From NCBI GenBank assembly GCA_037893245.1, contig JBAIAA010000671.1, positions 1-64,000 of the forward strand: a stretch of DNA of 64,000 bases, in the 5' to 3' direction. Below, one piece after another: positions 1 to 64,000 of the stretch. Below the pieces are notes generated by a model, which was not told the DNA's origin, searched no databases, and saw only the letters and a program-made list of their open reading frames with translations. This DNA comes from Crossaster papposus (lineage: Eukaryota > Echinodermata > Asteroidea > Velatida > Solasteridae). The position numbers and the translations under genes were made by a program. Position 1 is the stretch's first letter, and every line of letters starts with the position of its first letter.

Positions 1-1456
1 CGATACACTTTGACCTGTTAGGTCACTGACATCCACGATATGATGCGCGCGCACGTCCATATTCTTTCCTGCCGGCCATGACAGCAACTGTGCAGTAGTC
101 GCTCGAATACTGGGTCGAATTTCCTGGATTTGCAAGCAAATAATTGATCGTGAGTACCCCCGAAGACCACCCAGACGTACTTGGACACACATGGAAGGCT
201 GTTTAGGTGATTTTAAGGTATTTTGTTAGGTTTTTGTGTGGATTTTGTCGACTTTAAGAATCACATTTAAGACATTAGGAATTTAACGCGTTAAGGTCCT
301 CGGCCTCTAGTAGCGCCAGATGATGTCCAAATGTTGAAAAAGCGATAACTAGAGGCCAGTAACTCGGTCTAAGAGAAAATATGTACAAAAATGACTTTAT
401 ATGCGTACACTTCAATCAAAGAAAAACAAAATCTCAAAAGTTTAAGTTTATGATGTTAGTTTGAACATCTTGTTATGGGCACTCTTAAACTTGTTAAGTT
501 AAGGGTTTGTTTAAGACAAGAACAAGACGATTCCATTATTATATGGGTTTTTTTCATGAAATTGGGACAAAAGTGGGACATTTTATTTTTATTTATTACT
601 TAAAATTAAATAGTACTTTTTTTATTTACATAAATTACTAAATTTATTTGAATATTTATTCCTAATAATGTATTATTTATCTTGGATGTTGGACAGAACT
701 GGGGAATTTTTTTACCATTTGAACTTGAAGTAAACACTAGATTACTGTACCTAGAAATTTGACATTTCATGACAAATTTAGTACTCCAAATCCGATGTAA
801 ACATGGGATGTCTCTTTACATCTTTTTGTCATGTTGCAATATTTATTGTACATACAGACGTTTTCTGCATAGTACAACAAAATAGAACCATTTACCGTAT
901 TTAAAAGAATCTTTCTCTATGCATTGCCGAACTGATTGTACGGGGTCGAAATTGGCATGCGTTGTAACTTGTTGTAAATGCTCACATTGTCACGGAGCAG
1001 TTTACAATTTATATGCACTGGGGCTGAAACTGAAATGAACTACAAAAATACATTACCCTCCCGCGTGTTGGGGGATTCATTGCCGCTCATAATATTAATG
1101 TCAGGTTGTTGTGGTCTTCAAGTTCCCTGGCTGATGTCACATCGAAACAAGAAAAAGGAGGAAGATCTTTGTACTATAGGACTTCGAACCGGACCGCCGT
1201 CCTCACGTACAGTACAGCGAAAATACCCTTACACTAGACGCACGACGTATCCGTAGTGATAAACCGGCCGTACGTAGGCCTATGTGTACATCATCATCTC
1301 ATGCGACTGGAAAAAAGTTTACATAAACTTCAAGCTGAGGATCATTGATCGAATGCATGCGCGCGCGCGTACAGGAAATTTTAAGCGGTTCGTGGCAAAT
1401 AGCTGGCAAATAACACTTCGTTAGGACAAATATTAAGTGGGTATATAATTGTTATT

Positions 1457-1495
1457 GTTAAACCATGGAGAAATAAGTCATCTCCATGGTTAAAC
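1457..1495. repeat. Palindrome with 7-bp direct repeats (footprint-like)
   Basis: A core running from CATGGAGA to TCTCCATG (1464-1488) is flanked on both sides by the direct repeat GTTAAAC (1457-1463 and 1489-1495). The same layout recurs at 6145, 25146 and 29297. It fits a DNA-transposon excision footprint: target-site duplication, two terminal fragments, target-site duplication. Confidence 0.55.
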
Positions 1496-3583
1496 ATGGT
1501 TGATTAATATTTAATACCTGCCGTCCGTACCTTGTTTCTTATGGTACGGTACGGTACGGGCCGCCGTACGTCCGACCGAACCCCTGCTGAAACACTAGAG
1601 GGCGCAGTTACCATTATGTAGTGGCGAAATTATATACGGTGCATTCCATATACAAATTCCCAAAGACACCAGTGATAAATGCCCATACTTTAAAATTCTT
1701 CTATAAATACTCAGAACTCTCACAGGTGTTGAGACTCTACAGAGAAATGATGATCGATGTGTCGTCTTTTATTTTATTTTCGATTTTTGGTGGGTTTGAG
1801 ATATTATTTAAGCACTGTTTCCTTATCAGATTCGCTCGTGCCACTGAACAAAACACTAAATAAAAGGCGCTCTTGAAGATTTAATAATGACACTTCAATA
1901 ATCGCCACCGATGTTCATGTTTCTAGAAAACTACTGGCAGAGAAAAAGCTGCTTTTTGTGTACATGTATATTAAAAGAAAACCGGAAAACAAAACCAAAA
2001 ACCAAAACAAAAACAGCACGCGTGGCATTGTGCATTTCTTGAATTCATCTGACATCGAGTGCTTTTACTTGAGGAAAGGAAAGGAAAAGTACGATTATAA
2101 TCTATAACAGTTGAATATAATACCAAGGACAGGTTTTTATGTGCTTTCTATTTTGCCTATTTGGTACTGATTTGTTACAATATTTTTAAGAACCCAGAAT
2201 CAGTTCGGTTTCATCTCTCTATATCCTTGTCTAGAAATGACAATGCATACGATACGTACATGTATTGGTAAGGTTGTTAGTACATGTACATGATGCAGAC
2301 GTAGTGCATGTACATGTATATATTCGGCGTGCACGTCACGGATGACTCGTTTTCAGCTGGTGTTGGCTCCGGGAAATGTTTGTATTTTTCCTTCTGACGC
2401 CTGTAGAAATAATTATGTTGGTGCTGATGGCACCTTGCAGGGCGAAGAGATTTTCACATTTTTGACTTAAATCATGTACCTACATTGTACACCTACACCA
2501 ACATTTGTGTTTACATTAAAAGTGATGACAGCATTTACCGGTTCGTTACCCTGGTCACCCCCCAGTGAAGAACCGGGTCATCACACTGTTATTCCCTAAT
2601 TAATAATATCAAATGTCATAAGATGTTTCTTACTTAATTACCACATTTTACCTGATTCACCGTCGTCTTTTAGCTATGTTATTGACGGACATAAATAGTA
2701 CTTATTGTACATTGGCTTTGATTCCCCTTTGACATCACGGTTGATACATGAGAAAATACCTAACGTTTATTTGTTGGTGGGCAAATTGTTATCTTTGAGA
2801 ATATGAGTAGCTTGAAATAACCCACCTTACGCACAACAATTCTGTTTCCAAAAGTTATCACAGGAACTTCCACCCCATACGATGAGAAATACAAATGCCA
2901 AACGTTGCTTGTCAAGAGTAAATCATGTTCATTCGGGATCAACATGTAACTTGACTACTCTAATTTCACTAATTCTTTTTACAAAAGACACTGCGAATAT
3001 TTATACACAATTCTGTTAAAATACGGACAAATGGAGAAAAGGTGCAACTTTAACGTCAATAGTTTTATTTCGTTTTAATTTACTAGGGTAACCCCATCAG
3101 TAGAACTGTTATCTATGGGGGCCCTGGGAATTAATAGTGCTGTATAGTTTATGTACACTTTTTTTGTTTTACAGGTAAACTGAATATATTTGTTATAGGC
3201 CCTAAACATCACATTTTCTGTAAATTGAACGTCAACTTACGTATACTACTTCTACAAATTACACTGTAAATATACACAATTCTTAAAACACAAAAATTTT
3301 AAGGAAAACTGTAATGTTAACATCAAAAGTGCTGTAAAAACCACTAGTTTGCAGCAGTTTTAATCTTATTCACTGTACATATCTGTTAAAAAGTGTACTC
3401 TCACTTTAATGTAATGTACAACAGACTTTTCGTTTTTGCTGTAATTTTTATAAATTAATGGATTTTGGGGTAAGTATTTTATAGAATAAATTGTTACGCC
3501 GACCTATTTGAAGTATTGTGTTCAGTTCAAGGATGCTGGAACCCCCCCCCCCCCCCCCCCACCCCCCTAAAAAACAAAAAAAC

Positions 3584-3654
3584 AAAACAAAACAAATATA
3601 GTCTGATTCTCTGAACGTAAGGTTCAGAGAATCAGACTATATTTGTTTTGTTTT
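3584..3654. repeat. Perfect 33-bp inverted repeat, 5-nt loop
   Basis: The left arm 3584-3616 is exactly complementary to the right arm 3622-3654 around a 5-nt spacer. The outer part of each arm is A/C- or G/T-rich (AAACAAAACAAATATAG). It could form a long cruciform or RNA hairpin, and is most simply a recent foldback or MITE derivative. Related but diverged sequence (TCAGAGAA.CAGACTA) occurs near 32850. Confidence 0.8.
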
Positions 3655-4173
3655 CAGAGGAAACGGAGCAATTTATAGACGCCGGGAACTACCAGGATAT
3701 ATATTTTTTTTTAATATGTGTAATTTTACATAAAAAGTGCTAGCAACTGAGTGGTCATTACTTTCCGTTATTGCGTTTAACTGTAAATTATTTTTAAAAA
3801 TGTAAATTTCCTTATTTCTTGTGGTTTTTGTTATAATAAGTCATACGTAAAAAAACAAATGTAGCTGTAACAAAAAATTGAAAACAAAATGTTGACATAT
3901 TAATTTGATAAATTTGAAAATGAAAAGAAAATCTTTTTTTTTAACAATGGTCGGCCGACATTTCACTTTTCTTTAAAATGACAGGGCTGTTATTCACTTA
4001 CAGTTTAGAAAGGTAATTCAGTAGCAGTTATGTTTGCATATTGTACCTAAGTACCTAAGTAGCCAAGCATTTTGCCATGTACATTTCACATAAGGTGACT
4101 ACACCTAAACAAACATTGTCTTTACGTGGCATTCTTATCGTAAAGCTCGACAAACGTACCCTTCTGTTTTTTG

Positions 4174-5262
4174 TTACTTTCTCTTCGACAAGACATATTT
4201 CAGCCAGTCAGATGGTTCAGGTATCTGCGAGTAGCGACAACGAATGATCTTCCGAAGCACCGTCTTAAACTGGGGATGCTTTGCCGTGTAGATGATGGGG
4301 TTAACACAGCTATTCATGGTAGCAAAGATTGCCAAGTAGACAATAAACCCACCACTGCTTGGAAAGGCCAGGGCGATGAAATAAGGAGACAGCAACAAGA
4401 AGAAGACAAAGAAGACCACGAAGAGATTCTTGGAGATAGCGAGCTGTTGACGGCTAATTTGTCGCCGGTTGCTTTTGGATGCGTTGTTGGCTGGCATCGC
4501 TGATGACCCGCTCACGATTGTGAAGCTGACGGTCGACTCTCCAACTGTTCCCCCTTCAACATCTTGAGACGGGCTCGTCTGTTGAGCGCGTCTTCTCTTC
4601 TGCTTTCGGAAGTGACGTTTGAGATGGATGTAGAGTGCAGTGTAGGCACTGATGATGATGAGCATTGGGATTGGGAACAGACCAAGAGATTGTGCCAGGT
4701 TGTACTCCGAGCCGCGGGGATGGCCATCCTTGTCTGAACAGGTGCGGTCCTGAGGATCGTAACCAAAGTCGCCAATGCCGAGAATTGGCGGCAAGAAGAA
4801 CACGATGGACGGGATGATCCAAGTCGCTGCGATCATGGCGGAGACTTTTCCCGGGGAATACCAACGACTGTATGTCTCAGTTTTCTGGGTGATCAGCATG
4901 AAGCGATTGAAGGCTATCGCCGCCAGTGAGTAAATGCTTGCACCAAGACCGGTGTAAAACTGCACAGCGGCGATGTAGCACGGGACCTCAGTGGCTAACG
5001 GCCAGGAGCCGTGACTCAGTATGGCGACGACCTGCCACGGGTAAGACAGACTGGTCCAGAAATCGGCCAGGCTGAGGTTGACCACGAAGACGTTAGTTAC
5101 CGTGCGGAGTTTCTTGGACAGGACGACCGACCAGATCACGAGGCTGTTCCCAACGAGCCCGAGGATCGCGATTACGATCCAAGTACAGCCAAGACCAACG
5201 CGGGCTTGGTATGAGTAGAGAGGCGGGCTCGTAGTATTCGGCATTACGGTGGTTGAGTTCAT
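4174..5262 (-). CDS. Class A (rhodopsin-family) orphan GPCR, paralogue 1
   Basis: Seven-transmembrane receptor expected in the plasma membrane, coupling to heterotrimeric G proteins; ligand unknown. Seen in the sequence (numbered from the ATG at 5262, 362 aa): N-glycosylation sequons at the N-terminus, GNS in TM1 (N39), NLSLAD in TM2 (D67), C95 at the top of TM3, NRF (119-121) in place of DRY, a paired ECL2 cysteine after YDPQDRTC, a long basic third loop, and NPIIY in TM7. It is a single exon. The open frame continues upstream to ATGs at 5292 and 5499; I chose 5262 because both paralogues begin with a similar MN-S-T leader. NRY/NRF at TM3 and overall look recall the Moody/Tre1/GPR84/melatonin-like group, but the subfamily is uncertain. 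It is nearly identical to the + strand copy at 10300 over TM3-TM5 and the C-tail. Confidence 0.9.
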   Translation of the reverse strand: MNSTTVMPNTTSPPLYSYQARVGLGCTWIVIAILGLVGNSLVIWSVVLSKKLRTVTNVFVVNLSLADFWTSLSYPWQVVAILSHGSWPLATEVPCYIAAVQFYTGLGASIYSLAAIAFNRFMLITQKTETYSRWYSPGKVSAMIAATWIIPSIVFFLPPILGIGDFGYDPQDRTCSDKDGHPRGSEYNLAQSLGLFPIPMLIIISAYTALYIHLKRHFRKQKRRRAQQTSPSQDVEGGTVGESTVSFTIVSGSSAMPANNASKSNRRQISRQQLAISKNLFVVFFVFFLLLSPYFIALAFPSSGGFIVYLAIFATMNSCVNPIIYTAKHPQFKTVLRKIIRCRYSQIPEPSDWLKYVLSKRK

Positions 5263-6144
5263 GGTAGCAGGTGTGTATACGTACAATGTCATAAAGGCCG
5301 ATGGTCCGCAGGGAACTGAATAGCAAGAGTGGGTTTTGGTGCCTTTTACGTGAAAATATATCCGCGCACAAGCCTCAATAGCGACATTTGCGCATGCATG
5401 CAAAAAACGAAACCAAACAATAGAAAGAGAAACGGAAGAGCGCATTAAACCAGCATTTCCTGTAAATGTGCATACTTGAATAAAATTGAACACGGACATT
5501 ATTGTTTACCTATATGTCTATTTCGGTATTAATTTCCTTGTTCACAGGTGTTTGAACAACTAAATTTTATTTCCACAAGCGGAGCTATAAAAAGACTTCT
5601 AATGATATTATATACAAGCGATTCAAATTGTTTAAGGCTTGTAAGAACATTACAACATTTGGTGAAATATGTTTTCACATAATTTCAGACAATACAATGT
5701 ACATGGATGGGATGTATAATTATAACGTCATTTTCTGAGTTACATTTTGGCGCGTTCGAGTAGCTCAGCCGGATCGACTCTAGTAAATGCAGACGGGTTA
5801 GCCACAAAAGCTGTGCTAATCGAGTGCTTATACGTGAGAAGCCATCACGATTCTCACTCAATGTTCGTAGCTGAAGCCGTAACCTCTGACAAAACACCCT
5901 TTTCGGATTAAGCCTTGCTTTGAAATATACTGGGTTTTTTTGTTTTTCGCAAAAATAAAACCAACACTGGCTGGCATAACAGCTTCAAATGTAGCATTTA
6001 ATGAGCTCTTTAAATAATTGTGTAATTGTGTTCAACTGTCCAGCCGTCATATTTGTCCGTTTCCTGGGATGAACGCGCGTATGCGTGTGTGTGACCTATA
6101 TTCCACCACTGAATCTTCTCCACGAGGCCTCAGGGTACTGACTC

Positions 6145-6183
6145 GGTTGAGCCCATAGAGCTACATAGCTCTATGGTTGAGCC
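6145..6183. repeat. Palindrome with 9-bp direct repeats (footprint-like)
   Basis: The core CATAGAG...CTCTATG (6154-6175) lies between two copies of GGTTGAGCC (6145-6153 and 6175-6183; the last G of the core is the first G of the right copy). Same architecture as the palindromes at 1457, 25146 and 29297, with a diverged core. Confidence 0.5.
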
Positions 6184-6360
6184 CCAACCGAGTATGGCGT
6201 CAGAGCTAACAGAACGGCACGGAGCTAACCTGACTCGACCCGGTTATGTGAGCTAAACGAACGCGTTTGTTACATTGAGTGATAGTGTGGTGATCGGTTC
6301 ATATAATGGGTTGCGTTTGACTAGTGTTCTTTCGTTTTAGACGGTTTCGTACGACATGGT

Positions 6361-6600
6361 AGACAATGAACATGGATGCTAAGGAAAGCAAGAAAAAATG
6401 CATTCGTTTTCAACCGGCGTCGGGTAGTTGCTCTTATGTTGTTCTTATGTTTTTTCGCGATCGCCGTCCAATTACAAGATATATAGTGCAATCATTTTGC
6501 TGGATGCCTACAATCATTATTTACTTTCAAATAAGTAAGACATTTCTGAATAATTCGGTAGTAAGTTTTTTTTTGATATCTTCAAATGGTGTATCCTACC
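6361..6600. repeat. Dispersed repeat, copy 1 (mate at 29.7 kb)
   Basis: About 240 bp are alignable by eye to 29700-29970: both contain ATGGATGC.AAG..AAGCAAGAAAAA, then CAATCATTTT, then TTTAAAATAAGTAAGA-like sequence and a shared CAAATGGTGT end. The short open frame differs between copies, so it is treated as a non-coding interspersed repeat. Confidence 0.55.
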
Positions 6601-7620
6601 GTTAAAGCAAGCATTTTCGATATTGAAAACATTGTCATTTTTTTACAAGCTCGTCCCTTTATACATCAAACCTGTGTGAATTAATTTCACCAGAAATGGT
6701 TCAACCATGCGTCAGCAAAGAAAACTCACAAGACCCAAACATGTGCATTATGTTTTTTATTTTCCCCTAAACAGAAAACGTATAATTGATAATTTGATAA
6801 TTGATAATTGAGCAAAACTTCAACACATTAGGCCTATTTAACACTTTGACCAATTTTGTAGCATCAAAATAAATGAAACTAGAAATGTGTTTGTGGACAA
6901 ACACAGAGCTGTTTCGCAAATGAAAATATATTTACTTCTATTCTATTTTCCCACGAAAACACAATACATTTACACAGTAATTGCGGTCTTTGTAATATTC
7001 GTATGCAGGCGCAATTGTAAGATTTATTGTAAACATTTGACGTGCCGATCATTACCGAAATTTCCATAGTAACTAAATGAAATATTAACTGTATTTATTC
7101 CTAGTTCAATAAAACTAAAAGCCACTAATGAAACGAACTGTGCCTTTTGTCTTTTTGACAAGCTTAACAAATTTTCGCTCCGTTTGTGTTCCAAGCTGTG
7201 AATATTGTAGTATCAATCAGCCACCTAAATGACGATTAAGCTCTCGGTATTGAGGCAGGGAGCTTTGTTGAAAATGATTTAAAAAAACATTAGTGTTCTC
7301 TTATAATAATTTAAGTAGCCCTACCGCCTAAAAATGAGCGGTTGGAGTTGGCTCATTTACATTACAAAAAGAAAGAGGAGAGGAATATTAAGCCTTTGCA
7401 CCCACCGTTGAGCTTGGAAGCAAGTTGAGTGGTTATTTGTTATTCACTATTGTAGTAACACTACAAATTTGTCAACTATAGGTGTTGCAGTCATTAGGCA
7501 ATGAAGTTTAATAAAGACCCCCCCCCCATAATATATGCTGAATATGTAACATTATCTTTGCATTACTAATAACAAAAGCCTACACTATAAACAATTTACT
7601 GTAAAATATGACAGTACTTT

Positions 7621-7875
7621 GGGCCAATTTCTTGGCTCTGCTTACCGTTAGCGAAAAATCCCTGCTTACTATAGCAGAACATTCGGTGCTTACGGTAAAC
7701 GTATTTCACGCGTTAGCGAGGAAGTTTGGTCTTTGATGAGCATGCGTACATCCCGTAAATAGGGATTCTGTGCTTACAGGGTAAGCACATAATTTTTCTG
7801 CTATAAGCGCAGTTAGCGGAAAATGATGACCGTAAGCGCGGAATTATGTGGTTAACAGAGCCAGGAAATTGGGCC
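7621..7875. mobile_element. MITE-like element with ~20-bp terminal inverted repeats
   Basis: The left end GGGCCAATTTCTTGGCTCTG is matched, inverted, by the right end ending in CCAGGAAATTGGGCCC, giving a ~255-bp non-coding element. The interior contains repeated GCTTACnGTnAGCG-like inverted motifs. No clear target-site duplication. The CAGGGCCCA-type terminus resembles that of the larger element at 25726-28085, possibly a hAT-like family (inference). Confidence 0.6.
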
Positions 7876-8333
7876 CTGCTTGTTGGAAATACCTCACACA
7901 AGCTATGTTCATTCCAAGAAGCAGACAAATGAAAGGAACAGGCTGTGTGAAAGAAAATATCTGCAACTAATTGCGGTGAGCACAAAACATTCACCTATTT
8001 ATTTATTCCATTTCTTTACCCAGGGTGTGCCCAAACAGTTTAAAACTGGTTTTCATTGGGGCCCTGCATACATCATCAAATAAAATAACAGTACATATTA
8101 TAAATACAAGGATATTACAGGAATTCTAAACATTAATACTAATTCTGATTTACGAGATAGGCGAAAACCCGCCAAATAAAAAAACCTTTTAGGTGAAAAA
8201 TAAGAAGGGGAAATTCCTATCCGGCTCCACATTATAGTGGCAACCAAGTTCTAACTCCGTAGATCAGCGCAATTGGCATAATTGCACACAACCTATACGG
8301 TTGTGTTGCAATGTAATATGTGACACTTTGATC

Positions 8334-9440
8334 TTAATGTCTCCTAGTCATAGGCAGCATGGCTTTCAGCCAGTCGGATGGTTGAGGTATCTCGGAGAAG
8401 CGGCATCGAAGGATATCCCTGAGCACTCCTTTAAAATGGGGGTGGTTAATCGTGTAGATGATGGGATTAACGCAGCTATTCACGATACTGATGGTTAGTC
8501 CGTAGAGAGCAAAGTTACGACTGCTAGGTATGGCCAGAGAAATGAAATAGGGTGACATCAACAAGAAGAAGACGCAGAAGACCACGAAGAGATTCTTGGT
8601 GATTGCAAGCTGCTGACGGCTGATCCTTCGCCGGTTGTTCTCAGCTGCGTTGTTGGTTGGAACCTCAGGCTCTGGGGACTCGGTCGATACGCTGTGACTG
8701 ACGGTGGACATCCCAACGTCCTGGTTACCCTGGGCTGGAGTGTCTGGCTGAGTGTGTGCCCTCTTCTGCTTCCTGAAGTGACGTCTAAGATGAATGTAGA
8801 GGCCCGTGTAGGCACCGATGATAATGAGCAGGGGGACCGGGAACAGCCCAAGAGATTGAGCCAGGTTGTACTCCGGACCGCGGGGATGGCCGTCTTTGTC
8901 AGAACACGTGTGGTCCTGAGGATCGTATCCCAGCTCGCCGATGCCTATGATCGGGAGAAAGAAAATCACAACAAAGGGACAAGTCCACGTCGCTGCGATC
9001 ATGACAGCGACTTTACCAAGGGTGTACCATCGTCTGTATGTCGCATTCTTCTGAGTGACCAGCATGAAGCGATTGCAGGCTATCGCCGCTAGGGACCACA
9101 GGCTTGCACCCAGGCCAGTATAAAGCTGGATTGCTGCGATAATGCAAGGGATCTCTGTTGACAGCGGCCAGGCATCGCGGCTCAGTATAGCGACGACCTG
9201 CCACGGGTAAGACAGACTGGTCCAGAAATCGGCCAGGCTGAGGTTGACCACGAAGGCGTTGGTAACCGTGCGGAGTTTCTTGGACAGAACGACCGACCAG
9301 ATCACGAGGCTGTTCCCAACGAGTCCGAGGACTGCGGCTACGATCCATACACAGGCCACGACGACCCGAACCTCGTACCGGTAGAGAGACGGGTTGTCGG
9401 TTGTCGGTTCCACCGTGCTGACGTTCATAATTGATTTCAT
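8334..9440 (-). CDS. Class A (rhodopsin-family) orphan GPCR, paralogue 2
   Basis: Intronless 368-aa seven-TM receptor from an ATG at 9440. Motifs: N-terminal NVS sequon, GNS (N43), NLSLAD (D71), C99, NRF in TM3 (123-125) replacing DRY, ECL2 cysteine C179 in YDPQDHTCSDKDGHPRG, an Arg/Lys-rich third loop, MSPYF in TM6 where most class A receptors have CWxP, and NPIIY (335-339), then a basic C-tail with IPQPSDW. It lies about 3 kb from GPCR1 in the same orientation and about 0.85 kb from GPCR3, which is divergently oriented, so GPCR2 and GPCR3 may share the intervening promoter region. It is the most diverged of the three. Ligand unknown. Confidence 0.93.
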   Translation of the reverse strand: MKSIMNVSTVEPTTDNPSLYRYEVRVVVACVWIVAAVLGLVGNSLVIWSVVLSKKLRTVTNAFVVNLSLADFWTSLSYPWQVVAILSRDAWPLSTEIPCIIAAIQLYTGLGASLWSLAAIACNRFMLVTQKNATYRRWYTLGKVAVMIAATWTCPFVVIFFLPIIGIGELGYDPQDHTCSDKDGHPRGPEYNLAQSLGLFPVPLLIIIGAYTGLYIHLRRHFRKQKRAHTQPDTPAQGNQDVGMSTVSHSVSTESPEPEVPTNNAAENNRRRISRQQLAITKNLFVVFCVFFLLMSPYFISLAIPSSRNFALYGLTISIVNSCVNPIIYTINHPHFKGVLRDILRCRFSEIPQPSDWLKAMLPMTRRH

Positions 9441-10299
9441 TTCATCGGCAGCCCTAAAAATACTCTACAAGGAAATCATTGTCCAGATGGGCAGTGAGTT
9501 GAATTGCTGACCGCCCGGCCGCAATTGTAAATGATTCACCACATACAATAAAACCTATGTGCCATGTGTTGGGCAATGGGCATCCATCAAGATACACAGC
9601 ACTATAGGCCTATACCAGTTCACGTTTAAAGCAAGTCTACTCCAATCTTGGCGCATCAATTTGTCACCGTATACCTCTTGCTCCGAGGAGGCAACCTAAT
9701 GTGCAGGCTCAATTTTAGAAAATCATCCATTCCACTTATTGATCCACTTTCAATCGAACTGTAAATTAGCATGCTCATGTAAAGTACAAATATTCAAGAC
9801 ATTTGTGAATTTTACAGTGGACGACTCCATGCAACTTACAGCCACAACGTGGTTACTATTTAACCACGCACTTTAATGGTAACACAATTAACACAATTGT
9901 ACTGCTTTTAATTGTGTATGCTTTTAAATTATAAGTATATACGCGTGCTGTGGCCGGGTAGCAACAAAGTAATGTAGCCATACACACACGTTTCCGTTAT
10001 CAAAAAAATACATATCCAGGGAAATGTATTTGTGTTCTTTCATTGTCTCCACACGAGTGTTCCTTCGATCGATGCCACAGGGGTATAATGAAGAAGCATG
10101 CGGTGATATTGGCAATGCTACGAACTGATGACACGCGACGAGGCTGCCAGGTTGTTTAGCAACGTGTTTTAACCAAAGCACGTTATAGTTGCAAACGCTT
10201 TATGTTCCCGACATAAAGCCTTACATGAACTAAAACGCAACTTGCTCTAAACTAAATTTCACGCGTTTTCAGATCGCATCTGAAATCGCTTTGGTGAGT
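9441..10299. other. Intergenic between divergent GPCR2 and GPCR3
   Basis: About 860 bp between two divergently transcribed single-exon receptor genes, so it probably contains both 5' flanks. No TATA box or other promoter motif is called with confidence and no gene is recognised. Confidence 0.5.
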
Positions 10300-11403
10300 A
10301 TGAACAGCACATCGTCGACCATGAACGTCAGCACGGTGGAACTGACTTCTCTTAACCCATCTCTCTACCCGTACAATGCCCGCGTCGGCGTGGTCTGTGT
10401 ATGGATCTTAGCCGCGGTCATCGGACTCGTTGGGAACAGCCTCGTGATCTTGTCGGTCGTCCTGTCCAAGAAACTCCGCACGGTTACCAACGCCTTTGTG
10501 GTCAACCTCAGCCTGGCCGATTTCTGGACCAGTCTGTCTTACCCGTGGCAGGTCGTCGCCATACTGAGTCACGGCTCCTGGCCGTTAGCCACTGAGGTCC
10601 CGTGCTACATCGCCGCTGTGCAGTTTTACACCGGTCTTGGTGCAAGCCTTTACTCACTGGCGGCGATAGCCTTCAATCGCTTCATGCTGGTCACCCAGAA
10701 AACTGCGACATACAGTCGCTGGTACTCTCCGGGAAGAGTCTCCGCCATGATCGCAGCGACTTGGATCATCCCGTCCATCGTGTTATTCTTGCCGCCAATT
10801 CTCGGCATTGGCGACTTGGGTTACGATCCTCAGGACCGCACCTGTTCAGACAAGGATGGCCATCCCCGCGGCTCGGAGTACAACCTGGCACAATCTCTTG
10901 GTCTGTTCCCAATCCCAATGCTCATCATCATCAGTGCCTACACGGCACTCTACATTCATCTCAAACGTCACTTCAGGAAGCAGAAGAGGAGATGCACTCA
11001 GCACGATAGCGCATGCAAGGACAATAAAACAGTTAAAAGGTCAACTGTCAATTTCAGCGTATCGGTCGAGTCGTCGTTGATGTCCACCGACGGAGTAACC
11101 AAATGCAATCAGCGAGCAATCAGCCGCCAACAGCTTGCTATTACCAAGAATCTCTTCGTGGTCTTCTTCGTATTCGTCTTGTTGATGTCTCCTTATTTCA
11201 TCGCCCTGGCCATCCCAAGCAGTCGCAAGTTTGCTCTCTACTGGGCAACCATCGCTATCATAAATAGCAGTGTAAATCCCATTATCTACACGGCTAAGCA
11301 TCCTCAGTTTAAGCTGGTGCTTCGGAAGATCATTCGTTGTCGCTACTCGCAGATACCTGAACCATCTGACTGGCTGAAATCTGTCTTGTCGAAGAGAAAG
11401 TAA
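10300..11403 (+). CDS. Class A (rhodopsin-family) orphan GPCR, paralogue 3
   Basis: Intronless 367-aa receptor starting at the ATG at 10300 (the frame is open a little further upstream but only through a TTG codon). Numbered from that ATG: sequons in the first 12 residues, TM1 GNS near 46, TM2 NLSLAD (D74), C102, NRF 126-128, ECL2 cysteine C182, basic third loop ~217-275, TM6 with MSPYF, NPIIY 326-330, C-tail IPEPSDWLK. TM2-TM5 and the tail are almost identical to paralogue 1, while the third loop and TM7 region differ. This points to recent duplication or gene conversion between 4.2 and 10.3 kb, in inverted orientation. Function beyond GPCR is not assignable; Moody/Tre1/GPR84/melatonin-like is a guess from the NRF motif. 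Confidence 0.93.
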   Translation: MNSTSSTMNVSTVELTSLNPSLYPYNARVGVVCVWILAAVIGLVGNSLVILSVVLSKKLRTVTNAFVVNLSLADFWTSLSYPWQVVAILSHGSWPLATEVPCYIAAVQFYTGLGASLYSLAAIAFNRFMLVTQKTATYSRWYSPGRVSAMIAATWIIPSIVLFLPPILGIGDLGYDPQDRTCSDKDGHPRGSEYNLAQSLGLFPIPMLIIISAYTALYIHLKRHFRKQKRRCTQHDSACKDNKTVKRSTVNFSVSVESSLMSTDGVTKCNQRAISRQQLAITKNLFVVFFVFVLLMSPYFIALAIPSSRKFALYWATIAIINSSVNPIIYTAKHPQFKLVLRKIIRCRYSQIPEPSDWLKSVLSKRK

Positions 11404-11499
11404 CAGCGGAACATGGGCGGCGCCATTTTCTGTTAACACATAAACGAACAGAAACAGCTCTGGCAGGCACATTTTTAAACCTGAAGAATCTCCTGCATG

Positions 11500-11586
11500 A
11501 GTTTGTACACCTGCTAAGCATCCTCAGTTCAACGTCGAGAAATCCTTCGGTGTCGCTTCTTGTCGATCACTGAGCCATGTGACTCA
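11500..11586 (+). pseudogene. Relic of a fourth GPCR C-terminal tail
   Basis: About 100 bp after the GPCR3 stop the sequence again reads GCTAAGCATCCTCAGTT (as in GPCR3 TM7/helix 8). After a small deletion, a different frame reads REILRCRF followed by a degraded TEPCD. This matches the paralogue tails (RDILRCRF.. / RKIIRCRY.. then PSDW), closer to GPCR2 than to GPCR3. No upstream TM segments are found nearby, so this is a frameshifted remnant of a tandem copy. Confidence 0.7.
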
Positions 11587-12083
11587 GGCGCGGTTCTACA
11601 GGGGGCTTTATCCCCTTTCGAACTTTTGTCAAGCCCCACCCCCCCCCCCCCCCCAATAAAAAAAAAACGCTAAGAAGAAAGCAAATGCAATAAAATGTAC
11701 ATGCTGGAAAATACGTATAGGCCCCCTACTGGATCTGCGATAGTTAGAAGTTTACGTCACGTGCGAAGTAATAGGAGCTGTGGCATTTATATAGTATGGT
11801 AGAGGGGTACATTATGTGGATGTAAGCAAAAAGCTCTGTAGTAATTTTATTTTATTTTATTGTCATTACAACCAAATTTATGCCAGACAGGACAATTACC
11901 AAATCGCCTTCATTGTATGAAATAAATCCAGATCGGTTTCAAAAACTCTTATTATTTGTCACCTTTTTTACATAAAAAACTACATGTATAGTCGTGTGTA
12001 CAAAAAATGTATATTAAATGTCCATGCATCGTGTAATCTTTGCAGTACATGTAGTCCTAATATCATGTTGACACCACTGTTTA
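11587..12083. other. Intergenic; poly-C tract, 3' flank of SRCR gene A
   Basis: Contains poly-C at about 11639-11654 and an AT-rich TTTTATTTTATTTTATT stretch around 11846-11861, whose reverse strand offers AATAAA-type signals for the minus-strand SRCR gene ending at 12084. No gene seen. Confidence 0.45.
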
Positions 12084-15000
12084 TCAGTTAGGATAGGAAG
12101 AACTAGTTCGACGAGCCGGATCGTTGGGTGGCAGCTGTAATTGCTGGTAGGGTGGCATGCCGTGGACCGGCGGAAGACCGATATTTGAAGCTGCAACTAC
12201 CGGCGACGGTAGGTATACTGGCAGCTGGTTGACTCCGTCGGCTCCCTGGGTGGCCGCCAAGTACGAGAGAGGCAGTGGGTTGGGATCGGGAAAACCGACG
12301 GGCGGCAGGGTCGGGATGGCAGCGGGGGCATAGGGCTGCTGACCCGGTGCTGGTTGAGGAGGGGGACCGGTTGGCTGAAGAGGGTACGGGCGGGGGGATG
12401 CCAGTGGACCGACAACGGTGGTTGGCTGGAGAGGGTACGGGCTTAGGAATGCCGGTGGACCCACACCGGCCGGTGGCTGGACAGGGTACGGGCTGGGGGG
12501 TGCCGGTGGACCCACACTGGCCGACGGAGTCTGATAGTTTTCCGGTACCACTACCAATTGCCGTTGCTTCTCCAGTCGCATACGCCTCTTGATGACGAAG
12601 AGACCCAGAGAGATGACAAAGGATAGGACTGCGATAATAGCGAAGATTTTTTCACCGCTGAGCAGCTTCAAACCGTAATCTGTAACATTGAAACAGGAAA
12701 TTCTAAGTTCAAGTTTTCTGACATCATAAAAAGACTTTCTGCTTTTCAGTCACATTAATTTTGAACCATGGTTTCCATAGAGCAACTTCGATCAAGGACT
12801 ATAGTTATCCATAGTTCGACAAATCTGACCGAACTCACGCTAGTCGACAATGGTTAAACTAGTCTAGCCGACTAATATCCTAAACTATAGAATAACTATT
12901 TCGGTGTTGAAATATTGTTTTGCCGGTACGATGTTTTCAGCGCCACAAAAGTTCGACTAAACGACTAGAGTCAAGCGTTCGCACTGCAACTTCATGCGAT
13001 TGCGAATGCGCTAGTGACGACACAAACCAACCACTATGGTTTGCCTGCGAGTCCCCTAACTATACAGCGTAAATGACGGTGGAAAAACAGTATAGTCCAG
13101 CAACAGCAAAACAAAACGGCATTATCTGTATTAGTTCAGTTAAATTACTGAGCACCATTTACCTCTGTAGTTATAACACTCAATGACGACATCTTGCCAG
13201 TGGTTGCAGTTGTGCGTGTAAAGTCCATTGTGACGGCATCCCATGATACTGGCCTCATCTCCTTCACATCTTATAGTAAGAAACAGATTATTGGGATTTT
13301 GGGAGAAGGGTATGGAATTCCAAAGACGACAAAACTGCGTCGCGTCGTGCCGTCACCCCTTGTAATACCGAAAACAGTCTCGTTTATCTTTACAGCTCCC
13401 TTACCAAATTAAGACTGTTTTTCCCACGAAATAAGCCACTTTTTGGTTCACATGTTTGGTTCACATGTGTATTTAAAAGAGCATACTCCGATCCTAGTTG
13501 GAATGTCGAATGCAATGATTTCCACTGTGCTCACTTTGTTTGGTTTGGTCACGAATTTGTTTCAGTTTTTAAGGGTTAATATTTCAACTTATTACCTGAC
13601 ATTGTCGAGTAGTATAGATCCACTCGCAACTGGTAGTTCGTCGATAAAGCGATGTGCATCCAGCAGTCCCTGGTAACCGAGCTGTCTGCACACCACGTCT
13701 GCATCAACTTGATTCCAATCGTCGCTACATACCGTGGCCCACTCGCCGTTAAGAAAAATCTCCACTCTTCCCTCTGCCGCAGTCATACCTCCCTCCAATC
13801 GGACATCTGGCGATTAGGGTATAGATACATTGGTCAAAATCCCGGCGAGTTAGCCATGGCCAAAATGTCACCTTAGTGAGGTTCCCCTTACGAGGTTCCC
13901 CTAATAGTGAGGTTCCCCTTACGAAGATAGGCCTATACGCAGTATACTATAAATTTGACAATGTTGGGCTAATTTATTTGTCTTACCTGCATTGCGCATT
14001 TCATATTCGTCTCCAAGAAATGGCCCAGTGCATGCCACGCCCACGTCTAGCCCACCGTGGCCGCAAAATGACCGCAGTTCCATATTCCCGCTAGCGCAGT
14101 CTTGCAGGGTTGCCTCTTCCCCAGAGCAGGACACGTTGTTTGCCCAGTAATACCTATAAGGTGTTAAACGAAGCAAGTTCGGTCGACGACCATTTAGTTC
14201 GCCACAGTAGTTGATTCGTGATCTAACCTAAAAGGCGCATTATAAGGACAAAGTGCGAACGCCAGATAATCAACCGATGGTCAAATAATACCTTCTTAAT
14301 AATACCGTGTTCCCTGCTATGCTTCGCAGCTATTGGTAACCAACGATGCAATGGCGTGCCCGAGCTCTAGTTCCAACAGAATAATCCAAAGGCAGCCATT
14401 TTCTGCGGTAGCACCAGGCTCGCGCGAGTTGCGCTCATTGTAGTGCACAATGCTCTCCGGGCTCCTTCGACCAATGGGGTTGCCAAAAATGCTCGCGCGC
14501 TTCGTCTTTAAGAACACCATACAGCGTGCGCGCGGCTGGCGGCAGTACCTAAAATGGCTTCCAATTTGGTTACTCAGACTAGTCTATTGATCTAAGACGT
14601 AGTAATAATGACGTCTTGCGCTTTCTAATGGTAGTTCGATCATATGCCAAATTCTTGAGATGTGATTGCGTATATACGTAATATGACACGTAGTGCTTAC
14701 AAATGAACTGGCGCTCTTGTGGAAACTAGAAGGCACAAACCGGAAGGTGGTGTTTTTTTCAATTCAGGTTTCGTTGGTGACGTTTCAAATAAACTTTGCC
14801 AAATGTGTATTTTTTATTCAAAAGTTCGGAGAGTCTACAATAACGTCACACCCTCACCCGGCCCAGTTCAGACCGAAAGTGCCGTCGGGGATTTCACGGA
14901 TGGGCGAGCCGAAGCCAAGCTGACGGCATGCCACAGCCGCGTCCTGTAGCGTCCAGCCTGAGTCGCATATCCCACCGGCCACACCGTAGAAGTCAACCTC

Positions 15001-16973
15001 AAGTCGTCCCTCATAGTGCGACAAGCCGTCAACTAGATGGAGATTGTAGTCGACAGGACCTGAACGGAAAGCATATACAAAAAGAAAGGGGGTTATGCAT
15101 AGGAACTCCTCCTAGTCAAACGACTCGCTTCTCAGCTTTCTCAGTGCTGCACTCAGAATTTAGAGAAGGAAAGCGCCATGAGGTGTGGCAAATTAGCTCC
15201 TTTGATTAGTACCTGTGTATCCATTGTACATATCATCACCACTGCATGCAAGCATAACGTCTTCGGAATGATGACAGTTGTGGGAGCCGAGTGCCAAGTG
15301 TCCGCAGTCGACCAGCCTGGCCTCCCATCCGTCGCACATCACATCGTCCAGAAGGATGGGGCCCGTGCCCGCCGGGATGCTGCTAGACGCTGTCGAATAT
15401 GAAGGAGAACCCATACCCAACTGGCGGCATGCCACAGCGGCGTCCGTCTGATCCCAGTAATCGTCACAGACCGTGCCCCACTGGCCGGCATAGTTCACCT
15501 CTAGACGGCCCTCGTTTGGGTTAATGCCATCGGCAAGGCGGATGGACATTTCGACGGCCTGACTAACTGTCGGATGTCAAAGACCAACACGTAAAGCGAT
15601 AAATGGTAAAACCATCGAATTTAATCGATTTTTTTAAATAAAAAATACCACAAACACATTTTGAAACAGGTATCCCGGTATTCTAAATTTATTCAAACAG
15701 GTCCTAATTTCAAACGGGAGGACCTACCACATGCCAGCGACATATCCTCGTCATGGCCACAGTACCGCATGCCCCAATCCCCCTGCTGGACGCACTGAGC
15801 CAAGCGCATCTCGGCGCCTTCGCACCCCACATAGTACAGTTGGACCGAGCCCGTAGCCCCTTGGATGGCTGGAAGTAGGTAGTTTGCCACGCCGTAATAG
15901 CCCAGCTCACGGCATGCCACCTGGGCATCAGCCAAGTCCCAATTGTCATCGCACACCGTCCCCCAGGCGTTGTTGAGGTAGACCTCAAGGCGTCCCGAAT
16001 AAGAGCTCCCGCCGACGAGTCGGAGTGGCATCGGGACCGGGTCGGCTAAACAAATAACCGGAAAGGCAGCTTTTGCTTTTGCGCGAAATCAGAGGTTATA
16101 ATACAAATGTATCTGGGTAAAAATTGAAAAAGCACGAGAGGTAGTTACATGGCGAAGATCGAGAGTGAAATATAAATTGAATATTCCGTCATTTTGAAAA
16201 CAAATTAACTTTCATATTCGTCGGTCCCAGGTTCTACCTAAACCTTATCAATGTTATTTGCTTATAGGCCTATATTATGTAAATATGTGGAATATAAAAA
16301 ATAAAAAAAATTAAAACAGGCAAAAGGCAATACGTTTGTAGCCCGATCCTGCAACCCAAGACTGTTCAATAGCTAGCTCAGGACCCACCCGTTGAGAACC
16401 ATTTATCGTGCATTCTTACCGTAGGTGTCCTGGTGCCGGCCGCCGCACCGAATGGCAACATCCTCGCCGTGGACGCAGTTATGCACACCCCATCCCAAGT
16501 GGTGGCATTCGGCCAACCTGCCCTCGTTCCCAACGCAGGCTACATTATCCAAGAGTATGGGCCCAGTTGATGAGGCCCCAGAGAGCGAGTACATAACGGT
16601 GTCGACAGCGGTGAAGCCCAGCTGCCTGCAGGCCACCAGGGCGTCGTTGCTGTCCCAGGAATCGTCGCAGACGGTCCCCCATCGGCCGGTGGGCTCGTGG
16701 TATATTTCCAGTCGACCCTGAGAGGGGTCACTTCCCCCAACCAGTCGTAAATTATTCCCAGCTGATTAAACAAATTAAACAAAAACATAAACTGGAGTAG
16801 TTATGGATACAGGAGATGCATACAGGTCTGACAAAGGGCACCGCTTGAAATCAGGGGCTTTAATTGATAGCCTACACCAATGTGTATTTAAACTTACGTG
16901 CGGCCCACGTTGCAAATACTTGAAGTGTGAACACCAATGCGAACACCTTTAGGCCGGGTCCAGTCGGTTCCAT
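12084..16973 (-). CDS. SRCR receptor A: signal peptide, 5 SRCR, TM, Pro-rich tail
   Basis: Nine exons, all splice phases compatible (high to low coordinates): 16973-16898, 16761-16420, 16045-15728, 15566-15213, 15059-14858, 14153-13987, 13806-13596, 13269-13163, 12679-12084; 790 aa. Exon 1 has an ATG and a hydrophobic signal peptide. SRCR1-3 are one exon each with phase-1 borders; SRCR4 and SRCR5 are each split by a phase-2 intron at different places. Canonical blocks are visible (RLVGG, EGRLEV, WGTVCDD.W, ACRQLG, DNV.C, HNC..EDV...C). The last exon encodes a TM helix (FAIIAVLSFVISLGLFVI), a basic stop-transfer and a ~165-aa cytoplasmic tail with three ~18-residue repeats of the form VGPPA..SPYP.QP. 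Known family role: ligand binding by scavenger-type receptors, expanded as immune receptors in echinoderms. The ligand here is unknown. Tail PxxP motifs could bind SH3 proteins (inference). Confidence 0.85.
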
Positions 16974-17810
16974 CCAACGAGTCAAGTCTGAGCGGCTTAT
17001 TTGGGGTTCCACTCCAGCCCACGTTGGACGACGTCTTTACGTTTGATATTATTACCAGGTTGGCTAAATAAAAGCCGTACGTTCCATTGCATGTATAGCT
17101 ATGCGAATGAGCGAGTCCGCCGCTTTAATTTTAAAATGGAATTAAGGATATAGAACGCGTCGCGCAATACCAAAGCAGCAAAACAAATATTCGCGCCAAA
17201 GATATGCAAATAATTCTTGGCGCCTGGCGCCGTTCGTACATCGACTGCGCCGTACGCACGCGTACCGCGTACCACTTTGTAACAATTTAGATCACCTGAG
17301 TATTCAGTCGGGGGCCGGGTACGGGTAGCTACGAGATGTGCTAAACGAACGCCCAAACGCGACCGCGGCATGATGTCAGTGGCGTAACTATCGGGTGGGG
17401 GATATCGAAGCCCAGCGGACTCCCTCATTTACCTCCCTACGTATACAATGAAGACGTCGTACAACCTGGGCTAGGGTCAAAGATATACATTACTCCCCCC
17501 CCCCCCCCCTACCTTCCTTCCACCTCCCTTTTGAAATTATGACACAAACAATATAAGTTGCAATTGAGTGTCCCCTTGAAATGTTGGTGTACCCCCAGGT
17601 TCCCCCTAGTTACGCCACATATTGGATAATGGGTCACCGCCCAATTGGACAGTGCACAACCTGTCATTATTCGTTGGACATTTTAAAGCCTCCATGGAGA
17701 ATAAACTAGTTTTAACGCCAAGAGTGTACAAACAACAAAATTCACTCTACGCATTTCCTACAAGTACAATGAAGCTTGTCTAATTCTCAATATACATTCA
17801 CATAAAAAGG

Positions 17811-18101
17811 TAGCCTTGGTCAAGGAGAGTTCGTCGTTATCCGTCCGTCGTAATATCCGTCCAGAAATACACTGTGCGCGCGCCCCGCATATATGCTGCT
17901 AGCTTGCGCCCCATGCAAAGATATAGCGCGAACAGCGACCTCATATGGCCACTATTTATGCAAATCTACTGAGGCTACTTTTTCGAGTATCCTCAGTTAG
18001 TTTGCATATAATAGTGGCCGCGTGAGGTCGTAGTTTGAGCTCCGATTACCGCTGCGCCTGTACGTACGGACGGGTAACGATGAACGCCTTGACCAAGGCT
18101 A
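17811..18101. mobile_element. MITE with TIRs and 9-bp target-site duplication
   Basis: A 291-bp non-coding element starting TAGCCTTGGTCAAGG and ending CCTTGACCAAGGCTA (TIR ~37 bp with mismatches, extending through TCGTTAtCCGTCCGT). It is flanked by identical 9-bp repeats ATAAAAAGG at 17802-17810 and 18102-18110. A second, inner inverted repeat (GACCTCATATGGCCACTAT... and its complement) makes most of the element foldable. A 9-bp duplication is characteristic of Mutator/MULE-type transposases; a MULE-like transposase ORF exists at 56.7-59.6 kb, but common family membership is unproven. Confidence 0.85.
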
Positions 18102-18386
18102 ATAAAAAGGTCAATCATTTACAATTAATAATGCCCTACAAAACTTATTACAGTGCATGATTTACAAATGACAATTTTACATACAAAAATAATTATATTT
18201 ATAGGGTTACATTGAATATGCATTTGAATAGTGGCAAAACCATTTGAAAGTTTAAAATAACAGCGCAACTTTGATATAGCTCTATCTGGAGGTTATGTTT
18301 ATATCTTCACAGTCTACATTTAACTATTCAGTAAACGACAATCTCTTCTAGGTTCGTCTGATGGTCTGACTCAGTTCATACCATTA

Positions 18387-18465
18387 GGGCCGTTTTCCAA
18401 AACCCAGCTTCGTCTCCAGTTTGGCAATGATAATGGAGCCAAAGTTGGGGTATGGAAAACGGCCC
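18387..18465. mobile_element. Short TIR element, GGGCCGTTTTCCA family, copy 1
   Basis: 79 bp bounded by GGGCCGTTTTCCA and its complement TGGAAAACGGCCC. The interior includes GAGACGAAGCT- and TTTGGCAATG-like pieces that recur in the copy at 25507-25622. Non-coding; no convincing target-site duplication. Confidence 0.6.
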
Positions 18466-19435
18466 GGGTCTGCACTTATAAACGCCGCCACGTGACGGTG
18501 TGTATCTGTGAAGCAGGCGCAAAAAATGGGCCAAAGTCGTGAATTATTAATGAGCTTGTCGACTGTACTATGCCGTTTGTATTTGCATGTCAAGTTGAAT
18601 ATGCATACATTCATATGTAATTCACAATGATATGTTCGGCGTAAACACAAAATGTAAAAACATGAATATTGCCATATGCGTGCCTGCTATAACTTAAGGT
18701 TGTGTGCCCTTTAAAAAACAAACCTCAAACATTGGGCCAAACAATGGCGAAGTTAAACATTCTGCTTAAAAAAACTTGCTGTCTACATCATACTGCTAAA
18801 ACACTAAATTACTGATAAAAGTACAAGCAATAAATAATACAAAAGTATTTTTTCAACATTTTTAACAACTTTTTACATGTTGGTGCTTGAAAGAATTCAT
18901 TACCTCAAAATGCTTTGTTGAAATTAAATTAGTACAAAAGTGTTAGAAACTATTTACATCTTAGAGTGGCATTTTAAAAATATGTACCATCGTGTGATAA
19001 ACTTTTGTTTTTAATATCAATAAAAAAAAGAAAAAGAATGAAAGCTATTTTAATTCTAATGCTGCGGTTTTTTTATTAATCACCCTGTCATTTGTTTTGG
19101 GAGGTTTTAACTTTTAATTTAAGTACTCGGTAAAATTCACCTCCTTTCCATCAAATGGAATATTAGCAATACTGGGATGGAATATATGCATATTGTTGGA
19201 CTACAGCTCATGAGCCTGGGCAGCTGGGCAGCGATTCAGGCAGCTATTACCAAACTTCTGCCATCCTTTTCTCTCCTGTCAGGTTCGGCAGAAAGCAGTA
19301 GAATGAAGGATCCAGGAGATTATATATTATAACAGAAAGCTGCACAATCATGACAAAAACAGGCACGTTACGCGTTATGCAATGCATGTACTGTACGAAT
19401 ACGAGCTGACAATTTGGGACACTGCCAACATAAAT

Positions 19436-19507
19436 GGCAGGATTTCTCAGTTGATAGAGTGCCTGTACGGCATTCCGGAGGTCGCAGGTTCAATCCCGCT
19501 CCTGCCA
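19436..19507 (+). repeat. tRNA-like sequence, probably tRNA-derived SINE head
   Basis: A 7-bp acceptor-like stem (GGCAGGA with TCCTGCC), an A-box-like TCTCAGTTGATAGAG, a B-box-like GGTTCAATCCC and a following T8 run give a 72-nt tRNA outline with Pol III signals. The anticodon stem and T-stem contain several mismatches and no U33-anticodon fits, so a functional tRNA is unlikely. Confidence 0.5.
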
Positions 19508-19691
19508 CTTTTTTTTGGTTCACTTTGAAGATGTCAACAATGGCGAATCTTGCCTTGGTCCCGTGACAAGGTCACGTGGATGCAAATCCTGAACAGGCAC
19601 CTTTGTGGTCACACCACCTCGTGTGTTTATCATTTAGCCGACTCCCTCATGACTCTTCTAGCCAAAACTTTCTCCCGACTCTCGATCATCT

Positions 19692-22600
19692 TCAGTACAC
19701 TGTGGAATTGTCCTGCTTGTCCAGGACGGCGTACCTCATTTGTGTAGCCGCGACACTCCGTTTTGAGCGTTTGAGGAAGACGCAGTAACTGAGACCTGCA
19801 AGCAGCACCACAGCAGTTATAGAAAGAAGGACAATGATGACTATGGCGTACGTCGGAGGGCCTGGCTTAGGTAATTTACTCCCGCCATCTGGAAAATGGA
19901 ACAAGACATTCGAAAATAAAGGCATTGCAATGTCAGAGAAGTACTTCTTGTTCTGTTAGGATGTTGTTTTGATAAAGAGACGAATCTGCCCACAGCAGCA
20001 AAACCGAGTTTTAAAGACAAAAATAAATCACGTTTCTAGTTAATTTGTCTTCTAAAAATTGTTCTTACCTGCGTGTTTGCACATGACACCGGCCGTCTGA
20101 TCTTTGTCGCAGACGTGCCTATTGCCGTCATACCACTCCATCTTGGTACACAACTCCACCAGTCTCTCTTCACCGATGCACGTCAGGCCCCACATGCTGA
20201 CTTGCTCGGCACCGCTCCCGTACAACCCAAACTGCTCCACCGGTTCCCCGCTCCCGTAGCCCAGCTGGCGGCAGACGACCTTGGCCTCGTTTCGGCCCAG
20301 CCCAGCACCGCAGACCGACCCCCACCGGCCGAGGTGGTAGACTTCAACGCGTCCGTTGGAGGCCTGAGTTCCGTTGCTGAGGCGAACGACAATTTCTATG
20401 TCTGACAAGCATCAGAAATGAAGAACAGAAACCACAGGCTAAAATTAATGTTCAGACTTTAGCTTCAGAAAGCAAACCCAACAATTTAAGATAAATGCGG
20501 TATTTTGATTACAATAATAGAGAGGGTTAATCATAAACCAAGCGTTTCAACAATTACAGTACATCAGTATGAGCAATGGTTAAATGCAATTGTTCTGGGT
20601 GAGAAGAGGCAATCATGAAAAAGTGCCTTGCCCAAGGACATAGACATCCCTACCATTCTCAAAGAACTGGTACAAGACTCACCACCACCACCAATCTTAG
20701 ATCCGTGGCAGGCAACCGCTGCCATCTCCATGGGCTGACAGTTATGCCAGTCGTGGCGGTACCACTCCAGCGGGCCGCAGCGGGCGATGTTTTCCTCTGA
20801 CCCCGTCTGGCAGTTGACGACGTCTAGAAGAAGCGGCGGTTGGACCCCTTGGCCGGACGGCTCGGTCATTGTCAGGTAAATGGCTTTGTAATAGCCCAGC
20901 TGGCGGCAGACTACCGTGGCGGCATTCATGTCAAAGCCTGAGGCGCAGATAGTGCCCCACTGGTTGCCGTAGAAGACCTCCACTTGGCCCTCGCTCTCAA
21001 TAGCACCCCCCGTCAGCCGTACATTCACTGATGACACTGCACGGTCGCGTAACGAAAAGCAATAAACTTAAAAACCAACCACACATTTGAAGAAAATGGG
21101 TAAATAGTAAATTCGGACTTTGCTAGAACAGGCAGCTAAACATTTGAAGAAAACAATTGGTAAAATTATTACACAAAAAAAAGCGAAACTTACCTGTGAC
21201 TGGTATTATGTTGATGTCGCATTTAATGCCTGCCGTGTGATGCAATGGGCAATCGGAATGCGTTGGGTACCACACCAACCCTTGGCAATCTTCCAGCTTT
21301 TTAGAGGTTCTTTCACACTGCACGTTGTCCAGAATGATCAGTTGTGCATCTCCGTAGTAGCCTGGTTCCAAAACCTAATCAACAGGTGTGTTTTTTTAAT
21401 ACAATTTTGGTCAGTTTGGCAAATTTGAACTACTGCGATTTATGAAATTCTCTAGACAAAGAAACATTTTAAGCATATTTGAACAATGACTTCTAAAGAC
21501 CCCTACATGGCCTTTGATTTTAGTAATCTGATGAGGATTTGCGTCTTCCCACCCAAGGATCACTAGTTTCATCAAAATCCGCAAAAGCATGTACAAAATT
21601 TAATCAAAAACTTTAACACACTGTAATACGTGCATTTAGTACAGAATAAGTAATTTATGTGCCCCACCTTAAGCGCCTTTCTGTAGCCAAGCTGTTGACA
21701 AACGACATCCGCCTCCCGTATGGTAAAGGAATTACTGCAAGCACTTCCCCATTCCCCATTATGGTACACCTCCACTTGACCCTCTAGGTACAAAATGGTG
21801 TGCGTCAGACGGACTCTCACGGTAGGCTCTGCGCAAGTAGAAGCAGTGTGTGAGAAAAAAGTGGCTGAACGAAAGGCTGGGTTCAAGCAGTCTTTTCTTG
21901 ACACGCGAAACCTGTTCTCGCGCTCGAATGGCGAAAACGTGTCCCAAGAACATTGCACGTGGAACAGGGTCTCACACCACCTATCCATCAGGGTTTTCCA
22001 AGAACAGACCTCCCGAACCCGAACCCAGCCAAAAAGACAAATAGGTATTCTTTTTATTTAAGTTTAACCCTCGCCTTCCCGAATCCCGAATCCTTCCCGA
22101 ATTTTGACTGAGATTGAATCCGATTTTTACATGGAGAAGGTTTAGGGTTCTGCAGGATTGAAGGTGCATCCTAGCAAAAAAGGCCTGGAGGGAATTGATG
22201 AGGGTTCAAACCAGTGAGCTCAATAAATGAACTGTTTGTTTGCAACAATATTTACCTTCTAGTACGCCGCACATTACTCCGGCGTCCTCGCGGTGATGGC
22301 AACTCGTAGATGGGTACCAGTTAGGCATGTCGCAGTCCATAACTGAGGTTTCCCAACCGCGGCAACTCACGTCTGACTGCAGTATAGCACCTTGACCCTG
22401 GCCGTAAGTCCTCCCGGATGAGACGGCTGGCCCGTAGCCCAGTTGACGACAGACCACACGCGCATCTTCTATGCCCCATCCGTCGTCGCATATCGTGCCC
22501 CACTCACCGTTGTAGTACAGCTCCACTCGCCCCTCGTACGGCGTCAGGCCGTCGACAAGGCGGATGTCAGTTTCATCTGGAATTTCACCAGGGATTTGTC

Positions 22601-24803
22601 TCGTGGTTAATACAAATTATCTGCTGAATTTGTCAAATTCTGGAATAGTTGGGTATTACTCTGCCAAAATCTCCCAAAATCTTTTGGGAGGTTTTAGAAG
22701 ATTTCAGAGAATAGGAGCTAAATGGCAAAAAGTGTGGGTTGATTTAGGTCGAGTTTGTAGGCTGTGCCCAGCATTGTTTACGTTCAGTCATGTATAATCA
22801 AGGAACCTTGCCTTATGCTCAATATCATCTGCACTGCTTCTGAATGTCATCGGCACCGACTCGACCAAAAGTAGTTACTTGTGGAAGATTTTTTTTAAGG
22901 ATTGAGGCAATGGTCACTTTTCTTTGGAACAAATGCAAGAAATAACGGATGATTTTAGTGGACTGTGATTGAATAAACATTTTGCAGGGTAGCAATTGGA
23001 GGATTTCACAGGATTTAGGATGGTTCCTAGCCAAAAGGACTCGGCGGCTTGATAGGGTTACTGGATTTGGATTTTGTCACCGGTGCAACTGGTGTGCATC
23101 CCCGACATACGCAAGGAGTAATCGTAACAGATACGTACTTGATGATATTCTGCAGATGACCGCGACGTCATTGTAATGGTCACAATCGTGTTGGTACCAT
23201 CCCTCGTGGCGGCAGTCGCCCAGTCTTTCCTCGTCTCCGTCGCAATCCACAAACGACAGCAGGATGGATCCGTAGCCCCGGCCGAAGGGCTCCATGAAAT
23301 CTCGGACAGCCACTGCGGATACGTAACCCAGCTGGTGGCACAGGACGTGGCCGTCGGTGAGTGACCAGCTGTGCAGACCACAGATGGTCCCCCACTCACC
23401 GTTGTAGTAGATCTCCACCTGGCCCGAGTTGGGAGTGGTTCCATTGACGAGACGCACTGCCATGGACTCTGATATTGTAAAAACCAATTGCAAAACCACT
23501 AAAAATGTAGTAATCATTTACATTCAATTGGCTTTAGCCCCCAAAGCATCAGTAAATCATCAGACATCATCTTAGTCACAGTGTAATTGTTTATCACCTT
23601 TATTACTAACTCAGGTCAACCTTGTGATGATGTAGATCAGTCGACGACTGACTTATCAGGATCATGCTGCGCCTGACCTACAACTGTTAGGAATTGTTGC
23701 GACCCGAGTGTAAATATGTCGATATTATGACGATTGGTATAAGTCAGCACTAAAACAAAATCAACATTTGCAAGAGTAGAAAAATGCCAACTTTTGCACA
23801 GCGACAAAACATGTTTCCGACAGGCAGGAATGAATCAATCGCAATTGACCTGTGTGGAGTTACAGACCTAGGCTTTTTTTTTGTTAAAAAAAAATGGATT
23901 CACATTGAATGGATAAAAGGTTTAGACATGCTCATCCTACCATTGCCCTTTAACCCCCACTAAATAATATATATGCATCTGTTTTGTTTTGTTTTTACCC
24001 TTTTTTCAACTTTACCTGGTGCATTTGGCAGGTCATCTTGATGGCAAGCGACAGCCGCCCTGTACGTCTCTCGCCCAACACTGTCACTCGCGTTCCTGCT
24101 GTGGCTACAATTCACAAGTCTGAGCTCGTCTCCCGTACAGGAAATCAGTTCGTCCCAAACCGGGGATGCGCTGGCCTCGTTCTTGAAGTTAGCATCGGGG
24201 GAGACCAGGCCCCCACAGCCTAGCTGACGGCACACCACGCGCCCCTCTGCCTCACCCCAGTCGCTGCGGTAGAGGTTCATCCAAATGTCCCCTTGGTAAA
24301 CTTGGACCTGTCCGCTGCAACGTGTCGCACCTCCAACTAACCTCAAAGAAGCATCTATTAAAGGTAGAATACACCATTTGCAGATATCAAAAAATGTTAC
24401 TACTAAATTATTAAGAAATATCTCACTTATTTGAAAGTAAAAATAATAATTCTAGAAATCCAGCAAAACGATTGCACTATATACTGTAATTGTTTCCCAA
24501 AAAATCACGATCGCCATCCTGCGGTCTCTAATTTTTTTTTAGAATAACAAGAATAACTGCCAGATGCCGATTAAAACTGTAAAAAAAATGTCACCAATAT
24601 TACAAAATACTACTTGAGCAAACTGCAGTATGGCAATACGTACACTGGCCTCTAGAATTGAGTAGTATTTTGTTGTACTGTACCCCAAATGAATGCCTTG
24701 GAGGTAGGGGTTAAAATAATAACTTACCTGGCAGTGTTTTGCTTAAGAAAGATTCTTCAAAGGCAAGTGTCAATAACACAGTTGCTATGAATATGAGATG
24801 CAT
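19692..24803 (-). CDS. SRCR receptor B: signal peptide, 6 SRCR, TM, short tail
   Basis: Nine exons in phase (high to low): 24803-24728, 24354-24016, 23468-23139, 22576-22256, 21828-21668, 21374-21194, 21036-20683, 20401-20069, 19888-19692; 763 aa. Exon 1 (76 nt, same length and phase as in gene A) encodes a signal peptide. Six SRCR domains follow; SRCR4 is split by a phase-0 intron (after ..YRKALK), the others are single exons with phase-1 borders. SRCR1 is atypical: the usual WGTVC block reads IWMNLYRSDW, so the first cysteine is absent, but it has LGC. The last exon has a TM helix (YAIVIIVLLSITAVVLLAG) and a ~30-residue tail with YAVL, a YxxPhi endocytic-type motif, and a terminal STVY. It is a type I membrane receptor of scavenger class, tandem to gene A in the same orientation, with an unrelated cytoplasmic tail. 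Ligand unknown. Confidence 0.85.
24594..24715. repeat. Dispersed repeat, copy 1 (mate at 30504), in intron 1 of SRCR B
   Basis: Contains ACAAAATACTACTTGAG.AA, ACTGCAGT, ACACTGGCC, then a TACTGTAC..C and CCAAATGAAT.C.TGGA end that line up with 30504-30612. It lies between the signal-peptide exon and the first SRCR exon. Confidence 0.6.
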
Positions 24804-24867
24804 CGCTACAAATGAGAAGACTATCTGCAATGAGGAAACAATGCAAAAGCTATCCTGTAATTTCTGA

Positions 24868-24936
24868 GACAATTGTGCACTTTTCCCGAAAACAAAACGG
24901 TTTGTTTTCAGGGAAAGTGCACAATGACAATTGTCC
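24868..24936. repeat. Long imperfect inverted repeat (~28-bp arms)
   Basis: GACAATTGTGCACTTTTCCC... pairs with ...GGGAAAGTGCACAATGACAATTGTC around a short ACG-centred loop, with one or two interruptions. It lies just upstream of the SRCR B start codon (within 140 bp), so it would be in its 5' UTR or promoter. Confidence 0.65.
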
Positions 24937-25145
24937 CGAGTATGATGGCTGCTCACAATACGAAGGAAGTCCATTTGTTTGACTGAGCTAATTATCACGC
25001 TAACGACATTATTTATTAATTCTTTCCCAACTTAGCCCCAATTCAACTCGGTCCATAAATCTTGGTCCCAATGATGTTTTAACAATTTTAATGTTTCTTC
25101 TCCCAAACGCTAGGTCGGGAGTTGACCTGAGACCGAGTTGACTTA

Positions 25146-25184
25146 GGGCAGAACATGGAGCAATAAACTAGCTCCATGGGCAGA
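25146..25184. repeat. Palindrome with 7-bp direct repeats (footprint-like)
   Basis: The core CATGGAGCAATAAACTAG...CTCCATG (25154-25178) is flanked by GGGCAGA at 25146-25152 and again at 25178-25184, sharing the core's last G exactly as at 29297. The left half of the core is identical over 18 nt to that at 29305. Confidence 0.6.
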
Positions 25185-25506
25185 GTTGACTCGAATTCGA
25201 TTTAATACTCGCACGATCATCCATAAATATAATGCTCGCACAAGCAACTGATCACTTGACACAATCACAAGTTGTTTTGAAGTCCGACTCTTTCTTCGTC
25301 AGGACTGGCATTATCCAAATCCTGATCACACCCAAACAATTACAATTAACATACAACGAAGATAACTGTAACCACAATTCTCAATTTTACAGAAATATTA
25401 ATCCAGTTATACATACTTAAATAGTACTAGTAATAGTAGCATACAGCAAGCATCAGCAATAGTCCGTACCTTACGTTGAAATTTAAACAAAGTGATTATA
25501 AAGCCA

Positions 25507-25622
25507 GGGCCGTTTTCCAAACCCGAACTTAAGCTTCATTAGTGGCTCCACCACCATTGCCAAACTAAACGAACGAAACCGGTACAGATGAAGACGAAGC
25601 TGTATGTAGTTTAGAAAACGGC
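25507..25622. mobile_element. Short TIR element, GGGCCGTTTTCCA family, copy 2
   Basis: Starts GGGCCGTTTTCCAAACC and ends GTTTAGAAAACGGCC; shares terminal and internal motifs (TTGCCAAACT, GACGAAGCT) with 18387-18465. Non-coding. Confidence 0.6.
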
Positions 25623-26767
25623 CGAAGTATCATGTACATCGGGTGACACTAGAGGGCGATGTTCATGATAACAATAAGCTGGGTATTTTTTTCCAGCCAG
25701 TTTCAGTTTGCGTAAATTAGCACTAATAGACAGGGCCCATAGACATCAGAAAATGTCTAGCTCCAACGGTTTAGAAGATACAGCTATGTCGGAAGTAGCA
25801 CTTCCGATAAAAATGGCGTGGTCATTTTTAAAAGGGCATGGTCATTTAAAAAAGGGCGTGGTCATTTCCGGGCTGTTCGCTCCGGATAGAGATTTTGGCA
25901 CACATCCCAAGTTGTTCCTTGGGGTCATATCAGCCTAGAACAGTTGAGTTATCCTCTCCTAAATAATGTGCATACATGGGTGAGCCAGGTCTTTTACTAA
26001 ATTATGGGGAATAAATAAGAGACCGTTTAAATCTGATTAAGGTCATTTTGGTAGCCATTTTGGATTTGGGCGGACAAATCTTGGGTAGCCACAAGTTAAT
26101 TTCAAAAGGCTTAGGTTCAGGACGCCACAATGAAACCAACTTTAGTGAGCTTTAACAGGACAAAATGAAGATGTACTTTAAATTTAAGTAAGATGCTTTT
26201 GATGGCCATTTTGGCAGCCATTCGCGTTCGTTTATACCTCTATTAATAATAATTTAAAGGTAGTACATGTATACACCATCGGTAATTGCTTGAATAATAC
26301 AATAATACAATAATACAAGAAATGGGGACAAAACTGTTTGTTTGTTTACTGTAACATGCGAGCTTCGTGCTCGCATTTTACAGTTTTGGGTGTGCCCCCC
26401 GTCTAAAAAAATCGTGGATCCGCGCTTGCACTCTTTCAACAATCAACGGTCGTTTTAGATTCGTTTGTAAATGAAAATCAGTCCTTCAAGATTATGAGAA
26501 AGAAATATTGTGTCCCAAAAGACGGGATAAGTTTTTATCCAATGATCGCCACAAAAGTATTTAATACATTTTCCTCTTTGTACGAGTGCTTCGATTTCAC
26601 ATGTATTTTAGATTTTCGAAATTGATAGGTCAAGTTTTAGCGCGATATTTTTCTTCCGCTTCGCGCAATTGTTTAGTTTCCATATTTGGCCCAACCACAG
26701 TCGCCAGAATTACTTTTGATTAAATACACCTTTTAACAGTGTCATACACTAGAAAAATTAGTATACC

Positions 26768-27038
26768 TCCAAATGGGCACTTTGGGAGACAATCCCATAG
26801 AGTCGTGCACAATCTTTATTGTAACCTAACCCGTTTTTACCTGGAGCTTTTTCCACGAAATTTCATATTTATGCTATTTAGACCCAAATCTGTCTTCTCC
26901 GAGCAAAAATAACTCCCAAATATCGTTTTGTGAGGTAGCTAGACACTTAGGGAGACACTGAAATGTCTCCCTAAGTGCCACTGTCTCCCAAGTGAATCAA
27001 AACTATCGCTAATTTGTCTCCCAAAGTGCCTATTTGGA
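26768..27038. mobile_element. Nested MITE, ~25-bp TIRs
   Basis: TCCAAATGGGCACTTTGGGA (26768 onward) is matched inverted by a right arm ending TGCCTATTTGGA at 27038, with one mismatch over 25 bp. An inner hairpin (CACTTAGGGAGACA and its complement, about 26943-26978) is related to the terminal motif. It lies inside the 25726-28085 element. Confidence 0.65.
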
Positions 27039-27689
27039 AGAATTAAGGGAAGCAGTCAACCCTTTCACCCAAATAACAACTGTACATTATAAGGTGTCAA
27101 CCTGAGTGATAGAGCAAATACCTAAAAACCTGTCCTTGAGACTCATTCGAGGGATTCGGTCACATAATAGCACTAGCAGCAATTTTCCAGGGGTGATTTT
27201 ATTAGGAAATCATTGTACCAAAAATAATGTTAAAATCAATATTGTATTTGAGGGGTCTGGAAGCGCGCCACCAGTCAACTTTCAGGCTCTACCCCAGTTC
27301 ATTTTCACAAAGGTTTGTTAAATACTCAACTTGAACAGTGAAAGGAGGGAAAGGAGTGAAATAAGACGGGCAGGCCACCTAAATAATTAAATTTATCGAA
27401 TTTTATACAAAGCGTTATGCACGGCTGCTTTACATTCACAGTCACCGCGTTTTTTAATATAAAGCTCATTTATTGGTTCGTCAAAATAACGAGAGCAACT
27501 GGCCAACTGGTCCGTACGAAACTAGCGAGACAGGTGGACAGATACAACTGGAAACAAACGTATCATTTGCTGTTAACTGTGCATTAATATTTGGATCACA
27601 AATCAACTTCATGTCCTCTTAGTTTGTTAATTTGGTCACAGTCACAGAGAATAAGTGCATAGTGTTTGTGGTCTAAGTCATACTGAGGG

Positions 27690-28010
27690 TGTACATTCAA
27701 GATGACAGAATCACACACAAAACGTTGATATTAAACGTAATTAGCGTATAATTTTATATAATTTTGGCAGCCATTTTAGATTTTGGCGGCCATCTTGAAT
27801 TTGAGGCCAAATTCTGGGTGGCTCTGGAGCTAAATTCAATAGGTGTACATTCAAGATGAGAGAATCACTAAAAAACCCGTTGATATTAAACGTAATTAGC
27901 AGTATATATGTAATTTATGTAATTTTAGCGGCCATTTTTGATTTTGGCGGCCATTTTGAATTAGGTGCAAAAATCAGGGTGGCCCCCAAGCTAATATCAA
28001 ATGGTTGAGG
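27690..28010. repeat. Tandem duplication of ~150 bp inside TIR element
   Basis: The block starting GTGTACATTCAAGATGA, running through GTTGATATTAAACGTAATTA and ending in GGCGGCCAT.TTGAATT, occurs twice in direct orientation (from about 27692 and 27843) with roughly 85-90% identity by eye. Confidence 0.65.
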
Positions 28011-29010
28011 TTCAGGATGATGAAACCGTTGAGAAAACCTTGACAGGAAAAACCCTTAGTTTTTCCTGGTCTGGGCCCTGTCTATAAAATTTAACGTCCG
28101 TGGTGACTTAATTAGCCCCCGACCCGCTGTTGTTGGTAGATTGTAGACGTTCAAATCGTTACTTTTCGTCTGCTTTTTTTTTAACCTGACTCTTTTGTCC
28201 AATCAAATTGACCCAGTATACTTAATAAGACTTCTAACCAATGGGAGACAGGTCATATGCGAGTCACTCCGCGTGATTCGCCACGTGCTGCATGCCCTGC
28301 CTGATGATAGGTCACTTATGTTATATAAAATTAATGCTATAGCCTACTCCATCTAAAAATGAAGACTCACTTTCAAATTATTTTCCCCTTTAATTTACAA
28401 GTGTCAATAATCGTTTACAACTTAACTAAGCCTTTGTATAAGTTAATTAGGTCAACTACTTACCGGCCAGGATGGTTTGGTAACAGTCTCAATTTCTTCA
28501 AAATTTGGGCCACCAACAAAATAAGATCAGTGATTGCAACAAAGACAGTTTTAATAGCACTCTGCTTATCCGCCAACAATTTATGTATTTTTGTACATGA
28601 ACTTGAAACGAGCCTTAGCAATTAAAACCAACTGGCCTGAAAAGTACTTTCATTGACGGACATGAACTTTAAGTGGACTTATCTCGTGTTTTTAGTACGT
28701 TAAAAAGTTCCCTTTTGTTCATATTACACGTTTTTGTGTTCCAACAAAAGGTTTTCACACGTCTTCGGGCTTTCGTACACTTCAACACACGTACCAGACT
28801 CCCTCCGTCCGTCGCATTAAGCTCAATTCTGATTTACAACTATGCAGGATGATGCACACATGTACGAACTGTCGTCTTGAACTCGCATCCCCGTAATAAA
28901 GCGCACGTACTGCAAAGAACTTAGTTGACGGTCTCCTAAAAAGGTTTGCCAAAAGTTTGAACCTTATGCAAAATTAGGCACATGAGGGCGCTGTGCCGCC
29001 ACCACCGTAC

Positions 29011-29053
29011 GGGCGCGGGCCGGGCGCGCGGGGGCCGGGGCCGGGCCGGGGCA
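29011..29053. repeat. GC-rich G-tract patch
   Basis: A 43-bp island of GGGCGCGGGCCGGGC-type sequence with many G runs in an otherwise AT-rich area. It could form G-quadruplexes. No gene start is identified next to it; the phosphoesterase start is 1.3 kb away. Confidence 0.5.
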
Positions 29054-29296
29054 GGACAGCTGATGTAGTGCATATGCAGTGATGTCTGATCGGCAGGGTA
29101 GCACTGGCAGTGGTAAGCCTAAATGTTCCCTGTTTATTATAATCTAGCGCTATTTCATAAAGATGACGAAGAGTATAAGCCCAAGTATTAAATAATGATT
29201 ACGAAAGGTTTTTGTAAGTTATAAACTAAAGCAGGTTGGACGACGTCTTCGTGAGTTACCGTACCACACAACCATGTCATGACAACCATTACCATT

Positions 29297-29343
29297 GAGT
29301 TGACCATGGAGCAATAAACTAGTTTATTGCTCCATGAGTTGAC
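29297..29343. repeat. Perfect 32-bp palindrome with 8-bp direct repeats
   Basis: The palindrome 29305-29336 (left half CATGGAGCAATAAACT) is perfect. It is flanked by GAGTTGAC at 29297-29304 and at 29336-29343 (the last G is shared). This is the most intact of the four footprint-like palindromes. Confidence 0.7.
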
Positions 29344-29699
29344 ATTGTTAATTATGCATGACAACGGTCCAGACATTATGTTGCCAGAGACAGAGTCGAG
29401 TCGAGTTCGTTCGGTACTATCGAGAGTTCCGGATCACTTGATTAACTTAGATTTTCAACTGTATAATTACCCATGGTATAACCTACCGTTTTCGGGATTT
29501 TTTCTCACCAATATTTTCACTATAACAAATTATTCTGCAATATTCAGAAAAAGGGAAAGATTACCATATGCACGGAATGCCAGGACTCTGTTTTTAAAGG
29601 TAGGAATAGATATACCGATTTTACCATTGGTACTTTGCTTAAATTATTAGAAATGGATTTGGGATGTTGTATTTTATAGTAAATATCGTTTAACTGACC

Positions 29700-29970
29700 G
29701 AAGTTTGATAATCATGGATGCCAAGAAAAAGCAAGAAAAACAACATTCTTTTTCAATAGGTGTCGGACAGTTGTTCTTGTTCTTGGTGTGTGTTTTGCGA
29801 TTGTCGTCTGGCAAAATTTCAATTTTTCAGAACAATTGGCGCTTACAGGATATCTACGCAATCATTTTAATAGATGCTGAAGATTATTTTTTACTTTAAA
29901 ATAAGTAAGATTTGTTTAATAATTTGGTAGTAATTGTTTTTGGATATATCTGCAAATGGTGTTCTACCTT
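29700..29970. repeat. Dispersed repeat, copy 2 (mate at 6361)
   Basis: Shares with 6361-6600 an ATGGATGC..AGAAAAAGCAAG start, a TTGTTCTT block, a central CAATCATTTT and a conserved AAATAAGTAAGA...TTTGGTAGTAA...CAAATGGTGT tail. Non-coding by divergence of reading frames. Confidence 0.55.
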
Positions 29971-30346
29971 TAAGAGAGATTTGTAGGCAAAATTGTTAGG
30001 AGAAAATATTTTTATGTTTCTGAAGATCTGAGAGTTTTCAAAAGGTTGCAACATGTTCCTTGACTTGATTTTTTGGGGGGATAATGAGTTAAATCTTGTA
30101 TGATCGCCTATAGGTGCTATATTATGCGCCCCTCGGGTGTTCAATACACTATTTCCCAGACACAGCAGTAAATGATGGTTAACTGTTCAGTCCATGACTG
30201 CCCATGTATTCTTTGTCACTCGCAGACACCTGCACAACCATGGCACGATGTAGCAGTCACACAATGGGAGGCAGGGACTACAGTCTTTGATTGGTTGCTG
30301 TATCGTAGGGAGGCAAGGGCAGGAAATGGGTTCCACCTGCACCTTG

Positions 30347-31702
30347 ATGGGGTCTACGGCTGTTAAACATCAGGACGACGAGGTCGTCAGGTGGAGAGGC
30401 CATGTGCTCTATGGCAACGGTAAGGTTTGGTTACAAACATTCATCTGCACTTAATGTCCCTAGTGTGACAAGGCAAATTTGTTACCCTAACGTCACCTAA
30501 TACTACAAAATACTACTTGAGTAAACTGCAGTTTGCAGTACTCTTACTACACTGGCCATATACTACTACACTGTACTATACACCAAATGAATACTTGGAA
30601 CGTTAGGGTATACAAAGGATTATTTACAACCACTCAAAAACAAAACTGTTAGAATGTTAGTAAATAATTGTACGAAATGTCTGGTGAAATCGTTGAGAAC
30701 GAACATTTGTTTCAAGGTTGTCTGTTGCACTACATTAATTGTTATCAGTATTACTTTGCAACATTTTAGCACGAGGTCAAGCAGGATAAACTTTGTTTAA
30801 ATAGACCTAGTTTTCCTCATTGTGCTTATGAAATATAAAAATGTTATTTGAAACGGTTGAGATGGGATGTGTGTTTATATGAAGGTATAGTAACCAAAAA
30901 AGCTTGCATATGGTCAAAGACCAAAGTGTATTCTGGTTGGCCTCGTGCAAAATTTCGCATTTTAGTTATTTTTAACTGGTAAAAAAAAGACTGGTACCAC
31001 TAACCTTGTGAAATTATTCTGTCTGATATGATATCTTTTGCGACCTGTTCCAACGAAACCCGGACAAATTCGCACAATGTGTTTTATTACAATGTACCCG
31101 TGAAGTCATTTCGGGTTGGATTTTACCATTTTAAGGTTTTGGGTTTTCCTGAATCACGAACTATTAATCTACAATCTCTTCAAATTTCAACATAATCCAT
31201 TTTGTGTCGATTTGTTTGTGAAACAATTGTGTATAGAAATAATACGCTTTTCTGAACTTCAAAGCTGTTTATCTCATTATTAGGTTGGCAGGGTTTTCTC
31301 ACTAAATCCGGCCCCAGGGGAAATAGAGTGGGGGTACATATGTAAATGATACATCATTTTAAAGCTTAGAGCCTAGAGAATTTGTAAAAAGCAAAATCTA
31401 AAAAAACAAAAAAAGTCAACTTTGTCCGGGTTTCGTTGGAGCAGGTCACATTTGAAGAAAACAGTCAAAGAAATTGTACCCACATGCCCATTTTTTTTTT
31501 TTTTTTCCATTAGCAATGGAAATAAGTTACAAGACTAGAAAAAACCTGTGCATACATTTTAGGAATATTATCCACTTCCAACAATTTCCAGAATCGTCAG
31601 TCACACCTCTCCATTTACTCCTGCTAGTTTTGCCCAAAGTTACTGTACCTCTAGATATTCAGTGACTGCACAAAGGGCACGTAGATTGCCAAAGTGCCAT
31701 TG

Positions 31703-31771
<69 letters not shown>

Positions 31772-34700
31772 TACAACAACAACAATTACAACAGAGATTT
31801 TTTTTACCAGAATTCTCAGACCCCTTTATACACTTCTAATGAAGCACGTACCAGTACTTACCACTGTTCAATGGGGAGAGATTGGTAATGAATTTGTAAT
31901 GAGTTGCTGCCATGCAAGGTTGAGCACAGTAAAAAAGATCATAAATTGTAACCATCCAAGCTGACAGAAATCAATTCCAAGGTCCGTTCCTAGCCCCTCA
32001 AATTGAATAGCATGATAATTGCTCCATAAGCCCTTCATTATACTGTAAATTGTTAAATTGTTAAAAGGTGTATCTTATATACTATGTACATGTATGGTTT
32101 TTGAACAAATAATTTCAAAGTTGTTCATACTGAAGAACACACAAGCTTATATGAATACATTATAATTGCTGCTTTTTCTACCTTTTTGCATTTATTTTTA
32201 CCGAAATTCTTACTATTTCCTACTTTACATTATTTTGTTTACAGTCCCACAACTCTGAAATATTAGTAATATTAAGTATTTTTCTTAACAGTGCTACACA
32301 ATCTCATATTTAAATCACACAATGAAGGGCTTGGGTGCAGGAGTACTGCAACTGTACTTTCAAGAGCTTAGTTGAGAAGGGAGCATAAGTGTTGCAAGTA
32401 CAGAACATGCCAAATGGGGCTTCTGATGTGGATATATATGCGCGAGTATTGACAAAAACTACTGGAAGACCACAAAAGTATCATATTACCTGCGTAATTG
32501 CATCCTCCAAAGTCCTACTTTAGTCTTTTTTCCCCCAAAATTGTGATATTCTCCCAATTTTAACCTGTCTCCTTGTAAAAGCGTGACAAAAATTGTGTTC
32601 ATCGTGTTCTTCAGAAAATTCAACTCCAACCCAAAAAACAAAGGTAATTGTTTTAGACACAAACAGATCTGCTTTGCAAAAAAACATGTTCCTGCTCCGT
32701 ACATTATCAATACTGTTTTATTGTGGGGTGGCAAATACTGCCCCCAACTGACCGACGGTTAGTTCACATACTTTTGTTTGAAATCTGTCGGGTTCTCTAA
32801 CCTGAAAATTCTCTGACGTCTATAAATTGTTCCATTTTGTCTGAAGCGTCGTGTCAGAGAACCAGACTACAAAACAATGGTTTCTTTTTCGTTTTTTTCT
32901 TCTGAAAGGGCTGGATGCCTCGTCGCCCACGCTCAGCCGCAAGTCGGCCCGCCAGCGCCAACTGTCGGCTGACATCCGAGCCATGTACACCCGACACGTC
33001 GCGGTGACCCTGACTATCCTGCACTTCAACGACGTGTACAACGTGGAGCCCCGGGACTTTGAGCCGGTGGGTGGGGCGGCACGGTTCGCCACCATCGTCA
33101 AGAGTTTCCTGCCGGAGAACCCTCTAGTCTTCTTTAGTGGAGACGCGCTGAACCCTTCCATCAGTTAGTAGTAGTGGTTGGATGTCAAACCAAATTTGTT
33201 AAGATTCGGTTTGAATTCCACTATTCAGTTTTTGATTTTAGAAACTGAATATTCAAAACAACCTTAACTTAACCCTAACCCTGCCAGATCCAGCACAGTG
33301 CATCTGTGGTGACTGCTTGACCTTGCTGGACCTTGCTGCACACAAGTCAATGTGACAAAGTATGCAATCTGTTGCGTCTGGCAGGGTGTCTAGCCAAAAT
33401 ACCCTCGAGGGTTAGGGTTAAAAATGACGCCTTTCATTTTTTATGCCACAGCTTTAAGAAAACAACTGCAACATCCTCTAAGTTGCTCCATGGTCTCCAC
33501 TCGTCACATTTTGGTGGCATGGTTGTGAGCTTGATGAGAAATCAAAATAATCGGTATACGGTTTTAAAAAAAACATTATGATAACCGGATTTTGCAATCT
33601 CTGATTTCTCAGACAAAAAAAAGCATGGGGTACTGATATATAGCTCCATGTCTAGACCAGCTTCATGGATCTGTTAAAAGAATTGATTATTATTGCCATA
33701 GTTCGATTGAGGACTGTGGTTAACCGTAGTTTGGCTAGTCTTGTGGTGATTTTCGCTAAGCAGTATCATTTCTTTTCTTACCCCCCCCCCCCCCCCACCC
33801 CCCACCCCCCACCCCCACACCCACCCCCACCCATACAGTGAGCAGTGTGACAAGAGGGAAGCACATGGTTCCTATTCTGAATGCGCTCAAAGTGAACACG
33901 GCGGTGTATGGCAACCATGATTTTGGTAATCTATTACAATTTTCTATTACAATTCTCAGTGGTCGAGTGGTAAGACGTAATTGCACTAGAAAACAAGAGG
34001 TAATTGTGGGTTCGAGTCCCATCTGAGAATTTTTTACTAATAAATCTCTCGGGATAACACTGTTTATTCAGTGTTTATACAAATATTTTAGTAAAGGGCA
34101 AAACCTACTATTGAAATCAATATACATTTGGTTCAAATAATACCTTCTGAACTCAATCTGAACTCAGTCGGAACTCATTAATATCTCTGCTCCTCCACCC
34201 CCCCCCCCCCCCCCTCCTCTATGAAGACTTTGGAGTGGATGAGTTGGAGGACATTGTGCGGGATACCAGCTTTCCCTGGATGATAAGTAACGTCATTGAT
34301 AATTTCACCGGTCAACCGTTGGCAGACGGCCTAGTCACACGGATAGTTACAAGTCAGGGAAAAAAGGTAATGATTTTTTATTTATATTTTATCAAAAAAT
34401 TGGGATAAACGCACAATGTGTGTTTTTTGGTAAAGAATGAGGAAAAGGCATACAAAGTAAATGTTGTGATAAGCCCCCCCAAAATTGCATTAACCGTCCC
34501 CCAAAATGGCTGTAATAAAGCAAGGAAAAAAATTAATCATCTAAATTATGTCCTTTTGTTTATGCAGGCGAAAAAAAATACTTAAAAAATAAAAAAAATA
34601 AAAATCTTGTAAGATAATAATTCTAAACATTTTTTATCTCAGTTAGTCCAAAGTCATCAGAAAAAAAATGAAGAACGTCAGATGCGTCGGTTTAACAGAT

Positions 34701-37700
34701 CCTCCTTGGAGGTACATGACAGTATTGCACTTTAAACAGGAACTGTCTCGAAAATGTTCAGATCGGCCTGATTGGTCTCGTGGAAGAAGAGTGGCTGGTT
34801 ACCCTGGCAACCATCGACCGAGAAGACCTGATCTACTTGGACTTTGTGGAGCAAGGCAAGAAACTGGCCCGCGAACTCAAACAACAGGTGACGACTTCCT
34901 GGACTCCTAATAAAACTTCTTGAAATTAAATAAAAAATTCAGAATCTTTGTGGCCGATTTCCAATGATCTAAAAAGTATACAAACTGAATTTTTTAATTT
35001 TTTTAAATAAAAAAATTAAATAATGTTTGATAAAAAGATGATTTTTGTCTGTTTACAATCGAGTGGATTTCGTGTTTCTGTGCTCCAATCTTCATGCAGG
35101 GAGTCGACTGCGTGATAGCACTGACACACATGAGGATGCCTAACGACATACGGCTGGCAGAGAACGTGGACGACATCGATTTGATACTTGGGGGGCACGA
35201 CCACGATTACGAACTGGTGGAGGTAACCATGGCAACTGTTAGGCTCTGTTGCATTTGTAAGGCTGTCAGATAGCTAATGGAATTAATACATTAGGTCCAT
35301 TTCGTTAATGAGCACCTTTCAGTACAAATTATCTAGAGCAAAGGGTATCGGTTTGGACATTAATTGGAATATACTGATGGTTAAATTTGTGTGCAAGAAT
35401 CAAAGGTTAAGTACTAAGGTCAAAGGTCATTTGAGGTCAAGTTGTAAAAGTGGCTGCAATTGTACAAATGGTTAATTTAAAAACTTGAAGTTCAATTGCA
35501 ATCCAATTTAGGTCATGTATTCAATATTGTAACTATTATGGCCGTGTCAAAGGTCAAGTATTGAGGTCAAAGGTCAAGTTGTAAAATAGGGTAATTGCAA
35601 AAGAAGGCAAGATACGCGGTTAAAAAATAACATCCTTGTTTTGTCTTGCAGCGAAATGGGAAGTACATTGTAAAGAGCGGCACTGATTTCAGGAGCTTGT
35701 CGCGACTGGAACTGACCTTTTCTGAATTCGGCCGAGTTGGCGTGAGGGTGGAACGCATCGACATCACGTCGGAGGTGTCTGAAGATGCAGAGGTGAAAGA
35801 AATCATCGGCAATTACCAGAGTAAGTTGGTCATTGGTGTCAAAGGTCAACAGTGTGAAAAACAGTCAGAGATAAATTAACTGACATTGATTACCTAATTA
35901 ATTATTTGTTAGCTATGAATCAGGTTGAATGTCAATCTCCTACTTTTTTCATTACAGAAAAAAATGTTCTTTTGTGTGAGGTTTTTGTTTATTCCATTTA
36001 CACCAGACTCCATTAATTTGAAGCAAATGTGGACTTGGCCAATTTAGTTTGACATAATCCAGCTCTTTATATTCAAAGACTAGATGTGTAAAAAGCTCTT
36101 AAATTTCCTCTCCTCTCTCCTTCATATTCTGTTAACCCAAGTCCTACTTCCACATCCTTCAATCTAGTTTCAGAAGGAACATCAACGGATTCCACGGTGA
36201 CTGATTTTAGCTTTTTTACTCGGATTTCTATTTTTTTGAGAAAGTATTAATATTTTACCTCTACCAGAAATTCTTGGCACAGAGTTAGAAGGCACGCTGG
36301 GCAACATTGAGGTGGAGTTGGATGCCAGATTCGCTTCAAACCGAACCCAGGAAACTAACTTAGGTACATGTAGAAATAAACAGTTACTTAATTGTGTTGT
36401 TTCGTAACCATTTGTGACATGTTCACCACAAAATGAGCTAAAAGTCAGACTTTTTAAGAATTGAGATATTTATATAACTGAATTCTTCAGAACAACAGCT
36501 TTCCAATGGTATACAACATAAGAGATACTGGGTTAAGTAAATGGAAATATAGACCAGCAACTTAATTTGTTAAAGTTAATTCTTGAGAAAATGACATTTA
36601 AAATCCTACAATTGTGTTACAGTGAATGTATGAGGACATAATAAAAATGGGATGAAATAGGTTTCAAATATGTTTGACAGAAGAACAAAATTGGAGAAAG
36701 TTAAACTGTCTGGGTCTTGGAGATATATTACAAAAACAAAAAATCAACCACCCCTCCAAATTGTAGCTTTTGCTCTCTGTTCTGCAAAATGATAATTTCT
36801 GACTAGTTTAAGCTCAGCTCGTGGTGACTGGTCACACTCACATTTTATGTCCTACAAATTCGTTTTGTTTTTTACGTGAGCGGTGGGCATATAAAGAATT
36901 TTGGAACAACCATTGTAATTCACACTGGTTTGGGTATTTGTCTGCTTAAGGAAACTTTGTGACTGACATCATGCTGGCTACCTCTAACGCCGACGTAGCG
37001 CTGCTGAATTCAGGCACCTTCCGTTCCGACATGATCCATCCAGCCGGTTGCTTTAAGAAGAGAGACCTGATGTGTCTCCTACCAATGGTTGACACGCTGA
37101 TTGTGCTTCAACTCACTGGTAATTGCAGATTTTGAAAACAAATTAAAAACAAATTTAATTTAATTCAACAAGTTGTAAAATTTAGTACTTTTGTATCTGT
37201 ACCGATACATGTACAGATGTGTTCAAAAGTTTACATTCATTAACCTAGTCTAAAAGCAATTTGCTCTTCTTTTTTTTGGAAAAACAAATTGATGTCCTTT
37301 CCGAATTGTATTTTCAAACAATTATTTAATTTATTAATTAGTTTTAAAATTTAAAAAATATTTTATATTTTGGTTCTCAGTTTTTATTTTTATTTTTGTT
37401 TTGATGACAGGTATTCAGTTGTGGCAGGTTCTAGAGAACGGCGTCTCCCAATATCCCAAGAAAGATGGCCGCTTTCCTCAAGTAGGGGGGATGAAGTTTG
37501 GATTTGACCCAGCGGCATCCCCGGGATGTCGAGTGGATCCTTACTCCATTAGTGTCGGAGGTCAGCCTGTCTCCCCAAGCAAGGTAAGAACAAAACTGCC
37601 AATGCTTCTACTTTATACAATTTGTCCATATTATAGGTTAACAGCTCTTTTTAACCTGGTCGCATCTGTATTATTATAAAATTGACCGGACCCAAGAACG

Positions 37701-39987
37701 GGATTGTTTTTTACAAACTCTCCGATGCGAACTGGTTAAAATGATTGTTTTGCAATCTACAGATTTATAGGTTGTGTACCAAAGACTACGTCGCCCAAGG
37801 TAAAGATGGTTACGACGTCCTCCGGGCCTGCAAGCATCTCTCATCCAGGGAAGAGGGTCCCGTCCTGAGTACTATCGTCCAGAATCACTTCCTGTCCGTC
37901 CACATTGTCAAGGGGCTCAAGCCCTGCCGCTCCGGCCACAGGCAGAGCCTGATTAGTCTCAACAGGTATCGGGGAACTTGGCCGAATTCTTTTAGATTGG
38001 TTTTGTCTCCTGCTAAAAACATCAGCTTGAGATGTCGCCGTTGACCCCGCCCCCCCGCACATTTCCTAAACATTCCCTACATTTGTACAGTTGTTTGGGC
38101 CCTGCTTGTGGAATGGACTTTCTCAATCTATTATTTATTACAGTCCTGTATGTAAATTTAAAGTCAGTTTCAGGACCCATATATGCCTCATTCACGGGTC
38201 GGTTATCTTAAATTAAAAACTAGGTAAAATATTCATTTTTGGAACTTGCAAATGAAATTTAGTTTATTACAAATTAAGACGCGATATGTTCCACGATTTT
38301 TGAAATTCTTATATTCTCTGTCCCCTTATGCAGACGTCCAAGTTTAACGCGTCAGGCCAGCCTAGACCTGGCAGAGAGGGCCCAGTGCACCATCTCGCCG
38401 AAAGTAGAGGGTCGCATCTTCCATCTGATGCAAGAAGAGTGCACCCGCCTGACGGATCGCCAGTCGCAGTTTCTACAGGATTACAAGGAGGAACTGGAGA
38501 TACAACTGACAGACAATAATAACACTGCCTCGCATTACGCTGGTACGAGTCTATGCGATTCTGGCCTATTGTAACTATTGGCTCCCTGTGTGCAAGAGTG
38601 CGTTCTTTTGCTAGGAGTGTTCAGGACGGTTCATATGCCAATACTAAATGCAAAGTGAATTTGTCATGACAAAGCATTCGCTGCAAAAATTTGCCAGAGT
38701 TTAAATGTGTTCTAACTTTTGCTAATTTGAAGCACGAAAATTTTTCCCGACTTCACATCCTTGTATAAATATTTTTATATACATATTTTTTTTATTTTTT
38801 TTTGGTGGGGGAGCAAATCATTAATATTACACATTCTGCCTTTTCTATACACAGCCAAGCCCTCCTACCCACACACTCTGACCACGCCCATCCCTGAGGT
38901 GGTTGTATCCGACGTCAAGACCCCTAGTAGTCACGGCGATGAGAATAACGATGATGACATAGCATCCCCGTCCTCCTCCTTTGTTACTATCTATGACGAC
39001 GATGAGATGAGACGCATGTGGACGGCGGTGCAGCAAGATGACGTGAAGGAGGTAAGATGTACTCAATGATAAAACAAATGAAAAAACCTCTATACTGATG
39101 ACGTCATGCTATGGGGCTACGTAACCATCGTCAAAATTGATGTCAAAAGACAGGCACTATGCTTTTAACATTTAGGTGCAGCGACTACACCAAGAGCAGT
39201 ACGTCAATCTGAGTTTCTTGTATGAGCAGACGTCGGCCCTTCACGTTGCCGCCGAGCACAACACAATGAGGGTAGCAGCGTATCTGTTGCAGGAAGCAAA
39301 GATGGACCCAGACATCAGAGATGCAAAGTGCAAGGTAAAACCCTAACCCATCGGCACATTTTGGTTTTTCCCCAATCAGGACCCCGATGATATTGACAGA
39401 GGGTGCAGTTTCTTCTCGCCATTTGTCCCGGCATTTGTCCCACATTAGCGACTGCTTGGCTTGCCAGTACCGACTATTTTACTGCGGCAAGATTGCTGGA
39501 AAGTTGATCAGAATCCTTGTCCATAACTAATCCCAAATCGGGGGATATGAATTGAGCTAAAGATGAAATGCACAAAGGATATTTGTTTTTTTCCTTGGAC
39601 GGACTTGTGTAAGTTTTCTCAACTGATGAAGACTATGGCAGTACTACTGCAAATATATAATCAAATCTTGCTTTAAAATCTTGTTTAAAGACTATGCCTG
39701 GCATGGTTGAGTAAACTTGAAAGGGCTAATGTGTATTGATCAATTTCTAACAAATATCTAATTGTTTGTAGAATACCCCCTTGATGGTAGCTGCCATGAA
39801 AGGTAATCTGGACATGGCGGAGCTGTTAATCCATAACTCGGCATCTCTGGATGCCGTCAACCAGGAGGGGAAATGTGCCAAAGAGTGCTTGCCAGAGAGC
39901 TCCTCAAGTCAGTTGATCGGCCTTCTAACTGTCACGGGTAATGTTGAAGACAACCAAAAAACTAGGAAGAACGGAGCAATGCTGTAA
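30347..39987 (+). CDS. 5'-nucleotidase-type metallophosphoesterase with C-terminal ankyrin repeats
   Basis: Fifteen exons: 30347-30419, 32909-33163, 33839-33925, 34227-34366, 34723-34887, 35100-35222, 35652-35820, 36268-36363, 36951-37118, 37411-37583, 37763-37965, 38334-38542, 38855-39051, 39176-39334, 39772-39987; about 810 aa. Metallophosphatase motifs: LHFNDVYNVEP, FFSGDALNPSI (exons 2-3), GNHDFG, GGHDHD. The 5'-nucleotidase C-terminal domain follows (NSGTFRSD, FGFDPAASPGCRV). An acidic/serine linker then leads to ankyrin-like repeats (TSALHVAAEHNTMRVAAYLL; TPLMVAAMKGNLDMAELLI). No signal peptide in the inferred first exon, so probably cytosolic hydrolysis of nucleotides or other phosphate esters; substrate not predictable. 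Exon 1 is chosen by its ATG and matching phase 1, and a missed exon in the 2.5-kb intron 1 is possible. The exon-5 acceptor is weak: the stronger-looking AG at 34739 would break the frame. Confidence 0.82.
30504..30612. repeat. Dispersed repeat, copy 2 (mate at 24594)
   Basis: Lies in intron 1 of the phosphoesterase gene. It shares TACAAAATACTACTTGAGTA, AACTGCAGT and the CACCAAATGAATACTTGGAA end with 24594-24715. Confidence 0.6.
31704..31790 (+). repeat. (AAC)n microsatellite
   Basis: Nearly pure CAA/AAC trinucleotide tract in intron 1 of the phosphoesterase gene, interrupted near the end by ATT. The polyasparagine frame through it is not a gene. Confidence 0.95.
33952..34030 (+). pseudogene. 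tRNA-Ser(AGA)-like pseudogene or SINE head in intron
   Basis: 79 nt with a 7-bp acceptor stem (ATTCTCA/TGAGAAT), a class-II style D-arm GGTCGAGTGGTAAGAC, a loop CTAGAAA that puts AGA in the anticodon place after U33, a variable arm, a good T-arm GTGGGTTCGAGTCCCAT and an adjacent T run. The anticodon stem pairs only at its outer three positions, so it is probably a decayed tRNA-Ser or tRNA-derived SINE. It starts 26 bp after the exon end at 33925. Confidence 0.6.
35417..35576 (+). promoter_or_regulatory. Two DR1-type nuclear-receptor half-site pairs in an intron
   Basis: AGGTCAAAGGTCA occurs at 35417-35429 and again at 35564-35576, each a direct repeat of AGGTCA with a 1-bp spacer. Further single AGGTCA copies surround them, and the flanks (GTACT/GTATT before, AAGTTGTAAAA after) are also similar, so this is a diverged local duplication. 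DR1 is the known site class for HNF4/RXR/PPAR-type receptors; function here is inference. Confidence 0.4.
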
Positions 39988-40139
39988 GTATACGTTTCTG
40001 AATGGTCATGAGCCAAGATGCCCAAACAACCAGAATGAAATAATGTAGCTATATTTTATGTTTCCTGAATGATGTCTCAGGGTAGCCAAAAAACAATTGT
40101 ACAACAATACAATAGATAGGAGCTTTGATGTGCATGTAA

Positions 40140-40225
40140 GTGCAAGTTCCTCAAAGGCTGCCCAAGTCAGTTGATGAGCCTTCTAACTATCCAGTGTAAT
40201 GTCAAAGGCATCCAAACTACTTGTA
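40140..40225 (+). pseudogene. Degraded copy of part of the phosphoesterase terminal exon
   Basis: GTTCCTCAAAGGCTGCCC-AAGTCAGTTGATGAGCCTTCTAAC resembles 39897-39935 of the last exon (CTCCTCAAGTCAGTTGATCGGCCTTCTAAC), followed by aligned AATGT..A.GGCA/ACA.CCAAA. It carries small indels and an in-frame stop (TGA after GTT). It suggests a small tandem duplication that has decayed. Confidence 0.6.
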
Positions 40226-40400
40226 CTAAAATTTTAATTGGTGCTAATGCTTAGAATGCATTCAAGACAATTTGAAGCCTTTCAGGAAATCTTTGGAAGG
40301 ATTTAAATTCACATGATGTGGCTTCAGAGACGTCAGAGTAAAAATCTTTGTAAAACAAATGAATTTTTGGCAAAAAGGCATTGTGTAAAAGAAAATCGGA

Positions 40401-41042
40401 ATAAATCTCAACTAGGGTATATCAATCTCAACCAGGGTATATCAATCTCAACCAGGGTATATCAATCTCAACCAGGGTATATCAATCTCAACCAGGGTAT
40501 ATCAATCTCAACCAGGGTATATCAATCTCAACCAGGGTATATCAATCTCAACCAGGGTATATCAATCTCAACCAGGGTATATCAATCTCAACCAGGGTAT
40601 ATCAATCTCAACCAGGGTATATCAATCTCAACCAGGGTATATCAATCTCAACCAGGGTATATCAATCTCAACCAGGGTATATCAATCTCAACCAGGGTAT
40701 ATCAATCTCAACCAGGGTATATCAATCTCAACCAGGGTATATCAATCTCGACCAGGGTATATCAATCTCGACCAGGGTATATCAATCTCAACCAGGGTAT
40801 ATCAATCTCAACCAGGGTATATCAATCTCAACCAGGGTATATAAATCTCAACCAGGGTACATCAATCTCAACCAGGGTATATCAATCTCAACCAGGGTAT
40901 ATCAATCTCAACCAGGGTATATCAATCTCAACCAGGGTATATCAATCTCAACCAGGGTATATCAATCTCAACCAGGGTATATCTCAACCAGGGTACACAT
41001 ATCAATCTTAACCAGAGTATATCAATCTCAACCAGGATATAT
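40401..41042. repeat. 20-bp minisatellite, ~32 copies
   Basis: Unit ATCAATCTCAACCAGGGTAT, perfectly phased at 20 bp from about 40421 to 40980 with rare substitutions (CTCG, ATAA, GTAC), then four irregular units. Because 20 is not a multiple of 3 and the unit has no stop in one register, a 20-residue periodic frame stays open through it; I regard that frame as incidental. Confidence 0.97.
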
Positions 41043-44000
41043 AAAGTTGTTCTAACATTTTGTATGTAGGTTTATTTTGACACATTGGCAATTTGACACA
41101 TTGTGTAATTGACACCTTTGATATTGAACCAGAGTAAAGCCATGTCCAAATAAACATGGATACGGCTGCAAATTACGCACGAGTCTATGAGAAGCGGCTG
41201 CAGCCATTTCCATTAGACTTGTGTAGAATTGCAAGACCACGCTTTCTGTTATTTTAGGCTTGGTATTATAGCCCGGTGTTAGTTGTAAATAAAACTTAAA
41301 TATAAAATTGAAGTCCATGTTCACTCGTTGACCAAATATTTTGGAAATTATGACGTTTCATTGTTCCTGTAAATTATTTAAAAGAAATTTTGAAGATTTC
41401 TTTGCCAGATTTATAGGCCTTTTGTGGGTGCAAATATTCACGGTTGTGTGCTTATTGTGGATTTCAATTTTATCCACTTGTTCTACTTTTCCCAAGTGCC
41501 TGGCTACAATATTCAGAGAAAGAAATTCTATATATATTATTGTTTTTAATACATGTATATAAATATATTAATTTTTTGTTTGGGGAGCTTGGAGAAGAAG
41601 TGTGTAAAAAGTACAATGTACTAATACATGTAGATTATTTTCTTGAATTTGTTTTCTTACATGTTGTATTTTACTCTTGTTGTTCTAATTGTAACAGTTA
41701 GATTATTGTTCATACCATTGGTCCCGGCATTTTAGAATATTATTCAAATACTAGTTTACAAAGTAATTACGGCAAGTCCTAACATTTATACACACTGTGT
41801 CCCATACGTAACAAAGGTTTAACCCATTAAGATAGTCATGGATATCGGTGCTTTTAATTTTAATGTGTCTTAAGATATGTGCCTTAAAACTGGATATGAT
41901 TTCAAAGACAACTTCAGTGTTTCTCAAGAATGGGATGCATTCAAAAACATTCCAACTCTAAGTACTAAAAACTGCAGTATAATTTTTTGTTTAAATAGCC
42001 CATAATTGTACGAGATATCTTCATGTACATGAGTATTTCAATCAATTATAAGGTTAATAGAATAGCTTTTACTCTATTCCGTCCATAAGTTTCAAGACGC
42101 GTTGACTAACAAAAGGTGTTTAAAAAGATGTTTTAATGCAAGTCTAAAACGGTAAAAAAAAATATTTTAAAGGTAACACTTTTCCAGTGCCACATTAGAT
42201 TTTGATTCCAATGAAGTCGTTCGATTTGCCCTTTCGCCCTTTCATGGGTAAAATTGTTTACCAAAATTGTTAAAATTGTAAAATTTTTGGACTTGTTTTG
42301 GACTTTTTGACCAAGAGGGTACTTTTGCATGGGAATAAAGGTGCTTGGCTGGCCTCAGTTTTAAAACCAACCAAGCACATATTTACTCACTTGTTACAAA
42401 AAACCTAAAACAGCTTATGGTGTTGGTACAGTGTACATACATGTATAGCTTTCTTTGTATTTGTTAGTGTAGGTATTGTGGATTTAGACAAATTCCGTCG
42501 TTCGGATTTTTTTGGGGGCAATTATTCTTTTCGGTATTCAAAAAATTCAAAATATAACAGTGCTGATTTGGCTCTTCAGTTTATATACATATTTTATTAT
42601 ATATTTACTAACATTTATTTTGGAAGTTTTATTTACAATTTAATGTATTTAAAGGCAGCTGTGAAGAGGTTCATCTTTATATATTTTGTTTTAACACAGA
42701 AAAAAGTTTGAAATATCTGCAAGTTCATTTATTTATTAAAATATGACATTTATTCCAGCTTTCAATCTTTTCTTTAACATTTTATATAAAGCGATATCTA
42801 CATTCATTTTACATTAAAATAATTTTCTCTTGTATGCATTTGTCTGCAAAAATTAAAAAGAAATTTCAAATTTTGAGATTTATTTTTCAATGCTGTTATT
42901 AAAATAGGTAATTTGTTGAAATATGAGCCTTGGGAACTGGGCTGAAATTTTTAAATCTCAGATGAGAATTGTTACAAAAAAGTCTAATAAAGTTTTCAAA
43001 GATGGAAACGTTTCTTAAATCTTGGAATGGATTAACCCTCCTATGGTTTAACAGCACAAATATGCACAAATGTCCCGAGTTCAGCCTTTTGCCCGTGTTC
43101 CTATGGGGAACACAAATTCTGCCCACAGCTTCAATACACAATCACAAAGTGACTTCCGCATAAGAGGGTTAAAGGTGTTTGGGGGGGGGGGGGTGTAATT
43201 TGTAATCAACCATTCTAACACTAATTACACAAACAATGTAATTGTGAACTGATTAACACAAAGCATTTGACGCTATTAACAAAAAAAACAAGGGTTTTAC
43301 CACGTACAAATTAAATTAAATATCCTTACATATTTACAATGTACATACATTTTCAGCTACGGACCAAGAATAAATTACATAGGAGAATAACAATATTTAA
43401 CCCTTTGATAATAAATCAACAAACAATTGTTTCTCTTGATTTTAATTAATAATTGTTAATTAACTTTACATGTATCTCAGTATATCTGTCCCAAACTACA
43501 AGCCCTCTTGTGCAAAGAGGTTAACTTTAAGTTGAATTATTCCCAACCACATGAAATTTAAGAGTTTCTTACATGTACATCAGAGTCTTTACAAAAATAC
43601 TTTTCAAAAACTTCAACAGTTTTTGTTAAGACAGAATAGATAGTAACACAGTTACTTCTTTCCCCAGATATGATACTACACGACAATTTCAAGCAATTGG
43701 AGCTTTTTTTTTAATCAGAATGCCACTTGAATTTGATCGAATATGTAAAAAAACCACGCTGATCCAGTTTTACAATAGACAGCCTCATGTTTGAAGTTGT
43801 TGAAAAATGTACGAGTTTAACGGAAAGAATGTAGTATCCCGATGCTACTTCAGCGGTTGTGTACAAAGTCTATGGAGAGTCAAAGAAAGAATGTAGTATC
43901 CGGCCAAACCTACCCGAAACATGAAAGATAAAGCCATATGGTATAATGATAACGTGACCTAGAGTGACCTAGAGTGACCTCAAGTGACCTCAAGTGACCT

Positions 44001-44371
44001 AGAGTGACCTAGAGGAGTTGTGTTACGGGCTGTTCATAAAAGATGGCACACAATATTCTACAATCACGCGGTGGGTTGACGCTTGCAAGTGTGCGTTAGC
44101 GGGCAGTTAGTAACGGGCAGTTATTGTACCACATACGTTATTTCGGCTTTTGCACAAGATGGCTAAACCAACCTAACCCAAAAATTGCAAGCACAATACT
44201 AAAACCAACCCAACTGAAGTGATAGAAGAACCGATCTGACGCAACCAGAAGTCAGAAGGTTTGCACAACTTTATTATGCATTCTATGTGTACTATGTGTT
44301 CACAGTACTCATCAGCACACCCAAAAAAAAAATTGGCAAGAGGTTAAAACAGACGTGTCCGCACCGTGAGG
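41043..44371. other. AT-rich intergenic region, no gene recognised
   Basis: Short open frames only, all low-complexity. Contains a poly-G tract at about 43182-43193 and a 10-bp tandem repeat of TGACCT half-sites at 43955-44010. The 3' flanks of the + strand phosphoesterase gene and the - strand SYS1 gene face each other here. Confidence 0.55.
43955..44010. promoter_or_regulatory. Six TGACCT half-sites at 10-bp spacing (DR4-like array)
   Basis: TGACCT starts at 43955, 43965, 43975, 43985, 43995 and 44005, each separated by 4 bp (AGAG or CAAG). That is a tandem array of DR4-spaced AGGTCA elements on the minus strand, the spacing known for TR/LXR-type heterodimers. It may equally be a simple 10-bp minisatellite. 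It lies ~360 bp beyond the SYS1 stop codon. Confidence 0.4.
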
Positions 44372-45522
44372 TCATAAGTCGGACCGCGCCGCGGTGCTCA
44401 GTGGGATAGCCTTCATCTCGCTTCTCATGCACAGGAATTCGCCCAGCACCGTCATCATGGCGATGCAGACGATATTGAGCAGCCACCAGGAGACAGTGTG
44501 GGGGAACTGTCTGTTGTAGATCCAGCACGCTACCAGGTGAAGCAGGTGGACGGTGAAGGCAAAGTCAGTGCACTGCTTGGCTCTCCCGACGGCAACCCAT
44601 AATCCTAAGGCACTGCAAAATAAAGAGAAAAACTGGATCAGATTTATTGCATATTCCAGGCGTTCAAGCAGACCCAGGTAAACAAATACAAGAAAAGTAG
44701 AATCAAGGTTTTCAAAAAATTACGACTTTGCAGGGGAATCCCGGACCAGTCAATTGAGAGGATGTGGCCACACCAGACACATGGTACGAAGTTAAACACA
44801 CCGATTCATGACGTTATGGGGACATTCCAGGGTTCGTGTGCTTAAGGAAAACCTTTCTAAAACTCTAACATTTCTTTCGACCCAAATTTTTCAAAATCAC
44901 CCTAATATGTCTTCCTCTCCATTTCCTTTCTTTATACCCTAACCCAATTCTACCTCTAGACCCCTTTACTGGAGACCCAAAATGTTATGGGGACAGGAAA
45001 ATATCCCCACAACTCGGTGGGTTTTTTTCCAAAGAAACTGTCCCCATTATTGCTTGTAGATGTACATTAACCTTCTACATACAAGTACATGTACTTTTCT
45101 GGTACATGGCATAGTTACAAGGTCATGGGTTAAAGTTCAACTCACCATGTTAATGAATTCAAGACATACACTGCCACAATGGTCCGACCCTTGGAGTTGC
45201 CAAACTCTAAGCACTGTGTGGAAATAAACAAGTCATTTTGTTTATACAGTAATTTCCGGGCTACAAAAATAACCAAAATGCCACTTTTTTCTTTGCCCGC
45301 GATAATATGTTTACTCCGAAAAGATAAATTTCAAATACCAAACTGGCTTTATCTGCTAACCTCATACTTGAAGACTTGATCAAGAATCCTGGGATTGTCC
45401 AGCAATAAGTCGACCAAGACCAGCCAGAACCCATAGCAGACGTAGAAAGTGCACTGCATGGCAACAATCTGGGAGATTAGGAGGACGGGGTCCCAGACGT
45501 GGCTCCGGAACATTCCCACCAT
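44372..45522 (-). CDS. SYS1: SYS1 Golgi integral membrane protein
   Basis: Three exons, phases 0 and 2: 45522-45361, 45213-45146, 44612-44372; 156 aa, the length of human SYS1. Conserved blocks: FRSHVWDPVLLISQIVAMQ near the N-terminus, LDQ.F at the exon 1/2 region, NSLTCALGL across the exon 2/3 junction, KQC.DF..TVH..HL..CW.Y, TVSWWLLN, GE.LCMR.E.K.IPL near the C-terminus. Four TM helices fit. Known role: SYS1 resides in the trans-Golgi and recruits the ARL3/ARFRP1 GTPase, hence golgins, for membrane traffic. The start is set by homology at the ATG 45522; an upstream in-frame extension to 45591 crosses a poly-G tract and is judged non-coding. Single-copy housekeeping gene, useful as an orthology anchor. 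Confidence 0.95.
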
Positions 45523-46970
45523 GGCGACAGGGGGGGGGGGGGTTCGAGAGTTCGGGAAAGTGATGAGGAAGCGTTGGTTCTGATAATTCAAACGCGCTTC
45601 GGGTGTTGGTGTGAACTGGGAGATTCCTTACACTGTATTTACATGTAGATGTACATACGCAGCACGGCAGTAGTGTTCGCTTTAACCACGTATGAAACCA
45701 ATATGGCAGTCCAATCCTGTTGTATCTGTCATCTCAACGAACCTGTGTGAAAAGAAAACAAATGAGCATTCTGCTTTCCTCAAGTTTCGCCTCATGAAAA
45801 TAGAATGCTCTTTTAGTTAAATGGTTTGTGTGTAATAAATTATCTTTGTTGACTTTGAATGAATTTTAAGAAAATGCATACAATGGTTTTTACTAATCGA
45901 ACTGTAGATAAAAACATTGATTAGTCCTTACACTTATTTCTCGCAACCATTCTTAGAAAACTTAAGACATTTTGTCCCATCCCGTATATTAATATTTTCT
46001 ATACATTATCCTTGCCTCATCTTGACCTTCAATATGGTATATACTTGCTTGGGGAAATACTCACAAAACCTATCTTGATAGGTTGCTCGTTATTCAAAAG
46101 TAATCCTTAACCCATTCCTATATTTTGTATTTATTATAATACATGAATATTAGATTAACTAGTGCTTTTAAGTTTTATATACTGGCTGGAAATGGAATGA
46201 CCTAAAAAATATAATAAAATATTTCGATATTATTAACAATAACATACATAATCATACAGTTCAGAGACAAAATGATACGTTATCCCATCCTTGCCTCACC
46301 TCATAAAACCTACCTTGATAGGTTGCTCGTTATTCAAAAGAAAGAAGTACCATTCAAATATCAGCAATAAACAAAAATATCCTGACGTTTGACTAAATAA
46401 GTTTGTCCTTCACAGTCTGAGTCATCATGCATGCCACGCACGAAATAACCTGCTGGAGCTGTACGGTCTTTGGTAATACCGCCCTCTTGTGACAAGCACT
46501 GAGTGTTGGTCTGGCTCCCTGACTTGACAATACCAAGAAGTTTAATAATAGTCAAAAATGTTTTGCGCATGCGTTGTGTCGTAGCAACAATTTTTAGCAT
46601 CAACTTGTCATTAATTTTGTCAAGAAGATCATCGGCGTAGCCGTAGGCCCAAATAAAAAATGTTTCTGGAGATTTTATTTTTACCTAGTCCAGAGCCTTA
46701 ACGTTAATAATATATAGTTAGCCCTACAAATGAATGTTTGTGAGTGCGATATGCAGGTGAAGATTGATCCCCACTCGCGGTCGGGCATCACCTGACTGAA
46801 CCTAGCCGCGTTCTCAGCCGCGTTCTCCAGCCGCGGTCTCAGCCGCGGTTTCAGCCGCGTTCTCAGCCGCGGTTTCCAAATCTCAAATGGATAGAGTAAA
46901 GGGTGGTCAAAACTGTGTTTTTTTATTTCAGGAGTTCTGAGACTATGGCAACGAAATTTTTCATTTTGCA
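45523..46970. other. Intergenic between SYS1 and satellite array
   Basis: SYS1 promoter side. Holds a duplicated AAACCTA.CTTGATAGGTTG segment (about 46066 and 46304) and a 12-13-bp minisatellite at 46804-46876. No gene recognised; short minus-strand frames here have no features. Confidence 0.5.
46804..46876. repeat. AGCCGCG minisatellite, 12-13-bp period
   Basis: AGCCGCG recurs at 46804, 46816, 46829, 46841, 46853 and 46865 with TTCTC or GTCTC/GTTTC spacers. CpG-rich, about 100 bp left of the satellite array, and so possibly part of the same terminal structure. Confidence 0.85.
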
Positions 46971-46974
46971 TAAA

Positions 46975-49900
46975 AATAATTTGTATTTTACGGTGTAATC
47001 TATCTTATCCATCTCTTTGGCAGAACAAATTTTGGAGGGAGCCAATTCGGTCCACTAATTAGGTCTTAATTAAAAGTCTAATGAGGAAGCTCAGTTTTCC
47101 ACTCAAAAAGTGCATAAAAATGAATACGGCTGACACTAAGACCACTTTAAAAGTAAATGTACACCACATAGTTGCACAAATGTGCATTTTTATTACATAA
47201 TCCGTTTTATGTATCCTTTAGGCAGAGCAAATTTTGGAGGGGGCCGATTCGGTCCACTAATGAGGTCTTAATTATAAGTCTAATGAGGAAGCTCAGTTTT
47301 CCACTCAAAAAGTGCATAAAAATGAATACGGCTGACAATAAGACCACTTTAAAAGTAAATGTACACCACATAGTTTCACAAATGTTCATTTTTATAACAT
47401 AATCCCTTTTATCCATCTCTTAGGCAGATCTAATTTTGGAGGGGGTCAATTCGGTCGACTAATTAGGTTTTAATTAAAGGCCTAATGAGGAAGGTTCAGT
47501 TTCCTCTCTAAAATGCAGACAAATGAATACGGCTGACACTAAGACCACTTTAAAAGTAAATGTACACCACATAGTTTCACAAATGTTCATTTTTATAACA
47601 TAATCCCTTTTATCCATCTCTTAGGCAGATCTAATTTTGGAGGGGGTCAATTCGGTCGACTAATTAGGTTTTAATTAAAGGCCTTATGAGGAAGGTTCAG
47701 TTTCCTCTCTAAAATGCAGACAAATGAATACGGCTGACACTAAGATCACTTTAAAAGTAAATGTACACCACATAGTTTCACAAATGTTCATTTTTATTAC
47801 ATAATCCCTTTTATCCATCTCTTAGGCAGATCTAATTTTGGAGGGGGTCAATTCGGTCGACTAATTAGGTTTTAATTAAAGGCCTAATGAGGAAGGTTCA
47901 GTTTCCTCTCTAAAATGCAGACAAATGAATACGGCTGACACTAAGACCACTTTAAAAGTAAATGTACACCACATAGTTTCACAAATGTTCATTTTTATTA
48001 CATAATCCGTTTTATTCACCCTTTAGGCAGATCTAATTTTGGAGGGGGCCAATTCGGTCCACTAATTAGGTCTTAATTAAAGACCTAATGAGAAGGTTCA
48101 GTTTCCTCTCTAAAATGCAGACAAATGAATACGGCTGACACTAAGATCACTTTAAAAGTAAATGTACACCACATAGTTTCACAAATGTGCATTTTTATTA
48201 CATAATCCGTTTTATGTATCCTTTAGGCAGAGCAAATTTTGGAGGGGGCCGATTCGGTCCACTAATGAGGTCTTAATTATAAGTCTAATGAGGAAGCTCA
48301 GTTTTCCACTCAAAAAGTGCATAAAAATGAATACGGCTGACACTAAGACCACTTTAAAAGTAAATGTACACCACATAGTTGCACAAATGTGCATTTTTAT
48401 TACATAATCCGTTTTATGTATCCTTTAGGCAGAGCAAATTTTGGAGGGGGCCAATTCGGTCCACTAATGAGGTCTTAATTATAAGTCTAATGAGGAAGCT
48501 CAGTTTTCCACTCAAAAAGTGCATAAAAATGAATACGGCTGACACTAAGACCACTTTAAAAGTAAATGTACACCACATAGTTTCACAAATGTTCATTTTT
48601 ATTACATAATCCGTTTTATTCACCCTTTAGGCAGATCTAATTTTTTTTGGGGGCCGATTCGGTCCACTAATTAGGTCTTAATTAAAGACCTAATGAGAAG
48701 GTTCAGTTTCCTCTCTAAAATGCAGACAAATGAATACGGCTGACAATAAGACCACTTTAAAAGTAAATGTACACCACATAGTTTCACAAATGTTCATTTT
48801 TATTACATAATCCCTTTTATCCATCTCTTAGGCAGATCTAATTTTGGAGGGGGTCAATTCGGTCGACTAATTAGGTTTTAATTAAAGGCCTAATGAGGAA
48901 GGTTCAGTTTCCTCTCTAAAATGCAGACAAATGAATACGGCTGACACTAAGACCACTTTAAAAGTAAATGTACACCACATAGTTTCACAAATGTTCATTT
49001 TTATTACATAATCCCTTTTATCCATCTCTTAGGCAGATCTAATTTTGGAGGGGGTCAATTCGGTCGACTAATTAGGTTTTAATTAAAGGCCTAATGAGAA
49101 GGTTCAGTTTCCTCTCTAAAATGCAGACAAATGAATACGGCTGACACTAAGATCACTTTAAAAGTAAATGTACACCACATAGTTTCACAAATGTGCATTT
49201 TTATTACACAATCCATTTTATGTATCCTTTAGGCAGATCTAATTTTGGAGGGGGTCAATTCGGTCGACTAATTAGGTTTTAATTAAAGGCCTAATGAGGA
49301 AGGTTCAGTTTCCTCTCTAAAATGCAGACAAATGAATACGGCTGACACTAAGATCACTTTAAAAGTAAATGTACACCACATAGTTGCACAAATGTGCATT
49401 TTTATTACATAATCCGTTTTATGTATCCTTTAGGCAGAGCAAATTTTGGAGGGGGCCGATTCGGTCCACTAATGAGGTCTTAATTATAAGTCTAATGAGG
49501 AAGCTCAGTTTTCCACTCAAAAAGTGCATAAAAATGAATACGGCTGACAATAAGACCACTTTAAAAGTAAATGTACACCACATAGTTTCACAAATGTTCA
49601 TTTTTATAACATAATCCCTTTTATCCATCTCTTAGGCAGATCTAATTTTGGAGGGGGTCAATTCGGTCGACTAATTAGGTTTTAATTAAAGGCCTAATGA
49701 GGAAGGTTCAGTTTCCTCTCTAAAATGCAGACAAATGAATACGGCTGACACTAAGACCACTTTAAAAGTAAATGTACACCACATAGTTTCACAAATGTTC
49801 ATTTTTATAACATAATCCCTTTTATCCATCTCTTAGGCAGATCTAATTTTGGAGGGGGTCAATTCGGTCGACTAATTAGGTTTTAATTAAAGGCCTAATG

Positions 49901-52900
49901 AGGAAGGTTCAGTTTCCTCTCTAAAATGCAGACAATACGGCTGACACTAAGATCACTTTAAAAGTAAATGTACACCACATAGTTTCACAAATGTTCATTT
50001 TTATTACATAATCCCTTTTATCCATCTCTTAGGCAGATCTAATTTTGGAGGGGGTCAATTCGGTCGACTAATTAGGTTTTAATTAAAGGCCTAATGAGGA
50101 AGGTTCAGTTTCCTCTCTAAAATGCAGACAAATGAATACGGCTGACACTAAGACCACTTTAAAAGTAAATGTACACCACATAGTTTCACAAATGTTCATT
50201 TTTATTACATAATCCCTTTTATCCATCTCTTAGGCAGATCTAATTTTGGAGGGGGTCAATTCGGTCGACTAATTAGGTTTTAATTAAAGGCCTAATGAGA
50301 AGGTTCAGTTTCCTCTCTAAAATGCAGACAAATGAATACGGCTGACACTAAGATCACTTTAAAAGTAAATGTACACCACATAGTTTCACAAATGTGCATT
50401 TTTATTACACAATCCATTTTATGTATCCTTTAGGCAGATCTAATTTTGGAGGGGGTCAATTCGGTCGACTAATTAGGTTTTAATTAAAGGCCTAATGAGG
50501 AAGGTTCAGTTTCCTCTCTAAAATGCAGACAAATGAATACGGCTGACACTAAGATCACTTTAAAAGTAAATGTACACCACATAGTTGCACAAATGTGCAT
50601 TTTTATTACATAATCCGTTTTATGTATCCTTTAGGCAGAGCAAATTTTGGAGGGGGCCGATTCGGTCCACTAATGAGGTCTTAATTATAAGTCTAATGAG
50701 GAAGCTCAGTTTTCCACTCAAAAAGTGCATAAAAATGAATACGGCTGACAATAAGACCACTTTAAAAGTAAATGTACACCACATAGTTTCACAAATGTTC
50801 ATTTTTATAACATAATCCCTTTTATCCATCTCTTAGGCAGATCTAATTTTGGAGGGGGTCAATTCGGTCGACTAATTAGGTTTTAATTAAAGGCCTAATG
50901 AGGAAGGTTCAGTTTCCTCTCTAAAATGCAGACAAATGAATACGGCTGACACTAAGACCACTTTAAAAGTAAATGTACACCACATAGTTTCACAAATGTT
51001 CATTTTTATAACATAATCCCTTTTATCCATCTCTTAGGCAGATCTAATTTTGGAGGGGGTCAATTCGGTCGACTAATTAGGTTTTAATTAAAGGCCTTAT
51101 GAGGAAGGTTCAGTTTCCTCTCTAAAATGCAGACAAATGAATACGGCTGACACTAAGATCACTTTAAAAGTAAATGTACACCACATAGTTTCACAAATGT
51201 TCATTTTTATTACATAATCCCTTTTATCCATCTCTTAGGCAGATCTAATTTTGGAGGGGGTCAATTCGGTCGACTAATTAGGTTTTAATTAAAGGCCTAA
51301 TGAGGAAGGTTCAGTTTCCTCTCTAAAATGCAGACAAATGAATACGGCTGACACTAAGACCACTTTAAAAGTAAATGTACACCACATAGTTTCACAAATG
51401 TTCATTTTTATTACATAATCCGTTTTATTCACCCTTTAGGCAGATCTAATTTTGGAGGGGGCCAATTCGGTCCACTAATTAGGTCTTAATTAAAGACCTA
51501 ATGAGAAGGTTCAGTTTCCTCTCTAAAATGCAGACAAATGAATACGGCTGACACTAAGATCACTTTAAAAGTAAATGTACACCACATAGTTTCACAAATG
51601 TGCATTTTTATTACATAATCCGTTTTATGTATCCTTTAGGCAGAGCAAATTTTGGAGGGGGCCGATTCGGTCCACTAATGAGGTCTTAATTATAAGTCTA
51701 ATGAGGAAGCTCAGTTTTCCACTCAAAAAGTGCATAAAAATGAATACGGCTGACACTAAGACCACTTTAAAAGTAAATGTACACCACATAGTTGCACAAA
51801 TGTGCATTTTTATTACATAATCCGTTTTATGTATCCTTTAGGCAGAGCAAATTTTGGAGGGGGCCAATTCGGTCCACTAATGAGGTCTTAATTATAAGTC
51901 TAATGAGGAAGCTCAGTTTTCCACTCAAAAAGTGCATAAAAATGAATACGGCTGACACTAAGACCACTTTAAAAGTAAATGTACACCACATAGTTTCACA
52001 AATGTTCATTTTTATTACATAATCCGTTTTATTCACCCTTTAGGCAGATCTAATTTTTTTGGGGGGCCGATTCGGTCCACTAATTAGGTCTTAATTAAAG
52101 ACCTAATGAGAAGGTTCAGTTTCCTCTCTAAAATGCAGACAAATGAATACGGCTGACAATAAGACCACTTTAAAAGTAAATGTACACCACATAGTTTCAC
52201 AAATGTTCATTTTTATTACATAATCCCTTTTATCCATCTCTTAGGCAGATCTAATTTTGGAGGGGGTCAATTCGGTCGACTAATTAGGTTTTAATTAAAG
52301 GCCTAATGAGGAAGGTTCAGTTTCCTCTCTAAAATGCAGACAAATGAATACGGCTGACACTAAGACCACTTTAAAAGTAAATGTACACCACATAGTTTCA
52401 CAAATGTTCATTTTTATTACATAATCCCTTTTATCCATCTCTTAGGCAGATCTAATTTTGGAGGGGGTCAATTCGGTCGACTAATTAGGTTTTAATTAAA
52501 GGCCTAATGAGAAGGTTCAGTTTCCTCTCTAAAATGCAGACAAATGAATACGGCTGACACTAAGATCACTTTAAAAGTAAATGTACACCACATAGTTTCA
52601 CAAATGTGCATTTTTATTACACAATCCATTTTATGTATCCTTTAGGCAGAGCAAATTTTGGAGGGGGCCGATTCGGTCCACTAATGAGGTCTTAATTATA
52701 AGTCTAATGAGGAAGCTCAGTTTTCCACTCAAAAAGTGCATAAAAATGAATACGGCTGACACTAAGACCACTTTAAAAGTAAATGTACACCACATAGTTG
52801 CACAAATGTGCATTTTTATTACATAATCCGTTTTATGTATCCTTTAGGCAGAGCAAATTTTGGAGGGGGCCAATTCGGTCCACTAATGAGGTCTTAATTA

Positions 52901-55900
52901 TAAGTCTAATGAGGAAGCTCAGTTTTCCACTCAAAAAGTGCATAAAAATGAATACGGCTGACACTAAGACCACTTTAAAAGTAAATGTACACCACATAGT
53001 TTCACAAATGTTCATTTTTATTACATAATCCGTTTTATTCACCCTTTAGGCAGATCTAATTTTTTTTGGGGGCCGATTCGGTCCACTAATTAGGTCTTAA
53101 TTAAAGACCTAATGAGAAGGTTCAGTTTCCTCTCTAAAATGCAGACAAATGAATACGGCTGACAATAAGACCACTTTAAAAGTAAATGTACACCACATAG
53201 TTTCACAAATGTTCATTTTTATTACATAATCCCTTTTATCCATCTCTTAGGCAGATCTAATTTTGGAGGGGGTCAATTCGGTCGACTAATTAGGTTTTAA
53301 TTAAAGGCCTAATGAGGAAGGTTCAGTTTCCTCTCTAAAATGCAGACAAATGAATACGGCTGACACTAAGACCACTTTAAAAGTAAATGTACACCACATA
53401 GTTTCACAAATGTTCATTTTTATTACATAATCCCTTTTATCCATCTCTTAGGCAGATCTAATTTTGGAGGGGGTCAATTCGGTCGACTAATTAGGTTTTA
53501 ATTAAAGGCCTAATGAGAAGGTTCAGTTTCCTCTCTAAAATGCAGACAAATGAATACGGCTGACACTAAGATCACTTTAAAAGTAAATGTACACCACATA
53601 GTTTCACAAATGTGCATTTTTATTACACAATCCATTTTATGTATCCTTTAGGCAGATCTAATTTTGGAGGGGGTCAATTCGGTCGACTAATTAGGTTTTA
53701 ATTAAAGGCCTAATGAGGAAGGTTCAGTTTCCTCTCTAAAATGCAGACAAATGAATACGGCTGACACTAAGATCACTTTAAAAGTAAATGTACACCACAT
53801 AGTTGCACAAATGTGCATTTTTATTACATAATCCGTTTTATGTATCCTTTAGGCAGAGCAAATTTTGGAGGGGGCCGATTCGGTCCACTAATGAGGTCTT
53901 AATTATAAGTCTAATGAGGAAGCTCAGTTTTCCACTCAAAAAGTGCATAAAAATGAATACGGCTGACAATAAGACCACTTTAAAAGTAAATGTACACCAC
54001 ATAGTTTCACAAATGTTCATTTTTATAACATAATCCCTTTTATCCATCTCTTAGGCAGATCTAATTTTGGAGGGGGTCAATTCGGTCGACTAATTAGGTT
54101 TTAATTAAAGGCCTAATGAGGAAGGTTCAGTTTCCTCTCTAAAATGCAGACAAATGAATACGGCTGACACTAAGACCACTTTAAAAGTAAATGTACACCA
54201 CATAGTTTCACAAATGTTCATTTTTATAACATAATCCCTTTTATCCATCTCTTAGGCAGATCTAATTTTGGAGGGGGTCAATTCGGTCGACTAATTAGGT
54301 TTTAATTAAAGGCCTTATGAGGAAGGTTCAGTTTCCTCTCTAAAATGCAGACAAATGAATACGGCTGACACTAAGATCACTTTAAAAGTAAATGTACACC
54401 ACATAGTTTCACAAATGTTCATTTTTATTACATAATCCCTTTTATCCATCTCTTAGGCAGATCTAATTTTGGAGGGGGTCAATTCGGTCGACTAATTAGG
54501 TTTTAATTAAAGGCCTAATGAGGAAGGTTCAGTTTCCTCTCTAAAATGCAGACAAATGAATACGGCTGACACTAAGACCACTTTAAAAGTAAATGTACAC
54601 CACATAGTTTCACAAATGTTCATTTTTATTACATAATCCGTTTTATTCACCCTTTAGGCAGATCTAATTTTGGAGGGGGCCAATTCGGTCCACTAATTAG
54701 GTCTTAATTAAAGACCTAATGAGAAGGTTCAGTTTCCTCTCTAAAATGCAGACAAATGAATACGGCTGACACTAAGATCACTTTAAAAGTAAATGTACAC
54801 CACATAGTTTCACAAATGTGCATTTTTATTACATAATCCGTTTTATGTATCCTTTAGGCAGAGCAAATTTTGGAGGGGGCCGATTCGGTCCACTAATGAG
54901 GTCTTAATTATAAGTCTAATGAGGAAGCTCAGTTTTCCACTCAAAAAGTGCATAAAAATGAATACGGCTGACACTAAGACCACTTTAAAAGTAAATGTAC
55001 ACCACATAGTTGCACAAATGTGCATTTTTATTACATAATCCGTTTTATGTATCCTTTAGGCAGAGCAAATTTTGGAGGGGGCCAATTCGGTCCACTAATG
55101 AGGTCTTAATTATAAGTCTAATGAGGAAGCTCAGTTTTCCACTCAAAAAGTGCATAAAAATGAATACGGCTGACACTAAGACCACTTTAAAAGTAAATGT
55201 ACACCACATAGTTTCACAAATGTTCATTTTTATTACATAATCCGTTTTATTCACCCTTTAGGCAGATCTAATTTTTTTGGGGGGCCGATTCGGTCCACTA
55301 ATTAGGTCTTAATTAAAGACCTAATGAGAAGGTTCAGTTTCCTCTCTAAAATGCAGACAAATGAATACGGCTGACAATAAGACCACTTTAAAAGTAAATG
55401 TACACCACATAGTTTCACAAATGTTCATTTTTATTACATAATCCCTTTTATCCATCTCTTAGGCAGATCTAATTTTGGAGGGGGTCAATTCGGTCGACTA
55501 ATTAGGTTTTAATTAAAGGCCTAATGAGGAAGGTTCAGTTTCCTCTCTAAAATGCAGACAAATGAATACGGCTGACACTAAGACCACTTTAAAAGTAAAT
55601 GTACACCACATAGTTTCACAAATGTTCATTTTTATTACATAATCCCTTTTATCCATCTCTTAGGCAGATCTAATTTTGGAGGGGGTCAATTCGGTCGACT
55701 AATTAGGTTTTAATTAAAGGCCTAATGAGAAGGTTCAGTTTCCTCTCTAAAATGCAGACAAATGAATACGGCTGACACTAAGATCACTTTAAAAGTAAAT
55801 GTACACCACATAGTTTCACAAATGTGCATTTTTATTACACAATCCATTTTATGTATCCTTTAGGCAGATCTAATTTTGGAGGGGGTCAATTCGGTCGACT

Positions 55901-56795
55901 AATTAGGTTTTAATTAAAGGCCTAATGAGGAAGGTTCAGTTTCCTCTCTAAAATGCAGACAAATGAATACGGCTGACACTAAGATCACTTTAAAAGTAAA
56001 TGTACACCACATAGTTGCACAAATGTGCATTTTTATTACATAATCCGTTTTATGTATCCTTTAGGCAGAGCAAATTTTGGAGGGGGCCGATTCGGTCCAC
56101 TAATGAGGTCTTAATTATAAGTCTAATGAGGAAGCTCAGTTTTCCACTCAAAAAGTGCATAAAAATGAATACGGCTGACAATAAGACCACTTTAAAAGTA
56201 AATGTACACCACATAGTTTCACAAATGTTCATTTTTATAACATAATCCCTTTTATCCATCTCTTAGGCAGATCTAATTTTGGAGGGGGTCAATTCGGTCG
56301 ACTAATTAGGTTTTAATTAAAGGCCTAATGAGGAAGGTTCAGTTTCCTCTCTAAAATGCAGACAAATGAATACGGCTGACACTAAGACCACTTTAAAAGT
56401 AAATGTACACCACATAGTTTCACAAATGTTCATTTTTATAACATAATCCCTTTTATCCATCTCTTAGGCAGATCTAATTTTGGAGGGGGTCAATTCGGTC
56501 GACTAATTAGGTTTTAATTAAAGGCCTAATGAGGAAGGTTCAGTTTCCTCTCTAAAATGCAGACAATACGGCTGACACTAAGATCACTTTAAAAGTAAAT
56601 GTACACCACATAGTTTCACAAATGTTCATTTTTATTACATAATCCCTTTTATCCATCTCTTAGGCAGATCTAATTTTGGAGGGGGTCAATTCGGTCGACT
56701 AATTAGGTTTTAATTAAAGGCCTAATGAGGAAGGTTCAGTTTCCTCTCTAAAATGCAGACAAATGAATACGGCTGACACTAAGACCACTTTAAAA
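46975..56795. repeat. ~201-bp satellite array with 5-mer/6-mer higher-order units
   Basis: About 49 direct monomers of 200-202 bp. Two main types: one with GGCAGAGCAAATTTTGGAGG plus CTCAAAAAGTGCATAAAAATG, one with GGCAGATCTAATTTTGGAGG plus CAATTCGGTCGACTAATTAG. The variant GTTGCACAAATG marks unit starts at about 47172, 48379, 49384, 50585, 51792, 52798, 53803, 55010 and 56015, i.e. spacings 1207, 1005, 1201, 1207, 1006, 1005, 1207, 1005 bp (six- and five-monomer units). Diagnostic variants (CCTTATGAGG; a run of 7-8 T before GGGG; GACAATACGG lacking 6 bp at 49931 and 56562) give unit order A B C A B B A B C, the last truncated. The leftmost monomer is diverged. The right end falls inside the transposase-like frame. 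The open 69/76-aa frames repeated in it are by-products. Confidence 0.97.
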
Positions 56796-59572
56796 TCATC
56801 TCCCAATTTATCTTTATCACTGTTTTCAATTTGGCATTTCAGTTTTTGATAGTGATGTCTCACTAAGTCCGTTGCGAATTTCGAGTATGTAATGAATGTC
56901 AAGGATTCTACAATCGCGTCGATGTCTTTCATATTACTTGCCTGTAAAAGCAATCCGATCCAATACATCGCATCGCGAAAATTCTGAGGATAATACCGGC
57001 GGCATTTTCTGGAGGCGTTTTTCATGAAGTGACTTGCACAACAATGTACAATTGTCTTCTTGAAATCTTTGTCTGTGGCAGAACCCGTCACGATACTGTA
57101 ACACCGATTTAGGTATTCTGTTACAGTCTCACAGTTAAAAGCTTTTAAACTTGCCAACAAAAGTGTCGAGCTGCCGTCAATCATCAACAAAAGAGGTGGT
57201 TTAACGCCATTGTGACCGTAAAGGGTTTGTTCCGAATGTAAAAAACACTGTAAAAAAAAACTGATTACAACCGAGTTGTGATCTGTTGTAAGAAAAGAGG
57301 CAAGCACGTACGGAGGATTACCCTTTTCTGGGTGACGAACCACGAGGTCATATAATTGGTATTTCTTGTTGGGAGAAAATGTTGAATTATTCCTGACAAT
57401 TGATCCAGTAGCATCAAAATATAGGATATCCCTCTGTGATAGTTGATGATACACTCTGACGCTTTCTTGTGAGTATAAAATAACATAGGGGGGATGCAAA
57501 CTAACCTGTCGTAAAATGCCTGGAAACTTCTTGCTTGAATCAGATTGCTTATGAATAATGTCAAGAAGGATCTTTATCTCACTTTCACTTGAATTAGAAA
57601 GTCTCTTAGATTCGCTCGAAATTTTATGTAAAACCTCTTTTTTTGGAGCTCTGTCCCGACAACCTGAGAGAAACTCAGTATCACCTAACGATTTAAGGTT
57701 GTCCAAGTGCTCTCGCCTTGTTTTTTTGTACTTGAGGACCTCTTTCAGAGCTTCGCGCTGTGTGTTTCGGACAAACCTTGCCCGACGTTCATTTTTGTTG
57801 TGTTTAACATTTCCAGTAAAAGCAACATGAACTTTCAAATTGATTTCCGTTTCCATTGTTAATTTAAATTTTACAGTACAGTGATTGAAATTACAATACC
57901 CACTGGCACTAAAGGCGTTTTTGGAAGGCTTTCTACCTGAATTAGAGGAAACATAATGGCGCCTAAACTGGAATGAACAATAGGGGTGCAGTGTCTTTAA
58001 ACCTTTAATAAAAATATGAATCCATGGCTTTGGAAATGTACATCCTTTCTGTTGTTTCTTAAGAATCTTCCACTCTGATCTATCAACGTAGAAGAAACTT
58101 TTTTGTGTTTTAGGCAATTGAACTGTCCAGAATTTTGGAAATGTGTTGGTACTGGCGTCATCAGCTTCTGTGCACATATCTAGAATAACATTGTCTGGTA
58201 AAATTTTGTCCCCCTTTTCACCAGATGTAGTTGATGATTTTTGTTCAGCCATTCCTGAAAAATCTATGTCACTTGTAACAATTTTTGAAGATTTATATGA
58301 GTTGCTTGTTTTCATGTCTGGCAATTGGACAGATTTTTCTGAAAAATTTGATAAGGATGCATCCATTCGTACATTGTCACTAATGGCACTATTTATGGAA
58401 TGATGGTCATCATTACAACTTGAAGTTCGCAACGACGGAGCTTGTTTTTGTGGCGAGCTAGTGGGTGATATGTTTGGCTTAATATCTATAGAAGATAAAT
58501 CACCAAAATCAAAAGAATTTTCTATAAAATCTGTAGAATTGTCATCAATCCAATTTTTGACTTTTGAGTGGGGATTTGTCACAGGCAAGTTTGTCGTCCG
58601 TTGTTGGTTGTTAATATTACCCCGTTTTTCATTTAAAAAAGAACGTTCTGTGACTGTATTGTGTATGAACACCCTTTCGCCCTCATTGCAACCATTAAGG
58701 CCACACTTGAATGTAACATCATCCATGTAAGATTTACATTGATTTTCAGGTTCAAGATCGATACATAAATAGTGGTACCAGGTATTACAATTATCACACG
58801 CAATCATACTTCTTGAATCGTGGTGGGGTTGACGACAAATGCAATATAATGTTTCAGACATAGAGCCGGTTGAGCAGTGTGTGGAAACCTTGATTGAATT
58901 TGTATGAGTGATTGTTGAATTAGAATAATCTTTGGATATTACATTCCTGAAATCTTCTTTAGATCCTGGTGTTGACATTGGGATCGGTTCATCATTAGGA
59001 CATGTTGTTTGTTCAGACAATGAACACATTGACGGGGCTAATTGTCCAGATATTGGAGCCTTCGTTGTCGCTGGCCCAGACTGTGAACATGTTGCAGATG
59101 GGGGTTTAGACTTTGAAGTACACGATTGTGTTTGGATATTTGGTCCTGGCCTTGAAGGACATGATTGTTGGTCATGTCCAGAATTGGGATCGGTTGCTTT
59201 GACCGATTTGGAATCATTCTGCGACACATTTATCGGCTCGGACTGGTTGTTAGGTTTGGTATTTTTGGTTTTGTTACGAAACAACTGGCGAACCTTTTCT
59301 CTAAACTCTTGACGGTTGTTTCTCCACATGATCAGAATCCTTTGCTTACATTTTTGGGTTTTCATTTTCCTACGTAAATTTAACATACTTGTTTCAGATA
59401 TCCATATGTACTCGTCATCAAGCGGGTATTCTTCTAACGTTTCGACCAAAACGCTGGCAATCCTGGACACCTTTTCACCTCCCCTTACCCTTTTTCTTCC
59501 CCCTCCGGTGTCGTTGTTGTGATGGGTCGATTTCTGTAACAGATTTAAAAATGATTCTCTTGCATTGCACAT
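56714..59572 (-). CDS. PHD-finger DDE/MULE-like transposase, 3' end fused to satellite
   Basis: One exon, 952 aa from the ATG at 59572. Numbered from that ATG: a basic N-terminal region, a Ser/Pro/Thr-rich linker, a complete C4HC3 PHD finger (C244, C246, C259, C262, H267, C270, C290, C295), a low-complexity spacer, a Cys-containing region (GYCNFNHC ~558-565), then an RNaseH-like core with YFDATGS (D720), LLLMIDGSS (D799) and a C..H motif in VHCCASHF (~843-848). This order (PHD, first D, second D, CxxH) recalls MULE-superfamily transposases, especially Rehavkus-type elements, by memory of the family. The third acidic residue expected further downstream is not identifiable. The last ~27 codons lie in the satellite (to 56795), so the protein is probably C-terminally truncated. 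Alternative: a domesticated or different DDE family with PHD. Minus strand like the adjacent SGNH gene. Confidence 0.65.
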   Translation of the reverse strand: MCNARESFLNLLQKSTHHNNDTGGGRKRVRGGEKVSRIASVLVETLEEYPLDDEYIWISETSMLNLRRKMKTQKCKQRILIMWRNNRQEFREKVRQLFRNKTKNTKPNNQSEPINVSQNDSKSVKATDPNSGHDQQSCPSRPGPNIQTQSCTSKSKPPSATCSQSGPATTKAPISGQLAPSMCSLSEQTTCPNDEPIPMSTPGSKEDFRNVISKDYSNSTITHTNSIKVSTHCSTGSMSETLYCICRQPHHDSRSMIACDNCNTWYHYLCIDLEPENQCKSYMDDVTFKCGLNGCNEGERVFIHNTVTERSFLNEKRGNINNQQRTTNLPVTNPHSKVKNWIDDNSTDFIENSFDFGDLSSIDIKPNISPTSSPQKQAPSLRTSSCNDDHHSINSAISDNVRMDASLSNFSEKSVQLPDMKTSNSYKSSKIVTSDIDFSGMAEQKSSTTSGEKGDKILPDNVILDMCTEADDASTNTFPKFWTVQLPKTQKSFFYVDRSEWKILKKQQKGCTFPKPWIHIFIKGLKTLHPYCSFQFRRHYVSSNSGRKPSKNAFSASGYCNFNHCTVKFKLTMETEINLKVHVAFTGNVKHNKNERRARFVRNTQREALKEVLKYKKTRREHLDNLKSLGDTEFLSGCRDRAPKKEVLHKISSESKRLSNSSESEIKILLDIIHKQSDSSKKFPGILRQVSLHPPYVILYSQESVRVYHQLSQRDILYFDATGSIVRNNSTFSPNKKYQLYDLVVRHPEKGNPPYVLASFLTTDHNSVVISFFLQCFLHSEQTLYGHNGVKPPLLLMIDGSSTLLLASLKAFNCETVTEYLNRCYSIVTGSATDKDFKKTIVHCCASHFMKNASRKCRRYYPQNFRDAMYWIGLLLQASNMKDIDAIVESLTFITYSKFATDLVRHHYQKLKCQIENSDKDKLGDDFKVVLVSAVFICLHFREETEPSSLGL

Positions 59573-60524
59573 TATTTTCAATTGGCAGGATCGTTGACCT
59601 ATCCCTCACAAAAATCCATACAAAAGAAGAACAGAACCGAATTTCAAGACGTGAGTCATCGCCGTTATCAATTAATGATAGGCCTATGTGTATTGTTATG
59701 TACATATTTTCCATGTTAGTCTCTTCTGTGTTCATAGGTGATTACTAAGAAATGCTAAACTGTTTTTAATAGCAGCCCAAGTTTCTATAAACAAAAACTA
59801 CCAACCAATATTTGTTTAATAGGGGTGGAACAACGACTTCACAAAATGATACTTATCCACCCACTTTAGATACGTGTTTCCGCCAATGTTATTGTATATA
59901 GGCCTATATATAAAAAAGAAATAAACAAATAGAAAGGACTACATTTTTTATGGTATTTTGGTTGTACAAAAAATTAGCCATTGCCGACGGTGTTTATTTT
60001 GAAAACTGCCTTTACAAAGTGGAGGTGTATACATTTTCCCTATAGTATTGTCCGTTGAAAAAATATATTTACTAGATTATAGAACAGCCGTTGTTTGGGG
60101 AAGAAGCTACATAGTATAACATACCTTATACATGGCTGCGTTTGAATATGGAAGAGCATATGTCACTGTACTCAAGCAACTGGCACCAAGACCCGTCATC
60201 AGTGGTTTGTTTCTATTGTTACAAAAGTGTTAGAAAATTCATTAATCAAGCACGATTAGATTACGTCATGGATAATGTCAACAATGACGACGAGGAGTAT
60301 AACAGTGGACATAATTACTGGGTATACCTCGATAGTTATCTTTATGCCAAAGTTACAATGAATATTATCTCCGTTGGTTAACGCACCATTATACTAATAA
60401 TAATATCCCTCAACGGTTAAAATTAAACCGTTATGTTCCTTTCTTTTAATGTCTGGGTATCAATTGGGTTTGTAATGAATAGTTACTGGTTATGACCGTA
60501 GCACCTTCATGAACAAGACGTTAC
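59573..60524. other. Between transposase start and SGNH gene end; nothing recognised
   Basis: Would contain the promoter of the transposase-like gene. A + strand frame at about 60151-60381 (starting MEEHMSLYSSNW) has two cysteines in VVCFYCY but no recognisable domain. No TIR or satellite-like sequence was found here. Confidence 0.4.
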
Positions 60525-62882
60525 TTACTCCAAATATCCAGAGCATTTCCGATGGTACTGCTGTGCTGCTTCCATTGTAGGCGTACATCGACGACTAGCA
60601 CGGCTTCTTTTCGGGCCACCCTCAGTTTCCAGGACTAGATTTTTAATGTGAATCTTTTTAGATTTCGCAGTTTTATCTAAAGATTAAAAAGATTAAGTAA
60701 GTGATTTACTACGTCATCGATGGTGTTTAAACCAATAATAACATATATATACATAGAACCTGACACGTGGCTTTGCAGCACAGATCAGGTCATGACCTTC
60801 TTCCTGTGTTTTGGAGTGAAGGTGGACTGTTCAAAAGCCGTTAAACAAGGATAAACGAATAGTAAATCCCATTTACCATAGGCGAATGTGACTGTTTTGA
60901 ACTTCGGCGTAATGGAAGTAACAATACATGTCATGTGATGTGAATTCCGCCAATTTAAAAACCATGATATTTATGTCAATTATTTAATAAGATAACATCT
61001 GTGTCAAATTTCAAAAGGATCCAGAAAAAAGAAATTGATCTTGAGTCTGACTTTGAGTTTTAGCTTGAGCAGTGACTCCATAGGAACTTATGTTCATTTA
61101 TTTAATGCACATAGACTCAAAAGCGCAAACTCATTAAAGCACCTAAAGCCAAAAGGTTTTTGTTCTGATCATTGAACAAAACAGAAAAGTATTCTATGGG
61201 CAGCATATTTGCATAATATTTGGTGATTATGGATAAAATATTATTTGTCATTTCAATTAACAAAATGTGAACGATATATCAAATTAGGGAAAAGGAGAGC
61301 GAAACTTTCTAGTCACGTCATACGTACGTCATTCCATTGTTCTCGTTCACGCGCTAGTTTTTCAAAAAGCTTAGACATGTTAATTCAATCGTCGTACTTA
61401 TCGACAGGACACACCACGCCACCGATAAACCAATAGCCCCCAGTGTCCAATAGCCCCCCCCCCCCCCCCTTTACCCCACTCACCAACACAGACCTTCTGT
61501 AGAAGGGCCTATTGGCATGGATAATTACAAGAGAGCATAGTAAGGAGGGAAAACGGCCAATGTTAATCAATTTGTAGAATATTTTTCCCTTTCTTCTTGC
61601 ATACCATACACCCCCCCCCCCCCCCCATTAAAAAAAAAACCAATTCACCTTTGATTGATGCTGGATGCCTTGCTGATGTTTTCTGGCTGCTGTGCTGTGG
61701 TGGTGGCAGCGGCGGTGAGTATGGTGGTGACGGTGGTGGTGATGACAACACTTTACCCACTGCCTCTTGCAACAGCTCAATGAGCAATGGTGCGCCATCG
61801 GTGTCGCTCAGGTGTATGCCATCCACACACCATAGCCATTTCTTTCTTTCTTGAAACTCATCGCCTACATCGATGTAATTGATGTTTTTTTGCTTGCACA
61901 AGATGTGCATCATGTTATTATACCTGGCCACCGATGCCCCAAATCTGTCTAACCGTGGCAGTATTGATAACATGACAATCTGAAACACCAAAGGAACATA
62001 ACATATAATAATTATGACAAAAAACATAAGGTATTTTGTTAATGTCTTTTTTCTTCAAGCTTTTGTTGGAATGTATCGTGTGCAATAATAAACTTATAGA
62101 CATTAAATTCACATTTTGGTGGGCCGTACATACTTTGCTGTTTCGGTGAATCTCAGTCGCAGAGTCAAGCATGCGATCTAAATCTCTACGGGTTGACTCA
62201 AAGCTGCAATTCAAGCTGGATACGTTATTTGTTCCAACCGAAAATAAGATGACTTCCGGTTCAGTGCCTACATTGTTGCGTCTTATTTCCTGTAGAAAGG
62301 GACACAATTATCTAAGAATTTTTTGGGGAATCTATGATTTATTTTCCAGGGGATAGAGAGGGGAAGTGGCCAGGCCTTAAAGCAAAAGCAATAAAAGAAA
62401 AAACTCCTGATTCAGATGGGGGGGGGGGGGGGGGGGGGGGGGGGCATTACCTTGACAGAAGTTTTGACCCGGAAAAGGACTGATTTATAGTGTTGCCGAA
62501 TGGACCTGGTTTGAGAATTTAAACACACCCAACCTTTGTATGAGACTGGTAAAAGAAAAGGGAAAGGCTCAAAGCGTCAATCCCCATATAATTACCTCAC
62601 CTAAACGTAAATTCATGCTTGTTTGTACACTAACCCTCACAAAATTGGCGCCGTAGGCCTACATCGCCCTTATTCCATTACCAATAATTATTGCCTATTC
62701 AGACTTACCCTGTGTATATCTTGGATCCTTGCCCCTGGTGTGCAGCTTATTCCCAACCGGAAACACTGCCCATCATCATTGAGATCTACGTGTCCATCAA
62801 CCATGGATCTCCATTGGGAATCTCCGTAAACCATTGCAAACTGTTTGACAAAACAATCATTAACCAATGGCAGCTGAGACAT
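60525..62882 (-). CDS. SGNH (GDSL-like) hydrolase with Pro-rich linker and basic tail
   Basis: Four exons in phase (0, 0, 1): 62882-62709, 62289-62134, 61979-61649, 60676-60525; 270 aa. Catalytic blocks seen: block I VYGDSQW (Ser22), block III SVGTNN (G77, N79), block V DGIHLSD (D163, H166), so the SGNH set looks complete. After the domain comes a Pro-rich stretch (SSPPPSPPYSPPLPPP, ~187-202) and a Lys/Arg-rich C-terminus. No signal peptide, so probably intracellular. SGNH enzymes are esterases/lipases/deacetylases; the substrate is not predictable. Related short SGNH domains occur in some mobile elements, and this gene sits upstream of a transposase-like ORF on the same strand. Intron 1 has a 27-G run (62418-62444). 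The stop codon overlaps a consensus donor (GGA/GTAAGT), so an alternative 3' exon is possible; the 5' end could also have an extra exon. Confidence 0.75.
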
Positions 62883-64000
62883 TTTCAAGCAAAAACTGTC
62901 TTTCTTGAACTACTTTCTTTTTTTAAAGTGGTATTTAGTGTTTTTGTATTTAGTTTTTACCTTAAAAACAACCACTAAATTTCACTCTTTTTGAATTGAT
63001 TTTTGTTCATCTTGTAAACAGTCACTTCAAAGGTTAATAATCAAGACGTTAATTGTAATCACAAACTGAGTGCCAAAGCAGGTGAAAATATAGCTTGTAT
63101 TAATATAACACAGGAATATGTAGGGGGGAGGGGGGATTAAGGCAATTAACTCCTATTATTGTCCCAAAGTCATCACTTGGTGGCACGTTCAATTTGTACA
63201 GTTTGTTAATTTAATTCATACAGTTCAATTACTATGCCTAGGCTATATGCCGTGCTACTGCCGTGCCGGATTCAAATAATTAGACTGTTATTAGTTTGGC
63301 GCAGCAATAGCACGTCGTTTAGAACCAATTCGGCTCGGCAAATTAATTTGGCACAGCAAAGCCCTCTAGCTCGACAGGGCCTGCCGCGCTATCGGTGCTC
63401 GGAACGGCAGTGGCGTGGCGCCAATTACGAACGACGTTTAGTGCAACGCTGTGCTATTGCCGCGCTATTGCTGCACTCGGCACGGTAGTAGCACGGCGTA
63501 TAGCCTATAGTCCTAACAGGCCAACAGTGATTTATCGTCGTTCCAATCAGTAAAACAAATTTAAGTAGGCCTACAACTACCGAGTTATACAGCCCACGAC
63601 GGGTAACGCATTAATAACACTGGTTAAGACAATTAGAACTTGCACGTAATTAGGACATGGCTAAAAATACAGCGCGAACAGCGTGTGTGGTTTTGAGCAG
63701 GGGTGGTGCTCAATTAAGCTGATCTTTAATTGTTTTTATTGGTCGGTCATTGAGTATAATATAGTCAGCGGTGAAACGTAATAACACGGTCATTCTCAAA
63801 ATATAGATTATCGGACTAGTAGTTGCGTATAGAGTGATTTTACCAAAGGCTTTTCAGGAATTGTACATTAAGTATAGCCTATAGGTTGGAACTGTCCCCG
63901 GACTGATCGGGTTTTGTTTAAGCCCAACTGTACTGAAACACAGTCCGTACCGGCTTTGTGCGGTTAATGCGGGAGTCTGCGCTCGACCTACTGCCCTTTT
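62883..64000. other. Intergenic flank with one MITE
   Basis: Upstream side of the SGNH gene. Apart from the TIR element 63239-63507 nothing is recognised; no further exon could be assigned. Confidence 0.5.
63239..63507. mobile_element. MITE-like element with ~30-bp TIRs
   Basis: The left end TAGGCTATATGCCGTGCTAC continues as TGCCGTGCCG. It is matched inverted by the right end CGGCACGGTAGTAGCACGGC followed by GTATAGCCTA, with two mismatches. The 269-bp interior is built of GCTATTGCCGCGC/AGCACG-type repeats and is GC-rich compared with its flanks. No clear target-site duplication. Confidence 0.75.

Follow-up and report, generated by a model that had tools for sequence, protein, structure and literature searches.

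A 24-kb DNA transposon with inverted satellite arms, a PHD-finger transposase and an SGNH hydrolase gene in an apparently echinoderm genome

The available part of a published survey (PMC6446971) describes Rehavkus elements with a 9-bp target-site duplication, terminal inverted repeats (TIRs) of 26-400 bp, a PHD finger and a minisatellite, lists one open reading frame and neither a protease nor an SGNH hydrolase, and names Arthropoda and Annelida as hosts. In Rehavkus-1_TC from Tribolium, the inverted termini hold satellite monomers (PMC10218199, in the portion available). Mutator-like elements with Ulp1 domains are known from hydra, lancelet and plants, Ginger1 transposases bear a C-terminal Ulp1 or OTU domain and in one case a PHD finger, and ubiquitin and SUMO hydrolysis has been suggested to take part in transposition, all according to excerpts of PMC2836005. 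Excerpts of two further papers place SGNH esterases in CR1, RTEX and Penelope elements (PMC3905857) and in a Helitron (PMC4021074).

Extent, ends and copies of the element

The stretch of DNA analysed here (the window, 64,000 nucleotides) is C671:1-64000. A satellite array, a reading frame with a PHD finger and DDE-like region, and an SGNH hydrolase gene are parts of a single DNA transposon, C671:46790-71180, which is 24,391 bp long and extends beyond the end of the window. A sequence-only reading had suggested that these three features may form one large element, and the ends, the duplications and the recurring order in other copies bear this out, although the extent that it gave, 46975-62882, was too small. 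The features are listed below, in window coordinates unless the contig is named.

46781-46789, no strand: left copy of the 9-bp target-site duplication, TCGGGCATC
46790-47004, plus: left terminal inverted repeat, 215 bp
47005-56795, plus: left arm, roughly 49 tandem copies of a 201-bp monomer
56714-59605, minus: truncated transposase frame, 936 element codons up to 56795, then array DNA
56796-58132, minus: RNase-H-like DDE region, N-terminal portion bearing the conserved DATG, MIDGS and CxxH motifs
58739-58843, minus: PHD finger (PF00628), residues 254-288
61563-61979, minus: SGNH hydrolase exon 3 (DGIH) to stop codon, with low-complexity tail
62134-62289, minus: SGNH hydrolase exon 2 (GTNN)
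62709-62882, minus: SGNH hydrolase exon 1 (GDSQ)
62883-64000, no strand: further internal element sequence, running on to C671:66099 and followed by right arm, terminal repeat and duplication
C671:66100-70965: right arm, inverted array of the 201-bp monomer, 25 matches
C671:70966-71180: right terminal inverted repeat
C671:71181-71189: right copy of the target-site duplication, outside the window

The TIRs of the C671 copy are 215 bp long and identical at 214 of 215 positions, and the 9-bp duplication flanking them is perfect. Duplications of this length had been proposed as a check on the outer borders, and they were perfect in all three full-length copies examined at both ends; in a deletion derivative retaining both ends, the duplication matched at 8 of 9 positions. 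Related copies were located on further contigs, and the genome-wide co-occurrence of monomer, transposase and SGNH gene, likewise proposed as a check, was found in them. An unoccupied target was recovered for one of the three insertions tested: the joined flanks of the C96 copy matched C365 twice, each time at 320/320 bases, these matches being paralogous target copies and not an allele. Searches for empty sites of the C671 and C584 insertions found none. In a second family, whose transposase core is 47-49% identical to that of the first, the inverted arms are built from a 415-bp monomer unrelated to the 201-bp one.

From the outside inward, the layout consists of a 9-bp duplication, a 215-bp TIR, inverted family-specific satellite arms, and SGNH and transposase genes on one strand. 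We consider the element very probably to be a very large cut-and-paste DNA transposon of the Rehavkus/Mutator-like type, of which this apparently echinoderm genome contains several related copies. Compared with published descriptions, it resembles Rehavkus in its 9-bp duplication, its TIR length (within 26-400 bp), its PHD finger and its satellite termini. It differs, as far as the available parts of the Rehavkus descriptions (PMC6446971, PMC10218199) extend, in size (24 kb against 9.5 kb), in monomers per arm (13 to 49 at the five two-armed loci, compared with mostly five and eight), in its apparently echinoderm host and in its USP, Ulp1 and SGNH domains, which go unmentioned there. The likenesses would suit a plain Rehavkus member fully covered, SGNH gene and proteases included, by unpublished or Repbase-only entries, an explanation that we judge rather unlikely given the single ORF and the other host phyla of the published row, and a literature search (Repbase-only entries being outside it) that found no paper joining a Rehavkus-type element with proteases and SGNH.

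The transposase and the classification of its core

The transposase frame in the window comprises 963 codons from stop to stop and runs into the array, since its last ~27 codons are array DNA. The minus-strand PHD/DDE-like frame abutting the array had been recognised correctly, its PHD finger matching PF00628 with 26 bits (cut-off 24). The frame is, however, a truncated remnant of a longer transposase: the rest of the DDE region, including the candidate third acidic residue, is absent, as are the USP deubiquitinase and Ulp1 protease parts of the complete form, for which the C96 copy has 2,942 bp of coding sequence. The copy in the window would therefore be movable only with protein from other copies.

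In the C96 and C364 copies 1,807 codons are open, and the domain order of the complete transposase is PHD finger, RNase-H-like core, USP deubiquitinase and Ulp1 protease, with Pfam matches to PHD, UCH (E = 1.7e-22) and Peptidase_C48 (E = 1.2e-5). The same order is found in C7, and in C360 the PHD finger and UCH were detected by Pfam and Ulp1 by alignment. PF00628 scored over its cut-off in C671, C360, C7 and C489, and slightly below it in C96 (23.6 against 24). In both USP and Ulp1, the residues that are likely to be catalytic are invariant. The core and the proteases are under purifying selection, with dN/dS values of 0.078 for the DDE region, 0.10 for the start of USP, and 0.25 for the end of USP together with Ulp1; the N-terminal part with the PHD finger is weakly constrained (0.56).

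The DDE core would cut at the terminal repeats and insert with a 9-bp stagger, while the PHD finger may read histone H3 tails and steer insertion. USP and Ulp1 could take ubiquitin and SUMO off chromatin or repair factors in the vicinity, or off the transposase, and might thereby protect the element against silencing or turnover. As both enzymes lie in the transposase polypeptide and are under purifying selection, the role in transposition suggested in the available text of PMC2836005 becomes directly testable. An Ulp1 protease with a Mutator-type transposase is shared with the Ulp1-bearing Mutator-like elements of that paper; unlike those, as excerpted, the present element joins USP, Ulp1 and PHD in one polypeptide and adds an SGNH gene and satellite arms. 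Ginger1 differs in its integrase-type core and its tabulated size of 2.6-7.1 kb, and the same excerpts mention no satellite arms for it; no integrase-core family in Pfam matched our transposase at E<=1.

Two Asp residues and a C/DxxH motif are conserved in the core, the motif reading CxxH in all but one of the 11 sequences and DxxH in that one. A first structure model of 679 residues was poor (pLDDT 54), and a trimmed model reached pLDDT 74. The trimmed model has the RNase-H strand order. For both models the highest-ranked PDB folds were ISCth4 chains (top five for the first, top three for the trimmed one), with weak scores (for the trimmed model, no PDB match at E<=0.001; TM 0.18-0.30). According to PMC7780238, the IS256 family, to which ISCth4 belongs, resembles MULEs and carries C/DxxH. 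These weak scores would be compatible with a core from a non-Mutator DDE superfamily with similar ends, as would the lack of any match at E<=1 to the Pfam MULE model PF10551, which has 79 matches elsewhere in the genome and none at the listed transposase loci. Such an origin nevertheless appears improbable in view of the agreement of both models on a fold likened to MULEs, the conserved C/DxxH, the long terminal repeats and the 9-bp duplications, which fall within the MULE range of 8-11 bp. Searches of IMG/VR and GTDB genomes with two peptide patterns each found no relatives of the core.

The SGNH hydrolase gene

The minus-strand SGNH hydrolase gene of the earlier reading was confirmed, with GT..AG introns, GDSQ, GTNN and DGIH motifs spread over three exons, and a spliced product (190 aa without the tail) that matches PF13472 above cut-off (E = 1.3e-11). 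Its stop codon lies about 2 kb from the start of the transposase frame, and not within 1 kb as had been given. A related transposase occurs within 20 kb at 23 of 32 SGNH loci, always with the SGNH gene on the transposase's strand, a distribution unlike that of a single-copy host gene without transposase neighbours. The strand, and mostly the side relative to the transposase, are kept in 22 of the 23 paired loci; no paired transposase was found for nine of the 32 SGNH loci, nor a paired SGNH gene for 18 of the 41 transposase rows.

The gene had been envisaged as cargo or an accessory enzyme. That it belongs with the element stands; a one-off cargo does not, as it recurs as a partner gene across diverged families. 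The esterase may act as an accessory protein. Transposon-borne SGNH esterases are described in the available excerpts for LINEs and a Helitron; here one recurs as the partner of a DNA transposon. The best sequence match among solved structures is the ZfL2-1 ORF1 esterase of a LINE (PDB 4c1b, E = 4.9e-5; PMC3905857, in part), likewise a transposon-borne SGNH hydrolase; unlike it, the present enzyme has a gene of its own, with introns, in a DNA transposon. This match, and the esterases of CR1, RTEX, Penelope and Helitron elements mentioned above, could suggest that the gene belongs to a nested LINE, Penelope-like element or Helitron and is merely a neighbour. That origin is largely refuted, and very improbable, because of the introns and the conserved placement: the gene is spliced from three exons, three coding blocks are kept in the C360 family, and no reverse transcriptase was noticed, without a dedicated search, beside SGNH in C671.

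Satellite arms

The left-arm array has a period of 201 bp, with 48.7 copies and 93% matches. The inverted monomer array sought to the right of 62.9 kb was found, and the two inverted arms lie just inside the terminal repeats, in keeping with the terminal or subterminal repeat block that had been proposed. Inverted arms are present in five of six large loci examined, the sixth stopping at a contig end, and also in C601. The 201-bp monomer resembled neither the 415-bp monomer nor the terminal repeat above the level of shuffles. The stretches examined in C7 (8 kb) and C489 (16 kb) showed no non-coding arrays. The arms may be expandable blocks of sub-terminal sites or spacers. A chance pile-up, in which a host satellite array stands beside or was invaded by an unrelated transposon, could draw on the monomers of both kinds on further contigs (given below), but is rejected for the copies examined as exceedingly improbable, the arms lying within terminal repeats and 9-bp duplications in all four copies examined at both ends, the element order recurring, and the second family repeating the layout with another monomer.

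In these elements long satellite arrays belong to the anatomy of a transposon, and the corresponding place in a sister family is taken by an unrelated monomer; the elements therefore offer a concrete route for the origin and spread of satellites. More tentatively, and with less than even confidence, the elements could represent a previously unreported group of giant transposons of animals, equipped with tools of its own for modifying chromatin and proteins: a transposase that reads histones and is fused to a deubiquitinase as well as a deSUMOylase, a conserved esterase partner, and rapidly replaced satellite DNA serving as working inverted arms. Such elements would act against host silencing at the level of ubiquitin and SUMO and may seed host satellite DNA.

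Monomer arrays are linked to the transposase in copies elsewhere in the genome, and some lie outside the copies examined: 201-bp monomers also occur on C738, C774, C531, C344, C1443, C649 and C259, and 415-bp-like pieces on C97, C167 and other contigs.

Anatomy and ends of the element

The sequence-only reading had proposed that a tandem array, a minus-strand PHD/DDE frame and an SGNH hydrolase gene may belong to one large element, and all three features were found to be real on the evidence of the repeat finder, the open frame, Pfam and the splice sites. The inverted monomer array that it had suggested looking for to the right of 62.9 kb was located beyond the window, which is C671:1-64000, on the same contig (C-numbers denote contigs of this assembly).

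Features of the element on C671
46790-71180, whole element, 24,391 bp
47005-56795, left arm, tandem array of period 201, 48.7 copies, 93% matches (Tandem Repeats Finder)
56714-59605, minus strand, transposase frame, 963 codons, PHD finger over the Pfam cut-off
62882-62709, 62289-62134 and 61979-61563, minus strand, SGNH exons with GT..AG introns; GDSQ, GTNN and DGIH present
66100-70965, right arm, 201-bp monomer inverted relative to the left arm

In the spliced SGNH product, 190 residues match PF13472 (E 1.3e-11). A 215-bp terminal repeat, starting ACCTGACTGAACC, lies outside each arm (214/215 identical), and the 9-bp direct repeat TCGGGCATC stands immediately outside the terminal repeats. Within the left arm the monomers form a higher-order pattern that recurs about every 5.5 or 11 units; the arms may be multiplied sub-terminal sites or spacers. 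Elsewhere in the window, a 20-bp unit repeated 32 times (40404-41042) overlaps a 232-codon frame.

Copies, target sites and linkage of the SGNH gene

Searches of the 1.02 Gb genome placed DNA relatives of the SGNH gene on C364, C584, C96 and C493 (97-99%) and on C762 and C693 (92-96%). Six of the seven loci, the window's among them, were fetched (all save C693), and five of these six (C671, C96, C584, C364 and C762) carry two inverted arms; C493 reaches a contig end. The left ends of the C364 and C762 copies fall outside the fetched stretches, and the 9-bp target duplications anticipated at the outer borders were perfect in all three full-length copies with both ends read (TCGGGCATC, AGACTCGAC and TTGCTGATG). 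A 4,803-bp derivative on C601 retains the terminal repeats and two arms, but its coding sequence is reduced to 1,542 bp from the 3' part; its duplication matches at 8 of 9 positions. The element is almost certainly a transposon, whose DDE core would drive cut-and-paste movement.

Among the matches listed, out of 395 in all, 201-bp monomers also occur on C738, C774, C531, C344, C1443, C649 and C259; that monomer arrays are parts of the element holds for the copies examined and is not extended to every array. The monomer arms at C601:664664 and C774:664701 start at near-identical coordinates and may be haplotypes of one locus.

When the C96 flanks were joined with one duplication copy kept, they matched C365 twice over 320/320 bases, an unoccupied target; further matches, four of 93-98% and a fifth of 71%, indicate that the target was itself repeated and that this element inserted into one of its members. 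Applied to the C671 and C584 insertions, the test turned up no empty target, giving one for three insertions overall. The C96 terminal repeats are identical (215/215), which together with the C365 match suggests that this element moved recently. The C364 copy holds an insertion of about 4.5 kb (fetched stretches L020-L022) whose frames resemble reverse transcriptase and whose inverted ends measure 119 bp; we take this insertion to be Penelope-like.

The proposed co-occurrence of transposase and SGNH gene was borne out across the genome. A search with SGNH exon 3 returned 35 rows, or 32 loci after merging second rows (one on C217, two on C17), and these were compared with 41 of 61 transposase rows, the remaining 20 being further pieces at or near listed rows; the transposase rows are a lower bound, as 49 of 533 candidates were scored in finding them. 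A transposase row lies within 20 kb of 23 of the 32 loci, on the same strand in all 23, with SGNH upstream in 22 and downstream in one, against a chance expectation of about 0.05 pairs (41 x 40 kb / 1.023 Gb x 32). The nine unpaired loci comprise two close to a contig end on the side where the transposase would lie (C493, C1021), three on contigs without a transposase row (C377, C553, C897) and four weak loci on C17, 55-70 kb off; 18 of the 41 transposase rows are likewise unpaired. The esterase would serve as an accessory protein.

The transposase and its protease domains

The frame is open over 1,807 codons in C96 and C364 and interrupted in C584 and C762. The C671 copy lacks the final 2,942 bp of internal region present in C96, and its frame ends after 936 codons of element sequence. 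The complete frame encodes, in order, a PHD finger, the DDE region, a UCH/USP domain (PF00443, E 1.7e-22) and Ulp1 (PF02902, E 1.2e-5, over the cut-off). Single frames also occur in other families, 2,024 codons long in C7 and 2,088 in C360, with UCH matches of 8.6e-28 and 1e-26, respectively; Ulp1 is over the cut-off in C7 (3.7e-9) and, in C360, goes unreported by Pfam yet aligns with the same key residues. The C489 frame is broken inside USP, with Ulp1-like sequence downstream in other frames.

All 11 aligned core sequences share D240, D319 and H368 (numbered as in the first of them), and position 365 is Cys in ten and Asp in a remote sequence from C92, giving C/DxxH. In the trimmed core model (pLDDT 74, pTM 0.76) the strands follow an RNase-H-like order. 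Its best three PDB matches are ISCth4 chains, weakly (E 2.9e-3 to 5.5e-3, prob 0.92-0.99, TM 0.18-0.30); chains of Argonaute, integrase, Metnase and Hermes rank next. ISCth4 also supplied the top five matches of a first, poorer model. The top BFVD match is the bracovirus protein O92526 (E 1.3e-6); Phantom MULEs occur in such viruses. Ichnovirus is listed in a table of PMC6446971, and ISCth4 is described in PMC7780238 as an IS256-family member likened to MULEs with a C/DxxH motif. Against a Mutator-like reading, the Pfam MULE model gave no match to the transposase, and matched 79 other places in the genome. The core is quite likely, rather than proven, to be Mutator-like. The C92 relative (C92:304301-306300, stretch L039) is 27% identical within a 588-codon frame, keeps DATG, has DxxH in place of CxxH, and may represent another family or a domesticated gene.

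Alignment of four USP sequences from three families showed invariant Cys27, His259, Asn276, Asp277 and Cys134, 137, 178 and 181, and that of three Ulp1 sequences invariant His162, Asp179, Gln233, Gln234 and Cys240, presumably catalytic and zinc positions as in USP and SENP enzymes. The USP profile matches USP8 and USP2 (best 1.8e-16) and the Ulp1 profile SENP1 (3.7e-8). Between C96 and C762, dN/dS was 0.56 for the N-terminal part with the PHD finger, 0.078 for DDE, 0.10 for the linker and USP start, and 0.25 for the USP end and Ulp1. USP and Ulp1 are probably active, and may act on chromatin factors, repair factors or the transposase itself; their use against silencing is a more doubtful proposal. 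The closest solved relatives of the PHD finger are those of DIDO1, BPTF and PHF2/PHF8, which we take to read H3K4me3, and the finger may direct insertion targeting.

The N-terminal part of the transposases holds in-frame tandem repeats that differ by family (stretches L028, 6545-8353, 147 bp x 12.3; L031, 6421-7166, 21 bp x 35.5; L030, 7194-7607, 129 bp x 3.2), and the C360 transposase has the PHD finger twice.

Second family, known systems and other observations

A second family carries arms of a 415-bp monomer, a diverged dimer with no detectable likeness to the 201-bp unit.

Arms of the 415-bp monomer
C245:464405-467648, plus strand, arm
C245:490731-495126, minus strand, inverted arm, with SGNH and transposase between the two
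C360:777475-781553, minus strand, right arm

At least 27.5 monomer copies follow the transposase 3' end on C360, and this family has kept three SGNH coding blocks. One arm apiece was found on C643 and C311, and C97, C167, C1079, C288 and others gave weaker or incomplete matches; the cores at C245, C360, C643 and C311 share 47-49% identity with the C96 core. In the first family, the C762 arms are 98.6% alike, equal to their within-arm likeness, and 90-93% alike to other elements' arms; inverted arms can thus evolve together, which is not clearly visible in elements other than C762. The 5' internal part of C762 (L025-L027) is 84-86% identical to C96 and the coding part 96-97%, possibly reflecting a mosaic or relaxed non-coding DNA.

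In PMC6446971 the table row for Rehavkus gives 9-bp duplications, a TIR of 26-400 bp, one ORF, a PHD finger and a minisatellite, in Arthropoda and Annelida. Rehavkus-1_TC is described in PMC10218199 as 9.5 kb with 164-bp monomers, mostly five and eight, inside inverted termini. PMC2836005 records Ulp1 in Mutator elements and Ginger1 and a C19 hydrolase alongside another transposase, and proposes that ubiquitin/SUMO-type hydrolases act in transposition. In literature that excluded Repbase reports and most subscription papers, none was found that joins transposon, ubiquitin carboxyl-terminal hydrolase, Ulp1, PHD finger and Mutator, and among related papers listed no title or opening of an abstract set out such a combination.

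On contig C8 (5,301,754 bp; stretch L043 is C8:5207163-5211509) two stop-free COX1-family frames occur, one of them within a frame of 682 codons; the contig probably represents a bacterial chromosome, of a symbiont or contaminant, that was assembled with the rest. The host itself is taken to be an echinoderm; translation table 9 is common to echinoderms and flatworms. In COX1 on the 16.3-kb contig C1841, AAA occurs at six places, five aligned by eye with Asn of bovine COX1, and AGA fits Ser and TGA Trp, pointing to that table.
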